Source of the DNA: Nonomuraea corallina
Lineage (GTDB): Bacteria > Actinomycetota > Actinomycetes > Streptosporangiales > Streptosporangiaceae
Length of the DNA stretch: 64,000 nucleotides
NCBI RefSeq assembly: GCF_027620315.1
Contig: NZ_JAPNNL010000007.1
Span: forward strand, 1 to 64,000
Reading direction: 5' to 3'
Shown in pieces: positions 1-64,000 of this stretch. Numbering within the stretch: the stretch's first letter is position 1; the number at the start of each line of letters is the position of its first letter. Below the pieces are notes generated by a model. It searched no databases. It was given only the letters and a program-made list of their open reading frames with translations, and was not told the origin of the DNA. The translations under genes were made by a program, and so were the position numbers.

Positions 1-198
1 TCGGTCAGGCCGCCCGCGTCGGCCGTGGCCAGATCCTGTCCCTGCCCGGCGAACGGGTTGCCCGTCGGGACGACGATGGACACGTAGGTGGTCGTGGCCT
101 GCGCGTTGTCGAGCGTCCGGTCGTCGTTCGGCCGCGGGGACCGCTGGGCGTCATCGTCCGAGGAGGTCCGCGATGGGGTCGTCGTTCATCGCGGTCAT
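1..198 (-). pseudogene. Partial, frame-broken gene at left edge
   Basis: On the minus strand ATG at 198 (MTAMNDDPIADLLG...) opens a frame with strong G/C third positions that stops at TGA 151-153. The neighbouring frame, with equally strong third-position G/C bias, then continues as DDDAQRSPRPNDDRTLDNAQ and runs off the window edge through a hydrophobic stretch (TYVSIVVPTGNPF). The two halves read as one acidic protein if a one-base shift is placed near 151-165. No family was recognised. A 12-bp perfect palindrome (GCTGACGTCAGC, 201-212) sits just upstream of the start. The shift may be real decay or a sequencing error. Confidence 0.35.
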
Positions 199-275
199 CG
201 GCTGACGTCAGCGGGCCCTTCGAGATCCCATGAGTTCCGGCGCTCCCAGGAGTTGTCCCGGTCCCACGAATCGTC

Positions 276-794
276 CTAGTCCCAGGAGATATCGCGGTCC
301 CGCGAATTGTCCCGATCCCAGGAGTTGTCCCGATCCCAGGAGTCGTCCCGATCCCAGGAGTCGTCCCGATCCCACGAGATATCGCGGTCCCGCGAATCGT
401 TCCGATCCCAGGAGTCGTCCCGCTCCCAGGAGTTGTCCCGATCCCAGGAGTTGTCCCGATCCCAGGAGTTGTCCCGATCCCAGGAGATATCACGGTCCCG
501 CGAATTTTCCCGGTCCCAGAAATTGTCGCGGTCCCACGAGATATCACGGTCCCGCGAGTTGTCCCGGTCCCACGAATTGTCGTAGTCGCGGGTGTCCCAG
601 GAGCGGTCCGGGTCGTCGGCGTTCCAGCGGTTGGGGCGCTCGCCCGAGACGGCGCTGTCAGGACCCGGCCGGTCGGCCGTGCCGGCGTACGCGGGTCCCC
701 ATGAAGCCAGGGGAACCGCGAGAGTGATCGACGCCGCGGCGACCCAGAGCAGGCCGTTCCGGCGATGTGCCTTCTGTGTTTGTCCTCTTGTCAT
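276..794 (-). CDS. Secreted acidic pentapeptide-repeat protein
   Basis: A 172-residue protein of unknown function. ATG at 794 follows a GGAAG ribosome site; an upstream in-frame start at 881 is less likely. Residues 1 to about 38 form a classical signal peptide (basic MTRGQTQKAHRRNG, hydrophobic core, cleavage near AYA-G). After a short linker the rest, to the stop, is about 25 tandem units of the type (S/N)WDRD(N/D/I), giving a strongly acidic, Trp-rich chain. The DNA is a 15-bp tandem repeat, a multiple of three, so other frames on both strands are also open. Only this frame has a start, an SD and a signal peptide. Export and an extended or metal-binding surface role are inference. Confidence 0.6.
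   Translation of the reverse strand: MTRGQTQKAHRRNGLLWVAAASITLAVPLASWGPAYAGTADRPGPDSAVSGERPNRWNADDPDRSWDTRDYDNSWDRDNSRDRDISWDRDNFWDRENSRDRDISWDRDNSWDRDNSWDRDNSWERDDSWDRNDSRDRDISWDRDDSWDRDDSWDRDNSWDRDNSRDRDISWD
283..590. repeat. 15-bp tandem repeat array
   Basis: About 20 imperfect copies of a 15-bp unit (CCCGATCCCAGGAGT on the plus strand, with variants such as CACGAGATATCGCGG) encode the WDRD units of the secreted protein on the minus strand. Near-identical blocks recur, suggesting expansion by slippage or recombination. The unit length preserves frame, so copy-number change would not break the gene. Confidence 0.85.
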
Positions 795-1042
795 TTTTCT
801 TCCCGTATACGTCCAGGCGCGGCTATTGCTTTCCTGTCGCTTCGCCTCTGTACGACTTATACGGAAATACCCGTAGGCCATCCGCCGAACCTGCCGATAT
901 CGCCAGCTACCGGCAAAGTCCTACCATGCGAAAATGCCGCGACGACCCGCCAGGAACCGCATAAATCACCATTACAACCGATTCCTCATATCGGCAATTT
1001 GCCCCTATTTAGTCCGCTTCAGGAGCATGCCGGTCATGGGGA

Positions 1043-1840
1043 TCACCACAGTTGGGCCATCCCGGTCATGACCGCGCTCACCACCGCCGCCACCCCGGAC
1101 GCCAGCCAGATCCCGGGCCGCGATCCATCCTTGAGCATCGCCAGCGCCCCCGCCCCGAGGCCCAGCGACAGCAGGTAGAGCGCGTGCGGCCCGCCGTGCA
1201 CCGGGATGAACCCGACCGCGTCGAGGTACGGCGAAGGACCCCAGAGCGCGAACTCCAGGTAGATGGAGAACATGTACCAGTCCCGGGTGTCGATCAAGAA
1301 CATGTTGACCGCGATCAGGCCCAGCATGACCAGCACCGGGGCCCCGCGCCACGGCAGCCACCGGGCCACGGCGACCGCGAGCAGGCATCCCGCCAGCATG
1401 TTCACCGGCCCGGCGGCCAGCTCCCCCAGGGTGGGGAAGCGCTCCAGCTCGTTGCCCGTCACCTCGTACAGCCCGACGAGGACCGCCAGGGCGGCGCAGG
1501 ACAGTGCGAACGGTCCCAGAGCGGCCAGGCAGAGCGCCGCGGTGCGCCTGGCCTGGTCGCTCGGGACGGCCGCGAACAGCTCCTCGGCGCGCCTGGCGGA
1601 AGTCGCCACCAGGTGCGCGGCGAAGAACAACGGGATCCCCCAGTAGATGGTCATCTCCGAGGTCAGCGCGCTGAACGCGGGCCGCGGCCCGTCCCAGCCG
1701 TCGTCGGCCACCCGCAGGACCCACAGGGTCAGGCCCACGAGCGTCAGCGGATGCCTGACGAAGCGCCAGGCCTCCTTCATCGCGAGCGCCGGCAGGACCT
1801 GGGGCTGCTCGGGCGGCGCCCACATTCCCTCGGCCCTCAT
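1043..1840 (-). CDS. ABC transporter permease-like membrane protein
   Basis: A 265-residue polytopic membrane protein with about six hydrophobic segments, a short cytosolic N-terminus (MRAEGMWAPPEQPQ) and an early LAMKEAWRFVRHPLTL stretch typical of actinobacterial ABC-2-like permeases. Its ATG overlaps the stop of the ATPase gene (ATGA at 1837-1840), so it is translationally coupled and is the last gene of a four-gene operon. It is presumably the membrane half of the exporter energised by the adjacent ATPase. The substrate cannot be told from sequence. Confidence 0.75.
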   Translation of the reverse strand: MRAEGMWAPPEQPQVLPALAMKEAWRFVRHPLTLVGLTLWVLRVADDGWDGPRPAFSALTSEMTIYWGIPLFFAAHLVATSARRAEELFAAVPSDQARRTAALCLAALGPFALSCAALAVLVGLYEVTGNELERFPTLGELAAGPVNMLAGCLLAVAVARWLPWRGAPVLVMLGLIAVNMFLIDTRDWYMFSIYLEFALWGPSPYLDAVGFIPVHGGPHALYLLSLGLGAGALAMLKDGSRPGIWLASGVAAVVSAVMTGMAQLW

Positions 1841-2685
1841 ACCGCCGCCTCCACCTTGTCGCCGTCGAGCAGCAGCAGGTACCCGTCCTCGACGGTCGGC
1901 GGGACGAGCGTCGCGTCCGCGGGCGGCGAGCCGATGTTGCGGAAGTCCCCCTCACCGGTGCGCCACGACAGCACCCCGGCCCGTCGCGGGGACTGCCACA
2001 CCCGGCCGCGGGCGACCCCGCGCAGTTCCTCCGGGGTCCCGGCGAAGACGCAGCGGCCGTCCTTCAACACCACGGCCCGTTCGCACAGCGCCGCCACGTC
2101 CTCCGTCTGGTGGGTGGACAGCAGCACCGTGCGGTTCTCGCCGATCCGGGAGATCAGCGCGCGGAAGCGCAGCCGCTGCTCCGGGTCGAGCCCCGCCGTG
2201 GGCTCGTCGAGCAGCACCAGCTCGGGGTCGCCGAGCAGGGCCTGGGCGATGCCGACCCTGCGCCGCATGCCGCCGGAGAGCGTCCTGATCTTCTTGCCGC
2301 TCACGTCGGCGAGCCCGACCTCGCCGATCACCCGGCGGACCTCGTCGTGCCGGGCGCGGCGGTCGACCATCTCCTTGAGTATCGCCACGTAGTCGACGAA
2401 CTCGAACACGGTGAACCCGCGCTGGTACGCGGGCTCCTGCGGCAGGTAACCGAGCCTGCGCCGGATCTCCAGCCTGTCGTACACCGGGTTCCAGCCGAGC
2501 AGCCGCACCCGGCCGGAGTCGGCGGCCAGCACGGTGGCCAGGAGCCGCATGAGCGTGGTCTTGCCCGCGCCGTTCGGCCCGAGCAGGCCGGTCACTCCCT
2601 TCCGCGCGGTGAAGGACAGCCCGGACAGGGCCCGGCTGCGCCCGAACGACTTGCTCACGTCGTCGACGACGACCGTGTCGTTCAC
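1837..2685 (-). CDS. ABC transporter ATP-binding protein
   Basis: A 282-residue ABC ATPase starting at GTG 2685, preceded by AGGGAG; a longer open frame upstream is not needed. It shows Walker A GPNGAGKTT (residues 36-44), signature LSGGMRRR near 130, Walker B LVLLDEPTAGLD near 150 and the switch His in LLSTHQ, so it should bind and hydrolyse ATP. The class resembles ABC-2 exporters (CcmA/DrrA type). GTGA overlaps with the anti-sigma gene upstream and ATGA with the permease downstream indicate one transcript whose expression is probably set by the linked sigma/anti-sigma pair. Confidence 0.92.
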   Translation of the reverse strand: MNDTVVVDDVSKSFGRSRALSGLSFTARKGVTGLLGPNGAGKTTLMRLLATVLAADSGRVRLLGWNPVYDRLEIRRRLGYLPQEPAYQRGFTVFEFVDYVAILKEMVDRRARHDEVRRVIGEVGLADVSGKKIRTLSGGMRRRVGIAQALLGDPELVLLDEPTAGLDPEQRLRFRALISRIGENRTVLLSTHQTEDVAALCERAVVLKDGRCVFAGTPEELRGVARGRVWQSPRRAGVLSWRTGEGDFRNIGSPPADATLVPPTVEDGYLLLLDGDKVEAAV

Positions 2686-3488
2686 GAGAACTCCCTGCGA
2701 CGAATGAAGATCACGAACGCCGACACGGCGAACACGGCCAGCGACGCGAGCTGGCCCACCGAGCCGAACAGCACCGGCCGCACCTCGTACACGGCCACGG
2801 CGGCGAACCCGGCGAACCACAGCGCGGCGACCGCGCCCCCGCTCATCAGCGGGTCGAGCCACCCGGCCAGCGCGAGCGTCAGCGTGGTCAGCGCCAGCGC
2901 GGGCAGCAGCCATACGGCCATCAACCCCCCGTCGCCCAGCACGGCGAGCCCGATGACCAGCGCCAGCGCCACGCACACCCCGAGCACGGCCGCGGCGCGC
3001 AGCAGCGTCAGCCTGACGACGGAGTACGGGGCGGCGAACGCGATCTCGTGAGCCGGGTCGGCGCCGCGCCCATAGGCCAGCACCACGCCCGCCACCGGCA
3101 GGATCGGCGCCACCGCGAGGAAGACGAGCGTCCCGAACCGGCTCGTCTCCCCACTGGCCAGGGCCGCGAACAGCAGCGCCACCGCGCCCGCCGCGATCCA
3201 CGCCGGCTTCAGCGAGGACGTCACGGCGAGCAGCCGCGCGGTGTGCTCGGGCACGCCGAGCACCCGGAGCAGCCGTTCGAAGGACGTCGGCCGCGGCGCG
3301 TCCACGGCCGCCGTGATCTCGTCCCAGACCCGGTCCAGCCGAGCGCGCGGCACCTCGGGCGCCAGCTTCCCCCGGCAGGCGGCGCAGGCCAGCAGGTGGG
3401 CCTCGACCGACGCGGCGAGCGTCGGCCCGGTCCGCCCCCGGGCGTAGTCAGCGGCCAGTTCGTCGTCCATGTGCCAGGCCGTGCTCAT
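2682..3488 (-). CDS. Zinc-finger membrane anti-sigma factor
   Basis: A 268-residue protein whose N-terminus carries the zinc-binding anti-sigma signature H-x3-C-x2-C (AHLLACAACRG, about residues 28-38), with a domain expected to hold the ECF sigma factor. About six membrane helices follow. ATG at 3488 overlaps the sigma stop (ATGA) and its own stop overlaps the ATPase start (GTGA). It probably tethers and inhibits the sigma factor encoded just upstream until an envelope signal releases it. Having a multi-helix domain rather than a single anchor is less usual, and may couple sensing to the downstream ABC pair. Confidence 0.8.
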   Translation of the reverse strand: MSTAWHMDDELAADYARGRTGPTLAASVEAHLLACAACRGKLAPEVPRARLDRVWDEITAAVDAPRPTSFERLLRVLGVPEHTARLLAVTSSLKPAWIAAGAVALLFAALASGETSRFGTLVFLAVAPILPVAGVVLAYGRGADPAHEIAFAAPYSVVRLTLLRAAAVLGVCVALALVIGLAVLGDGGLMAVWLLPALALTTLTLALAGWLDPLMSGGAVAALWFAGFAAVAVYEVRPVLFGSVGQLASLAVFAVSAFVIFIRRREFS

Positions 3489-4012
3489 GCCAGCACCTCC
3501 CTCAGCTGCGCCTTGGCCCGCATCATCCGGGTCTTCACCGTTCCCGCCGGGATGCCGAGCAGCTTGCCCGCCTCCCGGGTCGTCAGCCCGTCCAGCACGG
3601 TCGCCTGGACGACCGCGCGCAGCTCGGGCGAGAGCCGGTTCAGCGCCGTCCCCAGCTCGCCGTACTCGATGCCGAGCAGCACCTGCTCCTCGGCGGACAC
3701 CACGATCTCCTCGCCCGCCCTGACCAGGGCGAGCGGCCGGCCGCGGAGCTGGTCGAGCAGCCGCCGGATCCCGATCCCCCAGATCCACGCCGCGACCTGA
3801 CCCTTGCCGCGCCAGGCGCGCGCCGTCCGCCACACGGCGACGAACGTGTCCTGCACGGCCTCGTCCACCACGCCCGGATCGGCGCACCGGCGCGACAGCC
3901 GCACCACCAGCCAGGGCGCGTGCCGTCCGTAGAGCGTCTCGAAGGCCCGCCGATCACCGTCGGCGACGGCCTCCAGCAGGTCTGGATCGCTCCACCCCGC
4001 GTAGTCGTTCAT
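3485..4012 (-). CDS. ECF RNA polymerase sigma factor
   Basis: A 175-residue sigma-70 family ECF factor. Region 2 is visible around DPDLLEAVADGDRRAFETLY and VDEAVQDTFVAVWRTA; region 4 helix-turn-helix is LTTREAGKLLGIPAGTVKTRMMRAKAQLREVL at the C-terminus. ATG at 4012 was chosen because the family begins here and GGGA precedes it; an in-frame ATG at 4072 would add 20 poorly conserved residues. It is the first gene of the sigma, anti-sigma, ATPase, permease operon, so autoregulation is likely. No clear promoter motif could be assigned. Confidence 0.88.
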   Translation of the reverse strand: MNDYAGWSDPDLLEAVADGDRRAFETLYGRHAPWLVVRLSRRCADPGVVDEAVQDTFVAVWRTARAWRGKGQVAAWIWGIGIRRLLDQLRGRPLALVRAGEEIVVSAEEQVLLGIEYGELGTALNRLSPELRAVVQATVLDGLTTREAGKLLGIPAGTVKTRMMRAKAQLREVLA

Positions 4013-4136
4013 CACATTCCCATCCGTTCCACGCCCTACCTGTCGCACCACGGGAGCGGAACGGTTCATCATGTCCCATTTCTCGCCTGGTGGGCCCGTA
4101 GGGAAGGGCGAGCTCAGGTCGGCGGGAACGGCGGTC

Positions 4137-5309
4137 TCATGGGCGCGGCACCTTCTCGATCTCGTCGGCGGCGGCCTGCGCGCCGCCCGCCGCCTCCAGC
4201 TCGCCGCGCATCCAGTCGAGCCGGTCGCGCACGCGGGCGTCCGACGCCACGTCCTCGATGGCCTGCCACAGCGTCGCGGCCGTGACCCGGTCGGGCGGCA
4301 GGGCTCTGCCGAGGCCGAGTTCGGCGATGCGGTCGGCGTTGGCGCGCTGCTCGGCCATCTGCGGCACCGCCACCAGGGGGACGCCGAAGTGGAGGCCCTC
4401 CATGGTGCCGCCCATCCCGGCGTGGGTGACGAACACCCGGGCGTGACGCAGGACCGCGAGCTGCGGGACCTGCCGGTGGACCTCGACGTTGGGCGGAATC
4501 GGGCCCAGGGCGGCGGGGTCGGCCTGGCCCGACGCGAGCACGACCCGCCACGGGCGACCGGCCGCCGATTCCAGGACCGTACGGTAGAAATCCGGCCGGT
4601 CGTTGTAGCCCGTGCCGAGAGAGACGAGGACGACGGGTAGGTCGTCCGGCGGCTGCCAGTCGCCCTGGAACGCGCGGCCGGTCAGGGCCGGCCCGACGAA
4701 GCGGTATCCGGTGCCGAAGGTCTCGCCCGCGTACTGGAAGGCGCGCGGCAGCATGACCAGCCGCATCGCCGCCCGCGAGCCCTGGAGGAAGCCCGGGAGG
4801 TCGCCGCCGACGCCCTCCCGGCGCAGGAGCGCGGACAGGCGCGCGAGCAGGAGCAGGAACCTGGGGCTGAGCGGGTTGAAGGTCGTGTAGTCGCGGTGCA
4901 GCGACCAGTGCTCGTTGCCGACCAGGTTCGGCCAGGTCTCGACCGACGGGACGCCCCACTTCCTGGCCAGCACGCGGCCCCACCAGGCCATCGGGCCGTC
5001 GTGGACCACCAGGTCGGGGCGTTCGGCGTCGCGGAGCTGGGCGAGCACGGCCTTGGTCTCGGCGAGCAGCAGGTGGGTGGCCCGGACGAACTCCTTGCCG
5101 TGCATCTGCGGCGGCCCGGTGCCGTCGAGCTCCTTCCACGTGGAGGTGAACGGGACGACCTCGGCGCCGGTCTCGGCGACGCGGGACGCGAACTCCTCCG
5201 TGGTGGCGTAGGTGACGCGGTGGCCCCGGCGCACCAGTTCGGCGGCGACGCCGAGGGTGGGGTTCACGTGGCCGGCGGCGGCGGGGGCGAAGAAGGCGAT
5301 GGTTCCCAT
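4137..5309 (-). CDS. Macrolide-type glycosyltransferase (MGT family, GT1)
   Basis: A 390-residue GT-B fold enzyme. The N-terminal MGTIAFFAPAAAGHVNPTLG is the acceptor-binding start typical of MGT/OleD enzymes; the C-terminal half holds the nucleotide-sugar motif HAGMGGTMEGLHFGVPLVAVP and the Q that contacts the sugar (PQMAEQ). Such enzymes transfer glucose from UDP-glucose to macrolides or other hydrophobic aglycones, often inactivating them. ATG at 5309 was chosen because the 27 upstream in-frame residues come from the intergenic operator. It is divergent from a TetR regulator across 42 bp, which suggests ligand-induced resistance or tailoring. Confidence 0.88.
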   Translation of the reverse strand: MGTIAFFAPAAAGHVNPTLGVAAELVRRGHRVTYATTEEFASRVAETGAEVVPFTSTWKELDGTGPPQMHGKEFVRATHLLLAETKAVLAQLRDAERPDLVVHDGPMAWWGRVLARKWGVPSVETWPNLVGNEHWSLHRDYTTFNPLSPRFLLLLARLSALLRREGVGGDLPGFLQGSRAAMRLVMLPRAFQYAGETFGTGYRFVGPALTGRAFQGDWQPPDDLPVVLVSLGTGYNDRPDFYRTVLESAAGRPWRVVLASGQADPAALGPIPPNVEVHRQVPQLAVLRHARVFVTHAGMGGTMEGLHFGVPLVAVPQMAEQRANADRIAELGLGRALPPDRVTAATLWQAIEDVASDARVRDRLDWMRGELEAAGGAQAAADEIEKVPRP

Positions 5310-5314
5310 ACTGG

Positions 5315-5338
5315 TGTATTTTAATACATATATATTAA
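5315..5338. promoter_or_regulatory. Overlapping palindromic operators in divergent promoter
   Basis: The 42-bp spacer between the glycosyltransferase and TetR genes is AT-rich in a GC-rich region. It holds a perfect palindrome, TGTATT-TT-AATACA (5315-5328), and an overlapping 18-bp near-palindrome with arms TTAATA and TATTAA (5321-5338). This is the size and position expected for a TetR-family operator controlling both genes and overlapping their -10 regions. The binding protein is inferred from the adjacent tetR-like gene. Confidence 0.7.
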
Positions 5339-5351
5339 GTAAGGGGAACCC

Positions 5352-5942
5352 GTGCCGAAGAAGGTCGACCACGACGAGCGCCGCGCTCACATCGCCGAGG
5401 CCGTGCTGCGCATCGCGGGCCGCGACGGGCTGGACGCCGCCACCCTGCGCGACGTCGCGACGGAGGCGGGCATGTCACTCGGCGCGGTGCAGTACTACGT
5501 GCGCAGCAAGGAAGAGATGCTCCGTCACGCCTTCGCCCACCTCGGCGAGCGGGTCACGGCGCGGATCATGGCGGGCATCGACGCCGAGCCCGTGACCGTA
5601 CGGAACTTCTTGGTGTCCATGGCGACGGAGATGCTGCCGCTGGACCCCCGCAGAAGGGCCGAGCGGCGGGCGTGGCAGGCGTTCGTGGTCCGCGGCGGTG
5701 AGGTGCCCGAGCTGGCCGAGGCGCTGCGTGAAGGGCGTTCGTGGCTGCTCGGCAAGGTGGCCGAGCTGATCGCGGAGGGGCGGAGAACCGGCGACGTGCC
5801 GCCGGAGCTGGACCCCTGGCACGAGTCGGTGGCGCTGCTCGCGGTGATAGAGGGCCTGTCCGCGGACCTCATGCTCGGCCTGCGGGAGCCGGAGGCGACG
5901 CTGGCCACCGTCCGCTACCACGTGCGCCGGATCCTGCCCTGA
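5352..5942 (+). CDS. TetR family transcriptional regulator
   Basis: A 196-residue repressor starting at GTG 5352 after AAGGGG. The N-terminal helix-turn-helix is HIAEAVLRIAGRDGLDAATLRDVATEAGMSLGAVQYYVRSKEEML (about residues 11-55), followed by an all-helical ligand domain ending in a TetR C-terminal block of the YcdC/BetI type (WQAFVV..., LIAEGRRTGDVPPELDP). It probably represses itself and the divergent glycosyltransferase through the palindromes in the shared promoter, with release by a small hydrophobic ligand. Confidence 0.9.
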   Translation: MPKKVDHDERRAHIAEAVLRIAGRDGLDAATLRDVATEAGMSLGAVQYYVRSKEEMLRHAFAHLGERVTARIMAGIDAEPVTVRNFLVSMATEMLPLDPRRRAERRAWQAFVVRGGEVPELAEALREGRSWLLGKVAELIAEGRRTGDVPPELDPWHESVALLAVIEGLSADLMLGLREPEATLATVRYHVRRILP

Positions 5943-6281
5943 TCACGATCAGGACCGGCGCCGTTCCCCAGCGGTCCCAGAGGGCGGGCAGCTCCGTCTC
6001 CAGGAAGCGGTACAGCTCGGCCACGTTCGCCAGGCGCTCGCGGCGTCCGGGGTCGGCGCCGGACAGGACGGCGAGGCCGCGCTCCGCCACCTGGCGGAAG
6101 GCCGCGGTCTTGGCGTAGCGGGCGGCGAGCATCCGGCTCCAGCCGTCGGCGGCGATGCGGAAGTACTCCTGCCGATCGCCGCGCCGGCGCACGCCCTCGA
6201 CCAGGCCGCTCGGGGTGACGGCGGTGAGGACGGGGATCGCGTGCCGCCGGCTCAGCAGCGCGTTGTCGTTGCCGCTCGATC
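5943..6281 (-). pseudogene. GbsR/MarR-type regulator remnant
   Basis: The minus-strand frame reads ...GLVEGVRRRGDRQEYFRIA, then WSRMLAARYAKTAAFRQVAERGLAVL and YRFLETELPALWDRW. This matches the wing and C-terminal helices of GbsR/MarR-like repressors (usual pattern GLVERVxxPGxRREYF...ELPALxxRW). The helix-turn-helix half before it is missing or unrecognisable: the frame is closed by TGA near 6282 and no plausible start or ribosome site remains. The 3' end abuts the tetR-like gene. It looks like a decayed regulator, possibly displaced when the tetR/glycosyltransferase pair arrived. Confidence 0.55.
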
Positions 6282-6305
6282 ATCCCGGCGCCGCTCCCCC
6301 GCTGC

Positions 6306-6857
6306 TCAGCCTTCGTGCGCCCGGAGATCCTTGTGGTAGACGCGGAAGTCGCAGGCCCCGGCCAGATGCGGGGCGAGCTCGGGATAGCTCTCCTCCAGCA
6401 GCCCCACGCGCACGAGCCGGTAGCCGATCCGGGTGTACCACCGGCTCAGGTACTCCTTGAAGGGATGCCTCCCCTCCCGGGGCGCCAGCAGCTCCAGCCG
6501 CATGACCTCCGCGCCGCGCTCGCGGCCCAGCTGCTCGGCGAAGTCCACCAGCCGCGAGCCGATGCCGGCCCCGCGATGCGCGGGATCGGTCGCCAGCATC
6601 CCGAACTCGGCCTCCCCGCTCTCCAGCCGCCGCACCCGGACAGCGCCCACGATCCGCCCGTCCAGCCGGGCCACCGCGATCTCCCCCGCGCCGATCAGCG
6701 CCGCCATCTCCTCCGTGCTCGTACGGGACACCTCAACGGCCCACAGCCCCTCCTCGGCCGCCCGGTAGACGCGGTTGACCAGCTCGGTCAGCTCGTCGAC
6801 GAGCGCGCCGTCGCCCGCGGCGGCGGCGGGCAGCAACCGGACCTCGACCTGCGCCAT
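6306..6857 (-). CDS. GNAT family N-acetyltransferase
   Basis: A 183-residue acetyltransferase. ATG at 6857 follows GGAGG; longer upstream frames are not supported. The core GNAT motif A is present as LATDPAHRGAGIGSRLVDFAE (acetyl-CoA pyrophosphate loop R-x2-G-x-G), preceded by the beta strand RLDGRIVGAVRVRRLESGEAEFG and followed by RLELLAPREGRHPFKEYLSRWYTRIGY, where the FY-type C-terminal signature is seen. Substrate is unknown. It is divergent from the sigma factor at 7090 across about 230 bp. Confidence 0.85.
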   Translation of the reverse strand: MAQVEVRLLPAAAAGDGALVDELTELVNRVYRAAEEGLWAVEVSRTSTEEMAALIGAGEIAVARLDGRIVGAVRVRRLESGEAEFGMLATDPAHRGAGIGSRLVDFAEQLGRERGAEVMRLELLAPREGRHPFKEYLSRWYTRIGYRLVRVGLLEESYPELAPHLAGACDFRVYHKDLRAHEG

Positions 6858-7089
6858 CGGACCTCCGCACCGGCGTGACAAGGGGTGGGCGCGCACCAAT
6901 CTACGCCGCGTTCCACCGTCACGCCGAACCCCGCATATCTCCTGCGTTGATCTCTCAGACAGGCGCCGCGCTCGGCCTCCGTGCGGGAAGAGCGCCACCG
7001 CTACCACCGCCGGCCCCGGCAGTTCCAGTCCCGGCGGACCCAACCTTTCGACACGTCACCGGAGTCGGTAACGGTCGAAAGGAGTCGCC

Positions 7090-7611
7090 TTGGATCGCAA
7101 TGACAGCTTCCGTGAGTTCGTCGTCGACCATCAGCAGGCGCTGATGCGCACCGCGTACCTGCTCACGGGAGACGCCCACCAGGCCGAGGACCTGCTGCAG
7201 AACGTCCTGCTCAAGGTGCTCGGACGCTGGTCCAGGCTGGCACGCGTCGAGCACCCCGAGGCGTACGCGCGTAAGGCGCTGGTCAACCAGCACATCTCGT
7301 GGCGGCGGCGGCGGGTCAGGAGCGAGTTCCCGACCGCCGAACCGCCCGACCGGCCGTACTCCAGCGAGGACTCCACCGTTGTACGGCTCGTCATGCGGCG
7401 GGCACTCATGCGGCTGCCGCCCCGGCAGCGGGCGGTGATCGTGCTGCGCTACTACGAGGACCGGACCGAACGCGAGACCGCCGAGCTGATGAACTGCTCG
7501 GTCGGCACGGTGAAGAGCCAGGCCCACTACGCGCTGGCCCGCTTACGCGAACTGGCGCCCGACCTCGCGCCGAAGCTCACCGATCTCGAAGCCGAGGAGG
7601 CCTACCGATGA
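7090..7611 (+). CDS. SigE-family ECF RNA polymerase sigma factor
   Basis: A 173-residue ECF sigma factor of the actinobacterial SigE-like family (FREFVVDHQQALMRTAYLLTGDAHQAEDLLQNVLLKV region 2; RQRAVIVLRYYEDRTERETAELMNCSVGTVKSQAHYALARLRE region 4). The start is TTG at 7090, fixed by a near-perfect ribosome site GAAAGGAG at 7077-7084. The stop overlaps the next gene (ATGA, 7608-7611), so the membrane-anchored partner downstream is co-translated, as is usual for this family. Confidence 0.9.
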   Translation: MDRNDSFREFVVDHQQALMRTAYLLTGDAHQAEDLLQNVLLKVLGRWSRLARVEHPEAYARKALVNQHISWRRRRVRSEFPTAEPPDRPYSSEDSTVVRLVMRRALMRLPPRQRAVIVLRYYEDRTERETAELMNCSVGTVKSQAHYALARLRELAPDLAPKLTDLEAEEAYR

Positions 7612-8804
7612 CCTGGCTGCGTAACGTACTCGTCGACCTGGCCGACGACTCTCCGGAAGTGGACCTCGCCGAGCGGACGATCGCGGCGCATCACCGCAGA
7701 CGGCTCACCGCGATCTCGTACGGCGCGGCAGCCATGGTCGTGGTCGTCGCTCTCGGTGTGACGGCCGCCATCCGCCTGCTGCCGGGCGTGCCGCAGGACG
7801 CCGCTTCCGTACGCGACCTGCCGGCACGCGGGGTCGGGCCGTTGAGTCACGCGTACCAGACCTTCTGCAAGCCCCACAGCGGGAAGGCCCCGGCGGGCTG
7901 CCGGGACGGAGGGTGGCGGGTGGTCACCCGGAGCGGCAGGACCTACCACGTGCCGGAGGCGCTGCCCGGCCTCGCCCCCGGTCGCACCGGCGTGCGTGAC
8001 AGCCCGCTGGCGATCAGCCGGGACGCCCGGAAGATCGCCTACTACAGCGCCGAGGAAGGCACCTTCCAGGTCCGCGACCTGGCCTCGGGCCGGACGACGA
8101 CGGCTGCGAGGAAAGTGCCGGAAACCCGGCTGGGCAGGCTCTCGCGGCTGATGCTGTCGGACGACGGGCGGTTCCTGGCCTTCAGCAAGGTCCCGGATCT
8201 CACGGATCCCGCGGTGCTCTTCGACCTGCGCGACGGGATCGCCCGCGACCTGCCGAACCGCTGGGTCCCCATCGGCCTGTCACCGAACGGCTCCACCATC
8301 ACGCTCGCGGAATACTCCCCCAGGTCACGGCTGCGGACGATCTCCAACCTGTGGCCGAGTTCCTCGAAGAGCGACACCACCTCGGTCACCCTGCCGGCGC
8401 ACTACCTCATCAGCCCGCTCGCCCCCGACGGGAAGACCGTCGCGGTGATCGAGAACCTCAGCACCGCCGAAAAGCCGTGCCGTCACGGCAGGCTCGCCTT
8501 CATGGACACGCTCACCGGCGAGAAGCGGAAGACGACGGCCATCAGCGGCCTGCCTTCTGACGTCTCCCAGATCTCTCTGCGTACCTGGCTCAACACCGAG
8601 GAGGTCACAGCTCTCACCTCGTCCGTGCGGTGCAGGCCCGCGTCCGAGGAGCCGATCAAGGTGGGCGTGGCGATCGAGCAGCCGTACCGGACCATGACCG
8701 CCTACGCCGTGAACGTCAGGACCGGCAAGGCCAGGAAACTCGCCACGTACAGAGCGCAGGGCATCGTCGCGATCGTCCTGCCCGGCCCACCCGGGACGCG
8801 GTGA
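7608..8804 (+). CDS. Membrane-anchored partner protein of the sigma factor
   Basis: A 398-residue protein with a short N-terminal cytosolic segment (about residues 1-36, MTWLRNVLVDLADDSPEVDLAERTIAAHHRRR), one membrane helix (about 37-58) and a large extracytoplasmic domain. That domain has beta-propeller-like repeats of the TolB type (SRDARKIAYYSAEEGTFQVRDLASG, SDDGRFLAFSK, SPNGSTITLAEY, APDGKTVAVIE). Coupling to the sigma gene by ATGA suggests anti-sigma or signal-sensing function, but no zinc-finger anti-sigma motif is visible, so the role is inferred from context. Confidence 0.7.
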   Translation: MTWLRNVLVDLADDSPEVDLAERTIAAHHRRRLTAISYGAAAMVVVVALGVTAAIRLLPGVPQDAASVRDLPARGVGPLSHAYQTFCKPHSGKAPAGCRDGGWRVVTRSGRTYHVPEALPGLAPGRTGVRDSPLAISRDARKIAYYSAEEGTFQVRDLASGRTTTAARKVPETRLGRLSRLMLSDDGRFLAFSKVPDLTDPAVLFDLRDGIARDLPNRWVPIGLSPNGSTITLAEYSPRSRLRTISNLWPSSSKSDTTSVTLPAHYLISPLAPDGKTVAVIENLSTAEKPCRHGRLAFMDTLTGEKRKTTAISGLPSDVSQISLRTWLNTEEVTALTSSVRCRPASEEPIKVGVAIEQPYRTMTAYAVNVRTGKARKLATYRAQGIVAIVLPGPPGTR

Positions 8805-8834
8805 CCTCAGATCTCGGAAGCTCTCAAGCAGGCT

Positions 8835-8985
8835 GTCAGGGCAGCGCCCGGCCGTACTCCAGATAGACGGTCTCCCCCAGCTCATGGGCGGTGGCGGCGG
8901 CTTTGAGGCGGCGGGCGAGAGGCCCGATCAGCAGATCGTCAAGCTCTTCGACAGGACGGAACTCGTACGCGCTCAGCCAGCCTGA
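8835..8985 (-). pseudogene. NUDIX-like C-terminal remnant
   Basis: A minus-strand frame of about 47 codons ending in TGA at 8835-8837 reads LSAYEFRPVEELDDLLIGPLA...GETVYLEYGRALP. This resembles the C-terminal end of NUDIX hydrolases (the LSEYRFVxxxELDxLL...VYLEHG pattern). No NUDIX box or start precedes it: a TGA interrupts the frame near 8990. It lies just left of an intact NUDIX gene on the opposite strand. The family assignment rests on a short match and is tentative. Confidence 0.35.
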
Positions 8986-9100
8986 TCAGCGTCATCCGGC
9001 TCAACCGCTCCACCAGCATCCCGCGGGCATGGCAGTGTGCATCACGCCAGCCCCGCGACCCGCCTGGGCAGGAGGCTACGGATGGACCGAAGGGAGCATC

Positions 9101-9556
9101 GTGAACAGACTGGTCAGCCGCCTATGGCTGCTCATCCGCGGGCCACTCCAGTGGCGGCTCCTCTGGCTATGGCACGCGAAATTCATGATCGGCGTTACGG
9201 GCGTCGTCCGCGACGAAGAAGGTCGCGTGCTCCTCCTGCGGCACCGCATGTGGCCCCCGGAACGGCAGTGGGGCTGCCCCTCCGGCTACGTCGAAAAGGG
9301 CGAGACCTGGGAGGACACCATCGTCCGCGAGGTGCGCGAGGAGACCGGGCTGCACGTCAAGGTCGGGCGTCTCCTCCACCTGAAGAGCGGATACCAGCTG
9401 CGGGTCGAAGCAACCTACGAGGCCCTGCTCACCGGCGGCACACTCAAGATCGACCCTGCTGAGGTCCTGGAGGCGAAGTGGTGTTCGCCGTACGACCTTC
9501 CCGATGGGCTGCAGGAGTCGCACCGGCTCCTGATCCAGCAGATCGCCAGACTGTAG
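9101..9556 (+). CDS. NUDIX hydrolase
   Basis: A 151-residue NUDIX protein. The diagnostic box G-x5-E-x7-REVREETGL is complete (GYVEKGETWEDTIVREVREETGL region, about residues 65-87), so Mg-dependent cleavage of a nucleoside-diphosphate-linked substrate is expected. The hydrophobic start (LVSRLWLLIRGPLQWRLLWLWHAKFMIG) resembles actinobacterial NUDIX proteins with a membrane-facing N-terminal helix. GTG at 9101 is preceded by AAGGGAG. The substrate cannot be told from sequence. Confidence 0.85.
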   Translation: MNRLVSRLWLLIRGPLQWRLLWLWHAKFMIGVTGVVRDEEGRVLLLRHRMWPPERQWGCPSGYVEKGETWEDTIVREVREETGLHVKVGRLLHLKSGYQLRVEATYEALLTGGTLKIDPAEVLEAKWCSPYDLPDGLQESHRLLIQQIARL

Positions 9557-10031
9557 CCCTGGGACCGGACATCGGTGCCGGCTGTCGGGTCCCCCTTCGC
9601 CATCAGTACGCGACCTGATCCGCGTTCAGGTGCGGGCCAGGTCCGCGCCGGCCTGCCGCACCACCGCTACCGGCACGACCGGCCCGCTGCCGCTCTCCCT
9701 GATGATCGCGCCCCTCAGACCTGAACAATCGGGCCTGCATTACAGGAAGATCGCTGAGAGCAAGATCCGCACACGTCGTTTCACCTGTGGGCGGTGGCGC
9801 GAGACGTTCGACCTCGGCTTGCTGCCGCATGACCTCCAGGTCCCTGGCACGCGCCTGCCGAGCGAACCAGCTCCTCAGCCACAGATATCCCACGGATACG
9901 GCAGGCGTAAAAGGCCGCCGCCCGAGATGGGATTCTCACGGCACCCTCTTCGTGGACCTTTTGCGCACTTCGAGGATGCGACCACGGCGAGCCATCGAGG
10001 TACGCCGCTCCGCCGCCCGGATCATGTGTGG
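9557..10031. other. Intergenic region with possible gene debris
   Basis: No convincing complete gene lies in these 475 bases. On the minus strand (about 9790-9915) a short frame with protein-like composition reads LWLRSWFARQARARDLEVMR followed by QQAEVERL, resembling the end of a membrane helix plus a charged helix. It lacks a start and a recognisable family. The plus-strand open frame into the MFS gene is judged non-coding before about 10,026. Confidence 0.4.
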
Positions 10032-11657
10032 ATGAGCGAGTCCGCGCAAGCCGCTTCGACGAGGCTCGTCCTGCTGACGCTGGCCGCTGGACAGTTCTTG
10101 ATGGCCCTCGACACCTCCGTGATGAACGTGGCGATCGCGACGGTGGCCGAGGACGTGGGGACCACGGTGGCCGGGGTCCAGGGCACGATCGCGGCGTACA
10201 CGCTGATTATGGCGGTCTTCATGATCCCCGGCGGCAAAGTCGGGGCGATCATCGGCCGTAAGCGCGCGTTCATGCTCGGTTGCATGGTCTACGGCGCCGG
10301 ATCGTTCACCACCGCGATATCTCCGAACCTGCCTGTCCTGCTGCTGGGCTGGTCGTTCCTGGAGGGCATCGGGGCGGCACTGATCTTGCCCGCGATCGTG
10401 GCACTGGTCGCGGGAAACGTTCCCCGGGAGCAGCGGCCGGCCGCCTACGGGCTGGTGGCGGCGGCTGGGGCGATCGCGATCGCAATCGGCCCCCTCGTCG
10501 GGGGGCTCGCCACGACGTACTTCTCATGGCGATGGGTGTTCGCCGGGGAGGTTGTGATTGTGCTGGGCATCCTGCTGTTCGCCCGGCGGGTAGCCGACGC
10601 GCCCCCGGTCCGCCGCCCGCGCATTGACGTCGTCGGGGCCGTGCTCTCGGGGCTGGGGCTCGGGATCTTCGTGTACGGGGTGCTGCGATCGGATGAGTGG
10701 GGTTGGTTCAGCCCCAAGCCGAACGGTCCCGCCTGGTTCGGGATCTCTCCTGTCGTGTGGCTCATGCTGGCGGGCCTGTTCCTGATGTGGATGTTCCTGG
10801 AGTGGGAGGGCCATGTCGCACGGCGCGGCAAAGAGCCCCTGGTAGACCCCGGACTGCTTCGCAACAGGCAGCTCGTGGGCGGCCTGACGATGTTCTTTTT
10901 CCAGTACCTGACGCAGCTCGGCGTCTTCGTCGTCATCCCGCTCTACCTGTCGGTCGCCCTAGGGCTTTCCGCCTTGGCCACCGGCGTGCGCATCATGCCG
11001 CTCTCCCTGCCGCTGCTGGCAGCGGCGCTGGTCATCCCCCGCCTGCTTCCCGAAGCCTCTCCGCGGCGGCTGGTCAGGGCGGGGATGATCTGCGTGATCC
11101 TGGGCGCCGCGGTCCTGCTGGCGGCCTTGGAGGTCGAAGCGGGGCCAGAGGTCGTCACTGTTCCGCTGCTGCTGGTGGGGCTGGGCATGGGCACACTTGC
11201 CTCCCAGCTCGGGGCGGTCACCGTTTCCGCGGTACGGGACGAGCGGAGCGCGGAGGTCGGCGGTGTCCAGAACACCGTCACCAACCTCGGCGCCTCCATC
11301 GGCACCGCGTTCGCCTCCTCGATCATGATCGCCACGCTGACGGCCTCATTCCTCAACACCGTGGAGCTCAACCCGGCGATCCCCCCGCAAGTCAAGCAGC
11401 AAGCCCAGGTGCAGCTCATCAGCGGCGTGCCGTTCCTCTCGGACGCCCAGCTATCGGCAGCCCTTGACAAGGTCGGCGTGCCTCCCGACGTGGCCCAGGC
11501 CGCGCACGACGCCAACGCCAACGCCCGCATTGTCGGGCTCAAGGCCGCCCTCGCCATCCTGGTTCTCACAGGACTCATCTCGCTGTTCTTCGTCCGCCTG
11601 ATCCCCACAACCCAGCCCGGCTCGGCCCGCCGCGAGACCTTGCCTCCCCACTCCTGA
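10032..11657 (+). CDS. MFS drug exporter, DHA2 (14-helix) family
   Basis: A 541-residue transporter with about 14 membrane helices. Family motifs are visible: LDTSVMNVAIATV in helix 1 (motif D1) and GGKVGAIIGRKRAFMLG in the helix 2-3 loop (motif A). These antiporters export hydrophobic or cationic drugs in exchange for protons. ATG at 10,032 is used; GTG at 10,026 is in frame and equally possible. A much longer upstream frame was rejected because its residues look non-coding. A loop of about 60 residues after helix 13 (LNTVELNPAIPPQVKQQAQ...) is typical of EmrB/QacA-like members. No adjacent regulator is evident. Confidence 0.88.
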   Translation: MSESAQAASTRLVLLTLAAGQFLMALDTSVMNVAIATVAEDVGTTVAGVQGTIAAYTLIMAVFMIPGGKVGAIIGRKRAFMLGCMVYGAGSFTTAISPNLPVLLLGWSFLEGIGAALILPAIVALVAGNVPREQRPAAYGLVAAAGAIAIAIGPLVGGLATTYFSWRWVFAGEVVIVLGILLFARRVADAPPVRRPRIDVVGAVLSGLGLGIFVYGVLRSDEWGWFSPKPNGPAWFGISPVVWLMLAGLFLMWMFLEWEGHVARRGKEPLVDPGLLRNRQLVGGLTMFFFQYLTQLGVFVVIPLYLSVALGLSALATGVRIMPLSLPLLAAALVIPRLLPEASPRRLVRAGMICVILGAAVLLAALEVEAGPEVVTVPLLLVGLGMGTLASQLGAVTVSAVRDERSAEVGGVQNTVTNLGASIGTAFASSIMIATLTASFLNTVELNPAIPPQVKQQAQVQLISGVPFLSDAQLSAALDKVGVPPDVAQAAHDANANARIVGLKAALAILVLTGLISLFFVRLIPTTQPGSARRETLPPHS

Positions 11658-11740
11658 TCCCCCATTGCGGGAGCTTTCGACCTGAAATATCCAGAAGCCG
11701 GCGCTCGTGCCTGAGAGGCGCTTGATGCGCCATGATGGAT

Positions 11741-11938
11741 TTAGTCCAATGGCACGCTGATCATGCCACCGGACTGGTCCAGCAGCGAGAGAACCTGACG
11801 GTATGACGGATCAATGGCGATCAGGAATCGCCGTCCGCCGGGGACGGTGAGACAGACAACCGTCGCGTTCAGCACGGATCGGGCTTCTGCCGCAGTAGCG
11901 GCACGGATTACGACGAAAGCATCCTGACGCGGAATCAC
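11741..11938 (-). CDS. Small hypothetical protein, possibly C-terminal half of a split gene
   Basis: A 65-residue frame, GTG at 11,938, overlapping the stop of the preceding minus-strand gene (GTGA). It reads IPRQDAFVVIRAATAAEARS then VVCLTVPGGRRFLIAIDPSY, i.e. mixed beta strands that look like the second half of a small PH-like or SH3-like domain rather than a free-standing protein. Either it is a coupled second gene, or it and the upstream gene are one protein split by a one-base frameshift. No SD is visible ahead of the GTG. Confidence 0.45.
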   Translation of the reverse strand: MIPRQDAFVVIRAATAAEARSVLNATVVCLTVPGGRRFLIAIDPSYRQVLSLLDQSGGMISVPLD

Positions 11939-12186
11939 GCGCCGTAAGATCTTTCCTTCGCGATCGATCGAGTGGTCACAGTGTCAGCCGCGACAGTGAC
12001 ATATCCGCCTATCCAGCCGCGGTGGGAGGCGTAGGATGGCACGTTGAAGCCGTAAACCAGGCCCGGAACCGTAACGGAGCCGTCGGGATGTGACACGGGA
12101 CGAGCCATTCCCCGCCCCCTGCCCAGCCTCTCGCCTATAAGGCCGCCGAGCCAATCTGCGATCACTTCCAGGAGAAATCCGAGCAT
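11935..12186 (-). CDS. Small hypothetical protein, possibly N-terminal half of a split gene
   Basis: An 83-residue frame from ATG 12,186 (GAGGAT ribosome site); TTG at 12,255 with GAAAGGAA upstream would add 23 residues. It starts with an amphipathic helix (MLGFLLEVIADWLGGLIGER) common to small actinobacterial hypothetical proteins, then a beta-rich part (PGLVYGFNVPSYASHRGWIG, YVTVAADTVTTRS). It ends at TGA exactly where the next frame's GTG begins. Family not recognised with certainty. Confidence 0.5.
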   Translation of the reverse strand: MLGFLLEVIADWLGGLIGERLGRGRGMARPVSHPDGSVTVPGLVYGFNVPSYASHRGWIGGYVTVAADTVTTRSIAKERSYGA

Positions 12187-12673
12187 GGCATCCTCGCATT
12201 GATCCGCCGTCACGGAGTCCGGATTCTCCTGGGCAACGAATCGAGGCTGTTTCAAGTTCCTTTCGCCATTCCTTCACCCATCAAGGGAGCGGACAGGGCT
12301 CAGGATGTGCGGTGGGCCGGGCTGAGACATCCGATGGGCGGGACGTGTCAAATCGTGTGGAGCGGTCGTCGACGCGAGCGGCGAGATGTGGGCGCGACGA
12401 GGTGCGCGTCGGCGGTTCCTCCGGCGCGCGGGGTTCGGGGCTGGGAAATCCTCAGCGACAATGGCGATCAGCCCGCGTGGATTCGCAGGGCGGCGGCATG
12501 GCGATCGCCGTGTTCTTTGCGTCGGTCGTGGTGAGCGCGGGTGCCAGGTGAGGCGGTCAGGGCCGCGAACGACCACACCAGAAGCTCCTGTCCAGGCAGC
12601 TGCAGCCGCACGAGACGGGCCACTGCTCTTGCAGGGGGCTGCCCGGGCGCGAGGGCGTGCGAGCCGCTCGGCC
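12187..12673. other. Intergenic region between divergent genes
   Basis: About 490 bases between the small minus-strand gene and the repeat cluster ahead of the DUF4143 ATPase. Open frames on both strands have arginine-rich composition and no ribosome sites, so I see no gene here. The alternative TTG start of the minus-strand gene (12,255) lies inside it. Confidence 0.5.
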
Positions 12674-12765
12674 AGCGACCAACAGCCCATATCAGTGGCG
12701 ACCATTTCACCATGAACATGGCGACCAACTCACCGCGGGTACGGCGACCAATTCACCGCGAGGGA
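12674..12765 (+). repeat. Four 23-bp phased direct repeats (iteron-like)
   Basis: Copies begin at exactly 23-bp spacing: 12,674 (AGCGACCAACAG..., degenerate), 12,697 (GGCGACCATTTCACC...), 12,720 (GGCGACCAACTCACC...) and 12,743 (GGCGACCAATTCACC...). The shared core is GGCGACCAnnTCACC, and identity increases toward the gene. The array ends at the ribosome site of the DUF4143 ATPase, so it likely overlaps its promoter. A cooperative operator is the simplest reading. Confidence 0.75.
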
Positions 12766-12767
12766 TT

Positions 12768-14045
12768 ATGATAGAAAGCATGGTCACCACCCCGCTCGGG
12801 CGCCTGATCCACCGTCACGCGGAGCAAGCAGTCGCGGACGCCTTGGCCGATACGCGCGTCGTCCTGGTCAACGGCGCACGACAGTCGGGCAAGAGCACGC
12901 TGGTCCGGCGGCTCGCCAAGACGGACGGCACCGAGTGGCGCGACCTCGACGATCCGCTGACCTTGCAGGCTGCGTTGAGCGACCCCAGCGGCTTCGTGGA
13001 CTTTCCGGAGCCCATGGTCATCGATGAGATCCAGCGTGCTCCGGAGCTACTGCTCGCCATCAAATCTCAGGTGGACGCCGATCCGAGACCCGGCAGATAC
13101 CTGCTCACCGGCTCCTCCCGGCTACTCGCCCTACGCGGTCTGCCGGACACCCTGCCCGGTCGGATGGAAACCATCGAACTGTGGCCTTTCGCGCAGGGCG
13201 AGATCGACGGCCGTCCCGATGCCTTCATCGACGCGGTGTTCACGCACGGCCCGGCCCTCCGGCACACCTCCCGGCTCACCCGGGCCGACTACGCGGACCG
13301 CCTGGTCCGCGGCGGCTACCCCGAAGCTGTCGCCCGCACCAACCCTCGACGCAGGCAACGCTTCTTCGACTCCTACGTCGGCGATCTGATCAACCGTGAC
13401 GTGATGCAACTGTCGGAGATCGAACGTACCGCGGAACTACGCGCGCTGGTCAGGTCTCTGGCGGCCAGATCCGGTCAACTCCTCGTCGTTCAGGCGCTGG
13501 GCCGTGACCTCGGCCTGCCCGGCACAACCACCGCCAGATTCCTGGCACTGCTGGAAGAAGTCTTCCTGATCAAACGCGTGCCCGCCTGGTCGAAGAACAT
13601 CAGCAGCCGGGCCGTACACACCCCCAAGGTCACCTTTGTCGACTCGGGAGTGGCGGCGAACCTGCTGGGCGTCGACGCCCACAGCCTCCTCCGGCCCGGG
13701 TCCGCATTCGGGCCGCTGCTCGAGGGCTTCGTCCTGACGGAACTGGCCCGGCAGACGACCTGGGCGCACACCTTGGTCGACCTTTACCACTACCGGACCA
13801 AGGACAAGGTGGAGGTGGACGCCGTCCTGGAGAGCCGCCAGGGCCGGGTCGTGGGCATCGAGGTCAAGGCCGCCTCCACCGTACGACCGGACGACTTCAA
13901 AGGACTCCGCCACCTTGCGGAACGGGTGGGCCCCGACTTCGTCGCCGGTCTGGTCCTGCACACCGGCACGCAGACATTCTCCTTCGGCGACCGAATGCTG
14001 GCCGTCCCGGTCAGCGCCCTGTGGGAGGCAACGGCCACGACCTAG
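12768..14045 (+). CDS. AAA ATPase with DUF4143 domain
   Basis: A 425-residue protein of the AAA_14/DUF4143 family. Walker A is NGARQSGKSTL (about residues 37-47), Walker B FPEPMVIDEIQRAPELL, sensor GRYLLTGSSRLL; the C-terminal DUF4143 half ends in a restriction-endonuclease-like core (YHYRTKDKVEVDAVLE...VVGIEVKAA). ATG at 12,768 follows GCGAGGGA. Members are widespread solitary ATPases of unclear function, sometimes linked to conflict systems. This one lies immediately outside the left attachment site of the integrated element and behind the phased repeats. Confidence 0.88.
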   Translation: MIESMVTTPLGRLIHRHAEQAVADALADTRVVLVNGARQSGKSTLVRRLAKTDGTEWRDLDDPLTLQAALSDPSGFVDFPEPMVIDEIQRAPELLLAIKSQVDADPRPGRYLLTGSSRLLALRGLPDTLPGRMETIELWPFAQGEIDGRPDAFIDAVFTHGPALRHTSRLTRADYADRLVRGGYPEAVARTNPRRRQRFFDSYVGDLINRDVMQLSEIERTAELRALVRSLAARSGQLLVVQALGRDLGLPGTTTARFLALLEEVFLIKRVPAWSKNISSRAVHTPKVTFVDSGVAANLLGVDAHSLLRPGSAFGPLLEGFVLTELARQTTWAHTLVDLYHYRTKDKVEVDAVLESRQGRVVGIEVKAASTVRPDDFKGLRHLAERVGPDFVAGLVLHTGTQTFSFGDRMLAVPVSALWEATATT

Positions 14046-14092
14046 CCGGCCGCCACTCGATATACCACCGGACCCCCACGAGCCCTGGAACA

Positions 14093-14137
14093 GGTGGGCG
14101 GTACTGGGTTCGAACCAGTGACCCCTCGCTTGTAAGG
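14093..14137 (-). repeat. Left attachment repeat (displaced 3' half of tRNA-Val)
   Basis: 45 bases identical to 27,164-27,208, covering the tRNA-Val 3' portion from the anticodon loop through the T-arm and acceptor strand. Upstream bases differ: the CCA end is not completed here. Downstream the sequence diverges from the tRNA anticodon stem, so this is an att duplication, not a functional tRNA. Confidence 0.95.
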
Positions 14138-14717
14138 AGCCAAGATCTCCCCTGGCGGTACGCTGACCTGCGATCCGACCTGGGACCCCGATCCCCCGCC
14201 GACCGTCTCCGAGCTGCCCTTATGGCACGCTAATGGCACGGTGATCATGCCTCTTGTCGCAGCTCGCAACCTCATATGATCACGGTTTGTCGGCCACCTT
14301 CCCGCCGTCAAATGGCACGCTAATGGCACGACGATCAAGGGGTGTCCCGCGAGGTGCAGACCTGCACGCATCTCCCCTGCCTGATCTTCCCGTCTGCCTC
14401 GACCCACCGCGAAGCGGCAGCGGGCCGGCGACGGAAGGTCAAGCCCGTCCTCGCGTGTACCTCAACCGGCCGCCGTTCCTCGATCATCAGACGCCAACGG
14501 CCACGGACGGGCTTGAGCTGGAGGAGTCGGGCTGCTGGGCTCTGCCTGGGTCGCGGCAGGCGGGAAGATCAGGCCCACCTCAGCCACTACGGACCCGGCT
14601 CGCGCTCGTCGCGATCATCCCGGAGCCGAGGCCCCCGCCGGAGGCGCAATACGTCGGCAGGAAACTTCGACGGCGTCTGGAGAGTTAAGAGTGGAGAACC
14701 TATGGCGGAGGGGCTAA
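14138..14717. other. Left-end non-coding region of the element
   Basis: 580 bases between the left attachment repeat and the first element gene. Two copies of a 19-bp repeat lie in it (entry at 14,222-14,330). Several open frames cross it but all are arginine/proline-rich with no ribosome site, so I call no gene. Confidence 0.5.
14222..14330 (+). repeat. Left arm-type repeat pair
   Basis: ATGGCACGCTAATGGCACG occurs at 14,222-14,240 and again at 14,312-14,330, each itself a doubled ATGGCACG. A third copy with one mismatch is at the right end (27,106-27,124). Placement just inside both attachment sites is what is expected of integrase arm-binding sites. Confidence 0.7.
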
Positions 14718-15314
14718 GTGGCACTGAGCGACACCTTAGTCTCGACCTTGACAGGCGGCGCTTTGGCGACCCTCGGCACATGGCTTGGGACGCGATGGCA
14801 GGGACGTGAGGCCAAAAGGTCGAGGTTGGAACAATACGAGAGGGACGATCGCCTTCGGCACGAAGCCGATCGCCGAGCGCTATATGCGCGGTTTGCAAGA
14901 CTCCTTACTGAGGTGCTCGACTTAGTAGATGCGCCCGAAGCTTACGACAAGCTCGAGGACCTGGAGCGGCTGTATTGGGAAATAGCCATGATTGGCTCCG
15001 CCGACGTGGTCTACCGCGCGAGGAGTGCCATCATGGCTGTGGCAACCGGACTTGAGGTTGACCCTGAGCTGCTAGTGGCATCTTTCGTGAGGTCTGTTCG
15101 CGAGGAGCTTGGCTTGGCGCAGGAAGGACTACCCCGCAATCTGCTGAGAGACAATGAGCAGCACCTTAGTCGGGAAGCTCAAATCTCTCGCCAACTGCGG
15201 ATGACCGCCCTCGCTCAGGAACAGGGAAAATCTCGAGGACGGCCCACGCTGGCCGCGCGCGAGAACGGCCCCCAGGCCGCACGCGCAGCGCGGCGGCCGA
15301 GCGTGGAGCCGTAA
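14718..15314 (+). CDS. Hypothetical membrane-anchored coiled-coil protein (element cargo)
   Basis: A 198-residue protein of unknown function. GTG at 14,718 follows GGAGGGG. Residues about 5-25 (LVSTLTGGALATLGTWLGTR) form one hydrophobic helix; a charged, helical segment (REAKRSRLEQYERDDRLRHE, then ADRRALYARFARLLTEVLDL) follows and is probably a coiled coil. The last 25 residues are Arg/Ala/Pro-rich and come from a GC-rich patch. It precedes the KAP NTPase but is separated from it by a hairpin. A membrane-linked partner of the KAP protein is possible but unproven. Confidence 0.65.
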   Translation: MALSDTLVSTLTGGALATLGTWLGTRWQGREAKRSRLEQYERDDRLRHEADRRALYARFARLLTEVLDLVDAPEAYDKLEDLERLYWEIAMIGSADVVYRARSAIMAVATGLEVDPELLVASFVRSVREELGLAQEGLPRNLLRDNEQHLSREAQISRQLRMTALAQEQGKSRGRPTLAARENGPQAARAARRPSVEP

Positions 15315-15333
15315 GGCGGCGCGGAGCGCCGCC
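15315..15333 (+). terminator. Hairpin after the first cargo gene
   Basis: Perfect 8-bp stem GGCGGCGC / GCGCCGCC with a GGA loop, starting directly after the TAA stop at 15,312-15,314. There is no long T tract. It probably separates this transcript from the KAP gene. Confidence 0.6.
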
Positions 15334-15366
15334 CTTGATGTCTAAAAGAACAATTCGGCAAGCGAT

Positions 15367-15379
15367 CTAGTGATACTAG
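15367..15379. promoter_or_regulatory. Palindrome upstream of the KAP gene
   Basis: CTAGT-GAT-ACTAG, a 13-bp palindrome in an AT-rich stretch 38 bases upstream of the KAP start. Position suggests an operator or promoter element. No regulator can be assigned. Confidence 0.35.
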
Positions 15380-15416
15380 CTCGTATGAAAATCCAGAGTT
15401 GACGACGGAGGCTGCA

Positions 15417-17465
15417 GTGATTGTTGGAGATGACCCGGTATACGCAGAGAGTGACCGCCTGGGACGGAAATCTCTGGCCGGAAACTGGGCCGACACCATT
15501 ATCAATACAAAGGCGCCATTCGGCCTCGTATTCGCTGTTACTGGCCCGTGGGGGTCAGGAAAGACTTCCATGCTGAATATGATGGAAGAAAAGCTACGGG
15601 CATCAGATGTGACAGTACTCAAGTTCAACCCATGGCTATTTTCTGGCACCGATCAACTAATCAGCCATTTTTTCGGAGAGATGGCGAGCCAACTCGATTA
15701 CGAAGACCCCAAACAGAAGGAGATTGCAGGCAGACTAAAGAAGTATGGCACCCTATTCTCCCCCCTTAAGGCAATACCGGTTATCGGTAGCACTCTTGGC
15801 GGCGCAGCAGACGCTGCTACGACTATTGGAAAGTATTTGGAGGACACGCAAAGTCGAGGCGTGGAAGAGCAACGAAGATTGATCGAGGATTCTTTGCGGG
15901 AACTCGATAGCCCCCTGGTTCTAGTCGTCGACGATATCGACCGCCTCACGGGTCAAGAAATACGCGATGTACTCCGAATGGTCCGTCTTACCGGCGCGTT
16001 CCCCAACCTCATCTATCTACTTTCCTTCGATCGACAGCGCGTTGAATTGGCGCTGAACGAGGACGGCCTTCCCGGAAGAGCCTATCTCGAGAAGATTGTT
16101 CAGGTTATGTATGATGTTCCGGTTGTCGTACGAGACAGCCTGCGCAATATTCTGCTAGACGAACTGAATCATGCCGTTCAAGACACCGGCTACTCCCGAT
16201 TCTCAGCCGAAGCATGGCCGGACGTGCTGGTTGAGATCATTGATCCACTCCTGAATAACATTCGCGACGTTCGGCGCTACATAGGCCCACTGCGAGCAGT
16301 CCTCACCTCTCTAGAGAACGAAGTTGAACTTGTCGACGTCTTAGCTCTGGAGGCTCTGCGCATATTTCTCCCCGATTCCTATGCACTGCTGCCCCACGCT
16401 GCTCGTTCGTTGACTGACACGGCAGACGCGAGCCACGAGTCTTCTGAGCTTAAAGCGCAGGCCGAAGCGTTCGTCAACTCAGATCAAAATCATGCGAACA
16501 TTCTTCGTTCTCTTTGTGCGCGAATTTTCCCTGCATCGCGACGCCGTTTGGGCGAGTACCAACGCTATGGAGGCGATTGGGAACGGACATGGCTACGAGA
16601 ACGCAGAGTGGCCAGTAATTCCGTCCTATCTTTCTACCTCGAGAAATCCATGCCCTCGACTGTGAAGAGTGCCATCACTGCCGAGACTATCTTCAGCCGG
16701 TTTGAGGACCGAGCCTACCTTGAGCATGTCTTCCAGGACATGGATCCCGCCGGCGCGGAAGAAGTAATCAGAGCTCTGGAAGCATACGAGGAGCAGTTTT
16801 CCAATTGCGACCCGATTCCTTCGGCCATAGTGCTGCTCAATCAGCTGCCACGCCTACAGCGTCCTAAGCGTGGGCTCCTTGACCCAGGCCCTACGATAAC
16901 CATATCAAGGGTCGTACTTCGCCTTCTCCGCCCGATCGCTGACCCCGAGCAGGTCCTAAGGATTGTCAAAGACATCCTCCCCAATCTAGAGCAGTATTCT
17001 ACAAAGTTCGAGCTTACGAGACTAGTAGGACACGCGAAAAATGCGGGGCACAAGCTGATATCAGAAACAGCATGGAAGGACCTCGAAACAAGTCTTAAGA
17101 ACGAGGTGCGTGGCGCTTCCGCTGATTCTCTCGCGACGGAATGGGATCTGTTGCGCCTTCTCTGGCAGACAGGCCAAGGCGAGGATTCTCAGGAATGGCA
17201 TATACCTCTCGAGTTTATCGATCACCCCGCTCTTGCTAGAGCAATTCTCACCGACTCTGTCGGAACGACGCAGTCTCAGAGCCTCGACTCCCGAGCGATC
17301 ACCAAAAAGAAGCATCTCGCCTGGGACATCTTGGTGGAGGTTCTCGGCGACGAGAATGCAATTATTCGCTGTCGAGATGCCGCTGCAAGCATCGATGAAA
17401 CAGCAAATGACGTGATAGAGCTGGTTGATCTATACCTATCAGGGTGGCGTCCCCCTAGGTGGTAG
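15417..17465 (+). CDS. KAP family P-loop NTPase (element cargo)
   Basis: A 682-residue KAP NTPase. GTG at 15,417 sits 8 bases after GGAGG; a TTG at 15,399 has no such site. Walker A is GPWGSGKTS (43-51), the family FNPW motif is at 70-73, and Walker B VVDDIDRL near 170-177. Between them residues about 111-138 (LFSPLKAIPVIGSTLGG...) form the hydrophobic insert that many KAP proteins place at the membrane. The C-terminal 400 residues are helical and unassigned. KAP ATPases are known from phage-exclusion (PifA) and other membrane-linked conflict proteins. GC is clearly lower than the flanks (about 55% in one sampled line), pointing to separate acquisition. Confidence 0.88.
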   Translation: MIVGDDPVYAESDRLGRKSLAGNWADTIINTKAPFGLVFAVTGPWGSGKTSMLNMMEEKLRASDVTVLKFNPWLFSGTDQLISHFFGEMASQLDYEDPKQKEIAGRLKKYGTLFSPLKAIPVIGSTLGGAADAATTIGKYLEDTQSRGVEEQRRLIEDSLRELDSPLVLVVDDIDRLTGQEIRDVLRMVRLTGAFPNLIYLLSFDRQRVELALNEDGLPGRAYLEKIVQVMYDVPVVVRDSLRNILLDELNHAVQDTGYSRFSAEAWPDVLVEIIDPLLNNIRDVRRYIGPLRAVLTSLENEVELVDVLALEALRIFLPDSYALLPHAARSLTDTADASHESSELKAQAEAFVNSDQNHANILRSLCARIFPASRRRLGEYQRYGGDWERTWLRERRVASNSVLSFYLEKSMPSTVKSAITAETIFSRFEDRAYLEHVFQDMDPAGAEEVIRALEAYEEQFSNCDPIPSAIVLLNQLPRLQRPKRGLLDPGPTITISRVVLRLLRPIADPEQVLRIVKDILPNLEQYSTKFELTRLVGHAKNAGHKLISETAWKDLETSLKNEVRGASADSLATEWDLLRLLWQTGQGEDSQEWHIPLEFIDHPALARAILTDSVGTTQSQSLDSRAITKKKHLAWDILVEVLGDENAIIRCRDAAASIDETANDVIELVDLYLSGWRPPRW

Positions 17466-17492
17466 CGCCACAAAAGGTGGAGCCTTCACAGG

Positions 17493-17543
17493 CAGGCTTG
17501 GCGCGGATCAGCTGCTCCTTGATCGAGGAGCGCGCCAAGCCTG
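17493..17543 (+). terminator. Strong hairpin after the KAP gene
   Basis: Perfect 13-bp arms CAGGCTTGGCGCG (17,493-17,505) and CGCGCCAAGCCTG (17,531-17,543), with an inner GATCA/TGATC pairing. It begins 28 bases after the stop. There is no T tract, as is common in GC-rich actinomycetes. It is likely the transcript end of the cargo NTPase. Confidence 0.75.
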
Positions 17544-17639
17544 ACTCCTGCATGTATCACTGTCAGCCTAAGACCTACTTACCTTGGGGATAGTAGGATA
17601 TCTCTAGTACGCGAGGACAACAGCCGGTACCTTCCAGCC

Positions 17640-18041
17640 GTGGCAACCAAAAGCGGGAACCGTCTGGTCAAGTATTGGGGCTTCATAACTTTTGGAATTC
17701 TTGTGGCGGGCATCTTCGGATGGATTCCAGACTTGGCTCCGATACTGCTAGTGGCTTTGTCCATAGCGACAAGCTACTTCTTCATCTTTCGAATGCCCGT
17801 ATGGTGTGGTGCCGTGAACAGAGATGGGACCTACTGTCGCGAGAACGCTTACGGGTTGCTCTTGGGCTGCCACCGCCGGCAGCACAAATGGCAGAAGCTC
17901 AAGATGCGCGTGGCACGATCAAAGTGGGCGCAGCTCAATCGAGGACTTTGGACTCAACCACGCGACTGCATCGCCACGCTCGGCGGAATTGCAACTGTGT
18001 TATCTGGAGTAGCAGCTGTCATTCCTTTGATCATGAAGTGA
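17640..18041 (+). CDS. Small membrane protein with Cys/His motif (element cargo)
   Basis: A 133-residue protein with two N-terminal membrane helices (about 12-30 and 33-50), then a conserved-looking cytosolic block with possible metal ligands (PVWCGAVNRDGTYCRENAYG and GLLLGCHRRQHKW: C-x8-C...C-x4-H), and a C-terminal hydrophobic helix (ATLGGIATVLSGVAAVIPLI). GTG at 17,640 lacks a strong ribosome site. It overlaps tail-to-tail by 11 bases with the flavoprotein gene. Function unknown. It is adjacent to the KAP gene but behind that gene's hairpin. Confidence 0.65.
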   Translation: MATKSGNRLVKYWGFITFGILVAGIFGWIPDLAPILLVALSIATSYFFIFRMPVWCGAVNRDGTYCRENAYGLLLGCHRRQHKWQKLKMRVARSKWAQLNRGLWTQPRDCIATLGGIATVLSGVAAVIPLIMK

Positions 18042-18579
18042 GCGGCGCTCGGCCTAGGCACGTTAACGTCAGGTGCCAAGGGTAGGAATCGATGCGGTCC
18101 CCTCCCATACTTGCCGGGTGAGGCTGAAAATGGCCAGGGCCTAGGAGAACCCGAACTCCCTCCACACGAAGCGTCTCGACGCTGCGCTGGAACGGCTCGC
18201 GAGCTGCGAGGGCGCTGTTTACGAAGGGCAGAATCACCATCGGGATACCGAGGCCGGGCGCTTCGGCGAGCAGGCCGAGGGCGTAGGTGTCGGCGATACC
18301 TTGAGCGAACTTGTTGATGGTGTTGTAGGTCGCGGGGGCAACGATGATCGCATCCGCCCTCGGCGGCTTGGGATCGCCTGGTTTGCGGTACTGGCTGCGC
18401 ACGGGGCGGCCGGTCTGCTTCTCCAGCGCGGGCACGTCGATGAAGTCGAGCGCGTTCGGGGTGGCGACGATTTGGACGGTCCATCCGTCGTCCTGTGCCA
18501 TCGTGACGAGCTTGCCGACGTCGCCGGCGGGTCCTGCGGCGCAGACGATGATGTACAGGACCTTGCCGGTGTTGGTCAC
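18031..18579 (-). CDS. Flavoprotein, HFCD (phosphopantothenoylcysteine decarboxylase-like) family
   Basis: A 182-residue protein of the flavoprotein superfamily. It has an N-terminal Rossmann strand (GKVLYIIVCAAGPA), the FMN-binding core around ADAIIVAPATYNTINKFAQGIADTYAL and LLAEAPGLGIPMVILPFVNSALAAREPFQRS, matching the PPCDC/EpiD pattern (APATxNTxxKxAxGxAD). GTG at 18,579 overlaps the stop of the upstream XRE regulator (GTGA), so the two are coupled. This regulator/flavoprotein pair is common in actinomycetes near mobile elements; the actual substrate is not known. Confidence 0.8.
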   Translation of the reverse strand: MTNTGKVLYIIVCAAGPAGDVGKLVTMAQDDGWTVQIVATPNALDFIDVPALEKQTGRPVRSQYRKPGDPKPPRADAIIVAPATYNTINKFAQGIADTYALGLLAEAPGLGIPMVILPFVNSALAAREPFQRSVETLRVEGVRVLLGPGHFQPHPASMGGDRIDSYPWHLTLTCLGRAPLTS

Positions 18580-20003
18580 GCGGTGACTCCCAGAGATTCG
18601 GCGTACTCCCGCGCTTCGCGTCGGATGCTGATCGGCGCGGTGGCGAGGATGTCGCGGACCAGCCTATGAGTGGTGGGGCGGCTGGTGATTTCCTCGGGGG
18701 CGATGTCTCCGGCGGCCCGCAGGATGTACAGGGCGCGGTCGTGCTTGCCCCACGCGAGGAACGCGCGAGAGGTGTCCAGGAGGACGGTCGCCTTGCGCTC
18801 ATTGACGGGCAAGGCGTTGATGTCGATCCTGCGAGCGTTCTCGATCGCGCTTCCGGCATCGCCAAGGGAGAGGGCGATGTTCACCCGGTGGCACAGGACG
18901 TTGTTCGGGCCGAACGCGGTCCACATGTGGTTGCCGTCGTAGCCGAGTCGCCGGCCTGCGTCCTCGGCCTCGTCCAGGAGTTCGGCGGCGGTGTGCCGGT
19001 TGCTGTGCTGGGCGGCGGCAACGGCCCCGCGCAAGAGGAGTGTCCCGTACACCGACAGGTCGTTCGGGGACGGATGGGCCAGGGCGGCGTTCAGGCGTTG
19101 AGCGGCGCTGCTCGCCATGCCGGTCGCTGCTCGGTGGTGGCCACCGTCCATCAGGGCGTGGGTGATGATGCGGGCGCTTGAGCCCATCATCAGCGGGCTC
19201 TCGCTGGCCTGGGCGGCGTGGACGCTGCGGTCGGCAGCAAGCCAAGCGAGGCCCTTGTCCTCCTGCTTGAGCAGGATGGAGGCGGCCACATGGTGCGCCT
19301 CAGCGGACAGGGCGTGCGCCTTGAGCCGAGCGTCCCCGTCGAGCGTGGCGCACGCAAGGCGCAGAGAGCGGATCAGCGTGGGAAGCATGGCCGCGACCTC
19401 GGAGTATCGGCACGCCTGGTAGCTTCGCTTCGCCCTGGTGACAGCGGAGGCAAGTTGCGACAGCTCCGGGAGCTGGGGGCCGGCGACCGGGTATTCGGTG
19501 AGGGCTGCGGCGAGATCGTCGGCGCCGGCGGCTTCCTCGTCGCGGGTGAGGGGCTGGGCTACTACGGCACTGAACAGGGCGGCCCCCGCGAGGCCGACGA
19601 AGTCACGACGTCGCACTTCGGTCTCGTCCTCTCCGTGTCGGACGAGATCAACGGTAGGCGGCGGACCTGCTGGGCGGGCATCCTGCCGTGGGATGGCTGC
19701 GGCGGCCAGGTCGCGGGGAGCGAGGCCGAGAGCCATGCGGGCATGGTCAGGCATGTGCAGGCCATCCGCGATGCGCTCGAACACCTCCAGGGCGGTGACC
19801 TGCTGGCTTCCGCTCATGATGGCGCTGACCTTGCCCTGGCTGTAGCCGGTCAGGCTGCCGATCGCGGTCTGGCTCAAGCCCCCGTACTGGCGGACGAGGC
19901 GGAAGACTGCGCCGATGTCGCGGGCCTTGAGCGCAGCGAGCATGTCGGAGCGGTGCCATAGCGAGGCGGGGACCTCGTACGGCTCGGCCATGCGTGGCGG
20001 CAT
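18576..20003 (-). CDS. XRE-family regulator with TPR-like C-terminal domain
   Basis: About 475 residues. The N-terminal helix-turn-helix (DIGAVFRLVRQYGGLSQTAIGSLTGYSQGKVSAIMSG region) is XRE type. A linker with RRRDFVGLAGAALFSAVVAQPL follows, then about 300 residues of helical TPR-like repeats. This layout is typical of actinomycete Cro/CI-TPR regulators that may sense peptides. ATG at 20,003 follows AAGGGAAA; 19,991 is an alternative. It is divergent from the small-gene operon at 20,135 and may control it as well as the coupled flavoprotein. Confidence 0.82.
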   Translation of the reverse strand: MPPRMAEPYEVPASLWHRSDMLAALKARDIGAVFRLVRQYGGLSQTAIGSLTGYSQGKVSAIMSGSQQVTALEVFERIADGLHMPDHARMALGLAPRDLAAAAIPRQDARPAGPPPTVDLVRHGEDETEVRRRDFVGLAGAALFSAVVAQPLTRDEEAAGADDLAAALTEYPVAGPQLPELSQLASAVTRAKRSYQACRYSEVAAMLPTLIRSLRLACATLDGDARLKAHALSAEAHHVAASILLKQEDKGLAWLAADRSVHAAQASESPLMMGSSARIITHALMDGGHHRAATGMASSAAQRLNAALAHPSPNDLSVYGTLLLRGAVAAAQHSNRHTAAELLDEAEDAGRRLGYDGNHMWTAFGPNNVLCHRVNIALSLGDAGSAIENARRIDINALPVNERKATVLLDTSRAFLAWGKHDRALYILRAAGDIAPEEITSRPTTHRLVRDILATAPISIRREAREYAESLGVTA

Positions 20004-20134
20004 CCGCGGGCTTTCCCTTCGCACCGGGCGGGCAACGGAAAGTGCCTTCCACTGCTACGCGGTCGCGACCTATCCCGTCAAGGGATGCCACGCGGGGATG
20101 GGCTGGGAGAACGAGAATTCCGACCCTTGATCCC

Positions 20135-20299
20135 ATGGTTACGGAGATGGACAGATGCGGAGCCTGCCGGGGGAAGGGCTGGCGGTTCGTTCGGAAGTCC
20201 TCGGCCGATGCCCGGCTTCGGCTTGACGGTGTGGCCGTGGAGTTGGTGGCGGTCGACTGCTTCGACTGTGCGGGTACCGGCCTGCCGGCGGCGGCGTGA
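20135..20299 (+). CDS. Small DnaJ-type zinc-finger protein
   Basis: A 54-residue protein with two CxxC pairs of the DnaJ cysteine-rich type: CGACRGKGW near the start and CFDCAGTG near the end, with a beta-rich middle (ADARLRLDGVAVELVAV). It should bind one zinc ion. ATG at 20,135 was chosen as the first in-frame start; the ribosome site is weak. The stop overlaps the next gene (GTGA), opening a run of three overlapping small genes. Similar small zinc-finger proteins accompany many AICEs; role unknown. Confidence 0.6.
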   Translation: MVTEMDRCGACRGKGWRFVRKSSADARLRLDGVAVELVAVDCFDCAGTGLPAAA

Positions 20300-20640
20300 T
20301 GGGCGCTGATCAGCTTGTGTACGGTCGGCGGCCCCCGGTGGTCACCGCTGCCCACACTGCGGAGCGGCTGCGTGTGGAGCTGGAGCAGTACGGCGTGGCG
20401 GCCGACGTGCACGAGGGGTACGGGTTGGCGCTGGTGTCGGTCTGGGTCGAGCTGGTCGTGTGGACCGATGGCCATTGGTTCCGCTGGCGCTCGGGCCGTA
20501 CCTCGACCAGCGGGCGGCCCGTCTACGCCTTCGCCCCGGCCTCCGACGTCGTCACCGCCGCGCGCCGGGTGGCGCATCGGTACGGGCAACTCCGCCACGT
20601 CCACCCGTGCCTGCCGTACCTCGCTGGCGAGGGCTCGTGA
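20296..20640 (+). CDS. Hypothetical AICE protein
   Basis: A 114-residue protein. GTG at 20,296 overlaps the preceding stop; ATG at 20,299 is the alternative start. It is an alpha/beta protein (TAERLRVELEQYGVAADVHE, then LALVSVWVELVVWTDGHWFR) with no motif I recognise. It overlaps the next gene by GTGA, so the three small genes are co-translated. Similar small proteins recur in Streptomyces-type elements; function is unknown. Confidence 0.6.
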   Translation: MMGADQLVYGRRPPVVTAAHTAERLRVELEQYGVAADVHEGYGLALVSVWVELVVWTDGHWFRWRSGRTSTSGRPVYAFAPASDVVTAARRVAHRYGQLRHVHPCLPYLAGEGS

Positions 20641-20930
20641 ACGACCTCGACGAGCCTGATCGCCTGCACAGCGCACACGTCCCCATCCGCCGGGGCAACT
20701 TCCGGAAACTGGAGTGGTGGAAGCCGACGCCCGCGCGGCGCGTCCGGGTCCTGGCCTGGACGTGCGACTGTCAGGCCCGGTTCTACGAACTGTGCCAGTC
20801 GGGCGGTGTCGCCTTCATCCGGCGCACCGTGCAGAACGAGGACGCCCCTGAGATCAGCGAGACCCACCGCTGGCGGGTGGGGCAGGGCTGGGAGACCTGG
20901 TCGGCGCTGCTGACTGGTCAGGTCCGATAG
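20637..20930 (+). CDS. Hypothetical AICE protein, Trp/Cys-containing
   Basis: A 97-residue protein from GTG 20,637 (GTGA overlap). It contains CDCQARFYELCQSGGVAFIR, a possible zinc-binding C-x-C...C arrangement, and several tryptophans (EWWKP, WRVGQGWETW). Last of the three overlapping small genes, followed by a 155-base gap to the GntR regulator. Not recognised beyond resemblance to other element-borne small proteins. Confidence 0.6.
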   Translation: MNDLDEPDRLHSAHVPIRRGNFRKLEWWKPTPARRVRVLAWTCDCQARFYELCQSGGVAFIRRTVQNEDAPEISETHRWRVGQGWETWSALLTGQVR

Positions 20931-21042
20931 ACGGGCGCGGCGGCGTGGTCGACTCCATCAAGGCGCGGGTGTCCTGCGCCGTCGCGCTCAGGGGGTAGGA
21001 GTTCATGTCGGCGGAAGCCCTTCGCAAGGATCGCATGCACTG

Positions 21043-21065
21043 CTAGCCTGCTTGGCTAGACAGGC
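21043..21065. promoter_or_regulatory. GntR operator copy 1, upstream of the regulator
   Basis: GCTTGGCTAGACAGGC at 21,050-21,065, two mismatches from the palindromic consensus GCTTGGCTAGTCAAGC. It overlaps a second inverted repeat CTAGCC-N5-GGCTAG (21,043-21,059). It lies 20 bases upstream of the GntR start, fitting autorepression. Confidence 0.65.
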
Positions 21066-21085
21066 ATGTTGAATGTGGGGCTCTG

Positions 21086-21817
21086 ATGTCATTTGAATAC
21101 ACCCCTCCCAAATACGCGCAACTGATCGCCGAACTGGAACGGCGCATCGAGTCCGGCGAGTACCCGCCCGGCTCTCCCCTACCGAGCGAACATCAGCTCA
21201 TGGCCGAGTTCGGCATGGCACGGCCGACCGTCGTCAAGGCCCTGGGCGTGCTGCGCGATCACGGCTGGATCGTCACCCACCAAGGCAAAGGCCGGTTCGT
21301 CCGGGGACGCCCGGCCATCGCCTCCACCCAACAGGTACGCACCGGACGTGAACTGCTCGACCGCAAAGAGGTCCAGGTCTCCAGCCGACTCCTCACAGCG
21401 GGGCCGGCCGAAGCGCCCAACCGCATCGCCTCCTACCTCGGCATCACACCGAAGTCGCCGGTGATGCTCCGCAAGACCCTCGTCACCCGCGACGACGAGC
21501 CGTCCGAGGTCTCCTCGACCTGGGTCCCCGCAGACGTGGCCGAAGGCACGGCACTGACGGACTCGGCCGATCTCAAGCAGGGCGTACGGCGCTACGTCGA
21601 AGCCGCTGCCGGCGTCGAACTGGACCACATCGTCGAGCACGTGACTGCCCGCAACCCCACACCGGAGGAGCGAGACCTCCTCGGCGTCAAGGCCTCGGCC
21701 GCACTGCTGGCCGTCTATGCCGTCGCCTGCGACGCCACCGGTAAACCCTGGATCGTGGTGGAGACGGTCCTCCCCGGCGACCGTCACGAGCTCGAAGACG
21801 CCTACCCCATCCGGTAA
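21086..21817 (+). CDS. GntR family regulator, KorSA-like
   Basis: A 243-residue regulator with an N-terminal winged helix (YAQLIAELERRIESGEYPPG followed by SPLPSEHQLMAEFGMARPTVVKALGVLRDHGW, about residues 9-60) and a C-terminal UTRA ligand-binding domain. By position and family it corresponds to KorSA of pSAM2, which silences the Pra activator and so keeps the element integrated. ATG at 21,086 follows GGGG. Operator copies lie upstream of it and ahead of the Pra-like gene. Confidence 0.88.
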   Translation: MSFEYTPPKYAQLIAELERRIESGEYPPGSPLPSEHQLMAEFGMARPTVVKALGVLRDHGWIVTHQGKGRFVRGRPAIASTQQVRTGRELLDRKEVQVSSRLLTAGPAEAPNRIASYLGITPKSPVMLRKTLVTRDDEPSEVSSTWVPADVAEGTALTDSADLKQGVRRYVEAAAGVELDHIVEHVTARNPTPEERDLLGVKASAALLAVYAVACDATGKPWIVVETVLPGDRHELEDAYPIR

Positions 21818-21830
21818 TCCAACTTTCCTC

Positions 21831-21874
21831 CGCGAACCCGCTTGGTGTACTTGACTAGCCAAGCGGGTTTCGCG
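21831..21874 (+). terminator. Hairpin after the GntR gene, overlapping an operator
   Basis: CGCGAACCCGCTTGG (21,831-21,845) pairs with CCAAGCGGGTTTCGCG (21,859-21,874) with one bulged T. It follows the GntR stop by 13 bases. The loop and right arm contain operator copy 2, so termination and repressor binding share the same DNA. Confidence 0.65.
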
Positions 21875-21905
21875 TTTCATGGAGAGGTAGCTTGGTCAGT
21901 CAAGC
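21849..21905. promoter_or_regulatory. GntR operator copies 2 and 3, upstream of the Pra-like gene
   Basis: ACTTGACTAGCCAAGC (21,849-21,864, reverse orientation, one mismatch) and GCTTGGTCAGTCAAGC (21,890-21,905, two mismatches) match the copy ahead of the GntR gene. Their start-to-start spacing is 41 bp, about four helical turns, which would allow cooperative binding. They sit 36-91 bases before the Pra-like start. Confidence 0.7.
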
Positions 21906-21939
21906 TGACCGACAGGACAAGGTGAGGAGGTGGTGCCAC

Positions 21940-22356
21940 ATGGCTCTACAGGGACCCATTCCGATCTGCTTCGGCCAGATCTTCCCGTACGGGTGCTATG
22001 CGGTGGGTGAGGTCGAGCCGGTCAAGGACTTCGAGGCGTCGAGCAACGGCCGGTTCGTCCAGGCGAGGGACAAGCAGACGGGCGAACTCGTCTGGCAGAT
22101 CCCCGTGATGGACGCCGACCCGTCGCTGAAGGCGGCGCAGAAGACCGTGGCCGTCAAGATCCTCGCTCCGGTGCAGCCGGTGCCCCCGGCCGCGGTGGCG
22201 GGCCTGCCGTTCACGCCGGTCGAGTTCGACGGGCTGACCGTCACCCCGTACGTCAACGGATCCGGACGGCTCGCCTACTCGATTCGGGCTCGGGAGATGC
22301 GCGCTCCTCGCGCTCACGCCAAGGCGGCCGGCAACGGCAAGGAGGTGGCGGCGTGA
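21940..22356 (+). CDS. Pra-like activator of replication, integration and excision
   Basis: A 138-residue protein matching the family annotated as plasmid replication, integration and excision activator. Typical features are the N-terminal GPIPICFGQIFPYGCYAVGE and VEPVKDF, the middle DKQTGELVWQIPVMDADP, VAVKILAPVQPVPP, and GLPFTPVEFDGLTVTPYVNG. ATG at 21,940 follows GAGGAGG. In pSAM2 Pra switches on rep-xis-int and is repressed by KorSA; the operator layout here fits that. It overlaps the next gene (GTGA). Confidence 0.75.
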   Translation: MALQGPIPICFGQIFPYGCYAVGEVEPVKDFEASSNGRFVQARDKQTGELVWQIPVMDADPSLKAAQKTVAVKILAPVQPVPPAAVAGLPFTPVEFDGLTVTPYVNGSGRLAYSIRAREMRAPRAHAKAAGNGKEVAA

Positions 22357-22655
22357 CCGGGCGGCCGTACACGCATCTGTCGATGTCGATCGACCCCGGT
22401 GAGCGTCCCCGTATCGGGATTTCGTTCTATGCCTCGATCACTCGGGCGCGGGCTCGGGTGCTGGAGTCCGGGCGGCCGTACCTGGTCCTGGAGTCCGACG
22501 AGGCGGACGTGACGGTCTCGACCACCGGGGCCGGGCCGGTCACCGCCGAAGACCTGGACATCGCGCGGCAGATCTTCAACGCCGCCGCGCGCTACCTGGC
22601 CGACTGCGAACGCATCCACGCCGAACACGCCCAGGCCACCGACTCGGCGGCCTGA
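22353..22655 (+). CDS. Hypothetical AICE protein
   Basis: A 100-residue protein from GTG 22,353, coupled to the Pra-like gene by GTGA. N-terminal beta strands (THLSMSIDPGERPRIGISFY, YLVLESDEADVTVST) are followed by an acidic/alanine-rich helix (VTAEDLDIARQIFNAAARYL). No recognised motif. A strong hairpin follows, so it ends the regulator-activator transcript before the transfer genes. Confidence 0.6.
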   Translation: MTGRPYTHLSMSIDPGERPRIGISFYASITRARARVLESGRPYLVLESDEADVTVSTTGAGPVTAEDLDIARQIFNAAARYLADCERIHAEHAQATDSAA

Positions 22656-22664
22656 CATGCAAGC

Positions 22665-22698
22665 GGGGCCGCAGGAAGCGGCAACTTCCGGCGGCCCC
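22665..22698 (+). terminator. Hairpin before the transfer/replication operon
   Basis: GGGGCCGC (22,665-22,672) pairs with GCGGCCCC (22,691-22,698), with an inner GGAAG/CTTCC stem and CGGCAA loop. It is a near-continuous long hairpin just after the preceding stop. It may attenuate rather than fully block read-through into the transfer gene. Confidence 0.7.
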
Positions 22699-22742
22699 TC
22701 AACTCTCCCTGACTGCGAAATCACGAGAGGACACGAAGTCTA

Positions 22743-24155
22743 ATGTTCCGAAAACTGCCTGGCGACGAGGCGCGTAACCTCGTCTCCACCACACCGGACA
22801 CGGCCGTGGTCTTCCGCCCGGCTGTCGTCCGAACCCCCGCCATCGTCACGATCGTGATCTGGCTATCCCGCCTGGTTGCGGGCCTGGTCCGTCTCGTGGT
22901 TCGGCATCCGGTCGCGGTGGCCGTGCCGGTCGCCTTTGGGGTGATCTGGACCCTGTACGGCTGGCGGCTGGCCCTGGTGATGGCCGGGTTCCTGCCCTCG
23001 GCGGGCCTGTCGTGGGCGCTGCTGGATCGGGCCTCGTTTCTGCGCCTGGTCGGCTGGCGACTGCTGGCCTTCGCCCGCTGGTTCTGGATCTATCGGCGGC
23101 ACTGGCAACCCGTCATGGTCGTCTCCGGCCTCGGGCGGCACATCCGGGGACGCGACTACCTGCCCCGCTTGATCCGCGTGGAGTGCGACGGGTGGGCCGA
23201 CCGCGTGAGCGTGAAGATGCTCAACGGCCAAGCGGTCACCGACTGGGCGGACCGTATCGAGCACCTGGCCCACGGCTTCGGCGCTGCATCCTGCCGGGTG
23301 GCCGTTGCTCGCGCTGGGCGGCTCGTGCTCACCTTCCCCCGGCGCGACCCCCTCGCCGAACCGCTGCCCGCCGTTCCCATCCCTGATGTGGCCTCGGTGG
23401 GGCCGGTGGAGATCGGACGGTGCGAGGACGGCACTCCGCTGCGGCTCAAGGTCCACGGCACACATGTCCTGATTGCGGGCGCGACCGGGGCCGGTAAGGG
23501 CTCCTATCTGTGGTCGACAATCCGCGGCCTCCTCCCGGCGATGCGGGCGGGCCTGGTGCAGGTGTGGGCGCTCGATCCCAAGCGCATGGAGCTGTCCTTC
23601 GGCCGTGCGCTGTTCGGCGCGAGGTACGCCGCCGACCCGAAGGAGTGCGCCGACCTGCTCGACGAGGCCGTGTGCGTGATGCAGGAGCGGGCCGACCGGT
23701 TCGCCGGCCTCCAGCGCTCCCACACACCGACCGTCGATGACCCGTTCGTCCTGGTGCTCGTCGACGAGGTGGCGTTCCTGACGGCCTACCAGCCCGACAA
23801 GCACCTGAGGCAGCGCATCGTGGCGGCCCTGGCCACGCTGACCACGCAGGGCCGGGCGGTGGGCGTCGGGGTCATGGCCGCGTTGCAGGACCCGCGCAAG
23901 GAGGTCATGAACATCCGCAACCTGTTCCCCGACAAGATCGCCCTCCGGTTGGACGAGTCGGAACAGGTGGACATGGTCCTCGGCGACGGGGCACGCGACC
24001 GGGGAGCTCTCGCCGATCACATCTCACCGGTTCCCGAGCTGGGCGCGGGCGTCGGCTACGTCGGGCTGGAGACCTCCCCTGATCCACTGCGCGTGCGTGC
24101 GGCGTACGTCTCCGACGCCGACATCCGGGCGATGGTCGCCGGGGTGAGCCGATGA
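22743..24155 (+). CDS. FtsK/SpoIIIE-type conjugal transfer ATPase (TraSA-like)
   Basis: A 470-residue DNA translocase. Two or three N-terminal membrane helices (about 38-100: IVTIVIWLSRLVAGLVRLVV, VAVAVPVAFGVIWTLYGWRL) are followed by the motor domain with Walker A GATGAGKGS (about 245-253) and Walker B VLVLVDEVAF (about 337). A single such protein moves double-stranded DNA between mycelia in AICEs. ATG at 22,743. The stop overlaps the zinc-ribbon gene (ATGA), making a tra-zinc ribbon-rep-int operon. Confidence 0.93.
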   Translation: MFRKLPGDEARNLVSTTPDTAVVFRPAVVRTPAIVTIVIWLSRLVAGLVRLVVRHPVAVAVPVAFGVIWTLYGWRLALVMAGFLPSAGLSWALLDRASFLRLVGWRLLAFARWFWIYRRHWQPVMVVSGLGRHIRGRDYLPRLIRVECDGWADRVSVKMLNGQAVTDWADRIEHLAHGFGAASCRVAVARAGRLVLTFPRRDPLAEPLPAVPIPDVASVGPVEIGRCEDGTPLRLKVHGTHVLIAGATGAGKGSYLWSTIRGLLPAMRAGLVQVWALDPKRMELSFGRALFGARYAADPKECADLLDEAVCVMQERADRFAGLQRSHTPTVDDPFVLVLVDEVAFLTAYQPDKHLRQRIVAALATLTTQGRAVGVGVMAALQDPRKEVMNIRNLFPDKIALRLDESEQVDMVLGDGARDRGALADHISPVPELGAGVGYVGLETSPDPLRVRAAYVSDADIRAMVAGVSR

Positions 24156-24334
24156 TGCGCCTGGCTCACATCCTCGACGGCCTGCGCTGCTCCTGCTGCG
24201 GCGCCCTCGATGTGCTCTGGCTCGACCCCGTGCGCGGGACCGTCGAGTGCCACGAATGCGGCCAGAAAGCCACCGTCATCGTTGACGGCCTCGACCTGGT
24301 TGACGCCCTCGACAGGTGCGGGGGTGACTGGTGA
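24152..24334 (+). CDS. Small zinc-ribbon protein
   Basis: A 60-residue protein with two CxxC knuckles (CSCCGALDVLW and CHECGQKATVIV), i.e. a zinc ribbon, and an acidic tail. ATG at 24,152 overlaps the transfer-ATPase stop, and its own stop overlaps the Rep GTG. It occupies the usual slot of a small accessory gene between tra and rep. It has no helix-turn-helix typical of Xis, so I do not call it an excisionase. Confidence 0.65.
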   Translation: MMRLAHILDGLRCSCCGALDVLWLDPVRGTVECHECGQKATVIVDGLDLVDALDRCGGDW

Positions 24335-25947
24335 CCAACCGGCACGACCGCTCCACTCCTCGCGCCGTACGGATGGCTCAACCGCTGGCCCGCGAGGTCG
24401 TGGAAGAGATCGCCAAACAGTACGGCGTGTGCATCCGGCCGGTTCCGCTGAGGCGGCAGGACATCCTCATCGGTCAGGTTGAGGTCATTGACGTTCCCTG
24501 CGGGGCGACGTTGGAGAGCAAGTGCCCGCCGTGCGCGAAGCGGAATCGCCAGTTGCGGCGGGCGCAGTGCCGGGAGGGCTGGCATCTGGAAGCCGAGCCG
24601 GTCAACCTGCCCGACAACCCCGATGAGTATCAGCGCCACCTCGTGGAGCTGCGGGCCGACGCCCAGGCGTGGCGGGATGAGGTGGAAAAGGCCGGCGGCG
24701 ACACCACCGACCTGGACGCCGCGATCGTGGAGCTGGACGAGGAGATCAACCGGGCGGGCATGCGCGGCAACGTCCTCGGCCGTACCTCCGGCAAGCGGTC
24801 GCGCTCGACCAAGCGGCGGCAGGACGCCCCGGACCTGCCCAAGCGGCAGATGACCAAGACCACGCTCGGGCGGACCTTCACCGGCTCGGACGGCAAGGTC
24901 TACCGGCCCTCGATGTTCATCACGCTCACCCTGCCCTCCTACGGGCGGGTGCTAGAAGGTGCGCCAATCGACCCTGACCGGTACGACTACGCACGGGCGG
25001 CTCGCGACGCACTGCACTTCTCCAAGCTCGTCGATCGCTTCGTGCAGAACCTCCGCCGGGTCGCCGGATACGACGTGCAGTACTTCGCCACCGTCGAGCC
25101 TCAGAAGCGGCTCGCGCCACATCTGCACATGGCGATCCGCGGGACCCTGCCCCGTGCGGAGCTGCGGCAGATCATCGCCGCGACCTACCACCAGGTGTGG
25201 TGGCCGTCGACTGACCACGTGCGATTCGAGGGGGACTGCCTGCCTGTGTGGGAGGACGGGGCCGGCTACCTCGACCCGATCACGGGGGAAGTCCTGCCGA
25301 CCTGGGACCAGGCCCTCGACCAGCTCGACCAAGACGAGGACGCGCAACCCCTGCACGTCCTGCGCTTCGGCGACCAGCTCGACATACAAAGCGTCCTCGC
25401 CGGAACCCCGGACGCCGACCAACTCATCCAGTACCTCTCCAAGTACCTCACCAAGTCCCTCGGCGACGCCCTCGGCACCGACGACCTACGCCGCAAGGCT
25501 CACGCCGAACGGCTGCTGGAGGCTCTGCGGTTCGAGCCGTGCTCGCCGACGTGCCCGAACTGGCTGCGCTACGGGGTGCAGCCGAAGGGCGCCAAACCGG
25601 GGATGGCTCCGGGCCGGTGCAGGGGCAAGGCGCACAAGCCCGATCACCTTGGCTACGCGGGCCGCCGCGTGCTCGTCTCGCGGAAGTGGTCCAACAAGAC
25701 CCTGACCGAGCACAAGCAGGACCGGCGTACCTGGGTCCTGGAAGCGCTCGGCCTGCCTGACGAGCCGGTCGATCCCCACCGCTACGTCTGGCGACCGGTC
25801 AAGCCCGGTGATCCCGAGCTGGCCCCGATCGGCGTGCGGCTGCTCCGCTCGGTCCACGAACGCCAGCGCTGGCGCAACCACATGAACCAGCTCCAGGCGC
25901 TCGGGGACGGGCCGAATCTTTCGGCAACGGAAGCGAGGGCGGCCTGA
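24331..25947 (+). CDS. HUH rolling-circle replication initiator (RepSA-like)
   Basis: A 538-residue initiator. N-terminal Cys pairs (CGATLESKCPPCAKRNRQL) suggest a zinc finger. The endonuclease motifs are present: motif 1 FITLTLPSYG near residue 195, HUH motif PHLHMAI near 263, and the tyrosine motif QYLSKYLTKSL near 367. It nicks its origin and starts rolling-circle copying of the excised circle. GTG at 24,331 overlaps the zinc-ribbon gene, and its TGA shares a base with the integrase ATG. The origin itself was not located. Confidence 0.92.
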   Translation: MTNRHDRSTPRAVRMAQPLAREVVEEIAKQYGVCIRPVPLRRQDILIGQVEVIDVPCGATLESKCPPCAKRNRQLRRAQCREGWHLEAEPVNLPDNPDEYQRHLVELRADAQAWRDEVEKAGGDTTDLDAAIVELDEEINRAGMRGNVLGRTSGKRSRSTKRRQDAPDLPKRQMTKTTLGRTFTGSDGKVYRPSMFITLTLPSYGRVLEGAPIDPDRYDYARAARDALHFSKLVDRFVQNLRRVAGYDVQYFATVEPQKRLAPHLHMAIRGTLPRAELRQIIAATYHQVWWPSTDHVRFEGDCLPVWEDGAGYLDPITGEVLPTWDQALDQLDQDEDAQPLHVLRFGDQLDIQSVLAGTPDADQLIQYLSKYLTKSLGDALGTDDLRRKAHAERLLEALRFEPCSPTCPNWLRYGVQPKGAKPGMAPGRCRGKAHKPDHLGYAGRRVLVSRKWSNKTLTEHKQDRRTWVLEALGLPDEPVDPHRYVWRPVKPGDPELAPIGVRLLRSVHERQRWRNHMNQLQALGDGPNLSATEARAA

Positions 25948-27083
25948 TGGCGAACAAGGCAGGTCACCGTCGCTTCGGGAGCATCCGCAAGCTGCCGTCC
26001 GGGCGCTTCCAGATCCGCTATCCCGGACCGGACGGAAAGCTGCGCAGCGGAGAGACGACATACGAGCGGGAGCGCGACGCCGAGCGGGCGTTGTCCCTGC
26101 TCGAAGCGAAGATGGTCACCGGGGACTGGACGGACCCGCAGCGGTCCAAGGTCAAGCTCGGCGACTACGCGGCCAAGTGGATCAGTGAGCGGACGGAGCT
26201 GCGGCCCCGGACGGTCGAGATCTACAGCGGGCTTCTCCGGCGGCACGTCGCTCCGTATTTCGGCAATGTCCCCCTCGGGAAAATCAATACGGAGATGGTC
26301 CGCGAGTGGCGGGCGACTCTGGCGAGCAACGGCGTCGGGGCAACGGAGATCGCAAAGGCGTACCGGTTCCTGCGGGCCGTGCTCATGACCGCGACGGACG
26401 ACCAGCTCATTCCGCGCAACCCCTGCCGCATTCGCGGTGCCGGGGAGGAGAAGTCGGAAGAGCGGCCGGTCCTCACGGTGGCCCAGGTGTTCCAGCTCGC
26501 CGACCTGGTGCCGGTACGGCTGCGCGCGTTGATCCTGCTCGCCACCTTCGCGAGCCTGCGGTGGGGCGAGGTCGCAGCGCTGCGGCGGATGGACCTGGAC
26601 CTGAACGCCGGGACGGTCAGCGTTCGGCAACAGCACGTCGAGTTGGACACGGGCGAACTCCTCGTCGGGCCGCCCAAGTCCCGTGCCGGTCTGCGGACGG
26701 TGGCGATCCCAGAGGCGATCATTCCGGCGCTGCGTCAGCACCTCGACCAGTTCACCGAGCCAGAACCGACCGCGCTCGTCTTCACCGGGGCGAACGGCGG
26801 CATCCTGCGGCGCAGCAACTTCCGGCGGGCGGCCAAGTGGAGCGAGACGATACGCAAGCTCGGCGTCCCCGGGCTCCACTTCCACGATCTTCGCCACACC
26901 GGGAACACGATCGCGGCCAGTGCCGGCGCTTCCCTCCGCGACCTGATGGCACGGATGGGACATGACAGCGTGCGCGCCGCGATGATCTACCAGCACCGAA
27001 CAGCGGAAGCAGACCACAAGATCGCCGACGTCATGAACGGCAAGATCACACAGGTCCTACCGACCGAGGCGAGTGGTCACTGA
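25947..27083 (+). CDS. int: Tyrosine site-specific integrase
   Basis: A 378-residue phage-type integrase. An N-terminal arm-binding AP2-like region (FGSIRKLPSGRFQIRYPGPDG) and SAM-like core-binding domain precede the catalytic domain with Arg in ATFASLRWGEV (about 204), Lys in PPKSRAGLRTV, the HDLRH box near 311, GHDSVRAAMIYQH with the second His and nucleophilic Tyr near 346. It recombines the 45-bp tRNA-Val core. The ATG shares one base with the rep stop (TGATG), so integrase is made with Rep. Confidence 0.95.
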   Translation: MANKAGHRRFGSIRKLPSGRFQIRYPGPDGKLRSGETTYERERDAERALSLLEAKMVTGDWTDPQRSKVKLGDYAAKWISERTELRPRTVEIYSGLLRRHVAPYFGNVPLGKINTEMVREWRATLASNGVGATEIAKAYRFLRAVLMTATDDQLIPRNPCRIRGAGEEKSEERPVLTVAQVFQLADLVPVRLRALILLATFASLRWGEVAALRRMDLDLNAGTVSVRQQHVELDTGELLVGPPKSRAGLRTVAIPEAIIPALRQHLDQFTEPEPTALVFTGANGGILRRSNFRRAAKWSETIRKLGVPGLHFHDLRHTGNTIAASAGASLRDLMARMGHDSVRAAMIYQHRTAEADHKIADVMNGKITQVLPTEASGH

Positions 27084-27105
27084 ACAAGATCGAGTGCATT
27101 CGCTA

Positions 27106-27124
27106 ATGGCACGTTAATGGCACG
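27106..27124 (+). repeat. Right arm-type repeat
   Basis: ATGGCACGTTAATGGCACG, 18 of 19 bases identical to the two left-end copies. It lies between the integrase stop and the attachment core, in the position expected for an integrase arm site. Confidence 0.7.
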
Positions 27125-27154
27125 AGCCCCGTTTTCCCTGAGGGAGACGGGGCT
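27125..27154 (+). terminator. Intrinsic terminator after the integrase
   Basis: AGCCCCGT (27,125-27,132) pairs with ACGGGGCT (27,147-27,154), with an inner CCCT/AGGG pairing, followed by TGTTT. It lies between the arm site and the attachment core, and insulates the tRNA from element transcripts. Confidence 0.75.
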
Positions 27155-27162
27155 TGTTTCGC

Positions 27163-27237
27163 TGGTGGGCGGTACTGGGTTCGAACCAGTGACCCCTCGC
27201 TTGTAAGGCGAGTGCTCTACCGCTGAGCTAACCGCCC
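27163..27237 (-). tRNA. tRNA-Val (UAC anticodon)
   Basis: A complete tRNA on the minus strand. The acceptor stem GGGCGGT pairs with ACCGCCC, the anticodon stem is CTCGC/GCGAG with loop CTTACAA giving anticodon UAC, and the T-loop TTCGAA is present. The 3' CCA is encoded. Its 3' half is the attachment core of the integrated element, which restores the gene on insertion. Confidence 0.95.
27164..27208 (-). repeat. Right attachment repeat inside tRNA-Val
   Basis: 45 bases identical to 14,093-14,137, running from the anticodon stem/loop of tRNA-Val to its 3' end. Together the two repeats define the element boundaries. Confidence 0.95.
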
Positions 27238-27254
27238 CTGATCGGCACTACACC

Positions 27255-28205
27255 TTACGACACCAACGGCGCCGCTCGCACGTCCGTGTCCCAGCCGGGC
27301 CCGAGTTCGGGCCGGCCGGCCGCGCGCCAGCCGAGGAGGGCGGCGCCGAGCATGCCGGCGTCGACCCCCAGGGCGGCGGGCAGCAGCGGTGGCGCCTTTC
27401 TGAAGGTCAGGCGGTTCGTCAGGCGGGTCCGTACGGGGTCGAAGAGGGCGGGGCCCGCCTGGGAGAGGCCGCCGCCGAGCACGATCATGGCGGGGTCCAG
27501 CAGCAGCGTGTAGGTGGCCAGGGCCAGCGACAGGGCTTCCACGGCCTCGTCCCACACCTCGATGGCGATCGGGTCGTCGGAGATGACAACCTGCTCGGCC
27601 CTGGCGCCCTCCAGGCCCGCCCGCAGGCCGTAGCGCCTGCCGACGGAGGCGGCGGAGGCGTATGTCTCCAGGCAGCCGTACTGGCCGCAGGCGCACTGCT
27701 CGCCGTCGGGGAAGACGGGGATGTGGCCGATCTCGCCGCTCCAGCCGGCGTCGCCCTCGTACGGGGCGCCGTTCACGATCATGGCGCCGGCGATGCCGGT
27801 GCCGATCGGCAGGAACAGGAAGTCGGCCGCGCCGCGCCCGGCACCGAGGACGCTCTCGGCGAGGCCGCCGGTGCGGACGTCGTGGCCGAGGATGACGGGC
27901 ACGTCGAGGTCGGTGAAGTCCTTGGCGGGGACGTCGCGCCAGCCGAGGTTGGTGGCGTAGATGGCGGTGTCCTCCGACACCAGCCCGGGGACGGCCAGGC
28001 CGACCCCGGCGGGAGGGCCGTCGCCGGTCTCGGCCAGGTGGCCGATGAAGTCGCGGATGGCGGTCACGACCGCCTCGGGGCCGTCGGCGCGCGGCGTGGG
28101 GCGCCGCTCGGCGAGCAGGACGGCGCCGTTCTCGCCGACCAGGCCGCCTTTCATGGACGTGCCGCCGACGTCGAGGGCGACGACGTACGCAGGTGTGTTG
28201 GCCAC
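27255..28205 (-). CDS. ROK family sugar kinase (glucokinase-like)
   Basis: A 316-residue ROK protein. The ATP-binding motif LDVGGTSMKGGLV is at about 10-22, and the zinc-binding ROK signature includes GHIPVFPDGEQCACGQYGCLETYAS with three Cys in the CxCGxxGCxE pattern. The catalytic Asp appears to be in LGHDVRTGG. It probably phosphorylates glucose or an amino sugar. GTG at 28,205 has no ribosome site, so leaderless translation is possible. There is no helix-turn-helix, so it is a kinase rather than a ROK repressor. Confidence 0.88.
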   Translation of the reverse strand: MANTPAYVVALDVGGTSMKGGLVGENGAVLLAERRPTPRADGPEAVVTAIRDFIGHLAETGDGPPAGVGLAVPGLVSEDTAIYATNLGWRDVPAKDFTDLDVPVILGHDVRTGGLAESVLGAGRGAADFLFLPIGTGIAGAMIVNGAPYEGDAGWSGEIGHIPVFPDGEQCACGQYGCLETYASAASVGRRYGLRAGLEGARAEQVVISDDPIAIEVWDEAVEALSLALATYTLLLDPAMIVLGGGLSQAGPALFDPVRTRLTNRLTFRKAPPLLPAALGVDAGMLGAALLGWRAAGRPELGPGWDTDVRAAPLVS

Positions 28206-28257
28206 GGAAGGAGACGATAGCGCAGCTCAGCGTTTGTCTGGAAAAGTCCCCTGCGAT

Positions 28258-28566
28258 TCAGGTACGGCCGAGCACGCGGTCGAGCGCGGCCGCCACCTCG
28301 GCCGACAGCCCTGGCGGTGAGCCGGAGGCGGCGGGGGCGCCGGCCTCGGCGATCCGCACGGCTCCGCAGGCGCGGCACTCCACCTCGCCGAGCCGTCGGA
28401 TCAGCGCCGCCGAACCGCATCCGGCGCAGGTGTCGAGATCGAGGTCGTGCAGCCGTTGGCAGTCCGGGCAGACGAGCACCTGGGTCTCGCGGCGGACCCC
28501 GCGTCTCCACGGGCTGGCGCCGCGGACCGGGTCGGTCTGCCGGGCCCCGCAGCGGTAGCAGGGCAT
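28258..28566 (-). CDS. Zinc-ribbon protein of unknown function
   Basis: A 102-residue protein with three CxxC pairs or more: CYRCGARQ, VCPDCQRLH, TCAGCGSAAL and VECRACGAVRI, giving two predicted zinc ribbons, followed by an Ala/Pro-rich linker and a short helix (SAEVAAALDRVLG). ATG at 28,566 follows GGGAGGAA. It lies between the ROK kinase and peroxiredoxin genes on the same strand. The function is unknown. Confidence 0.7.
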   Translation of the reverse strand: MPCYRCGARQTDPVRGASPWRRGVRRETQVLVCPDCQRLHDLDLDTCAGCGSAALIRRLGEVECRACGAVRIAEAGAPAASGSPPGLSAEVAAALDRVLGRT

Positions 28567-28579
28567 CGTTCCTCCCGTT

Positions 28580-29053
28580 TCAGGCCGGCGTGTGGGGGAT
28601 GTCGGCGAGTGCCTGGAGATAGTCGGCGACGTCGCGTGCCTCACCGATCGGGTTGACCACCGACCAGCGGATCACGCCCTCGCCGTCGATGATGAAGGTC
28701 CCCCGGTGCGCGAAGCCCCTCTCCTCGTCGAAGACACCGTACGCCCGCGCGACCTGTCCGTGTGGCCAGAAGTCGGAGAGAAGCGGGAACGTGTAGCCCT
28801 CCTGGTCCGCCCACGCGCGGTGGGTGAAGAGGGAGTCGACGGAGACGGTGAGCACCTGCGCGCCGGCCGGGAAATCGCGCAGCGCGGAGAGCTCACCGTG
28901 ACACACCCCGCTGAAGGCCAGCGGGTAGAAGACCAGCACGACGGGCCTGCCCCTGAACTGGGACAACCGTACCGGGCTGCCGTGCTGGTCCTGAAGCTCG
29001 AATTCCGGAGCGGCGGCGCCGACCTGGGCAGGATGTCCGTTCACACGCCTCAT
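28580..29053 (-). CDS. 1-Cys peroxiredoxin, AhpE-like
   Basis: A 157-residue thioredoxin-fold peroxidase. The peroxidatic Cys51 is in YPLAFSGVCHGEL, close to the AhpE PLAFTGVCTGEL motif. No other cysteine is present, so the sulfenic acid must be resolved by an external thiol such as mycothiol or a mycoredoxin (family knowledge). ATG at 29,053. It sits beside the DUF3052 gene and close to aceE, a linkage I recall from other actinomycetes. Confidence 0.88.
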   Translation of the reverse strand: MRRVNGHPAQVGAAAPEFELQDQHGSPVRLSQFRGRPVVLVFYPLAFSGVCHGELSALRDFPAGAQVLTVSVDSLFTHRAWADQEGYTFPLLSDFWPHGQVARAYGVFDEERGFAHRGTFIIDGEGVIRWSVVNPIGEARDVADYLQALADIPHTPA

Positions 29054-29082
29054 CCTGCCGTACGGGCTGGCGCTCTCGCTTC

Positions 29083-29511
29083 TTACCGCCTGCCTTTGGG
29101 CGTGACGAGCCGGGTCCCCGACCAGTCGGGGGCGGCGGAGATGCTGCTGGTCTGCGAGAGACCCGCGGTGACGGAGTCCTCGCCGATGTCGCTCGGCTCC
29201 ACATGGCCATCGCGCCCGGCCTTGGGAGTCAGCAGCCAGATCTGGCCGCCCTCGGCGAGACCTCGCATGGCGTTGGTCAGGGCGTCGAAGAGATCACCGT
29301 CGCCGTCGCGCCACCACAGCAGCACCACGTCGACGACGTCGTCGACGTCCTCGTCGAGCAGTTCGTTGCCGGTCAGGTCCTCGATGGACTCGCGAAGCTT
29401 CTCGTCGACGTCCTCGTCCCAGCCGATCTCCTGCACCACCTGACCCGGTTTGAGGCCGAGCCTTTCGGCCAGGCCGCGCTCGCCCTGCGCCTGACCCGCG
29501 GTCGCGCTCAC
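29083..29511 (-). CDS. DUF3052 family protein
   Basis: A 142-residue actinobacterial conserved protein. GTG at 29,511 is fixed by AGGAGG upstream. Features are LAERLGLKPGQVVQEIGWDE, a run of acidic residues (NELLDEDVDDVVDVVLLWWR), GGQIWLLTPKAGRDGHVEPS and SVTAGLSQTSSISAAPDWSG, the family's C-terminal signature. Function is not established. It is adjacent to the peroxiredoxin and about 1 kb from the divergent aceE. Confidence 0.88.
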   Translation of the reverse strand: MSATAGQAQGERGLAERLGLKPGQVVQEIGWDEDVDEKLRESIEDLTGNELLDEDVDDVVDVVLLWWRDGDGDLFDALTNAMRGLAEGGQIWLLTPKAGRDGHVEPSDIGEDSVTAGLSQTSSISAAPDWSGTRLVTPKGRR

Positions 29512-29628
29512 GTTTATCCCTCCTGCTTGAGTGGCCCCGCATATGCGGTTTATCGCTTCGGGACAGTCCACACGCTGTGACCCTCAGTCGTCAACGGTCG
29601 CCACGGGTACGGCCGTACTCGGTCGGTC

Positions 29629-30036
29629 TCAACCCGGCAGGAACGACAGCCGGACCTGGCGTCGCGGGTTGTCGACGTTGAGGTCGACGAGCGCGATCGA
29701 CTGCCAGGTGCCCAGCGCCAGTCTGCCGCCCAGCACGGGAATCGTGGCGTACGGCGGAATGATCGCGGGCATGACGTGCGACCGGCCGTGGCCTGGTGAT
29801 CCGTGTCTGTGGCGCCAGCGGTCGTCGCCCGGCAGCAGCTCGCGCAGCGCGGCGAGGAGATCGTCGTCGCTGCCCGAGCCCAGCTCCAGCACGGCGACGC
29901 CGGCCGTCGCGTGGGGGACGAAGACGTGCAGCAGCCCGTCCTCGCCCAGCGCGCGGACGAAATCGGCGCATGCGCTGGTGATGTCGTGCACCGTCTCCCG
30001 GGAGCCCGTGGTCACGGAGATGAGTTCGGATCTCAC
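29629..30036 (-). CDS. YjbQ/UPF0047 family protein
   Basis: A 135-residue protein of the YjbQ family, annotated as secondary thiamine-phosphate synthase from complementation data in other bacteria. Typical motifs are LLHVFVPHATAGVAVLE, HGSPGHGRSHVMPAIIPP and LGTWQSIALVDLNVDNPRRQV. The conserved His residues likely bind a metal. GTG at 30,036 is used; an ATG two bases upstream is out of frame. Confidence 0.88.
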   Translation of the reverse strand: MRSELISVTTGSRETVHDITSACADFVRALGEDGLLHVFVPHATAGVAVLELGSGSDDDLLAALRELLPGDDRWRHRHGSPGHGRSHVMPAIIPPYATIPVLGGRLALGTWQSIALVDLNVDNPRRQVRLSFLPG

Positions 30037-30045
30037 ATGGGAATC

Positions 30046-30228
30046 CTAGTGAGGCACGATGACGGCGTCAGGGCCGGGAAACACCAGCCCGGTGTGGCCG
30101 TCGTCGAACCTCACGCTGTAGGGAGGCCCCCCGTCGGGGCCCTGGACCTCGATGATGACGCCGCCCCGGTCCCTTTCGCCAACGGCGTTCCCGTGCACCA
30201 GGAGGCGGTCGCCTACCGTCGCATTCAT
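30046..30228 (-). CDS. DUF1918 protein
   Basis: A 60-residue SH3-like protein: MNATVGDRLLVHGNAVGERD, GGVIIEVQGPDGGPPYSVRF, HTGLVFPGPDAVIV. The length and pattern are typical of DUF1918, which in some proteins precedes a helix-turn-helix but stands alone here. ATG at 30,228 follows GGAG, so a longer upstream frame is not used. The function is unknown. Confidence 0.85.
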   Translation of the reverse strand: MNATVGDRLLVHGNAVGERDRGGVIIEVQGPDGGPPYSVRFDDGHTGLVFPGPDAVIVPH

Positions 30229-30607
30229 AGCTCCAGACTCGTACGGGGAAGGCCAGACGAAAAGAGGGGATTCGTCCGCGTCCGCCCAAGAGCGGGTAAC
30301 GGTCGGCCGGACCTGGGCGCGAAGCTCGAAGCTGAGACTTTCCTGGCAATCTTCCCGGAGCTTGGAGACGGGCGGAACCTGGTCGTACCCACCCCGGGTG
30401 ATGACGCGGCCCCCATGCCGGGGGATACTCGACCTGTGAGGCAAAATTCCGTAGCTTTTCCGGTCTTGGTAAATTGACCGGCCGTTGTAACCTTGGCTCA
30501 CGATTCGTCCTACCATCGGTGGTCTAGGCCACCGATGGCGGCCCTGCCAGCAGGGACGTCCTGGTTACTCACCGGTAGAGATGCACTTTCCGCCGGGAGC
30601 GACCAGG
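30229..30607. other. Divergent intergenic region upstream of aceE
   Basis: No gene is seen in these 379 bases. They separate the DUF1918 gene from aceE and become relatively AT-rich around 30,430-30,480, where the aceE promoter probably lies. A long palindrome is at 30,513-30,538. Confidence 0.5.
30513..30538. promoter_or_regulatory. Palindrome with DasR-box-like core upstream of aceE
   Basis: CCATCGGTGG-TCTAGG-CCACCGATGG with perfect 10-bp arms. The inner 16 bases, GGTGGTCTAGGCCACC (30,518-30,533), match 13 of 16 positions of the DasR-responsive element AGTGGTCTAGACCACT. It lies 70-95 bases before the aceE start. A GntR-family operator is the best reading, though a leader hairpin is possible. 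Confidence 0.5.
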
Positions 30608-33406
30608 ATGGAAAGCGACCCAGACCAGACATCAGTCATCCTCGGAAGGCGAGACCCAGTGGCTTCCGGACGCCAGCGATTCTCGATCATCAGTGACGGC
30701 CTACCCAGTCAGTTGCCTGATGTCGATCCCAGTGAGACCAACGAGTGGCTCGAGTCCCTCGACAACGTCGTCAAGACGGAGGGCCGCACCAGAGCTCGCT
30801 ATCTGATGCTCCGCATTCTGGAGCGGGCCCGCGAGCACCAGGTCGGCGTGCCGGGGCTGCGCAGCACCGACTACATCAACACCATCCCGCCGGAGCGCGA
30901 GCCCTGGTTCCCCGGCGACGAGCACGTCGAGCGGCGCATCCGCGCCTACATCCGCTGGAACGCGGCGATCATGGTGTCGCGGGCCAACGCCCGCACCAAC
31001 GTCGGCGGCCACATCGCCACCTACGCCTCCGCCGCGTCGCTCTACGAGGTCGGCTTCAACCACTTCTTCCGCGGCAAGGACCACGGCGAGTCGGGCGACC
31101 AGGTGTTCTTCCAGGGCCACGCGGCGCCCGGCATCTACGCCCGCGCCTTCCTGGAGGGCCGGCTCAACGAGAGCCAGCTCGACGCGTTCCGGCAGGAGCT
31201 CTCGCACGGCTTCCACGGCCTGCCCTCCTACCCGCACCCGCGGCTCATGCCCGACTTCTGGGAGTTCCCGACCGTCTCCATGGGCCTGGGCCCGATCAAC
31301 GCGATCTACCAGGCGCGATTCAACCGCTACCTGCTCAACCGCGAGATCAAGGACACCAGCCGCAGCCACGTCTGGGCGTTCCTGGGCGACGGCGAGATGG
31401 ACGAGCCCGAGTCGCTGGGCGCGATCGGCGTGGCCGCCCGCGAGGAGCTCGACAACCTCACCTTTGTGATCAACTGCAACCTGCAGCGCCTCGACGGCCC
31501 GGTACGCGGCAACGGCAAGATCATTCAGGAGCTGGAGGCGTACTTCCGGGGCGCCGGCTGGAACGTCATCAAGGTCGTCTGGGGCCGCGACTGGGACCCG
31601 CTGCTGGCCGCCGACGTCGACGGGGTGCTGGTCAACCAGATGAACACCACGCCCGACGGCCAGTTCCAGACCTACTCGGTGGAGTCGGGCGCCTACATCC
31701 GCGACCACTTCTTCGGCACCGACCCGCGCCTGCGCAAGATGGCCGAGCACCTCAGCGACGACGACATCCGCAAGCTGTCGCGCGGCGGCCACGACTACCG
31801 CAAGGTCTACGCGGCCTTCAAGGCGGCCCGTGAGCACGTCGGCCAGCCGACGGTCATCCTGGCCCAGACCATCAAGGGCTGGACCCTCGGCAAGGACTTC
31901 GAGGCGCGCAACGCCACCCACCAGATGAAGAAGCTCACCAAGGCCGAGCTGAAGGAGTTCCGCGACCGGCTCTACCTGCCGATCCCGGACTCGGCGCTGG
32001 AGGGCGAGCTGCCGCCGTACTTCCACCCGGGCGAGGACGACCCCGAGATCCAGTACATGAAGGAGCGCCGCGCGGCGCTCGGCGGGGTGCTGCCCAAGCG
32101 GGTCAACCGCGCAAAGGCCGTCAAGCTGCCCGGCGAGGAGGCCTACAAGACCTTCACCAAGGGCTCCGGCAAGCAGCAGGTCGCCACCACGATGGCGTTC
32201 GTCCGGCTGCTCAAGGACCTCATGCGCGACAAGGAGATCGGCCACCGGTTCGTGCCGATCATCCCGGACGAGGCCCGCACGTTCGGCCTGGACGCGATGT
32301 TCCCGACCGCGAAGATCTATTCGCCGCACGGCCAGATGTACGAGGCCGTCGACCGCGAGCTGCTCCTGTCGTACAAGGAGGCCGTGCAGGGGCAGATCCT
32401 GCACGAGGGCATCAGCGAGTCGGGGTCGATGGCGTCGATGATCGCCGCCGGCACCTCGTACGCCACGCACGGCGAGCACATGATCCCGATCTACATCTTC
32501 TACTCGATGTTCGGGTTCCAGCGGACCGGCGACCAGATGTGGGCCCTGGGCGACCAGATGGGCCGCGGCTTCCTGATCGGCGCCACGGCCGGCCGCACCA
32601 CGCTCAACGGCGAGGGCCTGCAGCACGAGGACGGCCACACGCCGCTCATCGCCTCCACCAACCCGGCGGCGGTCATCTACGACCCGTCGTGGGCGTTCGA
32701 GGTGGCCCACATCGTCAGGGACGGCCTGCGCCGCATGTACGGCGACAAGCCCGAGGACCTGTTCTACTACCTGACCGTCTACAACGAGCCCTACCTGCAG
32801 CCCGCCCAGCCCGAGGGCATCGACGTCGAGGGCCTGCTGCGGGGCCTCTACAAGTACGCCGACGGGCCGGGGACGCAGGGGCCGAAGGCCAACATCCTGG
32901 CCTCCGGCGTGGCCGGGCCGTGGGCGATGGAAGCCCAGCGGATGCTGGCCGACGACTGGGGCGTGTCGGCCACCGTCTGGTCGGCCACCTCCTGGACCGA
33001 GCTGCGCCGCGAGGCGCTGACCTGCGACGAGCACAACCTGCTCAACCCCGACGCCGAGCGGCGCGTGCCGTACGTGACGCAGGTGCTGTCGGATGCGCAG
33101 GGCCCGTTCGTGGGCGTCAGCGACTACATGAAGGCGGTGCAGGACCAGATCGCGCAGTGGGTGCCGGGCGACTGGTCCTCGCTGGGCACCGACGGGTTCG
33201 GCCTGTCCGACACCCGTTCGGCGCTGCGCCGCCACTTCCACGTGGACGCCGCCTCCATCACCCTGGCCGTGCTCACGTCCCTGGTGCGGCGGGGCGAGCT
33301 CGACGGCGAGGTGCTGCGCGAGGCGATCGCCCGCTACCACCTGAAGAACGGCGTGACCGAGGCCGGCGGCCCCGAGACCAACGACACCCAGTCGATGGGC
33401 GTCTGA
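30608..33406 (+). CDS. aceE: Pyruvate dehydrogenase E1 component, homodimeric
   Basis: A 932-residue thiamine-diphosphate enzyme that decarboxylates pyruvate and acetylates the E2 lipoyl domain. The ThDP/Mg motif begins [10 protein letters not shown] (about residue 259) and continues to [14 protein letters not shown]; the single-chain form with an N-terminal [23 protein letters not shown] block identifies the AceE type used by actinobacteria. ATG at 30,608 is used; 30,581 would add nine residues. Transcription ends at a strong hairpin. The upstream DasR-like palindrome suggests carbon-source control. Confidence 0.96.
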
Positions 33407-33419
33407 CCTCATCCGCACG

Positions 33420-33453
33420 ACGTGCCCCCGTGAAGCGTTTCACGGGGGCACGT
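33420..33453 (+). terminator. aceE terminator hairpin
   Basis: ACGTGCCCCCGTGAA (33,420-33,434) and TTCACGGGGGCACGT (33,439-33,453) form a perfect 15-bp stem with a four-base loop, 13 bases after the aceE stop. No clear T tract follows. Confidence 0.85.
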
Positions 33454-33570
33454 CCCGTTCTGAGGGCAGGCGGCACGGGCGCGGAGGGGTGGCGCGCCGC
33501 CGAATCCCGTGCGCGGTCCCGTATTGTGGGCAGCACTTCCCCCGGAGACGACAAGGGGAGACTGTTCGTG

Positions 33571-35085
33571 ATGCGCCGCGTCCTCGCCGCCGCACTCGTG
33601 GCCACCACGGCCGCCATGACCGCCGGCTGTGTCAGCACCGCCCAACCCGCCAGCGACGGCTCACCGGAGACCACCGGGGGCGGGCAGATCGCGTGGGGCC
33701 CGTGCACCGACATCAAGCGCCCAGACGGCGAGCCGCCGGCCCGCCAGGACCAGAACGTGCGCTGCGGGACGCTGTCGGTGCCGCTCGACTACGCCGAACC
33801 CGGCGGCGAGCAGATCAAGCTCGCCATGATCAAGATCCCAGCGGTCGACCAGCGCAACCGGATCGGCTCGCTGCTGTTCAACTTCGGCGGCCCCGGCGCC
33901 TCCGGCGTCGACACGCTCGACCAGGCGGCCAAGGCGCTGTCGACCCTGCGCGCCCGCTATGACCTGATCAGCTTCGACCCGCGCGGCGTCGAGCGCAGCT
34001 CGGGGGTGCGCTGCGGCACCGGCGCCGACCTGGACGCCTTCACCTCCCAGGACACGCTGCCGCCCGGTGAGGAGACCCGCCGCGAGATCGAGGCGGCCAA
34101 CCGCGAGTTCGCCCGGCTGTGCGAGCGCGACGCGGGCAGGATCCTGCCGTACGTCGGCACCGTCAACGCCGCCCGCGACATGGACCGGATGCGGATCGCG
34201 CTGGGCGACGAGAAGCTGAACTACGTCGGCATGTCCTATGGCACCCAGCTCGGCGCCGTCTACGCCACCCAGTTCCCGGGCAACGTCGGCCGCATGGTGC
34301 TCGACGCGCCGCTCGACCCCACGGTCAGCTTCGAGGAGCGCACGCTGGCCCAGACCCGCGGGTTCCAGCAGGTGTACGAGAGCTTCCTGAAGGCGTGCGT
34401 CAAGGAACGGTGCGAGATCGGCACCAGCGTGGAGAACGCCAACGCGAACGTGGAGAAGCTGCTCAACGACCTGGCCGCCAAGCCGCTCAAGGTCGGCACG
34501 CGGGAGCTGACCCAGGGGCTCGCGGCCACCGGCGTGGCCTCGGCGCTCTACTCGGAGATGACCTGGCCGTTCCTGGAGACCGCGCTCGGGCAGGCGCTCA
34601 AGGGCCAGGGCGGCGCGCTGCTCTACCTGGCCGACAGCTACACCGGGCGCAACGAGGACGGCACCTACTCCACCCAGATGACCAGCTTCCCCGCCATCAC
34701 CTGCGCCGACTCGGCCGAGCGGCCCGACAAGGCGACGCTGCGCCGCACCGAGGAGGCCGCGCTGGCGATCTCGCCGCTGTTCGGCAGCGAGGGCTCGGGC
34801 GGGCTGTGCAGCATCTGGCCGGCCCAGGGCGGCGACGAGGCCAAGCGGGTGGACGCCACCGGCTCGGCCCCCATCGTGGTGGTCGGGGGCAGGAACGACC
34901 CGGCGACCCCGTACGAGTGGGCGCCCAGGCTGACGGAGCAGCTCAAGACCGCCACGCTGGTCACCTACGAGGGTGAGGGGCACGGCGCCTACCTGTCGGG
35001 CAGCCGGTGCGTGACCCAGCTGGTCGACGCCTTCCTCCTGGAGGGCAAGCAGCCGGCGAAGGGCGCCACCTGCCCGGCGGCCTAG
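33571..35085 (+). CDS. Secreted TAP-like alpha/beta hydrolase
   Basis: A 504-residue exported hydrolase. A signal peptide with a lipobox-like end (VLAAALVATTAAMTAGC) suggests a lipoprotein. The alpha/beta core includes LLFNFGGPGASGVDTL (oxyanion loop), the nucleophile elbow GMSYGTQLG (Ser), an Asp in VVVGGRNDPATPYEW and the C-terminal His in YEGEGHGAYL, followed by the TAP-like C-terminal domain with paired Cys. Relatives are tripeptidyl aminopeptidases and esterases. AAGGGGAG precedes the start; GTG at 33,568 is an alternative. Confidence 0.9.
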   Translation: MRRVLAAALVATTAAMTAGCVSTAQPASDGSPETTGGGQIAWGPCTDIKRPDGEPPARQDQNVRCGTLSVPLDYAEPGGEQIKLAMIKIPAVDQRNRIGSLLFNFGGPGASGVDTLDQAAKALSTLRARYDLISFDPRGVERSSGVRCGTGADLDAFTSQDTLPPGEETRREIEAANREFARLCERDAGRILPYVGTVNAARDMDRMRIALGDEKLNYVGMSYGTQLGAVYATQFPGNVGRMVLDAPLDPTVSFEERTLAQTRGFQQVYESFLKACVKERCEIGTSVENANANVEKLLNDLAAKPLKVGTRELTQGLAATGVASALYSEMTWPFLETALGQALKGQGGALLYLADSYTGRNEDGTYSTQMTSFPAITCADSAERPDKATLRRTEEAALAISPLFGSEGSGGLCSIWPAQGGDEAKRVDATGSAPIVVVGGRNDPATPYEWAPRLTEQLKTATLVTYEGEGHGAYLSGSRCVTQLVDAFLLEGKQPAKGATCPAA

Positions 35086-35095
35086 GCTCTGGTCC

Positions 35096-35836
35096 GTGAC
35101 GGACTACTGTTCCTTGATCGAGAGTGAGACGGCGCGGGTGGCCCGGCCGGCCTCCGCGCCGGCGGACACCCCGGTGCCGGCGTGCCCCGGCTGGACCATG
35201 GGCGACCTCATCACGCACCTGGGCACCATGCACCGATGGGTGACCCACATGGTGTCCACCCGCAACCAGGACCCGCTCTGGTCCCGCGAGGTGCCCAACG
35301 GGCTGGCCGAGGGCGAGAGCGGCGACGCGGCCTGGCTGGCGGAGGGGTCGGCCGAGCTGGTGCGGACGCTGCGCGCCACTGATCCCGCCACGCCGCTGTG
35401 GACGTGGGGGCCCGGCGGCACCGCGGGCTGGTGGGCCAGGCGGATGACGTTCGAGCTGGTCGTACACCGGGTGGACGCCGAGCAGGCGCTGGGCCTGGAA
35501 CCGGAGCTGGACCCCGCGCTGGCGGCCGACGGCGTCGAGGAGCTGCTCGGCAACCTGGCGGGCGCCCGGTGGGTGAGCCGGCGGCTGGCGGAGCTGGACC
35601 TGACGGGCACGACGTTCCACCTGCACGCGACCGACGTGCCGGGCGAGTGGACGTTCACCCAGGGGCCCGGCGGCGTGGTGACGTGGGAGCGCGGGCACGC
35701 CAGGGGCGACGCGGCGGTGCGGGCGCCGGCCGGCGACCTGCTGCTGCTGATGTACGGCAGGCGTTCGTGCGACGGGCTGCCCGTGTTCGGCGACCGGGCG
35801 CTGCTGGAGCGGTGGCTCGCCGCCGCCGGGCTGTGA
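35096..35836 (+). CDS. Maleylpyruvate isomerase-fold (DinB-like) protein
   Basis: A 246-residue protein of the actinobacterial TIGR03083 family: an N-terminal mycothiol-dependent MDMPI/DinB-like helical domain (PVPACPGWTMGDLITHLGTMHRWV, with metal-ligand His residues and later FELVVHRVDAEQALG) and a C-terminal MDMPI-C domain (TTFHLHATDVPGEWTF). Members may be mycothiol S-transferases. The substrate is unknown. GTG at 35,096 lies ten bases after the hydrolase stop, so the two are probably co-transcribed. Confidence 0.85.
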   Translation: MTDYCSLIESETARVARPASAPADTPVPACPGWTMGDLITHLGTMHRWVTHMVSTRNQDPLWSREVPNGLAEGESGDAAWLAEGSAELVRTLRATDPATPLWTWGPGGTAGWWARRMTFELVVHRVDAEQALGLEPELDPALAADGVEELLGNLAGARWVSRRLAELDLTGTTFHLHATDVPGEWTFTQGPGGVVTWERGHARGDAAVRAPAGDLLLLMYGRRSCDGLPVFGDRALLERWLAAAGL

Positions 35837-35952
35837 GCCCCGGACGCGCCGCCACTCGGCGGTCGGCGGCGTGTCCGGGGCCGGGGGCCGCCGGGAGGGC
35901 GGCCGGGCGCGGGCCGGGGTCGCGGGGAAGGCGTGCTCCCGGCCCACGACGA

Positions 35953-36000
35953 TCAATGGCCGTGGTGGAGCCCGAACAGGTCACCCGAGTTGTCGGTCAT
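35953..36000 (-). CDS. 15-codon micro-ORF with strong ribosome site
   Basis: ATG at 36,000 encodes MTDNSGDLFGLHHGH and stops at 35,953. It is preceded by GAGGAG seven bases upstream, one of the better ribosome sites in the window, and by a palindrome 13 bases beyond that. It follows the WYL regulator gene on the same strand by about 80 bases. It could be a leader, a regulatory peptide or chance; no downstream gene on this strand is close enough to be attenuated. Confidence 0.4.
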   Translation of the reverse strand: MTDNSGDLFGLHHGH

Positions 36001-36012
36001 GCCGTCTCCTCG

Positions 36013-36031
36013 TTGTCTCCGTACGAGACAA
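36013..36031. promoter_or_regulatory. Palindrome between WYL gene and micro-ORF
   Basis: TTGTCTC-CGTAC-GAGACAA, perfect 7-bp arms. It is operator-sized and located directly before the micro-ORF ribosome site. The nearest regulator is the WYL protein encoded just upstream, which may bind it. Confidence 0.45.
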
Positions 36032-36077
36032 GAATGTGGCGGCGAAGCGACAACCCTATGTCGGTGTTTTCGAACTC

Positions 36078-36806
36078 CTAATCGAGAACCGCGCCGCGGA
36101 CGAGCATCTCGGGCACGTCGGCGGCGAACCCCTCCAGCGGCCGGTCCGGGGCGCGCTCGGCGCGGACCTCGGCGTCGACGATGCGGTCGAGGCGGAAGAC
36201 GCGCACGTCGTCGCGGAGCCGGCACCAGGCCACGAGATACCAGAACCCGCCGCGGCCGCCCAGGAAGACGCCGGGCTCGACGTCGCGGGAGGTCAGCGCG
36301 CCCTTGGCGTCGGCGTAGCCGAGACGCAGCACGCGGCGGCGCAGCAGCGCCTCCTCGATGGCGCGTGAGACGCCCTCGGCGCCGAGCGGGCGGGCCGGGC
36401 CGCCGGGCTCGGGCGGCTCGGCGACGAGCATCACGCGGCGGGCCAGCTCGCGGGCCAGCTCGCCCTCGCGGCCCGGCATGGCGGCCACGACCTTGCGTAA
36501 CGCGCTGCGGGCCTGGCGGCCGAACGGCTGGTCGCCGGCCCGGCTGAGCGCCACCGCGATGGCCACGGCCTCGGCCGGGGTGAAGTTGAGCGGAGGCAGG
36601 GACATCGTCTTGTCGATCGCGTAGCCGCCCCTGCGGCCCTGCTCGGCGTAGATGGGCACCCCGGACTCCTGCAGCGCGACGATGTCGCGCTCGATCGTGC
36701 GCACGCTCACCTCGAACCGCGCGGCGAGCTCCCGCGCGGAACGGCAGCGCGGCGAGATGGCGCGCAGGTCCTCGACGAGCGCGTAGAGCCGGTCGGTGCG
36801 GTTCAC
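36078..36806 (-). CDS. WYL-domain transcriptional regulator (YafY-like)
   Basis: A 242-residue regulator with an N-terminal DeoR-type winged helix (RTDRLYALVEDLRAISPRCR, RELAARFEVSVRTIERDIVAL, about residues 3-45), the linker GRRGGYAIDKTMSLPPLNFT, and a C-terminal WYL domain (LRLGYADAKGALTSRDVEPG, GFWYLVAWCRLRDDVRVFRLDRI, where the WYL motif reads WYL). GTG at 36,806 begins the conserved helix; an upstream frame to 36,932 lacks support. WYL proteins bind nucleic-acid-like ligands; the target here is unknown. Confidence 0.87.
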   Translation of the reverse strand: MNRTDRLYALVEDLRAISPRCRSARELAARFEVSVRTIERDIVALQESGVPIYAEQGRRGGYAIDKTMSLPPLNFTPAEAVAIAVALSRAGDQPFGRQARSALRKVVAAMPGREGELARELARRVMLVAEPPEPGGPARPLGAEGVSRAIEEALLRRRVLRLGYADAKGALTSRDVEPGVFLGGRGGFWYLVAWCRLRDDVRVFRLDRIVDAEVRAERAPDRPLEGFAADVPEMLVRGAVLD

Positions 36807-36862
36807 ACTGGTGACGGTACGCTCCGGCACCGACAATCGCGTGCCCACAGGGCTTTCGCGCG

Positions 36863-37882
36863 TCAGCGGGCCCAGGCCAGGAGATCGTCCGCGGGCCAGG
36901 TGTTCACGATCCGCTCCGGCTCGACGCCGCACAGCGCGGCCCGCTCACAGCCGAAGCGCTGCCAGTCGAGCTGACCCGGGGCGTGCGCGTCGGAGTCGAC
37001 CGCGAACACGCAGCCCTGCTCGTACGCCTGGCGCAGCAGCCGCTTGGGCGGGTCGAGCCGGTCGGGCCTGGAGTTGATCTCGACGGCCACACCGAACCGG
37101 CGGCACGCCTCGAAGACCAGCTCGGCGTCGAACTCCGACTCCGGCCTGCGCGCGCCGCGCGCGCCGCCCGCCCGCACGATCCGCCCGGTGCAGTGGCCGA
37201 GCACGTCGACGCGCGGGTTCGCGATCGCGGTGACCATCCTGCGGGTCATCTCCGTACGGTCCATCCGCAGCTTGGAGTGCACGCTGGCGACCACGATGTC
37301 GAGCCGGTCGAGCAGCTCGGGCTCCTGGTCGAGGCCGCCGCCGGCGTCGATGTCGACCTCGATGCCGGTGAGGATCCGGAACGGGGCGAGCCGCAGGTTG
37401 AGCTCGGCGACCACGTCGAGCTGCTCACGCAGGCGGGCCGCGGACAGGCCGCGGGCGACGGTCAGGCGCGGCGAGTGGTCGGTGAGCGCCAGATAGCCGT
37501 GGCCGAGCGCCCGGGCCGCCAGCGCCATCTCCTCGATCGGCGAGCCTCCGTCGGACCAGTCGGAGTGGCTGTGCAGGTCGCCTTTGAGCGCGGCGCGCAG
37601 CGCGGCGGCCTCCTCCCCCAGGTCGGCGCCCTCGGTGGCGCGCAGCCTGCGCAGGTAGGTCGGGACCTGCCCGTCAAGCGCCTCGCTGATCACCAAAGCG
37701 GTGACCTTGCCGATGCCGGGCAGCTCGGCCAGGCCGCCCGAGCGCGCGCGCCGTTCCAGCTCCTCGCGCGGCAGCTCGGCGACGACGGCGGCGGCGCGGC
37801 GGAAGGCGCGCACCCGGTAGGCGGGCTCGCCCGCGCGCTCCAGCAAAAAGGCGATCTCTCGGAACGCCTCGACCGGTTCCAT
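36863..37882 (-). CDS. PolX-like HhH-PHP phosphoesterase lacking the polymerase domain
   Basis: A 339-residue protein. Residues 1-75 form the PolX N-terminal helical/HhH domain (FREIAFLLERAGEPAYRVRA, GLAELPGIGKVTALVISEAL). From about 100 a PHP domain follows with metal ligands HSHSDWSDG, LTDHSP, GIEVDID, VVASVHSK, GHCTGR, EINSRPDR and DSDAHAPGQ. The nucleotidyltransferase palm that lies between these parts in bacterial PolX is absent. It should be a metal-dependent phosphoesterase or exonuclease. ATG at 37,882 begins the conserved region. Confidence 0.85.
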   Translation of the reverse strand: MEPVEAFREIAFLLERAGEPAYRVRAFRRAAAVVAELPREELERRARSGGLAELPGIGKVTALVISEALDGQVPTYLRRLRATEGADLGEEAAALRAALKGDLHSHSDWSDGGSPIEEMALAARALGHGYLALTDHSPRLTVARGLSAARLREQLDVVAELNLRLAPFRILTGIEVDIDAGGGLDQEPELLDRLDIVVASVHSKLRMDRTEMTRRMVTAIANPRVDVLGHCTGRIVRAGGARGARRPESEFDAELVFEACRRFGVAVEINSRPDRLDPPKRLLRQAYEQGCVFAVDSDAHAPGQLDWQRFGCERAALCGVEPERIVNTWPADDLLAWAR

Positions 37883-37983
37883 ACGTTCATGCCTATCAGA
37901 GCGACCAAGCGCGGAGCCGCCCGGAATTGAACGGCGGTCCCCCGCGCCGCTAGGCTGTGTGATCGCAAGAGAGCAGGAGCCAG

Positions 37984-38403
37984 ATGGCCAAGACGCCGCA
38001 CCACGCCCCCCGGCCCGGCAAGGCGCCACCCAAGAAGAAGTCGTCCAACGTCGTGACCCTCACCGTCATCGGTGTGGTGTCGGTCATGGTGGTCGGCTAC
38101 TGCGCGGCCGCCTCCCGCTCCGAGGAGGTCACCGCCGACTGCGTCGACACCAGCCAGCGGGCGGACGACGGCACCTACGTCGTGGTCGACGAGTCCTTCT
38201 GCGACGACGACGACCGCGGCGGCGGCACCTACCTCTACAGCGGCTCCCGCGCGGCCTATCACTGGTACTACGGCGGCACCCGGGTCGGCGACCGCGTGCG
38301 CGGCGGCACCACGCTCCGCCCGTCCGACGCCAGCATCACCAGCCGCGACGGCCGCACCATCCAGCGGGGCGGCTTCGGCAGCTCCCGCGGCGGCGGGAGC
38401 TGA
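37984..38403 (+). CDS. Single-pass membrane protein, DUF1190-like
   Basis: A 139-residue protein: a basic Pro/Lys-rich N-terminus (PRPGKAPPKKKSSN), one membrane helix (VVTLTVIGVVSVMVVGYCAA, about 23-42), then an extracytoplasmic Gly/Tyr/Asp-rich tail with two cysteines (ADCVD, FCDDDD) and SGSRAAYHWYYGGTRVGDRV. The pattern recalls the YgiB/DUF1190 partners of ATP-grasp YgiC proteins, and the next gene is such an ATP-grasp enzyme. AGGAG precedes ATG 37,984. Confidence 0.65.
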   Translation: MAKTPHHAPRPGKAPPKKKSSNVVTLTVIGVVSVMVVGYCAAASRSEEVTADCVDTSQRADDGTYVVVDESFCDDDDRGGGTYLYSGSRAAYHWYYGGTRVGDRVRGGTTLRPSDASITSRDGRTIQRGGFGSSRGGGS

Positions 38404-38406
38404 GCG

Positions 38407-39555
38407 GTGCGGCGCGAGCGCGGCGTCCCCCGCGCGGGCTGGGAGAAGACCATCGAAGGTCAGGGCCTGGCCTACCACCGGGCGGCCCACCCCCAGGGCC
38501 TGAGCAGACCCTACTGGGACGAGTCCGTCCACTATGTCTTCTCCATGGCGGAGGTGGAGTCGCTGGAGGAGCAGGTCGAGGAGCTCCACGCGATGTGCCT
38601 GCGGGCCGCCGCCCACGTGGTCGAGACCGGGCGCTTCGCCGACTTCGCCATCCCCGGGTGGGCCGCCGAGGAGGTGGCCCGGTCCTGGGAGCGGCGCGAC
38701 GCCCACCTGTACGCGCGGTTCGACCTGCGCTACGACGGCACCGGCCCGGCCAAGCTGCTGGAGTACAACGCCGACACGCCCACCTCGTTGCTGGAGTCGT
38801 CGGTGATCCAGTGGTTCTGGCTGCAGGACACCCACCCCGGCGACGACCAGTGGAACTCCATCCACGAGCGGCTCATCGACCGCTGGCGCGCGCTGCCGCT
38901 GCCACCTGGCCCCACCCACTTCGCCTGGACCAACATGGACGAGACGGGCGAGGAGGCCATGACCCTGGCCTACCTGCAGGAGACCGCCGAGCAGGCGGGC
39001 CTGCGGACCGTCGCCGTCGCCATGGAGGACATCGGCTGGGACGAGCTCAACCGGCGCTTCGTCGACATGGACGAGCAGATGATCCGCTCGATCTTCAAGC
39101 TCTATCCGTGGGAGTGGATGCTGGGCGAGCCGTTCGGCCGCCACGCGGTCCGCCACTCCACCTGGATCGAGCCGCTGTGGAAGGCGCTGCTGTCCAACAA
39201 GGCGCTGCTGGCCGTGCTCTGGGAGCTCTACCCCGGCCATCCCAACCTGCTGCCCGCCTATCTCGACGGCCCGCGCGACCTGGAGTCCTACATCGCCAAG
39301 CCGCTGCTCGGCCGCGAAGGCGCCTCGATGCGGGTGGTCACCCCCGCCCTGACCCAGGAGACGCCCGGGTCGTACGGCCAGGAGGGCTACGTCTTCCAGG
39401 GCTTCGAGGCGCTGCCCGAGTTCGACGGCCAGCGGCCCGTGCTCGGCGCCTGGGTGATCGCCGACGAGGCGGCGGGGCTGGGCATCCGGGAGACCACCGG
39501 CCTGATCACCGACGACACCTCGTCCTTCGTCCCTCACCGAATCGAGCTCACATGA
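38407..39555 (+). CDS. Glutathionylspermidine synthase-like ATP-grasp ligase
   Basis: A 382-residue member of the GSP-synthase ATP-grasp family without the amidase half. Characteristic stretches are RRERGVPRAGWEKTIEGQGL, LYARFDLRYDGTGPAKLLEYNADTPTSLLES (metal/ATP site), AYLQETAEQAG, YPWEWMLGEPFG, AKPLLGREGASM and a C-terminal VFQGFEALPEFDGQRPVLGAWVI. It probably forms an amide bond between a peptide carboxylate and an amine. GTG at 38,407. Its stop overlaps the DUF350 gene (ATGA). It resembles YgiC/YjfC of enterobacteria. Confidence 0.88.
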   Translation: MRRERGVPRAGWEKTIEGQGLAYHRAAHPQGLSRPYWDESVHYVFSMAEVESLEEQVEELHAMCLRAAAHVVETGRFADFAIPGWAAEEVARSWERRDAHLYARFDLRYDGTGPAKLLEYNADTPTSLLESSVIQWFWLQDTHPGDDQWNSIHERLIDRWRALPLPPGPTHFAWTNMDETGEEAMTLAYLQETAEQAGLRTVAVAMEDIGWDELNRRFVDMDEQMIRSIFKLYPWEWMLGEPFGRHAVRHSTWIEPLWKALLSNKALLAVLWELYPGHPNLLPAYLDGPRDLESYIAKPLLGREGASMRVVTPALTQETPGSYGQEGYVFQGFEALPEFDGQRPVLGAWVIADEAAGLGIRETTGLITDDTSSFVPHRIELT

Positions 39556-39983
39556 CTCTCCTGGAGACCCTCGCCCGCGGCGCGGGCGCCATCGCCTCCT
39601 ACGCCGCCGTCGGCGTCATCCTGATGATCGTCGGCTTCTACGTGATCGACCTGGCCACGCCGGGCCGGCTCAGCGAGGTCATCCGCACCCAGCGCAACCC
39701 GAACGCCACGCTGCTGGCCTCCTCGGCGATGGCGGCCGTGGGGCTCATCGTCGCGGCCTCCATCTGGTCCTCCGGCGGCCGGCTGGCCGAAGGGCTGGCG
39801 GGCACCGCCGTGTTCGGCCTGGTCGGCATCGTGGTCCAGACACTGGCGATGCTGCTGTTCGACCGGGTGGCGGGCATCTCGGTGCGGGAGCTGGTCAAGG
39901 ACCCCGAACTGCAGCCCGGCGCGCGGCTGCTGGCGGTCACCCATGTGGCGATCGGCCTGATCACGGCCGTCGCGGTCATCTGA
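39552..39983 (+). CDS. DUF350 (YjfL-like) membrane protein
   Basis: A 143-residue protein with four membrane helices (about 13-31, 51-70, 80-100, 120-140) and the DUF350 pattern IRTQRNPNATLLASSAMAAVG. ATG at 39,552 overlaps the ATP-grasp stop, so they are translated together. DUF350 proteins are recurrent partners of YgiC-type ATP-grasp enzymes in bacteria. The role is unknown; membrane modification is a prediction. Confidence 0.85.
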   Translation: MTLLETLARGAGAIASYAAVGVILMIVGFYVIDLATPGRLSEVIRTQRNPNATLLASSAMAAVGLIVAASIWSSGGRLAEGLAGTAVFGLVGIVVQTLAMLLFDRVAGISVRELVKDPELQPGARLLAVTHVAIGLITAVAVI

Positions 39984-40005
39984 CGGGACCTGGCACTCTA
40001 GGAGC

Positions 40006-41178
40006 GTGACAGACCGGACGCGGGAGGACACCACTCGAAGGCTCGAACGCGCCATGGGCGCGCTCGGCACCGCCGCCATGGCGCGCATGGACGATCAGCT
40101 GCCTTGGTTCCGGGCGCTCAGCGCCGAGGACCGCTCCTGGGTGGGGCTGGTGGCGCAGGCCGGCATCGCCGCGTTCGTGGAGTGGTTCCAGCACGCCGGC
40201 GAGGACCGGCCCACGCCCAGCATCGAGTTCTTCGGCACCGCCCCGCGCGAGTTGAAGCGCTCGATCTCGCTGCAGCAGACCGTCGACATCGTCAGGGTCG
40301 TGGTGGAGGTGGTGGAGGCGCAGGTCGACCAGCTGGCCGCGCCCGGCGGCGAGACCCAGCTGCAGCAGGCCATGCTCCGCTACACCCGCGACGTGGCGTT
40401 CGCGGCCGCGCACGTCTACGCCCGCGAGGCCGAGGCCAGAGGCGCCTGGGACGCGCGGCTGGAGGCGCTGATCGTGGACGCGCTGGTGCGCGGCGAGGTG
40501 GACGACGGCCTCCACTCGTGGGCCGCCGCGCTCGGCTGGACGTCCTCGCCCGTGGTGGTGATCGCCGGACACGCGCCCGACGGCGACCCGCGCGAGGTGA
40601 TCGACGGGCTACGCGAGCGGGGCCGGCGCATCGGCATGGAGCTGCTCGCCGGGGTGCAGGCCGACCGGCTGATCGTGATCGTGGGCGGGGCCGGCAGCCC
40701 GAACGACGCGGCCCGGCAGGTCGTGGCCCGGTTCGGCCAGGGCCCGATCGTCATCGGCCCCGAGGTGCCCGACCTGCACGCCGCCGCCAACTCGGCCAGG
40801 GCCGCGCTGGCCGGGCTCAAGGCCAGCTCCGGCTGGCCCGACGCGCCCCGCCCGGTGCACGCCGAGGAGCTGCTGGCCGAACGGGCGCTCGACGGCGACG
40901 ACGACGCCAGGGAGCAGCTCGTGGAGAGCGTCTACCTGCCGCTGGCCGGCACTCCGCTGCTCGACACGCTCGCCACGTACCTGGAGCAGGGCACCTCGCT
41001 GGAGGCGACCGCCCGGCTGCTGTTCGTCCACCCGAACACGGTGCGTTACCGGTTGAGGAAGATCACCGAGCTGACCGGCTACCAGCCGACCGAGGGCCGT
41101 TCCGCCTTCACGCTGCAGGTCGGCCTCATCCTCGGCAGGCTCGCGGAGAGCGCTGTAACGTGGCGGGCCCTAACGTAA
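40006..41178 (+). CDS. fasR: PucR-family regulator of fatty-acid synthesis (FasR)
   Basis: A 390-residue regulator with a C-terminal PucR helix-turn-helix (LLDTLATYLEQGTSLEATAR followed by LLFVHPNTVRYRLRKITELTG, about 320-365) and a GGDEF-like/CdaR middle domain (VVVIAGHAPDGDPREV, RLIVIVGGAG). Its place directly before fabD matches FasR of Streptomyces, which activates the fabD-fabH-acpP-fabF operon. GTG at 40,006. The 103-base gap to fabD is where it would bind. Confidence 0.88.
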   Translation: MTDRTREDTTRRLERAMGALGTAAMARMDDQLPWFRALSAEDRSWVGLVAQAGIAAFVEWFQHAGEDRPTPSIEFFGTAPRELKRSISLQQTVDIVRVVVEVVEAQVDQLAAPGGETQLQQAMLRYTRDVAFAAAHVYAREAEARGAWDARLEALIVDALVRGEVDDGLHSWAAALGWTSSPVVVIAGHAPDGDPREVIDGLRERGRRIGMELLAGVQADRLIVIVGGAGSPNDAARQVVARFGQGPIVIGPEVPDLHAAANSARAALAGLKASSGWPDAPRPVHAEELLAERALDGDDDAREQLVESVYLPLAGTPLLDTLATYLEQGTSLEATARLLFVHPNTVRYRLRKITELTGYQPTEGRSAFTLQVGLILGRLAESAVTWRALT

Positions 41179-41281
41179 CGGGGCCGAAACCCAAACTGTG
41201 GGCTTCCTACAAAGCACCATGGACAAAGTGTGTTCAGATCTTCATCAGCGTGTCGGACTTCTACAGGGCATGGTGGACTTC
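41179..41281 (+). promoter_or_regulatory. fab operon promoter region with direct repeats
   Basis: Between fasR and fabD lie two ACAAAG repeats (41,209-41,214 and 41,223-41,228) separated start-to-start by 14 bases, and an inverted CCCA-AACTG-TGGG. FasR is known to bind upstream of fabD in Streptomyces. These repeats are candidates for its site, but I cannot match them to a recalled consensus. Confidence 0.4.
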
Positions 41282-42178
41282 GTGCTTGTACTCGTCGCGC
41301 CCGGCCAAGGCGCCCAAACTCCTGGCTTCCTCACTCCGTGGCTCGAGCTTCCCGGCGTGGCGGACCGGCTTGCCGCCTGGTCCGAGGTGGCGGGGATCGA
41401 CCTGATCGCCTGCGGCACCACCGCGGGAGCCGACGAGATCCGTGACACCGCCATCGCGCAGCCGCTGCTCGTGGCCGCCGCCCTGGCCTCCGCCGAGGTG
41501 CTCGGCGCGACGCCCGACGTGCTGGCCGGCCACAGCGTCGGCGAGTTCGCCACCGCCGCGCTGGCCGGGGTGCTGACCCCGGAACAGGCGCTGGACCTCG
41601 TCAGTGAGCGCGGGCAGGCCATGGCCAAGGCCGCGGCGATCACCGACACCGGCATGACCGCCGTGCTCGGCGGCGTGGAGGCCGACGTGCTGGCCGCGCT
41701 CGACAAGCACGGCCTGACACCCGCCAACATCAACGGCGCCGGCCAGATCGTCGCGGGCGGCACCGTCGAGCAGCTCGCCGCGCTCAAGGCCGACCCCCCG
41801 GCGCGCGCCCGGCTGATCCCGCTGTCGGTCGCGGGCGCCTTCCACACCGTCCACATGGCCCCCGCGGTCGAGCAGCTGCGCGAGGCCGCCCTGCGGGCCG
41901 AGCCCGCCGACCCGAAGGTCACCCTGCTGTCCAACGCCGACGGCGCGGCCGTCACCGACGGGGCCGAGGTCATGCGCCGGCTCGTCGACCAGGTGAGCAA
42001 CCCCGTCCGGTGGGACGCCTGCATGGCCACCATGGCCGAGCTGGGCGTCACCCGGATGATCGAGCTGCTGCCCGGCGGCACGCTGACCGGCCTGGCCAGG
42101 CGCGGGCTGCGCGGCGTCGAGACCGTGGCGCTCAAGACCCCCGCCGACCTCGACGCCGCCAGGGAGCTGATCAAGTGA
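41282..42178 (+). CDS. fabD: Malonyl-CoA:ACP transacylase
   Basis: A 298-residue enzyme that loads malonate from CoA onto ACP. The start is taken at GTG 41,282, so the protein begins MLVLVAPGQGAQTPGF as in actinobacterial FabD, preceded by GGTGGA; ATG 41,270 would add four residues. The catalytic Ser85 is in GHSVGE and the His in GAFHTVHM; the Q in PGQGAQ forms the oxyanion hole. The stop overlaps fabH (GTGA). Confidence 0.95.
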   Translation: MLVLVAPGQGAQTPGFLTPWLELPGVADRLAAWSEVAGIDLIACGTTAGADEIRDTAIAQPLLVAAALASAEVLGATPDVLAGHSVGEFATAALAGVLTPEQALDLVSERGQAMAKAAAITDTGMTAVLGGVEADVLAALDKHGLTPANINGAGQIVAGGTVEQLAALKADPPARARLIPLSVAGAFHTVHMAPAVEQLREAALRAEPADPKVTLLSNADGAAVTDGAEVMRRLVDQVSNPVRWDACMATMAELGVTRMIELLPGGTLTGLARRGLRGVETVALKTPADLDAARELIK

Positions 42179-43131
42179 GGATCCCCGACACCGCCCCGGG
42201 GGCGAAGGTGCTGGCGCTCGGCCACTACCAGCCGTCCCGGGTGGTCACCAACGACGACCTGTCCAAGACCATGGAGACCAGCGACGAGTGGATCCGGTCC
42301 CGCGTCGGCATCCAGGAGCGCCGGATCGCCGGCGACGCGGAGAGCCTGGAGGACATGGCCGCCCAGGCGGGCGGCAAGGCGCTGGCCGCGAGCGGCCTGG
42401 CCACCTCCGACATCGACCTGGTGATCGTGGCCACCTGCACGCTGGAGAGCCAGATCCCCAACGCGGCCGCCGTCGTCGCCCACCGCCTCGGCATCTCCTC
42501 GCCGGGCGCCTTCGACGTCAACGCCGCCTGCGCCGGCTTCTGCTACGCGCTCTCCACCGCCGACTCCGCCATCCGCTCCGGCTCGGCGAGGAACGTGCTG
42601 GTCATCGGCGCCGAGAAGCTGTCGCAGTGGCTCGACTGGACCGACCGCTCCACCGCGGTGATCTTCGCCGACGGCGCGGGTGCGGCCGTGGTCGGCCCGT
42701 CCGACACCCCGGGCATCGGCCCGGTGGTCTGGGGCAGCGCGGGCGACAAGTCCGAAGCCATCATGATCCCCGACCGCCACGGCTCCCTCCACCAGGAGGG
42801 CCAGACCGTGTTCCGGTGGGCCACGACCGCGCTCCACCCGGTCGCCAAGCAGGCGTGCGAGCGGGCGGGCGTCGACCCGGCCGAGCTGGCCGCCTTCATC
42901 CCCCATCAGGCCAACCTGCGCATCATCGAGGCCATCGCCCGCAGGCTGGGCGCCGAGAAGGCCGTCGTCGCCCGCGACATCGTGCTCGCGGGCAACACCT
43001 CGGCCGCCTCCATCCCCCTCGCGCTCTCGCGCATGCTGGAGCGCGGTGAGGTCCGCTCGGGCGAGCTCGCGCTCGTCCTCGGCTTCGGAGCCGGACTCAC
43101 CTACGCGGGCCAGGTCATCGAGATTCCCTAG
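42175..43131 (+). CDS. fabH: Beta-ketoacyl-ACP synthase III
   Basis: A 318-residue initiating condensing enzyme. Catalytic Cys119 is in VNAACAGF, with His in FIPHQANLRI and Asn in LAGNTSAAS completing the triad. In actinomycetes it selects branched or acetyl primers. GTG at 42,175 overlaps the fabD stop, coupling the two. Confidence 0.95.
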   Translation: MRIPDTAPGAKVLALGHYQPSRVVTNDDLSKTMETSDEWIRSRVGIQERRIAGDAESLEDMAAQAGGKALAASGLATSDIDLVIVATCTLESQIPNAAAVVAHRLGISSPGAFDVNAACAGFCYALSTADSAIRSGSARNVLVIGAEKLSQWLDWTDRSTAVIFADGAGAAVVGPSDTPGIGPVVWGSAGDKSEAIMIPDRHGSLHQEGQTVFRWATTALHPVAKQACERAGVDPAELAAFIPHQANLRIIEAIARRLGAEKAVVARDIVLAGNTSAASIPLALSRMLERGEVRSGELALVLGFGAGLTYAGQVIEIP

Positions 43132-43205
43132 ACCCCCCGTACGATCTCTCAGAGCCTGCACGGCTCGACCGTGCAGAACCCAGGAAACTAAGGAGAACCA
43201 ACGAC

Positions 43206-43445
43206 ATGGCTGCCACCGAGCAGGAGATCCTCGAGGGCCTCGGCAAGATCATCAACGAGATCACCGGCATTCCGGCCTCCGAAGTGACGCCCGAGAAGAG
43301 CTTCGTGGACGATCTCGACATCGACTCCCTGTCCATGGTCGAGATCGCCGTGGCCGCCCAGGACGAGTTCGGCGTCGAGATTCCCGACGACCAGCTCAAG
43401 AACCTGAAGACGGTCAAGGACGTCCTCACGTTCATCCAGAACTGA
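43206..43445 (+). CDS. acpP: Acyl carrier protein
   Basis: A 79-residue acidic four-helix carrier. The phosphopantetheine attachment Ser41 is in DIDSLSMVEI. ATG at 43,206 follows an AAGGAG site. It carries growing acyl chains between FabD, FabH and FabF encoded on either side. Confidence 0.95.
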   Translation: MAATEQEILEGLGKIINEITGIPASEVTPEKSFVDDLDIDSLSMVEIAVAAQDEFGVEIPDDQLKNLKTVKDVLTFIQN

Positions 43446-43485
43446 CATCCGGCAACACCAAACTGATCGACAAGGAGTGCGGAAC

Positions 43486-44718
43486 GTGAGTGCAAACCGG
43501 GTACGTGTCGTCGTCACCGGGCTCGGCGCGACGACGCCCGTCGGTGGAGACGTCACTTCCTCCTGGTCGGCGCTCCTCGCCGGTCAGTCGGGCGTCGCCA
43601 CGCTCACCGACGACTGGGTCGACACCGTCCCCGTGAGGTTCGCGGGGACGGCCGCCGTCGACCCGGCCGGGGTGCTGCCGCGTCCCGAGGCCCGCAGGCT
43701 CGACCGCAGCGAGCAGTTCGCCATGGTCGCCGCCCGCGAGGCCTGGCAGGACGCGGGGGCCCCCGAGGTGGCCCCGGAGCGGCTGGGCGTGGTGGTGTCC
43801 AGCGGCATCGGCGGCATCAACACCACCCTGTCGGCCTACGACACCTACAAGGAGCGCGGCTGGAACCGGCTGTCGCCCTTCACGGTGCCGATGCTCATGC
43901 CCAACGGCCCCGCCGCCTGGATCGGCCTCGACCGGGGCGCCCAGGCCGGGGTGCACGCCACCGTGTCGGCGTGCGCCTCCGGAGCCGAGGCCATCGGCTA
44001 CGCGATGGACATGATCAGGGCCGGCCGGGCCGACGTGGTGATCGCCGGCGGCACCGAAGCCGCCATCCACGGCCTCAACATCGCGGCGTTCGCCGCCGCC
44101 CGCGCCATGTCCACCCGCAACGACGACCCCGAGGGCGCCTCGCGGCCGTGGGACCGCGACCGTGACGGGTTCGTGCTCGGCGAGGGCGCTGGCATCCTGG
44201 TCCTGGAGAGCGAGGAGTTCGCCAGGGCGCGGGGCGCGCGGATCTACGCCTACGCCGCCGGCGTCGGCTACTCGGCCGACTCCCACCACATCACCCAGCC
44301 GGAGCCCGAAGGCCGCGGCGTCATCATGGCGATGACGCAGGCCCTCACCGACGGCGACCTGACGGGACAGGACGTCAAGCACGTCAACGCGCACGCCACC
44401 TCCACCCCCGCGGGCGACGTCATCGAGGTCCAGGCCCTGGCCAAGGCCATCGGCACCCACCCGCTGGTCACCTCGACCAAGTCCATGACGGGCCATCTCC
44501 TCGGCGGCGCGGGCGGCATCGAGTCCGTCTTCACCGTCAAGGCGCTCCACGAGCGGATCGTCCCCGCCACCATCAACCTCAACGACATCGACGACGGCAT
44601 CGAGGTGGATCTCGTCCACGGCGAGAACCGCACCCTGCCCGAAGGCGACATCGCCGCCGTCAACAACTCGTTCGGTTTCGGCGGCCACAACGTGACCGTC
44701 GTCTTCAAGGGGGCTTGA
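43486..44718 (+). CDS. fabF: Beta-ketoacyl-ACP synthase II
   Basis: A 410-residue elongating condensing enzyme. Catalytic Cys163 is in VSACASGAEA, with His residues in NAHATSTPAGD and SMTGHLLGGAGG. GTG at 43,486 was chosen because AAGGAG lies 8 bases before it and the Cys then falls at 163, as in E. coli FabF. GTG at 43,477 would overlap that ribosome site. Confidence 0.95.
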   Translation: MSANRVRVVVTGLGATTPVGGDVTSSWSALLAGQSGVATLTDDWVDTVPVRFAGTAAVDPAGVLPRPEARRLDRSEQFAMVAAREAWQDAGAPEVAPERLGVVVSSGIGGINTTLSAYDTYKERGWNRLSPFTVPMLMPNGPAAWIGLDRGAQAGVHATVSACASGAEAIGYAMDMIRAGRADVVIAGGTEAAIHGLNIAAFAAARAMSTRNDDPEGASRPWDRDRDGFVLGEGAGILVLESEEFARARGARIYAYAAGVGYSADSHHITQPEPEGRGVIMAMTQALTDGDLTGQDVKHVNAHATSTPAGDVIEVQALAKAIGTHPLVTSTKSMTGHLLGGAGGIESVFTVKALHERIVPATINLNDIDDGIEVDLVHGENRTLPEGDIAAVNNSFGFGGHNVTVVFKGA

Positions 44719-46143
44719 ATGACCGTGCTCGACAACCGTCTCGCCACCGAAGGCTCCGACCAGGAGCCTGCCGATCCCCGAGACCCCTCCATACGACTCG
44801 CCGCGCTCCTCGACGAGGGTTCGCTGCGGCTGATCACCCCCCAGGACAAGAGCGGCGTCCTCGCCGCCATGGGCCGCGTCGAGGGTGTCCCCGTCGTCGC
44901 CTTCTGCAGTGACGCCCGCTTCCAGGGCGGCGCGATGGGCAGCGAGGGCTGCGAGCACATCGTGCACGCCTACGACGTGGCCGTCCGTGAACGGGTGCCG
45001 ATCCTCGGGGTCTGGCACTCCGGCGGTGCGCGACTCGCCGAAGGCGCCGAGTCGCTGCACGCCGTCGGCCGCGTGTTCGCGGCCATGACCAAGGCGTCCG
45101 GCGTCGTGCCGCAGATCTCGGTCGTGGTCGGACCGGCCGCCGGCGGCGCCGCCTACGGGCCGGCGCTGACCGACCTGGTGATCCTGGCCGACTCCGGCCG
45201 CATCTTCGTCACCGGCCCCGACGTGGTGCGCAGCGTCACCGGCGAGAGCGTCGACAGCGCCGCGCTGGGCGGCACCGAGCCCCACAGCAAGCGCAGCGGC
45301 GTCGTCCACGTCATCACCAAGACCGAGACCGAGGCGCTGCTCAAGGCCCGCCAGCTGGCGGTGCTCCTCGGCCACCAGGGCAGGGTGCGTCCCGCCGCCG
45401 TGACGGAGGTCGACTTCTCCGCCCTGCTGCCGGAGTCCGCGCGCCGCGCCTACGACGTCAAGCCGCTGGTCAACGACCTGCTCGACGAGCCGGGCATCGA
45501 GCTTCACCCGAAGTGGGCGCCCAACATCGTGACCTCGCTCGGCCGGCTGGGCGGGCGCACCGTGGGCGTCATCGCCAACAACCCGATGCGGCTGGGCGGC
45601 TGCCTCGACGCCACCTCGGCCGAGAAGGCGGCGCGGTTCGTCCGCATGTGCGACGCCTTCGGGGTGCCGCTGGTCGTGCTCGTGGACGTGCCCGGCTACC
45701 TCCCGGGCGTCGGCCAGGAGCACGACGGCGTGGTGCGCCGGGGCGCCAAGCTGCTGCACGCGTTCGCCGAGGCGTCGGTGCCCAGGATCACGCTGGTCAC
45801 GCGCAAGGCCTACGGCGGCGCGTACATCGCGATGAACTCCCGGGCGCTGGGCGCCACCAAGGTCTTCGCCTGGCCGACGGCCGAGATCGCGGTCATGGGC
45901 CCGGTGGCGGCGGTGCGCATCCTCAAGCGGCGCGAGCTGGCGGCGGCGCCGGAGGAGGAGCGCGTGGAGCTGGAGCACCGGCTCGCCGAGGAGCACGAGA
46001 AGCTCGCCGGCGGGCTCCCCCGCGCGCGGGAGATCGGCGTCATCGACGAGGTGATCAAGCCCGAGGAGACCCGGGGCGCGATCGCCAAGGTGCTCGCCCA
46101 GGCCACCCCGGCCAGGGGCGCGCACGGCAACATCCCGCTGTAG
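44719..46143 (+). CDS. Acyl-CoA carboxylase carboxyltransferase (AccD-like)
   Basis: A 474-residue carboxyltransferase beta-chain type protein. Two crotonase-like halves are visible: the N-half with SGGARLAEGAESLHAVG and VVGPAAGGAAYGPALTD, the C-half with DVPGYLPGVGQEHDGVVRRG and RKAYGGAYIAMNSRALGA (oxyanion holes for acyl-CoA and carboxybiotin). ATG directly follows the fabF stop, so it is the last gene of the fatty-acid operon, well placed to make malonyl-CoA. No biotin carboxylase gene is in the window. Propionyl-CoA is an alternative substrate. Confidence 0.9.
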   Translation: MTVLDNRLATEGSDQEPADPRDPSIRLAALLDEGSLRLITPQDKSGVLAAMGRVEGVPVVAFCSDARFQGGAMGSEGCEHIVHAYDVAVRERVPILGVWHSGGARLAEGAESLHAVGRVFAAMTKASGVVPQISVVVGPAAGGAAYGPALTDLVILADSGRIFVTGPDVVRSVTGESVDSAALGGTEPHSKRSGVVHVITKTETEALLKARQLAVLLGHQGRVRPAAVTEVDFSALLPESARRAYDVKPLVNDLLDEPGIELHPKWAPNIVTSLGRLGGRTVGVIANNPMRLGGCLDATSAEKAARFVRMCDAFGVPLVVLVDVPGYLPGVGQEHDGVVRRGAKLLHAFAEASVPRITLVTRKAYGGAYIAMNSRALGATKVFAWPTAEIAVMGPVAAVRILKRRELAAAPEEERVELEHRLAEEHEKLAGGLPRAREIGVIDEVIKPEETRGAIAKVLAQATPARGAHGNIPL

Positions 46144-46152
46144 ACGCGACGG

Positions 46153-46190
46153 GGAAGGGCCCCGCACCAGGCATGGTGCGGGGCCCTTCC
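46153..46190 (+). terminator. Terminator of the fatty-acid operon
   Basis: GGAAGGGCCCCGCACCA (46,153-46,169) and TGGTGCGGGGCCCTTCC (46,174-46,190) form a perfect 17-bp stem with a four-base loop, ten bases after the last stop. It also lies at the 3' side of the convergent DUF3145 gene. Confidence 0.9.
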
Positions 46191-46207
46191 GCGTGTTCGG
46201 GGGCGGG

Positions 46208-46702
46208 TCACACGGCGGCGTGCAGCCAGCGGACCGGCGCGCCGTCGCCGGCGTAGCGGAACGGCTCCAGCTCCTCGTCCCAGGGCTTGCCGAGCAGCTT
46301 GTCGAGCTCCTCCTCCAGCACGCACCGCCCCTGGGAGGCCATGAGCATGGCGGCGCGCAGCCGGTCTTCGGAGATCATGATGTCGCCGGAGGCCCCGATG
46401 ACGGCGCTGTAGGGGCCGAGGGTCGGCGTGTAGGCGTGGCGGGACCCGTCGACGCCCGGCGAGGCATCCTCGGTGACCTCGAACCGCAGGCGCTGCCATC
46501 CCATGAGCGAGGAGGCGATGGCGGCCGCGATGCCGGGACGTCCCTCCCACTCCGCCTGCGCCCGCACGACATTGGGCGCGGCAGGTTGCGGGGTCCACGT
46601 CAGGTCCACGGGCACGCCAAGGACACCCGCGACCGCCCATTCGATGTGCGGGCACAGCGCGGGCTGGGCCGAGTGGACGTACAGCACGCCACGAGCAGAC
46701 AC
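46208..46702 (-). CDS. DUF3145 family protein
   Basis: A 164-residue actinobacterial conserved protein, convergent with the fatty-acid operon, a linkage I recall from Streptomyces. Motifs include VLYVHSAQPALCPHIEWAVA, VDLTWTPQPAAPNVVRAQAE, SSLMGWQRLRFEVTEDASPG and a C-terminal LGKPWDEELEPFRYAGDG. GTG at 46,702 follows GGGAGG. The function is not established. Confidence 0.9.
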   Translation of the reverse strand: MSARGVLYVHSAQPALCPHIEWAVAGVLGVPVDLTWTPQPAAPNVVRAQAEWEGRPGIAAAIASSLMGWQRLRFEVTEDASPGVDGSRHAYTPTLGPYSAVIGASGDIMISEDRLRAAMLMASQGRCVLEEELDKLLGKPWDEELEPFRYAGDGAPVRWLHAAV

Positions 46703-46880
46703 CGGACCTCCCGATTCGGTACGAGGTGCGCCTTCCCCAACGGCCTCGTCCAGCGGGAGTGATCACAAGTGACTAGGGAGAGACTACCGTCGGTCGCAAT
46801 CCGGCACCAGAGGGGGGCCATACCAAGTTGGTGCGCGTGTGACGCGTGACAGCCGCTCCGACGGGGATAAATACCCGCTC

Positions 46881-47894
46881 ATGGACATCGAACCCGCAGG
46901 CCAGGCCCTCATCCGGCCGGGCCAGGTCCTGACCGACCGGGGCGCGCTGTCGGCCGCGGCGCGCTGGACCAGGGCCGTGTCCGAGGCCGACGGGGTCTGC
47001 GTGGTCCATCTCTCGCCCGGCGTCGACCCGCGCGAGCTGACCGCCGAGCTGCGCGAGCAGGGGTTCCGGGCCTCGCCCAACCACGTCTTCACCGGGCAGC
47101 CGCTGTTCTTCGGCGGGCCCGCCTCGCGGCCGTTCCCGTGCGAGCCGGTCCCCTACCGGCCGGGACGGTCGCGCTCGGAGGTGACGGTGGGCCTGCTGGA
47201 CACCGGGGTGGCCGGCCATCAGTGGTGGGCCGGCGCCGAGTGGTTCGAGGCCGTCCCCGAGGACGCGCGCGACGCCGCGGAGGGCGCCCAGGCCGGTCAC
47301 GGCACGTTCATCGCCGGGCTGCTGGCCCGCCAGGCGCCGGGCGTGTCGCTGCGGGTGGCGCGGGTGCTCGACGGCGAGGGCGTCGGCGACGAGGCGACCG
47401 TCCTCCGGGTGCTCCACCGCATGCGCGAGCGTCCCCCGCAGGTGCTCAACCTGTCCTTCGGCGGCCACACCTTCGACGACCGGCCGCCGCCCCTGCTCGC
47501 CGACGCGCTGGCCGGGCTGCCCGACACGCTGCCGGTGGCGTGCGCCGGCAACACGGCGTCCGACCGGCCGTTCTACCCCGCCGCGCTGAACGGCGTGCTC
47601 GCCGTCGGCGCCGTGGACGCCGACGAGCGCCGGCGGGCCCCCTACTCGGCGCATGGCGGCTGGGTCGACGCCTGCGCCCGCGGCGACTGGCTGGCCAGCA
47701 GCTTCCTGGAACGCGACGGGTTCGCCGGGTACGCGATCTGGTGCGGCACGTCCTTCGCCGCCGCCGTGGTGGCCGGCACGATCGCCGCGGCCGCCTCCGA
47801 CCGACCGGCCAGGCAGGCGGCCGAGGAGCTTCTCAGCCTGAAGGAGGCCCGGCAAATTCCGGATCTGGGAGTCCTCGTACCGTCGAGTCTGTAG
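46881..47894 (+). CDS. Cytosolic S8 family serine peptidase
   Basis: A 337-residue subtilisin-like protease. The triad is complete: Asp107 in GLLDTGVAG, His140 in GHGTFIAG and Ser291 in GTSFAAAVVAG, with the oxyanion Asn in ACAGNTASDR. There is no signal peptide, propeptide or membrane anchor, so it should act inside the cell. ATG at 46,881 is used; GTG at 46,839 is an alternative. It leads a same-strand group with an ECF sigma factor, a small protein and a TPR-CHAT protein. Mycosins are relatives but have signals and anchors. Confidence 0.87.
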   Translation: MDIEPAGQALIRPGQVLTDRGALSAAARWTRAVSEADGVCVVHLSPGVDPRELTAELREQGFRASPNHVFTGQPLFFGGPASRPFPCEPVPYRPGRSRSEVTVGLLDTGVAGHQWWAGAEWFEAVPEDARDAAEGAQAGHGTFIAGLLARQAPGVSLRVARVLDGEGVGDEATVLRVLHRMRERPPQVLNLSFGGHTFDDRPPPLLADALAGLPDTLPVACAGNTASDRPFYPAALNGVLAVGAVDADERRRAPYSAHGGWVDACARGDWLASSFLERDGFAGYAIWCGTSFAAAVVAGTIAAAASDRPARQAAEELLSLKEARQIPDLGVLVPSSL

Positions 47895-47966
47895 AGTTCA
47901 CTCTCAGTTCCCAGGCGATCACGAGGAGTCGACCCCCGCTCCTCCGCCGGTCCGGAAGGAGGCCGC

Positions 47967-48503
47967 ATGCCCGATCCGCGCCAGCTTGCGGAGCTGCTGC
48001 TCGCGGCCGACTCCGGCGACCAGAGCGCCTGGGACGAGCTGGAGGCCCGGTTCGGCCCCCGCATGTGGGCCGTCGCCCGCGCCTGCGGGCTCAACGAGCC
48101 GGACGCCGCCGACGCGGTCCAGGGCGCCTGGCTCCGCCTGCTCGAACACCTCCACGACATCAGGGAGCCCGCCGGGGTGGGCGCGTGGCTGGCGACGACC
48201 ACGCGCCGCGAGGCGCTCCTGCTGATCAGGAAGAGCAGGTCCGCGCCCGCGCCCTTCGAGGTCGCCCACGATCCCGACCCCGAGTCGGCCGTCCTGGAGG
48301 CAGACGGCAACCGCCTGCTCTGGAAGACGGTCTCCGCGCTGAAGGAGCCCTGCCGCAGCCTGCTGACACTGGTCGCGTCCGACCTCGGGAGCCGGCAGGT
48401 GGCCGTGCGGCTGGGGCTGCCCATCGGCAGCGTCGGCCCGACGAGGGCCCGTTGCCTGGAGAAACTGCGCACCCTGATCTCACTGCAGGAGACGGTGCAA
48501 TGA
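47967..48503 (+). CDS. ECF sigma factor of the protease/CHAT locus
   Basis: A 178-residue sigma factor: region 2 AWDELEARFGPRMWAVARAC, DAADAVQGAWLRLLEHL; region 4 SALKEPCRSLLTLVASDLGS, RQVAVRLGLPIGSVGPTRARCLEKLR. ATG at 47,967 follows GGAAGGAGG. The stop overlaps the next gene (ATGA at 48,500). It has no classical anti-sigma partner; the small coupled protein may serve as one. It is likely to transcribe the locus or a linked response, by inference. Confidence 0.88.
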   Translation: MPDPRQLAELLLAADSGDQSAWDELEARFGPRMWAVARACGLNEPDAADAVQGAWLRLLEHLHDIREPAGVGAWLATTTRREALLLIRKSRSAPAPFEVAHDPDPESAVLEADGNRLLWKTVSALKEPCRSLLTLVASDLGSRQVAVRLGLPIGSVGPTRARCLEKLRTLISLQETVQ

Positions 48504-48946
48504 TCGACGACGAGTACTTCCTGGCGGCCCTCCGGCTGGCCTCCGGGCACGACCCGATCCCCGCTCACGTGTCCGCCGCCGCCCGCCAGGCGTTCGCCCT
48601 GCGGGTCCCGCACGCGGTGACCGCCTGCCCGGCCGGCTACAACGCCGCGCGGGGCGTGCGCGGCGCCGAGAGCCCGCAGACGGTCCGGTTCGTCACCGAC
48701 GCCCTCACCTTCGACCTGGAGGTGACCGTCGGCGACGGCCTGATCGACGTGGCCGGTCAGGTGTGCCCGCCGCCCGGCGAGGGGTGCCACGTCGACATCC
48801 GCACCCTCCACCTGACGCTCACCAGGCGTCTCGCCAGTACGGGCCAGTTCGCGGCCACGGGCCTGCCTCCGGGCTGGCTCAGCGTCGTCTGCCACCGGCC
48901 CGGCCACGCGCCCGTCCAGACGAGTTGGGTGCGCGTCCGACCCTGA
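48500..48946 (+). CDS. Small conserved protein coupled to the sigma gene
   Basis: A 148-residue protein beginning with a short helical region (EYFLAALRLASGHDPIPAHV, SAAARQAFALR) followed by an all-beta segment (TVRFVTDALTFDLEVTVGDG, HLTLTRRLASTGQFAATGLP, WLSVVCHRPG) that resembles a carboxypeptidase-regulatory-like/transthyretin fold. ATGA overlap with the sigma gene. Comparable small proteins sit between sigma and CHAT genes in other actinomycetes, to my recollection. An anti-sigma or adaptor role is possible; no direct motif proves it. Confidence 0.65.
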   Translation: MIDDEYFLAALRLASGHDPIPAHVSAAARQAFALRVPHAVTACPAGYNAARGVRGAESPQTVRFVTDALTFDLEVTVGDGLIDVAGQVCPPPGEGCHVDIRTLHLTLTRRLASTGQFAATGLPPGWLSVVCHRPGHAPVQTSWVRVRP

Positions 48947-48979
48947 CCCCCGACCCTGACCCCCGACCCTGACCCCCGG
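48941..48979 (+). repeat. Three 13-bp tandem repeats
   Basis: CCCTGACCCCCGA repeated three times (last copy ends GG), starting inside the stop region of the preceding gene and extending into the spacer before the CHAT gene. Confidence 0.8.
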
Positions 48980-49040
48980 CCCGGGGCCGAGGGCCCGCAC
49001 CCCCTCCGGTCCCGGCCGCTTCCCCTTCGCGAGGCGGCGC

Positions 49041-51860
49041 ATGGCGACACCGCGGCTCACCCGTACACCGGGCCGTTCCTCCGGCGGCGCGCTGCTCGTG
49101 CGCGCGGCCGAGATGGCGGTGCTGCGCTCGGTGATCGACCCCCAGCAGGCGCTGCGCGCCGGGCGCAAGGTGCTGGAGGCGGCCGAGAAGGCCGGCGACG
49201 GAGAGGCCGCGTCCGTGGCGCTGCGCGCGATGGCACTGGCCTCGCGCGAGCTGGGTGATCTGCAGGCCGCCGAGCAGCGGCTGCGGCAGGCCGTCCGGAC
49301 GCCGGGCGCGCCCGCCGAGCGGGTGGCGCAGGCGAGGCTCTCCCTCGTCACCGTGCGGACCGAGCGGGGCCACCCGCTGCAGGCGCTCAGGATGGCCGCG
49401 CTCGCGTGGGCCTACCTGTCGCCGCTCGACCGGGCCAAGCTCGACACGCAGCGCGCCGTGGCCCTCGCCCACCTGGGGCGCTACCAGGAGGCGGTGGCCT
49501 CCTGCGACCGGGCGCTGCGGGCTCTCGTGGCGGCTCCCGGCACCGTCGACGACCGGCGGTTCCTGGCCGGCGGGCTGCTGAACCGGGGGCTGGTGCACGC
49601 CTACCGGGGCGACTGGGACCAGGCCATGCGCGACATCACCGCCTGCCTGCAGATCGCCCGTCACGCCCGGCTGTCCCACCTGGTGCGGCTGGCCGCCGCC
49701 AACCTGCCGTTCCTGGCCGTACGGCGGGGCGACATCGGCGGGGCGTTCACCCACTACCGGGAGGCCGAGGACACCCTGTACGGGTTCCCGGAACGGCTGG
49801 CGACGATGCGGGCCGACTTCGCGGGCGCGCTGCTGGCCGCCCACCTGCCCGGCGAGGCGCGGGCGCTGCTCAGCCTGGCCGTGCCCGACCTGGAGGAGTC
49901 CGGCGCGCGGGTGGCGCTGGCCGAGGCGCGGCTCAAGCTCGCCCAGGTGGAGCTGCTGACAGGCGACGCGCGCGAGGCCGTGGCGGTCGCCGAACGGGCC
50001 ATGCGGGAGCTGTCCGATCAGGACCGCCGGGCGTGGCTGCCCCTGGCCAGAGAGGTCGTGCTCCGCTCCCGCCTGGCGCTGGAGCCGCCGACGCCCGCCT
50101 TGCTGGCGGAGCTGGTCGCGTGCGCGGACGGGTTGGAACAGGACTCCGCCCACCTGGCCGAGGCCGCCTCGCTGCGGCTGACGGCGGCCGAGACCGCGCT
50201 GGCGCTCGGCGACCCCGCCGCGGCCTCGGCCCAGCTCGCCCGCCTCACCGAGGAAGCGCCGGCGATCCCGCCCGGCGGGCGGTACCCCCAGGAGTGCGTC
50301 CCCGCCGGGCAGGTGCCGCCGCTGGTGCGCCAGCACGCCCTGGCGCTGGCGGCGGCGCTGCGGGAGGACATCACGGCCGCGTTCCGCGCCGCGCAGGAAG
50401 GGCTCGCCGGGATGGGCGGCCGCATGGACAGCCTGGACGACCCGTCGGTGCGGGCGCACGCGGCGCGGGCGGGCGAACGGCTGGCGGCGTTCGGGCTGCG
50501 GCTGGCGGTGCGCGACGGGTGCGCCGAGGAGGTGTTCGAGTGGGCGGAACGCTGGCGGGCCGTCGCGGCCCCGGTCCACGCCCGCTCCGCGCACGGCGCG
50601 GGCGAGACCGACGGGTGGGCCGAGCTGCGGGCCGCGCTCGGACGGGCGGCGCTGGTCGAGTACGTCACGGACGACAGCTCGCTGTTCGCCGTGGTGGTGA
50701 CGGGTGAGCGGATGGCGCTGCGGTCGCTGGGGCCGCTGCGTGAGGCCGGTGAGTCGCTGGTCCGGCTGCGCTACTCGCTGCGCCGGGCCGCTCTGCACGA
50801 CGGCGCCGCCGGGGCGGAGGCGATCGCGGCGGCCGGGGCCGAGCTGGAACGGTTCCTGCTGGCTCCGCTCGCCGCCGAGCTGGGCGATCGTCCGCTGGTG
50901 CTGGTGCCGACCGGCGTCCTGCACACCCTCCCCTGGTCGGCACTCCCCTGCCTGCGGGAACGCCCGGTGACGGTGGCGGCCAGCGCCCGCTCCTGGCTCA
51001 CCGCCGCCCGCAGCGCCGCGTCCCCATGCCCCGGCCGAGCCGTCCCCTCATCGGCGCAGCCCCCGGGCACCGCACAGGCCGACCACGCCGTCCCCTCGCC
51101 GGCGAAGCCCTCGGGCATCGCCGGGCCCGGCCGGGCTCCGGTCCCGCACGGTGCGCCCGCCGGACGGTCCGCCGGGCCGGAGAGGGGCGCGGCGGGATCG
51201 CTCCACGTGGCCGCGGCCGCAGGACCTGGCCTGGCGTACGCGCGAGAGGAGGTGGACCGGGTGGTGGCCGCCCATCCCGGCGCGCGGCCGGTGGCGGCCC
51301 GGCGCGACGCGGTGCTGGCCGCCCTGGCCTCCTGCGACGTCGTCCACCTGGCGGCGCACGGGGTGTTCCACGCCCGCAGCCCGCTGCTGTCGAGCATCAC
51401 CCTCGACGACGGCCCGCTCATGGCCTACGACCTGCTCGACGGCCCGCGCACGGCCCGGCTGGTGGTGCTGTCGGCGTGCGACTCGGGCATGGCCCGCACA
51501 CCGGCGGACGGCGCGCCGCTGGGGCTGGCGGGCGCGTTCCTGGCGCAGGGCGCGACGTGCGTGGTGGCCGGGATGGTGCCGGTGGGAGACGAGGACGCGC
51601 TGGCGGTGATGAGCCGGTTTCACGAGCTGCTCGCCACCGGCCACACCCCGGCCTCAGCTCTTGCCCTCGCCTCCGCCTGGACGGGCATCACCGCGTTCAC
51701 CTGCTTCGGCGCGGGCGACCAGCCGCTGGTGCCGCGCGAGCCGGACCCACCCGCCGCCGGTGGCCCGGCTGCCGGGCCCGCGCCGGCCGGGCGTCCCGGC
51801 GAAGGAGACCTCCGGCCTCCGCCGCGCACCCGTGAACGGTCCGCCCGGCCACCCGCGTGA
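49041..51860 (+). CDS. TPR-CHAT protein (caspase-like protease)
   Basis: A 939-residue protein. Residues about 15-520 are helical TPR-like repeats (VLEAAEKAGDGEAASVALRA, AVALAHLGRYQEAVASCDRA and so on). From about 560 a CHAT domain follows, with catalytic His773 in VVHLAAHGVFH and Cys813 in LSACDSG, and VLVPTGVLHTLPWSALPCL before an Ala/Pro-rich insertion (about 660-725). The last 50 residues are disordered and Pro-rich. CHAT proteins cleave proteins after activation, often in conflict or cell-death systems. ATG at 49,041. It is fourth in the S8-sigma-small protein-CHAT group. Confidence 0.88.
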   Translation: MATPRLTRTPGRSSGGALLVRAAEMAVLRSVIDPQQALRAGRKVLEAAEKAGDGEAASVALRAMALASRELGDLQAAEQRLRQAVRTPGAPAERVAQARLSLVTVRTERGHPLQALRMAALAWAYLSPLDRAKLDTQRAVALAHLGRYQEAVASCDRALRALVAAPGTVDDRRFLAGGLLNRGLVHAYRGDWDQAMRDITACLQIARHARLSHLVRLAAANLPFLAVRRGDIGGAFTHYREAEDTLYGFPERLATMRADFAGALLAAHLPGEARALLSLAVPDLEESGARVALAEARLKLAQVELLTGDAREAVAVAERAMRELSDQDRRAWLPLAREVVLRSRLALEPPTPALLAELVACADGLEQDSAHLAEAASLRLTAAETALALGDPAAASAQLARLTEEAPAIPPGGRYPQECVPAGQVPPLVRQHALALAAALREDITAAFRAAQEGLAGMGGRMDSLDDPSVRAHAARAGERLAAFGLRLAVRDGCAEEVFEWAERWRAVAAPVHARSAHGAGETDGWAELRAALGRAALVEYVTDDSSLFAVVVTGERMALRSLGPLREAGESLVRLRYSLRRAALHDGAAGAEAIAAAGAELERFLLAPLAAELGDRPLVLVPTGVLHTLPWSALPCLRERPVTVAASARSWLTAARSAASPCPGRAVPSSAQPPGTAQADHAVPSPAKPSGIAGPGRAPVPHGAPAGRSAGPERGAAGSLHVAAAAGPGLAYAREEVDRVVAAHPGARPVAARRDAVLAALASCDVVHLAAHGVFHARSPLLSSITLDDGPLMAYDLLDGPRTARLVVLSACDSGMARTPADGAPLGLAGAFLAQGATCVVAGMVPVGDEDALAVMSRFHELLATGHTPASALALASAWTGITAFTCFGAGDQPLVPREPDPPAAGGPAAGPAPAGRPGEGDLRPPPRTRERSARPPA

Positions 51861-51983
51861 CCGTAGCGGCCTTCGGGCGTCCATCCACCCCGCCGGGATG
51901 ACCGTGCGACACGCGTACGCCTCACGTGCCAGTTGACCGTACGACACGCGGGCCTGCCCGCGACCCGTACGGATCGTGTGGCG

Positions 51984-52799
51984 TCAGCCGGTGGCGACCG
52001 GTCTGGACGGGTCGGTGACCCAGTGGGACCAGGAGCCGACGTAGAGGGCGGCGGGCAGTTCGGCCACCTCCATGGCGAGCACCTGGTGGGCGGCCGTCAC
52101 GCCGGAGCCGCAGTAGACCCCGGCCCGGCGCGCTTCGCGGACGCCCAGCTCGGCGAAGCGCCGCCGCAGCTCGCCCGGAGGCAGGAAGGCGCCGTCGGGG
52201 GTGACGTTCTCCGTGGTCGGAGCGCTGACCGCGCCCGGGATGTGGCCCGCCACCGGGTCGATCGGCTCGGCCTCGCCGCGGTAGCGTTCGGCGGCCCTGG
52301 CGTCGAGCAGCACGCCGGTGGAAGCCAGGGCGGCGGCCTGTTCGGCGTCGAGCACGGGCATCCCGCCCGGCCGGGCCGTGAAGTCGCCGGGCGCGGGCAC
52401 GGGCTCCTCCTTGACGATCGGCAGCCCGGCCGCGCTCCAGGCCGGCAGCCCGCCGTCGAGGACCCGGACGTCGCGGTGCCCGAAGTAGCGCAGCGTCCAC
52501 CAGGCGCGGGCCGCCGCGGTCGAGGCGGTGTCGTCGTACACCACGACCGGCCGCGCGCCGGAGACGCCGAGCCGCCGCATCGCCCGCTCGAACGCGTCGG
52601 TCGCGGGCAGCGGGTGGCGCCCGCCCTCGCCCGGCGGCCCGGCCAGGGCGGCGTCGAGGTCACAGAAGACGGCGCCCGGCAGGTGGCCTTCGCGGTAGAG
52701 GTCCAGGCCGGACGGGCCGCCGAGCCGCCAGCGCACGTCGAGCAGGGTGATCTCGCCGAGCGCGGCGAGAGCGGACGGGGTGATCAGCGGACCGGTCAC
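51984..52799 (-). CDS. Thiosulfate/3-mercaptopyruvate sulfurtransferase (double rhodanese)
   Basis: A 271-residue enzyme with two rhodanese domains. The first (LLDVRWRLGG...YREGHLPGAVFCDLD) is inactive-like; the second has the active-site Cys in YCGSGVTAAHQV. It transfers sulfane sulfur to cyanide or thiols. GTG at 52,799 overlaps the stop of the upstream phosphodiesterase gene (GTGA), so the two are co-translated. Confidence 0.9.
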   Translation of the reverse strand: MTGPLITPSALAALGEITLLDVRWRLGGPSGLDLYREGHLPGAVFCDLDAALAGPPGEGGRHPLPATDAFERAMRRLGVSGARPVVVYDDTASTAAARAWWTLRYFGHRDVRVLDGGLPAWSAAGLPIVKEEPVPAPGDFTARPGGMPVLDAEQAAALASTGVLLDARAAERYRGEAEPIDPVAGHIPGAVSAPTTENVTPDGAFLPPGELRRRFAELGVREARRAGVYCGSGVTAAHQVLAMEVAELPAALYVGSWSHWVTDPSRPVATG

Positions 52800-53917
52800 C
52801 GGGTGCTCACCTCCAGGAGCGGGATGTTCTGCTCGAATGGCGTCATCGAGCCGTGGTAGCCGGTGAAGAGGGCTTCGATCCGGTGGATGGACGGGGCGGT
52901 GATGGCCAGGTCGGTGTACGGGACGGCGATCACGTCGCCGATGCGGCCCAGCCACGCGGTCCGCACCCGCGGGCCGAACCAGCCGGACTCGACGGCCTCC
53001 TGCCGCGACACCACCCAGGCCCGGCCGCGCAGCGCCTCGCGCCAGGCGGCGAGCACCTCGCCGGCGGCTCCCTCCCGGGCGTAGACGTGGCGGGCGCGGG
53101 CCTCGCCGCCGAGCATCTCGACCCCGTGGGCCAGCTCGGGGGTGGCCTCGGCGTCGAGCTTCTCCGAGGCGTTGACCATGCCGTGGTCGGCCGTCACGTA
53201 CAGGGCCGAGCCGGGAGGCAGCCCCGCGGCGATGCGCTCGGCCATGGCGTCGACGACGGCCAGCTGCTCCAGCCATTCCGCGCTGCCCCAGCCGGTCATG
53301 TGGCCCATCGCGTCGAGGTCGCCGTAGTAGACGGTGACGTGGGCGCGCGGGCGGCGCAGCTCGGCCAGCACCCGGGCGACGCGGTCGTCGGCGGTCTCGG
53401 CCGCCGCGTAGCGGACGCCGCGGAAGACGGCGCCGGTCAGCCCCGTGCCCTCGAACGCGGCGGGCGCCACGTAGACGGCCTCGACGCCGGCCGCCGCCGC
53501 GCGCTGGTAGACGGTCTCGGCGGGCTGCCATTCGAGCGGGTCCATGGGGAGCCCGGACCAGCTCAGGCAGTTGAACAGGCGTCCGGTGCCGGGGACGGCC
53601 AGGGTCAGGCCGACCATCCCGTGCTCACCGGGCGGGGCCCCGGTGCCGAGGGAGCACAGGCTCGTCACGGTGGTGGCGGGGAATCCCGCGTTCAGCGTAC
53701 GGGAGCCGCCCAGCAGGCTCGCCAGGAACGGCGCCGCCGAGGCGTGCGCGGCGAGCAGCTCGGCGCCGAGGCCGTCGACCAGGAACACGCACGTGCGCTC
53801 GGCGGGCGGGAGGCCGAGGGGGTTGGGCACGTCCAGGCCCAGGGCCGCCAGCAGCGATGGGGACAGGTCGGGCAGCGAGCCGGCGCCGTACGCCGGGACC
53901 AGGGGCCCGTTCGTCAT
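52796..53917 (-). CDS. Nucleotide pyrophosphatase/phosphodiesterase-type hydrolase
   Basis: A 373-residue alkaline-phosphatase-superfamily protein. Metal/nucleophile motifs are FLVDGLGAELL, GFPATTVTSLCSLGTG (Thr nucleophile), YYGDLDAMGHMTGWGS and YVTADHGMVNA with the final GYHGSMTP His. There is no signal peptide, so cytosolic action on a phosphodiester or pyrophosphate substrate is likely. ATG at 53,917. It is coupled to the rhodanese gene. Confidence 0.88.
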   Translation of the reverse strand: MTNGPLVPAYGAGSLPDLSPSLLAALGLDVPNPLGLPPAERTCVFLVDGLGAELLAAHASAAPFLASLLGGSRTLNAGFPATTVTSLCSLGTGAPPGEHGMVGLTLAVPGTGRLFNCLSWSGLPMDPLEWQPAETVYQRAAAAGVEAVYVAPAAFEGTGLTGAVFRGVRYAAAETADDRVARVLAELRRPRAHVTVYYGDLDAMGHMTGWGSAEWLEQLAVVDAMAERIAAGLPPGSALYVTADHGMVNASEKLDAEATPELAHGVEMLGGEARARHVYAREGAAGEVLAAWREALRGRAWVVSRQEAVESGWFGPRVRTAWLGRIGDVIAVPYTDLAITAPSIHRIEALFTGYHGSMTPFEQNIPLLEVSTR

Positions 53918-54007
53918 GCCCTGGATCCTATCGGCCCCCGTTCCTCGCCGGCCCGGGCGAAGATCCCTCCCTTGCCGGGAGACCCGACGCCGGCGCCGCG
54001 GCCCTGG

Positions 54008-54598
54008 TCAGGCGGCGGTGCGGGCGGTGGCCTCCGACAGGGCCTTGGCGAAGGACAGGACGTGGGTGACCGCCTCCGGGCCGTCCGCGGCCTCACTGAC
54101 CCGCAGGGACAGGTCGTCGGCGGTGATGGCGCCGGTATAGCCGTGGTCGGCCTCGCAGTTCTCGTCGCCGCAGGTGGCCGGCTCCAGGTCGACGTGGGAG
54201 ATGGCGCCCCAGCCGATCGTCAGCGTGACCTCCGTCGGAGGGACGCCGGGAACGTACGAGGCGGGCTCGGGAACCACCCGGGTGACCGCCACCGACTGGA
54301 TGCGGCCGAGCTGGACGGCCTCGGTGGTGGTGGAGGCGTGCGCGGTCGAGACGCCCTCCACCGCCGGATGCTCGTCGGTGTGGCAGACCAGGAGTCTCCC
54401 GGCCGTCAGCACCAGCACGGTGACGTGCCTGCGCACCTCCATCGCGGGGTCGAAGGTGGCCTCGTGGTGCACCACGAAGGCCGTGACGGCCTCCTTGCCC
54501 AGCGCGGATTCGACCGCATCGGTGACGAGGTCGGGATAGTAGCCGCTGCGCTCGATCGCTTCACGCAGGCCCGCGGCTGAGACTCGGGTTTCCCTCAT
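54008..54598 (-). CDS. DUF5998 family protein
   Basis: A 196-residue conserved actinobacterial protein. Recognisable stretches are LREAIERSGYYPDLVTDAVE, AVTAFVVHHEATFDPAMEVR, HVTVLVLTAGRLLVCHTDEH and the Cys pair in EPATCGDENCEADHGYTGAI. ATG at 54,598. The function is not known. It lies upstream of the phosphodiesterase/rhodanese pair on the same strand, about 90 bases away. Confidence 0.88.
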   Translation of the reverse strand: MRETRVSAAGLREAIERSGYYPDLVTDAVESALGKEAVTAFVVHHEATFDPAMEVRRHVTVLVLTAGRLLVCHTDEHPAVEGVSTAHASTTTEAVQLGRIQSVAVTRVVPEPASYVPGVPPTEVTLTIGWGAISHVDLEPATCGDENCEADHGYTGAITADDLSLRVSEAADGPEAVTHVLSFAKALSEATARTAA

Positions 54599-54692
54599 GG
54601 ATCCAGTTTGCCAGGGCCACGCAGTGCAACCACCCGCGCGGCGTAACGCTCTATAACGTCTCGCGTCCCGTACCGCCTGGGAGCCGGGACGG

Positions 54693-57503
54693 TCAGCTCA
54701 GCCTGCGGGGGCCGCCGTCGAGGCGAGGGCCCGCCGGGGTGCGCAGGACGGCCCTGGCGCCGAGCACCGTCACGCCGTCCTCGCCGACGAGCACCTGGTC
54801 GAGGTCGAGCCGGGCCAGCTCCGGCAGGTCGTGGGCCAGGCGGCTGACCCTGACCAGCAGGTCCTCCAGGGCGTCCACCGCGACCGGCGGGTAACCGTAC
54901 TCGCCGAACAGCAGCGGCGCGGCCCGCACCGAGCGCACCAGCCCGGCCGCGTCCTCCCGGGTGAGCGGCGCCAGCCGGAAGCCGCGGTCCTCCAGCAGCC
55001 GGGCGGTCACCTCGCCCAGCCCGAACGACACGACGGGGCCGAACGCGGGGTCCTCCACGACGCTCACCACCGTCGGCACGGCGGGTTGCGGCGCCATCCG
55101 CTGCACGGCCAGCGCGGTCGCCTCGCCGAACTGCTGGGCGAACTCCCCGTACGCGTGCCGGACGGCGTCGGCGGTCGGCAGCCCGAGGCGCACGGTGCCC
55201 GCCCGCCTGGAGGCGTCCGGGTCGGCCACCTTGAGCACGACCGGCCAGCCGAGCCGTTCGGCGGCCCTGGCCGCCTCGTCCGCCGAGCCGACCACGTGGG
55301 CGGGCCAGACGGCGATGCCGTAGCAGGCGAGCAGTTCGGTGGCGTCGGCCTCCACCGGCGGGCCCGCCGCCGCGAAGTACGGCGCTCTGCCGTGTGCCGT
55401 GCCCTCCCGTGTCCGGCTCCCGTCGTCGCCGGGTTCGCCCAGGTCGGAAGAGCCCGTCGAGGCGCCGGCCGGTCCGGTCGCCTGTCCGTCGGCGCCGGCC
55501 GGCTCCGGGGTGCCGACGGCGGGCGGGGCGCTCGCGGGTTCACGGGAGTCCTCGGCGAGGGCGGCGGCGAGCTTCTCGGACGCCAGCGCTCGGGCGCGGG
55601 CGGTGTCGGCGTCCTCCAGCTCGGGAGGCGGCGCGGTGGGCTCGGCGCGCCACCGGGCGTAGCGGACCGCCTGGGCCAGGGCGCGGACCGCTTCCTCGGG
55701 GGCCGCGTACGAGGGGATCGAGCCGCGGTCGGGCACCGGGCCGGTCTGCAGGTGCGGGTGCATGCCGAGATGCCCCTGGAACGTGGCCAGCACCGGCTTC
55801 TGAACGCCCTGGGACACCCTCAGCAGCTCGGCCGCGACCCCGGCCGCGTCGCCGGGGATGGGCGGCATGTAGATCACGACCGCCGCGTCGACCTCAGGTG
55901 AGGCCAGCTCGCCGGCGAGTCCCGCACCGAACTCGGACGGCCCGGCGCCCGGGCCGAGGTTGACCGGCGCGCGCGGCGACAGGCCGGCGGCCACGCAGGC
56001 GTCGGCGGCGAGCAGGCCGAGCGCGTCGGAGTTGGTCACCACGGCGACCCGGGGCCCGGCGGGGAGCGGCTGGTAGGCCAGCAGCTGGCCGACGTCGAAG
56101 AGCTGGATGAGGTCGTCGACCCGGATCAGCCCCGCCTGCTCGAACAGCGAGCTGATCGCGGAGTCGGGCAGGCCCAGCTCCTGGGCGGAGTGGCCGGACG
56201 GGGTGCCGCCGCTCTTGACGACCACGATCGGCTTGCTGCGGGAGATCCGCCTGGCCAGCCGGGTGAACTTGCGCGGGTTCCCCAGCGACTCCAGGTAGAG
56301 CAGGATCACCTCGGTCGCGTCGTCCTCCTCCCAGTACTGCAACAGGTCGTTGCCCGACACGTCGGCCCGGTTGCCCGCCGAGACGAACGACGAGATGCCC
56401 ATGCCCCGCTGCGCCACCCGCTGCAGCAGCGCGGTGCCGAGCGCGCCCGACTGGCTGAAGAAGCCGACCCTGCCCCGGCAGGGGACGGTCGCGGCGAGGG
56501 TGGCGTTGAGCTTGACGGCGGGGGCGGTGTTGGCGATGCCGAGGCAGTTGGGGCCGACGACGCGCAGGCCGTGGGCGCGGGCGAGGCGGGCCAGCTCGTC
56601 CTGGCGGGCGCGCCCCTCCTCGCCCGTCTCGCCGAACCCGGAGGAGACCACGACCAGGCCGTGCACGCCCTTCCTGGCGCACTCCTCCACCACGTCCAGC
56701 ACGCTCCCGGCGGGCACCGCCACCACGGCCAGGTCGACGTCGTCGTCGATGGCGCCGACGCTCGGGTACGCGCGCACGCCCGCCACGGCGCGGGCCTCGC
56801 GGTGCACGGGATAGACGGGGCCGGCGTAGTCGGCGGCGAGCAGGTTGCGCAGCACGGTCTGGCCGACGCCGCCGGGCTCGCGGGAGACGCCGATGACCGC
56901 GACGGAGCCGGGGGCCAGCAGCCGGGCGATGGACCGGGCCTCGGCGCGGTGCTCGCGGGCGAGGGTGACCTCGGTGGAGGTCTCGGTGGGGGTCAGGTCG
57001 AGCGTCATGCGGACCACGCCGTCGGCGAACCGGCTCTCGGCGGTGTAACCGGCCTGGCGCAGCACGCCCATCATCTTCATGTTGGCGGGCAGCACGTCGG
57101 CGACGAAGCGTTCGATGCCGCGCTCGCGGGCGGTGGCCGCGAGGTGTTCGAGCAGCACCGAGGCCACTCCCCTGCCCTGGTGCGCGTCCTCGACGAGGAA
57201 CGCCACCTCGGCCTCGCCCGGTCCGGTGCGGTCGTAGCGGATGACCGCCACCATGTCGGCCCCGATCGTGGCGATCAGGGCGACCCGGCCGACGTAGTCG
57301 ACGTTGGTGAACCACCGCACCTCTCGGTCCGACAGCCGTGGCCGCGGACCGAAGAACCGGAAGTAGATGGACTCCTCGGACAGCCGCGAGTAGAAGGCCC
57401 GCAGCCGGTCGGCGTCGGCGGGCCTGATGGGGCGCACGTGCGCGGTGCCGCCGTCGGCCAGGACGACGTCCGCTTCCCAGTGAGCGGGGTATTGTGCCTC
57501 CAC
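54693..57503 (-). CDS. GNAT-fused acyl-CoA synthetase-like protein (Pat/AcsAB type)
   Basis: A 936-residue protein. An N-terminal GNAT domain (about 1-165: HVRPIRPADADRLRAFYSRL, VEDAHQGRGVASVLLEHLAA) is followed by the ADP-forming acyl-CoA ligase modules: CoA-binding (LLAPGSVAVIGVSREPGGVG), succinyl-CoA-synthetase-like (RVGFFSQSGALGTAL) and a C-terminal ATP-grasp (VKLACYG-type LLACYGIAVWPAHVVGSADE). Such fusions are protein lysine acetyltransferases in which the ligase part is often regulatory. GTG at 57,503 is taken as start. A disordered insert of about 60 residues precedes the ATP-grasp part. Confidence 0.88.
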   Translation of the reverse strand: MEAQYPAHWEADVVLADGGTAHVRPIRPADADRLRAFYSRLSEESIYFRFFGPRPRLSDREVRWFTNVDYVGRVALIATIGADMVAVIRYDRTGPGEAEVAFLVEDAHQGRGVASVLLEHLAATARERGIERFVADVLPANMKMMGVLRQAGYTAESRFADGVVRMTLDLTPTETSTEVTLAREHRAEARSIARLLAPGSVAVIGVSREPGGVGQTVLRNLLAADYAGPVYPVHREARAVAGVRAYPSVGAIDDDVDLAVVAVPAGSVLDVVEECARKGVHGLVVVSSGFGETGEEGRARQDELARLARAHGLRVVGPNCLGIANTAPAVKLNATLAATVPCRGRVGFFSQSGALGTALLQRVAQRGMGISSFVSAGNRADVSGNDLLQYWEEDDATEVILLYLESLGNPRKFTRLARRISRSKPIVVVKSGGTPSGHSAQELGLPDSAISSLFEQAGLIRVDDLIQLFDVGQLLAYQPLPAGPRVAVVTNSDALGLLAADACVAAGLSPRAPVNLGPGAGPSEFGAGLAGELASPEVDAAVVIYMPPIPGDAAGVAAELLRVSQGVQKPVLATFQGHLGMHPHLQTGPVPDRGSIPSYAAPEEAVRALAQAVRYARWRAEPTAPPPELEDADTARARALASEKLAAALAEDSREPASAPPAVGTPEPAGADGQATGPAGASTGSSDLGEPGDDGSRTREGTAHGRAPYFAAAGPPVEADATELLACYGIAVWPAHVVGSADEAARAAERLGWPVVLKVADPDASRRAGTVRLGLPTADAVRHAYGEFAQQFGEATALAVQRMAPQPAVPTVVSVVEDPAFGPVVSFGLGEVTARLLEDRGFRLAPLTREDAAGLVRSVRAAPLLFGEYGYPPVAVDALEDLLVRVSRLAHDLPELARLDLDQVLVGEDGVTVLGARAVLRTPAGPRLDGGPRRLS

Positions 57504-57676
57504 AGTCCCGAGACTAAACCCCCATCCCACATGCCAAGAATCTCCGGTGCCGTTGGGCAACGGATGTGCATCGACTCAGGCCGGGTCTCCGGGGTCCGCC
57601 CCACGAGCAGCCCGGAAGCTGTTAGTTTTGCCGTGGCCAGGCTCGATCGGTAGGCAGCAGGCAAGGTGGTGGCATC

Positions 57677-58567
57677 ATGACGCGGGTCGTCGTGGTGGGC
57701 GATCTCATGACCGACGCGGTGGCGCGCGCCCGTTATGCGCTCGCCAGAGCGAGCGACACGCCCGCGGTCGTGACCATGCACGGAGGCGGTTCGGGCGCCA
57801 ACATCGCCTCATGGCTGGCGGTCGAGGGCGCGGAGGTGGCCTTCATCGGCCGCAGAGGCGCCGACATCACCGGCCGCAACCGCGACATGGAGCTGATGGG
57901 CTACGGCGTCGACGCCCGGCTCGTCATGGACCCGGAGCGGCCCACGGGCACCTGCGTGGTGCTCGTGACCCACAAGGGCGAGCGGACCATGCTCTCCGAC
58001 CCCGGCGCCAACGCGGCGCTGGCGCCCGAGGACCTGCCGCGTGACCTGTTCGGCGGCGGCCACCTCCACCTGTCCGGCTACACGCTGATCAACGAGGGCT
58101 CGCGCGACGCGGGCCTGGCCGCGCTCGACATGGCGCGCCGCTCGGGGATGTCGATCTCCGTCGACTGCGCCTCCGCGGCCCCTCTGGAGCGTACGGGCGC
58201 CGAGCCGTTCCTCGAGTGGACCAGCGGCGCCAAGCTGCTGCTGGCCAACGCCGACCAGGCCAAGGTGCTGACCGGCCGCGACGACCCCGAGGCGGCGGCC
58301 AAGGTGCTGACCGCGTGGTTCCCCGAGGTCGTGATCAAGATGAACGCCGAGGGCGCGCTGTGGTACGGCAACGGCCGTCCCGAGCCGGTGCGGGCGGCGG
58401 CCGAGCCGGTCGACCGCATCGTCGACGGCACGGGCGCGGGCGACGCGTTCTGCGCCGGGTTCCTGCCGGCGTGGCTGGCGGGCAAGCCCCCGGCGGAGGC
58501 GCTGAGCTCCGGCTGCGGGCTGGCCGCCAAGGCGATCGTCCACCTGGGAGCCCGCCCGCGCCTGTGA
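57677..58567 (+). CDS. PfkB family carbohydrate kinase
   Basis: A 296-residue ribokinase-like enzyme. The N-terminal signature GGGSGANIASWLAVEGAEVAFIGRRG and the C-terminal catalytic motif DGTGAGDAFCAGFLPAW (anion hole and Asp base) are intact. The substrate may be ribose, adenosine or another sugar. ATG at 57,677 follows AGGTGG. It is convergent with the RecQ gene across a tandem repeat. Confidence 0.92.
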   Translation: MTRVVVVGDLMTDAVARARYALARASDTPAVVTMHGGGSGANIASWLAVEGAEVAFIGRRGADITGRNRDMELMGYGVDARLVMDPERPTGTCVVLVTHKGERTMLSDPGANAALAPEDLPRDLFGGGHLHLSGYTLINEGSRDAGLAALDMARRSGMSISVDCASAAPLERTGAEPFLEWTSGAKLLLANADQAKVLTGRDDPEAAAKVLTAWFPEVVIKMNAEGALWYGNGRPEPVRAAAEPVDRIVDGTGAGDAFCAGFLPAWLAGKPPAEALSSGCGLAAKAIVHLGARPRL

Positions 58568-58580
58568 GCGCCGGTGGACC

Positions 58581-58660
58581 GCTGATCAGGACATGACGAC
58601 CCTGATCAGGACCTGACAACGCTGATCAGGGCGCGACGGCGCTGATCAGGAGGCGACGGC
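58581..58660 (+). repeat. Four 20-bp tandem repeats between convergent genes
   Basis: (G/C)CTGATCAGG recurs at exactly 20-bp spacing (58,581, 58,601, 58,621, 58,641), each followed by a variable RnnnGAC half. Each contains the palindrome CTGATCAG. The last copies run into the end of the RecQ gene, and its stop lies inside copy four. Confidence 0.85.
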
Positions 58661-60733
58661 CAGGGCCAGGGGAAGCACGGCCGGGGCGCCGGCGTGGCGG
58701 ACCAGGGCGGCGCCGAGGGTCATCGTCCAGCCGGTGTCGACCCGGTCGTCGACCAGCAGCACCGGGCCGCCGCACGCCGCCACGGCCGCGCCCAGCTCCT
58801 TCGGCATGGCCAGCGTCGCCCGTACGGCCTGGACCCGCTTGGCGCTGTTGAACTGCCGGCCGGGCGGCCCCGACCGGTAGCCCAGCTCACCGAGGTAGGT
58901 CAGGCGGCCGACCTGCGCCAGCCGCTCGCCGAAGGCGCGCACCAGCAGCGGCCTGGTCGAGGAGGGCACGCTCACCACGGCCACCGGCCGCTGCCTCCAC
59001 TCCCACGCGGACAGCACCTGGACCACGGCCGCGAACATGTCGTCGGGCATCGGCCCGTCAGGGCCGTCGAACAGCTCGCGCAGCCGGTTGCCCCAGCCGA
59101 TGTCGGTCAGCCGGCCGAGGGCGCGCCCGGGCTCGGCGCCGAGCTCGGGCTTGATCCGGCCGGACAGGTCGGGCAGGCCCGTCGGCCACTGCTTGCGCGG
59201 GTCGATCTCCACGCCGGGCCTGGCCAGCCGCTCGCGGGCGCGCTCGACGGCCGGGGCGGCGATGTCGGGCGAGCGGTGGCGGCCGGTGCAGTTGTCGCAG
59301 CGTCCGCACGGCCTGGCGGCCTCGTCGTCGAGCAGCTCGCGCAGGTAGTGCTCGCGGCAGCGGTCGGTGGTGAGGTAGCCGAGCATGGCCCGCTGCTCGG
59401 CCTCGCGCTCGGCGGCGATGCGGGCGTAGCGCTCCGTGTCGTAGGCCCACGGCTCGCCGGTGGCCTGCCAGCCGCCCTTGACCCGGCGCACCGCGCCGTC
59501 GACGTCGAGGACCTTGAGCATCATCTCCAGGCGGGTGCGGCTCAGGTCGACGGCGCTCTCCAGGGCGGGGGTGGACATGACGCCCCGCTCCTCCAGCGTC
59601 CCGAGCACGGTCCGGACGACCGGCTCGGGCGGGAAGGCCAGGGAGGTGAAGTAGGCCCAGATCTCGCGGTCCTCGACGCCGGGCAGCAGGATCACCTCGG
59701 CCCGCTCGACGCCGCGGCCGGCCCGGCCCACCTGCTGGTAGTAGGCGACCGGCGACTGCGGGGCGCCGACGTGGACGACGAACCCCAGATCGGGCTTGTC
59801 GAACCCCATGCCGAGCGCGCTCGTCGCCACCAGCGCCTTGATCTTGTTGTCGAGCAGCGCCTCCTCGGCCGCCAGCCGCTCCGCCGGCTCGGTCTGGCCG
59901 GTGTAGGCGGCGACCTCGTGGCCCTGCTCGCGCAGATAGCCGGCGATCTCGTGGGCGGCGGCGACGGTGAGGGTGTAGACGATGCCGGAGCCGGGCAGCT
60001 CGTGGAGCGTCTGGGCGAGCCAGGCCAGCCGCTGCTCGGCGGTGGGGAGCCTGACGACGCTCAGGTGGAGGCTCTCGCGTTCCAGCGGCCCGCGCAGGAC
60101 CAGGGTGTCGTCACCCATCTGCTCGGCGACGTCGCGGGTGACGCGGGCGTTGGCCGTGGCGGTGGTGGCGAGCACGGGGATGCCGGGCGGCAGCTCGGCG
60201 AAGAGCGTGGCCAGCCTGCGGTAGTCGGGGCGGAAGTCGTGGCCCCAGTCGGAGATGCAGTGGGCCTCGTCGACCACGACCAGGCCGGCGCTCTCGGCCA
60301 GCTCGGGCAGGACGTGGTCGCGGAAGTCGGGGTTGTTGAGCCGCTCGGGGCTGACCAGGAGCACGTCGACCTCGCCGTCGGCGACCTGGCCGTAGATCTC
60401 CTCCCACGCCTCGGGGTTGGCGGAGTTGATCGTCACGGCGCGGATGCCGGCGCGCTCGGCGGCGGCGATCTGGTTGCGCATGAGGGCGAGCAGCGGCGAG
60501 ACGATGACGGTCGGCCCCTCGTCCAGCGCGCGCAGCAGGGCGGTGGCCACGAAGTAGACCGCCGACTTGCCCCAGCCGGTGCGCTGCACGACCAGCACCC
60601 GCCGCCGGTCGACGACGAGCGCCTCGATGGCGGCCCACTGGTCGTCACGCAGCCGGGCGTGCTCGCCCGCCAGCGCCCGCAGCCTCTCCTCGGCCTGTTC
60701 GCGCAGCATCGCCGCGTCGGGGGCGTCAATCAT
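58646..60733 (-). CDS. RecQ family helicase with phosphoribosyltransferase-like tail
   Basis: A 695-residue protein. The helicase core has Walker [16 protein letters not shown] box [25 protein letters not shown], and motif [11 protein letters not shown]; the RecQ zinc site shows [20 protein letters not shown]. Instead of an HRDC domain the last 170 residues end in [20 protein letters not shown], a PRPP-binding motif of type I phosphoribosyltransferases. It probably acts in DNA repair; the tail's role is unknown. ATG at 60,733. Confidence 0.9.
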
Positions 60734-60847
60734 GGGTCCCTTGTTACCAGGTCCTGCCGACGATTCCGAGCCGGAACGGGGGAACCGGGCGGTTCGGCGG
60801 ATCGTTGGAACGACATCAGCCGCTTATCGTGCCCCAGGGGAGGGGTC

Positions 60848-61654
60848 ATGACAGAGGCACCCCACGCGCTCACGGTGCACGGGCTGGGACGCCGGAGCCG
60901 GACGTTGTTCAGAGCTGTGGCTGCGGTCGCCGTGGTCATGATGCTGGGGGGGAGCGGATGCGCCGGCTCGGGCGTCAAGGCGTCCTACCGGCCCGCGCTC
61001 CTTCCCGTCAAGCTGGAATGGGGCAACGGCAACATCAACATCACCGGCGAGACCTCCATCGTCACCCCCGTCGGAGTCTTCTCCGTGGGTCTGGAGCATT
61101 CGGTGGTGGCCAAGAAGGCCGACGCCCTCTACGTCATCTTCCGCAACCGCCACGCGAGCCTGCCCGGTTCGTCCGTCGCGGGGGTGGACCACATCTACGA
61201 GGTGATGAGCGGCGGCGGGCGGTTCGTCGCGGTGGTCAACGGCACGGCGACGATCGAGATCAGCGACCAGGAGGTGCTGATCGACGTCACGGACGGCGCG
61301 CTCAAGGTCGTCGAGTTCAAGGGGGCCCAGGCGGTCGTCCAGGAGCAGCAGGGCGGGGTGGCGCTGCGCTGGCAGCAGTTCTGGGACGACTGCTTCTACT
61401 CCCCCATGGGCCTGTCCCGGTGGGCGTACGACGACTCCACCATCGACAGCTGGTACGGGCTCGGCTTCCTCTGGTTCCTCTTCCGCCTGTTCTTCGCCCT
61501 CATCCTCGGCGTGGTCGACCTGGTCCTCACCGTGGGGTGCTTCCTGGCCGCCGTCGGCTTCCTGGTGGCCGGCCAGACAGGACGGAACATCGTGTACGGG
61601 GTCGAGGTGCTGGTGTTCTTGTTCGTCCTGTTCGCCGGTTCTCGACTGGCCTGA
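60848..61654 (+). CDS. Hypothetical membrane protein
   Basis: A 268-residue protein. One N-terminal hydrophobic helix (about 23-40, ending in GGSGCAG, lipobox-like), an extracytoplasmic beta-rich domain ([40 protein letters not shown]) and two C-terminal helices (about 200-262). ATG at 60,848 has a strong AGGGGAGGGG site. The arrangement suggests a membrane-facing or secreted domain anchored at both ends. Family not recognised. Confidence 0.7.
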
Positions 61655-61713
61655 GGCGGGCCACTCCCGAGACGTGTCGCACGCACGCACGTTTCTTCGG
61701 CACAATGTTCGAC

Positions 61714-64000
61714 ATGGCCCGACGCACCGCCGCACCCCCTCCCGAGGACTTCGAGGAACGCATCGTCGACATCGACGTGTCGTCCGAGATGCGCACCAGC
61801 TTCCTGGAGTACGCCTACTCCGTCATCTACCAGCGGGCGCTGCCCGACGCCCGCGACGGGCTGAAGCCGGTGCAGCGCCGCATCCTCTACTCGATGAGCG
61901 AGATGGGGCTGCGGCCCGACCGGGGGCACGTCAAGTCGTCCCGCGTGGTCGGCGACGTGATGGGCAAGCTCCACCCGCACGGTGACAGCGCCATCTACGA
62001 CGCGCTGGTGCGGCTGGCTCAGCCGTTCTCGATGCGGCTGCCGCTGATCGACGGCCACGGCAACTTCGGCTCGCTCGACGACCTGCCGGCCGCCATGCGC
62101 TACACCGAGGCCAGGCTGGCCCCGGCGGCGATGCTCATGGTGGAGTCGATCGACGAGGACACCGTCGACTTCAAGCCCAACTACGACGGGCAGGAGACCG
62201 AGCCGACGGTCATGCCGTCGGCCTTCCCCAACCTGCTGGTCAACGGCACCACCGGCATCGCGGTCGGCATGGCGACCAACATGGCGCCGCACAACCTGAC
62301 CGAGGTCGTCGCCGCCGCCCGCCACCTGATCAAGAAGCCGGCCGCGACGCTCGACGAGCTGATGACGTTCGTGCCCGGCCCCGACCTGCCGACCGGCGGC
62401 ACCATCATCGGCCTGCAGGGCGTCCGCGACGCCTACGAGACCGGGCGCGGCACCTTCCGCATGCGCGCCACCTGCACGGTCGAGCAGATCACTCCGCGCC
62501 GCAAGGGCATCATCGTCACCGAGCTGCCCTACAACGTCGGCCCCGAGCGCGTGGTCACCAAGATCAAAGAGCTGGTGACCAGCAAGAAGCTGCAGGGCAT
62601 CGCCGACCTGAAGGATCTCACCGACCGGCACAAGGGCCTGCGCCTGGTCATCGAGATCAAGAACGGCTTCATCCCCGAGGCGGTGCTGGAGGAGCTCTAC
62701 CGGCTGACGCCGATGGAGGAGACCTTCGGCATCAACAACGTGGCGCTGGTCGACGGCGAGCCGCGCACGCTGGGCCTGCGCGAGCTGCTCCAGGTGTACG
62801 TGAACCACCGGCTGGAGGTCGTCCGGCGGCGCTCGGAGTTCCGCCGCCGCAAGCGCGAGGACCGGCTCCACCTGGTCGACGGTCTCATCGTCGCGCTGCT
62901 CAACATCGACGAGGTCATCCAGGTGATCCGCGCCTCCGACGACTCGGCGCAGGCGCGCGAGCGGCTGATGAGCGTGTTCGACCTGACCGAGGTCCAGGCC
63001 GCCTACATCCTCGACACGCCGCTGCGCCGGCTCACCCGTTACGACAAGCTGGAGCTCGACCGCGAGAAGGAGACGCTCACCGAGGAGATCGCCGAGCTGA
63101 CCGCGATCCTGTCGTCGGAGACCCGGCTGCGGCAGGTGGTCTCCGGCGAGCTGGCCGACGTGGCGAAGAAGTACGGCACGCCGCGCCGTACCGAGCTGCG
63201 TGAGGCCACCGGTCAGACCCGCACCCCCGTGGTGTCGCTGCAGGTGGCCGACGACCCGTGCCTGGCGCTGCTGTCGTCCACGGGCCTGCTCGCCCGCACC
63301 GCCGACGCCGCGCCGTTGCCCGGCGAGGGCGGCCGGTCGCCGCACGACGTGCTGGTCTCCGCCGTCCGCACCACCGTGCGGGGCGAGGTGGGCGTGGTGA
63401 CGTCGCGGGGCCGGCTGATCCGCGTCCAGGTGGTCGACCTGCCGACGCTGCCCGCCTCGGCGGCTCCGCCGTCGCTGTCGGGCGGCCATCCCGTCGCCGA
63501 GTACGTGTCGCTGGAGCCTGACGAGACCGTGGTCGGTCTGGGTTCGCTCGACCCGGCGGGGCCCGGCCTGGCGCTCGGCACCGCGCAGGGGGTGGTCAAG
63601 CGGGTGGTGCCCGAATATCCCGCCAACCGTGACGACTTCGAGGTGATCACGCTCAAGGACGGCGACGCGGTGGTCGGCGCGGTCGAGCTGGAGTCCGAGG
63701 AGCATGACCTGGTGTTCATCACCTCGCAGGCCCAGTTGCTGCGCTATCCGGCGTCGCTGGTCCGGCCGCAGGGGCGGCCCGCGGGCGGCATGACGGGCGT
63801 CCGCCTCGACGACGGCGCGCGGGTGATCTGGTTCGGCGCCGTCGACCCGTCCAGGCCCGCCCAGGTGGTCACCGTGGCGGGCTCGTCCACGGCCCTGCCC
63901 GGCACCCAGATCGGCGGGGGCAAGGTGTCCGATTATGCCGACTTCCCTGCCAAGGGCCGGGCCACGGGCGGGGTGCGCGCCCAGCGGTTCCTGAAGGGCG
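61714..64000 (+). CDS. parC: DNA topoisomerase IV subunit A (ParC-type), partial
   Basis: The first 762 residues of a type IIA topoisomerase subunit; the 3' end lies beyond the window. The winged-helix and tower regions are clear: [43 protein letters not shown], and [12 protein letters not shown] with catalytic Tyr130. The C-terminal beta-pinwheel begins at about 490. It decatenates replicated chromosomes with ParE. ATG at 61,714 gives the usual MARRT start; ATG 61,705 is an alternative. GyrA is a possible alternative name, but the N-terminus and FxxRI(V/L)DIDV match actinobacterial ParC as I recall it. Confidence 0.92.

What the first reader, a model, noticed from the sequence alone, without database searches (positions are those of the whole stretch)
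14718..18041. Low-GC KAP NTPase cargo module inside an actinomycete ICE
Between the left attachment site and the AICE backbone lie three membrane-linked genes: a membrane/coiled-coil protein (198 aa), a 682-aa KAP P-loop NTPase with intact Walker A/B and hydrophobic insert, and a two- or three-helix Cys-containing protein. Their DNA is visibly less GC-rich than both the element backbone and the chromosome. The KAP gene has its own upstream palindrome and a strong hairpin behind it. KAP ATPases include PifA-type phage-exclusion proteins, so a mobile defence cassette is plausible. This is the best candidate in the window for an undescribed system.
Basis: partly seen in the sequence, partly recalled or inferred. 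Interest (0 to 1): 0.72.

Follow-up and report, generated by a model that had tools for sequence, protein, structure and literature searches.

The report
Lone PifA-like gene in mobile element
A soil bacterium's mobile DNA element carries one unusually AT-rich gene for a KAP-type ATPase, distantly related to known phage-blocking proteins; the two genes beside it are independent passengers, and the 'palindrome' in front of it is a folded element that this whole class of mobile elements shares and that does not appear to have been described.

Summary
The element is a genuine AICE with a 45-bp att repeat in tRNA-Val. The KAP ATPase (15417-17465) is intact, under purifying selection, and is the lowest-GC stretch of the window.

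The three genes do not belong together. A 57%-identical KAP sits alone at the same position in an AICE of another genus, without P1 or P3. P3 occurs in 45 of 250 Streptosporangiales genomes, usually without KAP. P1 is rare and occupies a different slot.

The "KAP's own palindrome" is a 125-bp structured repeat ("B") of the AICE backbone. Its helix shows compensatory changes, it has no Rfam match, and in 38 of 38 testable copies it lies on the same strand as the rolling-circle gene repSA. I propose that it is a single-strand origin. It separates two cargo slots, and the whole cargo block is exchanged between otherwise closely related AICEs.

KAP is PifA-related but not PifA: 225 against 963 bits on PADLOC's PifA model, and in a separate clade. 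Its predicted ATPase fold is closest to RdrA of RADAR. The most likely role is a single-gene exclusion or abortive factor. Defence is inferred, not shown.

The parts
14093..14137 (.). attL core, 45-bp direct repeat of the 3' part of tRNA-Val
   Evidence: 100% identical to 27164-27208; the same 45 bp flanks the KAP elements of G576 and G506
14222..14337 (.). two 26-bp direct repeats ATGGCACGCTAATGGCACG..., probable integrase arm sites
   Evidence: copies at 14222-14247 and 14312-14337, and a third at 27106-27131 next to attR; role inferred
14360..14646 (+). element A: conserved non-coding left-end block of AICEs
   Evidence: precedes B on the same strand in many AICEs
14718..15314 (+). P1, 198-aa ORF, cargo slot 1; last 26 codons overlap B
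   Evidence: dN/dS 0.25; relatives in only 3/250 genomes
15237..15361 (+). element B: 125-bp structured repeat of the AICE backbone, candidate single-strand origin (sso)
15417..17465 (+). KAP P-loop NTPase, 682 aa (GTG start behind GGAGG, same start as in L204; the TTG at 15399 would give 688 aa)
17493..17543 (+). 13-bp-stem hairpin behind KAP (no T-run), possible terminator
   Evidence: fold z -3.6; kept in L029
17640..18041 (+). P3, 133-aa protein with three hydrophobic helices and an invariant C3H motif; common AICE slot-2 gene
   Evidence: 45/250 genomes; alignment A3; hydropathy
18031..18579 (-). flavoprotein (PF02441), AICE regulatory module
   Evidence: right edge of the exchanged block
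18576..20024 (-). HTH_31 regulator
21086..21817 (+). GntR-UTRA regulator
22743..24155 (+). FtsK/TraB-type transfer protein
24331..25947 (+). RepSA rolling-circle initiator
   Evidence: PF20199 E 3e-104
25947..27083 (+). tyrosine integrase
27164..27208 (.). attR core inside intact tRNA-Val (27163-27237, minus strand)

Best explanation
The locus is the cargo end of an AICE, not a three-gene system. Shown: the order is attL - integrase arm repeats - element A - slot 1 (here P1) - element B - slot 2 (here KAP then P3) - regulators - FtsK - RepSA - Int - attR; B is a structured backbone element, KAP is a lone gene directly behind B, and the block from the end of A to the flavoprotein gene is exchanged between AICEs. 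Inferred, function: KAP is a single-gene exclusion factor of the PifA/RdrA type. The N-terminal AAA+/KAP ATPase (residues 1-320) would assemble into a ring or cluster when the faster-diverging helical C-terminal domain senses an invader, probably a phage; the hydrophobic loop between Walker A and B would then act at the membrane and stop or kill the infected cell. This protects the clonal mycelium and so the element. Inferred, B: it is the AICE's single-strand origin, where second-strand synthesis is primed after RepSA-driven rolling-circle replication.
For: KAP is alone with B in L204; P3 mostly lacks KAP; co-occurrence counts come from 250-genome order-level draws. Mosaic: window vs L077 is 92% identical up to about 14650, 31-66% over 14650-18200, and mostly 84-99% beyond about 18250. 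Three KAP alleles share GC 0.52-0.53 in 0.65-0.68 GC surroundings. KAP is intact and under purifying selection; C-terminal identity to the sister alleles is 0.48-0.49 against 0.66-0.67 for the N-terminal domain. PADLOC PifA E 6e-67. The best solved fold is RdrA, Z 17.3 over 326 residues at 4.5 A, against at most 12.9 for non-RdrA rows. KAP relatives lie in IMG/VR proviruses. B: 38/38 copies with a RepSA in the fetched stretch are on its strand, 35 upstream of it; 7/26 pairs with compensatory change; found with RepSA only 48-50% identical.
Against: No phenotype is known to me for any KAP of this clade, and F PifA is only 19-25% identical. The fold match covers only the ATPase half; the C-terminal domain has no significant match. 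The membrane step rests on a weakly hydrophobic, low-confidence loop. Even PifA protects against very few phages, and it has been suggested that immunity is not its first role (PMC8594841). B's orientation is partly fixed by overall AICE synteny, and no sso assay exists.
Confidence: 0.55

Rival explanations
1. P1, KAP and P3 form one membrane-linked defence system.
For: All three are adjacent, co-directional and under purifying selection in the window and in Microbispora H11081. P3 also follows KAP in L077.
Against: KAP without P1 and P3 in L204; P3 in 45/250 genomes, mostly without KAP; no P1 in L077; backbone element B lies between P1 and KAP.
Confidence: 0.08
2. KAP serves the AICE itself: it excludes or destabilises competing conjugative elements (as pSAM2 Pif does by another route), or helps maintenance, rather than blocking phages.
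For: KAP is directly behind B in all four AICEs that carry it, which share one att site. AICEs are known to carry conjugal-immunity genes (PMC3218068). Several different AICEs coexist in one genome.
Against: KAP is found in only 5/250 genomes while AICEs are common. Relatives lie in proviruses and on plasmids.
Confidence: 0.25
3. Element B is not an origin but a transcribed structured RNA, or the clt transfer site recognised by TraB.
For: G-U pairs occur at several positions of the helix, as in RNA. clt sites are also cis-acting (PMC3218068).
Against: No 8-bp repeat array of the TRS kind stands out in B (by eye). In L184-L186 and L190 B is kept with RepSA although no FtsK is detected. Following genes lie in either orientation.
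Confidence: 0.35
4. The block is neutral passenger DNA in decay, like many AICE cargo genes.
For: A high level of pseudogenisation of AICE cargo genes was reported in one Streptomyces population (PMC9513070).
Against: Four intact KAP ORFs with conserved catalytic motifs; dN/dS 0.16.
Confidence: 0.07

Closest known systems
PifA of plasmid F (T7 exclusion, KAP family)
   Same: KAP domain plus long helical C-terminal part, similar length (682 vs 741 aa), no clear TM helix in either, carried by a conjugative element
   Different: 19-25% identity; 225 vs 963 bits on the PADLOC PifA model, matching only residues 10-436; separate clade; no pifC partner
RdrA of RADAR
   Same: Closest solved fold of the ATPase half (Z 17.3, 326 residues)
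   Different: No RdrB deaminase nearby; 14% identity; ring formation is not tested
Tmn (KAP NTPase with two TM segments)
   Same: KAP-family defence protein (PMC11846954)
   Different: Tmn has two transmembrane segments; this KAP has none that is clear
QatA of qatABCD
   Same: KAP-type ATPase; weak NCBIfam/PADLOC match
   Different: 48 bits against a cut-off of 600; no qatBCD genes
pSAM2-type AICEs
   Same: RepSA, FtsK/TraB, tyrosine Int, GntR, tRNA att site
   Different: Streptosporangiaceae lineage with conserved elements A and B, and two cargo slots around B
sti/sso of pIJ101
   Same: Non-coding element of a rolling-circle actinomycete replicon (PMC4170104), the functional analogue proposed for B
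   Different: No sequence comparison was made; B's function is untested

Membership tests
KAP P-loop NTPases (PF07693) | Pfam KAP model above its gathering score | tested here: met
   158 bits vs cut-off 20
KAP P-loop NTPases (PF07693) | Walker A, Walker B and an insert between them | tested here: met
   invariant G..G.GKT and DD.DR columns; long insert between them
KAP P-loop NTPases (PF07693) | transmembrane segments in the insert (many but not all members) | tested here: inconclusive
   hydropathy maximum 1.2; 1.6 in the sister alleles; low pLDDT there
PifA proper | full-length similarity to F PifA | tested here: not met
   225 bits over residues 10-436 vs 963 bits full length for F PifA; BLASTP only over the KAP half, 25%
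PifA proper | groups with F PifA in a tree | tested here: not met
   PifA clade (support 1.0) is separate from the actinobacterial KAP clade
PifA proper | excludes a T7-like phage | not testable with these tools
   needs a plaque assay
QatA / qatABCD | QatA model above cut-off and qatBCD neighbours | tested here: not met
   48 vs 600 bits; no such neighbours
RADAR | RdrA with adjacent RdrB adenosine deaminase | tested here: not met
   neighbours are P1, P3 and AICE genes
RADAR | RdrA-like ATPase fold | tested here: inconclusive
   best VIA match Z 17.3, over the ATPase half only
AICE | tRNA att repeats, tyrosine Int, RCR Rep, FtsK-type Tra | tested here: met
Single-strand origin (sso) of RCR elements, for element B | folded non-coding DNA, fixed orientation relative to rep | tested here: met
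Single-strand origin (sso) of RCR elements, for element B | its loss makes single-stranded DNA accumulate | not testable with these tools
   needs a plasmid assay

The most novel reading that the evidence does not exclude
It also forms the fixed border around which cargo such as this KAP clade is swapped between elements.
Probability: 0.45. Interest if true: 0.6.

Novelty: new member of a known kind. Interest (0 to 1): 0.45.

Why it matters
It replaces a supposed three-gene system by a simpler, testable picture. AICEs in this family have a left-end cargo zone with two slots around a conserved structured element, and a PifA/RdrA-type ATPase has been swapped in and out of it as a lone gene. If B is the single-strand origin, it gives a sequence-and-structure signature for finding AICEs and a handle on how they replicate their second strand; Rfam and the papers I could search gave no description of it. 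If KAP works, actinomycete conjugative elements carry a phage-exclusion ATPase in a clade with no tested member known to me.

Tried and rejected
- Three-gene module: rejected by co-occurrence.
- B as an A-gene-B gene cassette of integron or transposon type: considered when A and B were found bracketing single genes and direct B pairs lay 3-12 kb apart. Dropped because A and B occur once per AICE and, where I could see, pairs are tandem AICEs (L137).
- B as a general genome repeat: rejected; one strong copy in the own genome (a second weak 31-bit model hit).
- B as a known RNA: no Rfam match at E up to 0.5.
- PifA membership: rejected.
- Solved structures by sequence: nothing significant.
- C-terminal domain fold: 364 residues, pLDDT 78, Foldseek best E 0.066, VIA best Z 7.9 among HEAT-type solenoids, which is no evidence of kinship.
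- Faster non-synonymous change in the C-terminal half between the two closest copies: not significant (p 0.26).
- P3 relatives in IMG/VR: none. P1 and P3 on PLSDB plasmids: none.
- F plasmid under accession AP001918: not held; NC_002483 used instead.
Full report
Observation. The middle one is a KAP P-loop NTPase (PF07693, E 3.5e-46; PADLOC PifA, E 6e-67). P1 and P3 hit no Pfam, PADLOC or NCBIfam family above threshold (a sub-threshold HGGxSTG match for P3). The element is a bona fide AICE: a perfect 45-bp direct repeat at 14093-14137 and 27164-27208 inside tRNA-Val, RepSA (E 3e-104), FtsK/SpoIIIE, tyrosine integrase, GntR-UTRA, flavoprotein and HTH_31. 15501-17500 is the lowest-GC 2-kb stretch of the 64 kb (0.532); KAP is 0.532 and P3 0.535, against 0.684 for the backbone; P1 before B is 0.588.

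Coding. Microbispora sp. H11081 carries the same AICE (96% DNA identity over 14391-20945). Synonymous change exceeds non-synonymous change in all three genes: KAP dN/dS 0.16, p 2e-11; P1 0.25, p 0.018; P3 0.24, p 0.038. The window's genome is in the same family as this Microbispora by the tool's kinship labels (G541 holds the same 22,482-base contig), so the host is a member of the Streptosporangiaceae; its genus is not named.

The three genes are not a unit. In draws of 250 Streptosporangiales genomes, P3 was found in 45, KAP (E at most 1e-30) in 5 and P1 in 3. P3 relatives often stand next to the AICE flavoprotein and regulator with no KAP (L069, L079, L080, L081) or elsewhere in the genome with no detected AICE gene. 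In G506, another genus, a 57%-identical KAP lies directly behind element B in an AICE with the same 45-bp att site, but no P3, flavoprotein or P1 was detected. In G576 (L077) much of the backbone is nearly identical to the window's, but KAP is 56-57% and P3 42% identical and P1 is absent. A base-by-base profile shows 92% identity up to about 14650, 31-66% from 14650 to about 18200, and mostly 84-99% beyond 18250, apart from deletions in L077. The cargo block has therefore been exchanged as DNA between AICEs. All three KAP alleles have GC 0.52-0.53, which points to a shared origin and composition rather than a recent arrival in one strain (inference).

The palindrome. Positions 15237-15361 are one copy of a repeat, B, with sharp ends. 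It is in 47 of 101 family genomes, often several per genome, and has no Rfam match at E up to 0.5. It folds better than all of 200 shuffles (z -3.9). An alignment of 24 copies has 7 of 26 pairs with compensatory change, strongest in the distal stem (C-G 13 / G-C 8; G-C 12 / C-G 7). A covariance model finds it in 41 of 247 class genomes, including other families. There it again lies upstream of, and on the same strand as, a RepSA only 48-50% identical. Over 59 copies, 38 have a RepSA in the fetched stretch: all 38 are on the same strand, 35 with RepSA downstream. In the other three the nearest RepSA hit lies upstream; in two of them it belongs to a neighbouring element. Of the 21 without RepSA, 13 had under 12 kb of downstream sequence to look at. 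L137 holds two tandem AICEs, each with its own A and B. B is therefore backbone, and P1's last 26 codons are read from it. Element A (14360-14646) precedes B in the same orientation in many of these elements. Two cargo slots follow: A-to-B (P1 here, unrelated genes elsewhere) and B-to-regulators (KAP and P3 here, P3 alone or other genes elsewhere). In some elements (L068, L069, L071) P3 lies on the left side of B instead.

What B may be. AICEs replicate by rolling circle with RepSA acting at a dso (PMC3218068). Streptomyces RCR plasmids use an sso for second-strand synthesis, called sti in pIJ101 (PMC4170104). B's fold, fixed polarity and tie to RepSA fit an sso. The tie to FtsK is weaker: four elements in another family keep B with RepSA but show no detectable FtsK. 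This is a proposal; an RNA or a transfer site is not excluded.

KAP itself. The GTG at 15417 sits behind GGAGG and matches the start of the G506 allele. Walker A and Walker B are invariant in ten relatives. F PifA scores 963 bits on PADLOC's PifA model, the window KAP 225 and L077 232. BLASTP to F PifA covers only the KAP half at 25%. In a tree of the KAP half, PifA of F and Serratia fall in their own clade with two IMG/VR proteins, and the AICE KAPs sit with other actinobacterial KAPs. So it is PifA-like, not PifA. AlphaFold2 on window, H11081 and IMG/VR relatives gave mean pLDDT 77.7. The ATPase half matches RdrA of RADAR best (Z 17.3, 326 residues, 4.5 A; the best non-RdrA row is 12.9). The C-terminal half is helical with no significant match. 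Between alleles it is less conserved (0.48-0.49) than the ATPase half (0.66-0.67), as expected of a recognition domain (inference). Relatives sit in IMG/VR proviruses, some near tail or integrase-like genes, and, mostly as distant partial matches, on over a thousand plasmids.

Mechanism. Shown: position, mobility, integrity, selection and predicted fold of the ATPase half. Inferred from PifA (thought to sense T7 proteins and depolarise the membrane, PMC8594841) and from RdrA (heptameric AAA+ ring, PMC9994260): KAP is a single-chain sensor-ATPase that stops infected cells. Against it, PifA itself has a very narrow range and its immune role has been questioned (PMC8594841). The main rival is exclusion of other conjugative elements, since AICEs are known to carry conjugal immunity (pSAM2 Pif, PMC3218068).

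Novelty. AICEs with predicted phage-resistance cargo are known (PMC9513070), and KAP defence proteins are known (PifA, QatA, and Tmn in PMC11846954). KAP here is a new member of a known kind. B is the part that may be new.

Noticed in passing
15237-15361 and loci: 125-bp structured repeat B, apparently one per RepSA-type AICE across at least two actinobacterial families, no Rfam match; candidate single-strand origin.
   Followed up: yes
14360-14646: Second conserved non-coding block A, left of B in the same orientation, with 28-bp inverted repeats (14379-14406 / 14547-14574); function unknown.
   Followed up: partly
14222-14247, 14312-14337, 27106-27131: Direct repeats ATGGCACGNTAATGGCACG near both element ends, probable integrase arm-binding sites; also upstream of A in L098, L101, L107, L122.
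   Followed up: partly
L029 6730-7599 vs window 20946-21003: The Microbispora H11081 copy carries an APH-type phosphotransferase gene (PF01636, E 7e-13) where the window has about 58 bp: a third cargo site.
   Followed up: partly
17640-18041 and relatives: P3 family: 130-140-aa proteins with two N-terminal and one C-terminal hydrophobic helices and an invariant C-C-C-H motif (C56, C66, C77, H82), in 45/250 Streptosporangiales genomes, in AICEs and elsewhere; a possible membrane-anchored metal site of unknown role.
   Followed up: partly
12657-14045: DUF4143/AAA_14 ATPase gene directly outside attL, strong PADLOC candidate-defence match (PDC-S01, E 2e-182).
   Followed up: no
L068 and L069 (upstream of P3): Other AICEs carry 416+573-aa and 808-aa genes of unknown function upstream of P3, on the attL side of B: further candidate cargo.
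   Followed up: no
G000:C90:31063-31821 (L020, L093): The own genome holds a second KAP protein (928 aa) on another contig, in a distant clade.
   Followed up: partly

Follow-up and report, generated by a model that had tools for sequence, protein, structure and literature searches.

The window, by which we mean the whole 64,000-nucleotide stretch of Nonomuraea corallina DNA that was analysed, contains four genes on its forward strand, placed exactly where the first-pass annotation had put them: an S8 protease, an ECF sigma factor, a small protein for which we use our own label SML, and a TPR-CHAT protein (Table 1). The observation is confirmed, and across the genome sequences compared, the clustering of the four genes exceeds chance. 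Both proteases had been claimed to carry complete catalytic residues, and Asp107/His140/Ser291 of the S8 enzyme (with Asn224) and His773/Cys813 of CHAT were all verified. No transmembrane or signal-peptide-like stretch was found in any of the four proteins (highest 19-residue hydropathy mean 1.65), so that both proteases are predicted to be intracellular, as had been proposed. An Rfam scan from 43 to 55 kb gave no match at E ≤ 1.

Table 1. Coordinates of the genes and sequence elements at the locus.
Feature	Position	Strand	Description
Promoter-like element (putative)	46846..46873	+	GTGACA-N16-TAAATA, separated by 7 nt from the S8 start codon
S8 subtilase, cytosolic, 337 aa	46881..47894	+	Pfam Peptidase_S8 E 8e-22; Asp107/His140/Asn224/Ser291
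ECF sigma factor, 178 aa	47967..48503	+	Regions 2 and 4; GSxGPTRxRCL motif in region 4
SML, 148 aa	48500..48946	+	ATGA overlap (4 nt) with sigma gene
13-bp tandem repeat, 3.5 copies	48937..48982	+	SML end and SML-CHAT junction
TPR-CHAT protease, 939 aa	49041..51860	+	Pfam CHAT E 3e-34 and TPRs; His773/Cys813

The proteins and the upstream region

The catalytic residues of the S8 protease are invariant in all 24 aligned relatives (24 of 32 sequences; near-duplicates and odd gene models were thinned out of this and every other alignment reported here). Its N-terminal ~100 aa are also conserved and are possibly propeptide-like. The ATG start is kept in 5/5 close loci, and because of this conservation, and because the promoter-like element lies between the two, an in-frame upstream GTG at 46839 is the less likely start. 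The GTGACA hexamer is invariant in 5/5 close loci while the spacer varies; a scan for promoter consensus sequences listed no site in the S8 upstream region, and a leaderless start is possible. Dyad counts gave a strong signal upstream of S8, which probably reflects the conserved start region of DUF3145, and one upstream of sigma that barely exceeded shuffled sequences.

The sigma factor scores 54.3 bits against NCBIfam sigma70-ECF (cut-off 42.9); in Pfam, region 2 is above the cut-off and region 4 below it. By sequence, the solved structures closest to it are ECF SigE/RpoE chains, and its alignment kept 32 of 42 sequences. The TPR-CHAT protein is predicted to fold as a TPR superhelix joined to a separase/Csx29-like CHAT domain, with low-confidence stretches at residues 669–713 and 909–939 that, by the model, are probably disordered. 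Its catalytic His and Cys are invariant in 45/45 relatives (45 of 47 sequences aligned) and in 27/27 of a second set (27 of 38), including four loci without S8.

SML is predicted to consist of two helices (residues 4–14 and 22–35), a linker of variable length, and a beta-sandwich (60–146), and its junction with the sigma gene is a 4-nt overlap in 24/41 loci. No anti-sigma domain of the zinc or RskA type was found in SML (Pfam, NCBIfam) or in 58 relatives (Pfam; 58 of 69 sequences aligned). CarboxypepD_reg was matched by 25 of these 58 proteins at E ≤ 0.01 (best 2.6e-7). SML itself matches this carboxypeptidase regulatory-like domain weakly, and as the regulatory-like domain alone is matched, SML is unlikely to be a carboxypeptidase; to judge by sequence, it is probably a non-enzymatic sandwich, and the third "enzyme" of such loci not an enzyme. 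Fold matches were limited to generic Ig-like sandwiches (best Z 9.2), with superoxide reductase, CrdA, and FN3 entries similar in Z and all common sandwiches; a Foldseek search with SML returned nothing at E ≤ 0.001, and among the families covered by these searches none stood out. A PDB search with the SML profile, taken to E ≤ 10, brought up no Csx30 chain. Mean-field covariation over 153 sigma-SML pairs lacked statistical power, with an effective 115 sequences to 331 columns, and does not keep inter- and intra-protein pairs apart; the highest-ranking pair between the two proteins (rank 3) joins column 88 of sigma to column 35 of SML and is not trusted.

Two gene pairs across the actinobacteria

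Profiles run over 118 genomes of the class matched SML in 43, CHAT in 45, S8 in 43, and sigma in 44, with all four present in 38 genomes, none in 69, and a partial set in 11. Absences may be overcounted in these figures because only the best candidates per genome were scored (6 or 8 for CHAT), with cut-offs that differ by protein; when stretches from the partial genomes were inspected directly, two proved to hold a diverged SML and three a diverged sigma. The Fisher p-values for co-occurrence ignore shared ancestry. Sigma and SML lie within 8 kb of each other in 39 of the 40 genomes with both, and S8 and CHAT in 38/41. SML and CHAT are linked in only 30/42 genomes, and sigma and CHAT in 28/42, yet these pairs still co-occur, so the association is more than adjacency. 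Several genomes from several families retain both halves with sigma and SML far from S8 and CHAT: in one (G344) the halves are 4.7 Mb apart on a single contig. A departure from this pattern is one genome (G374) in which SML sits beside S8-CHAT with sigma elsewhere. As judged from the overall distribution, the four genes have evolved as a single unit that consists of a sigma-SML pair and an S8-CHAT pair. The first-pass idea of a unit thus stands, the genes being anything but rarely adjacent, and the retention of separated halves is strong ground for studying the four proteins jointly.

Wider samples agree. Among 149 genomes sampled across the phylum, SML was present in all 12 CHAT carriers, and among the best 80 sigma loci in named genomes (the genus Geodermatophilus not being one of those kept), SML was found in 75, CHAT in 58, and S8 in 53. 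The five sigma relatives without SML comprise four that looked to be in other contexts (L100, L101, L128, L167) and one at a contig end (L118). A scan of 161 sources for natural fusions between these proteins found none. In the order, S8 is absent from 9 of 40 loci, which were picked from SML matches and therefore test the neighbours and not SML itself. Whole lineages without S8 retain sigma, SML, and an intact CHAT. By its distribution, S8 is dispensable in the window's family and CHAT is not, and the linear two-protease cascade that had been envisaged finds no support as essential.

A possible mechanism and its alternatives

The four-gene unit is probably a protease-gated sigma module. To the explanation as a whole, a cytosolic ECF sigma module of this kind with the mechanism set out below, we give a probability of about 0.5; the double role of SML within it, inhibiting sigma and being cut by CHAT, is put forward tentatively. 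SML, translated in step with sigma, would bind it through the N-terminal helical hairpin and hold it off RNA polymerase, with the Ig-like C-terminal domain serving as a protease handle. The TPR superhelix of CHAT would sense a cytosolic cue and switch on the Cys813/His773 protease, which would then cut SML, most likely in the variable-length linker at about residues 45–60. Destruction of the SML remnant would free sigma for its putative regulon. S8 may play an accessory part, activating CHAT or completing the breakdown of SML, since some lineages manage without it. Several results count against this reading: no anti-sigma domain was recognised in SML and its fold is generic, natural fusions were absent from the sources scanned, sigma and SML are apart in G374, and five of the 80 sigma relatives lack SML.

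The direction of control could also be the opposite, with S8 and CHAT degrading sigma constantly until a signal arrives and SML acting as an adaptor or chaperone. Proteolytic control is described this way in section 3.3 of PMC8999054, where the sigma factor is degraded and the system kept inactive, and no recognisable anti-sigma domain was found at our locus. However, SML tracks sigma more constantly across the 80 loci than either protease does, which fits a direct sigma partner, and we consider sigma as the substrate unlikely. Somewhat less likely still is that inhibition comes from the TPR-CHAT protein, which would bind sigma itself, with SML as a sensor or adaptor. The top CHAT-domain match of the CHAT profile in the PDB is 8rot (E 3e-12), titled transmembrane anti-sigma factor DdvA, and DdvA is named in PMC4374960 as the cognate anti-sigma of the ECF factor DdvS in Myxococcus. 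Our protein, in contrast, has no transmembrane segment, is often unlinked from sigma, and keeps both the catalytic Cys and His, neither of which a pure binder would need.

CHAT proteases are active elsewhere in cell death and defence, and both proteases here occur in the same genomes. Sigma and SML might only turn on the two proteases, which would then carry out cell death or phage defence, a reading that we regard as improbable. In the window's family, the locus has a fixed core chromosomal context between the DUF3145 and rhodanese genes and lies in no defence island. PADLOC 2023 gave weak, partial matches only (subtilase 7e-8, IetS 4e-4, BovA 1.6e-5), with BovA matched by 14/45 CHAT relatives at ≤ 1e-5 (best 8.6e-8), and no motif common to the upstream regions of sigma-SML and S8/CHAT was seen by eye in split genomes. 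The abortive-infection role suggested in the first-pass annotation is not borne out by the fixed position and the weak matches; of its overall interpretation, the four-gene unit and the lack of a classical anti-sigma hold, but neither a cascade as an essential feature nor abortive infection is supported. Finally, vertical inheritance by itself can hold neighbours together, but that the four genes are mere neighbours without a joint function is very improbable given that the halves are co-retained after physical separation in several families and that all four are absent together from 69 of the 118 genomes.

Comparison with known systems

The arrangement itself is not new. By context and ECF architecture, the locus fits group ECF54 as described in PMC8999054, which cites Huang 2015 and Casas-Pastor 2021: a subtilase, a CHAT protein, and a 'carboxypeptidase' in the context, no anti-sigma, and proposed control by proteases. 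The exemplar of the group is SFT86700.1 of Geodermatophilus. Around our sigma factor, which has regions 2 and 4 and no membrane part, a subtilase, a CHAT protein, and a carboxypeptidase-domain-like protein are conserved, and ECF54 in that account likewise combines an actinobacterial ECF sigma, subtilase, CHAT, and third protein without an anti-sigma. The third protein here differs in being, by appearance, a regulatory-like sandwich and not a peptidase. The circuit had been called unusual: no classical anti-sigma domain was found, but the arrangement had already been described, at least in outline, as ECF54.

Cleavage of SML by CHAT to free sigma would most likely resemble, by analogy, the cutting of Csx30 in Craspase (type III-E CRISPR, Csx29-Csx30-CASP-sigma), where, according to PMC10028731, Csx30 inhibits an ECF sigma and is cleaved by Csx29. 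Both systems combine a TPR-CHAT Cys protease, here with a predicted Cys-His dyad, with an ECF sigma, and in both the third protein is cytosolic and non-classical; sequence matching near the CHAT catalytic residues is weak, and the fold match to Csx29 is clear. Our locus differs in having no Cas7-11/gRAMP effector among the examined neighbours of the TPR-CHAT gene (seven further Pfam-named genes at 43.4–57.6 kb, none of them a cas gene), in its added S8 subtilase, and in the size of SML, 148 aa against more than 540 aa for Csx30 in PMC10028731. In type III CRISPR CalpL-CalpT-CalpS, according to PMC11417357, the anti-sigma CalpT is bound to an ECF sigma and cleaved by CalpL, so that, as in our proposed circuit, a cytosolic protease cuts an anti-sigma and an ECF sigma is freed; CalpL, however, is a Lon protease with a SAVED sensor, not a CHAT or subtilase.

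A speculative extension is that actinobacteria widely use CRISPR-free, Craspase-type signalling, in which CHAT and subtilase cut small cytosolic anti-sigma proteins of a new class to release the ECF54 sigma, and that the CRISPR version recruited this older housekeeping stress circuit. The class in that reading has a helical hairpin and an Ig-like sandwich and has so far been labelled 'carboxypeptidase'. Were the mechanism true, a large sigma group would gain a testable switch, soluble anti-sigma proteins would gain a class missed by sequence searches, and Craspase and CalpL would be special cases of a wider bacterial pattern, that of intracellular caspase-like or Lon proteases freeing sigma factors.

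Two further systems share parts of the locus. DdvA-DdvS of Myxococcus xanthus also pairs a CHAT-domain protein, the nearest solved one by profile, with an ECF sigma, although DdvA, unlike our CHAT, is membrane-spanning and itself the anti-sigma. Separase combines a helical-repeat superhelix with a caspase-like protease fold, as our CHAT does (Foldseek E 5e-14), but is a eukaryotic enzyme with cohesin as its substrate.

The locus and its surroundings in the window

The window's contig (C337) belongs to a 7.56-Mb genome. Pfam and NCBIfam recognised an S8 domain, an ECF sigma factor, and TPR and CHAT domains; for SML, our label for the protein whose gene overlaps the sigma gene by 4 nt, they gave no more than a sub-threshold match to CarboxypepD_reg. 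Given the ATG start, the S8 and CHAT catalytic residues named in the first-pass annotation are correct, and its placing of S8 inside the cell agrees with our sequence check, in which a signal or membrane segment was absent from S8 and likewise from sigma, SML and CHAT. A sigma70-like element, GTGACA-N16-TAAATA, lies 7 nt upstream of the S8 ATG, with its GTGACA invariant across five close loci, and the S8 message is possibly leaderless.

Positions of the locus and other features in the window
Feature	Position	Strand	Description
PDC-S01-type AAA_14/DUF4143 protein	12657-14045		E 1.8e-182
KAP NTPase matching PifA	15399-17465		E 6e-67
Non-coding block	46704-46820		upstream of DUF3145
S8	46881-47894	+	subtilase, 337 aa; ATG start at 46881
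Sigma	47967-48503	+	ECF sigma factor, 178 aa
SML	48500-48946	+	148 aa
13-bp tandem repeat	48937-48982		3.5 copies, at SML-CHAT junction
CHAT	49041-51860	+	TPR-CHAT protein, 939 aa

The SML-CHAT junction is instead a 4-nt overlap in 9 of the 37 relatives having both genes. The non-coding block is strongly conserved, more so than the S8 side, and is discernible by eye in other genera; Rfam gave no match for it, and it is possibly the promoter or leader of DUF3145. Elsewhere, G+C falls to 54-60% at 14-18 kb, and the AAA_14/DUF4143 and KAP NTPase genes in and beside this stretch suggest that it is a distinct patch related to defence or mobile elements.

Conservation and linkage of the four genes

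Within the order, SML was found in 128 of 150 genomes, and eleven window genes were mapped onto 40 loci picked across genera. Sigma adjoins SML in all 40, CHAT is near SML in 39 (the remaining locus stops at a contig end), DUF3145 is present in 37 and S8 in 31. Most have window-like flanks, the locus being set between a ketoacyl synthase, acyl-CoA carboxylase and DUF3145 group and a group made up of rhodanese, phosphodiesterase-family and DUF5998 genes; judged from these sequences, the place of the locus is core and vertically inherited. A second version, S8-sigma-SML with a divergent CHAT, occurs in loci L065, L069 and L002, the last of these in the same genome as the window but on a different contig. 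Besides the window's pair, that genome carries sigma and SML together twice more, in one case accompanied by S8 and divergent CHAT; CHAT fragments also lie at contig ends there (among L002/L192 on contig C238, L191 on C176, L193 on C75 and L194 on C195). In S8-less lineages (L057, L058, L060, L062, L064, L067), the GPTRxRC motif of sigma region 4 has drifted away, as might happen if the switch now had a different output.

Profiles of all four proteins were searched against 118 genomes of the class and 149 of the phylum. The class sample gave matches to SML in 43 genomes, CHAT in 45, S8 in 43 and sigma in 44, with all four in 38, none in 69 and some in 11. Because direct inspection of fetched stretches found diverged SML (G348, G384) and diverged sigma (G005, G008, G010), true partial sets number fewer than 11. 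S8 is dispensable; after inspection it alone was missing, at the cut-off used, from genomes G005, G008, G010 and G011. In the phylum sample, SML matched in 13 genomes, S8 in 16 and CHAT in 12, all 12 of which also have SML, while sigma matched at E <= 1e-35 in 15 (next best 1.2e-27). Co-occurrence p-values in the class sample are 5e-20 or smaller and, as they ignore shared ancestry, descriptive only.

By physical linkage in the class sample, the set falls into two pairs, sigma-SML (39/40) and S8-CHAT (38/41), with SML-CHAT (30/42) and sigma-S8 (28/41) linked less often. Contig breaks may lie behind some of the splits. The halves are far apart on one contig in G344 and G267, and on different contigs, each several kb or more inside, in G312, G321, G382, G330 and G235. 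That separated halves are still retained together is our best evidence that the genes form one system, and the four-gene unit proposed in the first-pass annotation is supported. In G374 (L202, L201), SML stands next to S8-CHAT without sigma, which is by itself on another contig.

A sigma-profile scan of named genomes found at least 575 relatives, of which the best 80 span Actinomycetota, including Solirubrobacter, Amycolatopsis, Catenulispora, Micromonosporaceae, Streptomyces, Acidimicrobiia and Nitriliruptorales. SML accompanies sigma in 75 of these 80 loci, CHAT in 58 and S8 in 53, in stretches of up to 16.6 kb, some cut by contig ends.

Predicted folds of SML and CHAT, and catalytic residues of CHAT and S8

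The AlphaFold2 model of SML (58 sequences, mean pLDDT 86) predicts helices at 4-14 and 22-35 and a beta-sandwich at 60-146, with lower confidence at about 31-60; linker length is highly variable between relatives. Profile and fold searches against solved structures gave no prominent match. CarboxypepD_reg was weakly matched by 25 of the 58 family members, and we propose that SML is the "carboxypeptidase" of the published ECF54 context.

CHAT is modelled (45 sequences, mean pLDDT 86) as a TPR superhelix with a caspase-like domain; for this model, separase and Csx29 held the top Foldseek ranks. Against Craspase TPR-CHAT chains, VIA-align gave Z 22.6-31.2 over 452-583 aligned residues at rmsd 6.8-11.7, indicating that the domains are alike but the proteins differ in overall shape. 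Among PDB entries, the CHAT domain closest by sequence profile was that of 8rot (E 3e-12), followed by Craspase chains (1.6e-7). His773 and Cys813 of CHAT are invariant in two alignments (27/27 and 45/45), as are the S8 catalytic triad and Asn224 (24/24).

A candidate switch and its precedents

The module is real and conserved, and by gene context it fits ECF54. For this group, according to a review (PMC8999054, citing Huang 2015 and Casas-Pastor 2021), protease control without an anti-sigma had already been put forward on the basis of subtilase, carboxypeptidase and CHAT proteins conserved in context. The gene arrangement is thus known already; within the literature searched, that review was its sole direct mention, and a test of the mechanism was not found.

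By analogy, a Craspase-like switch is well motivated: SML would bind and block sigma, the TPRs would act as sensor, CHAT would cleave SML, perhaps helped by S8, and sigma would then switch on its regulon. That sigma itself is the substrate cut is unlikely, and that CHAT is the inhibitor, in the manner of DdvA, is somewhat less likely still. Among the functional readings, abortive infection, raised in the first-pass annotation, has the weakest support.

A working precedent for the proposed cleavage of SML comes from Strecker 2022 (PMC10028731): there, a TPR-CHAT protease cleaves Csx30, a protein that keeps an ECF sigma blocked until it is cut. Craspase cut sites differ between orthologues, according to PMC11106740, and the variable SML linker is therefore no argument against cleavage there. 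CalpL/T/S offers a second precedent (PMC11417357). Third, DdvA/DdvS of Myxococcus xanthus ties CHAT to an ECF sigma, as seen from PMC4374960 and PDB titles. The locus possibly functions like Craspase signalling, yet it is not a Craspase.
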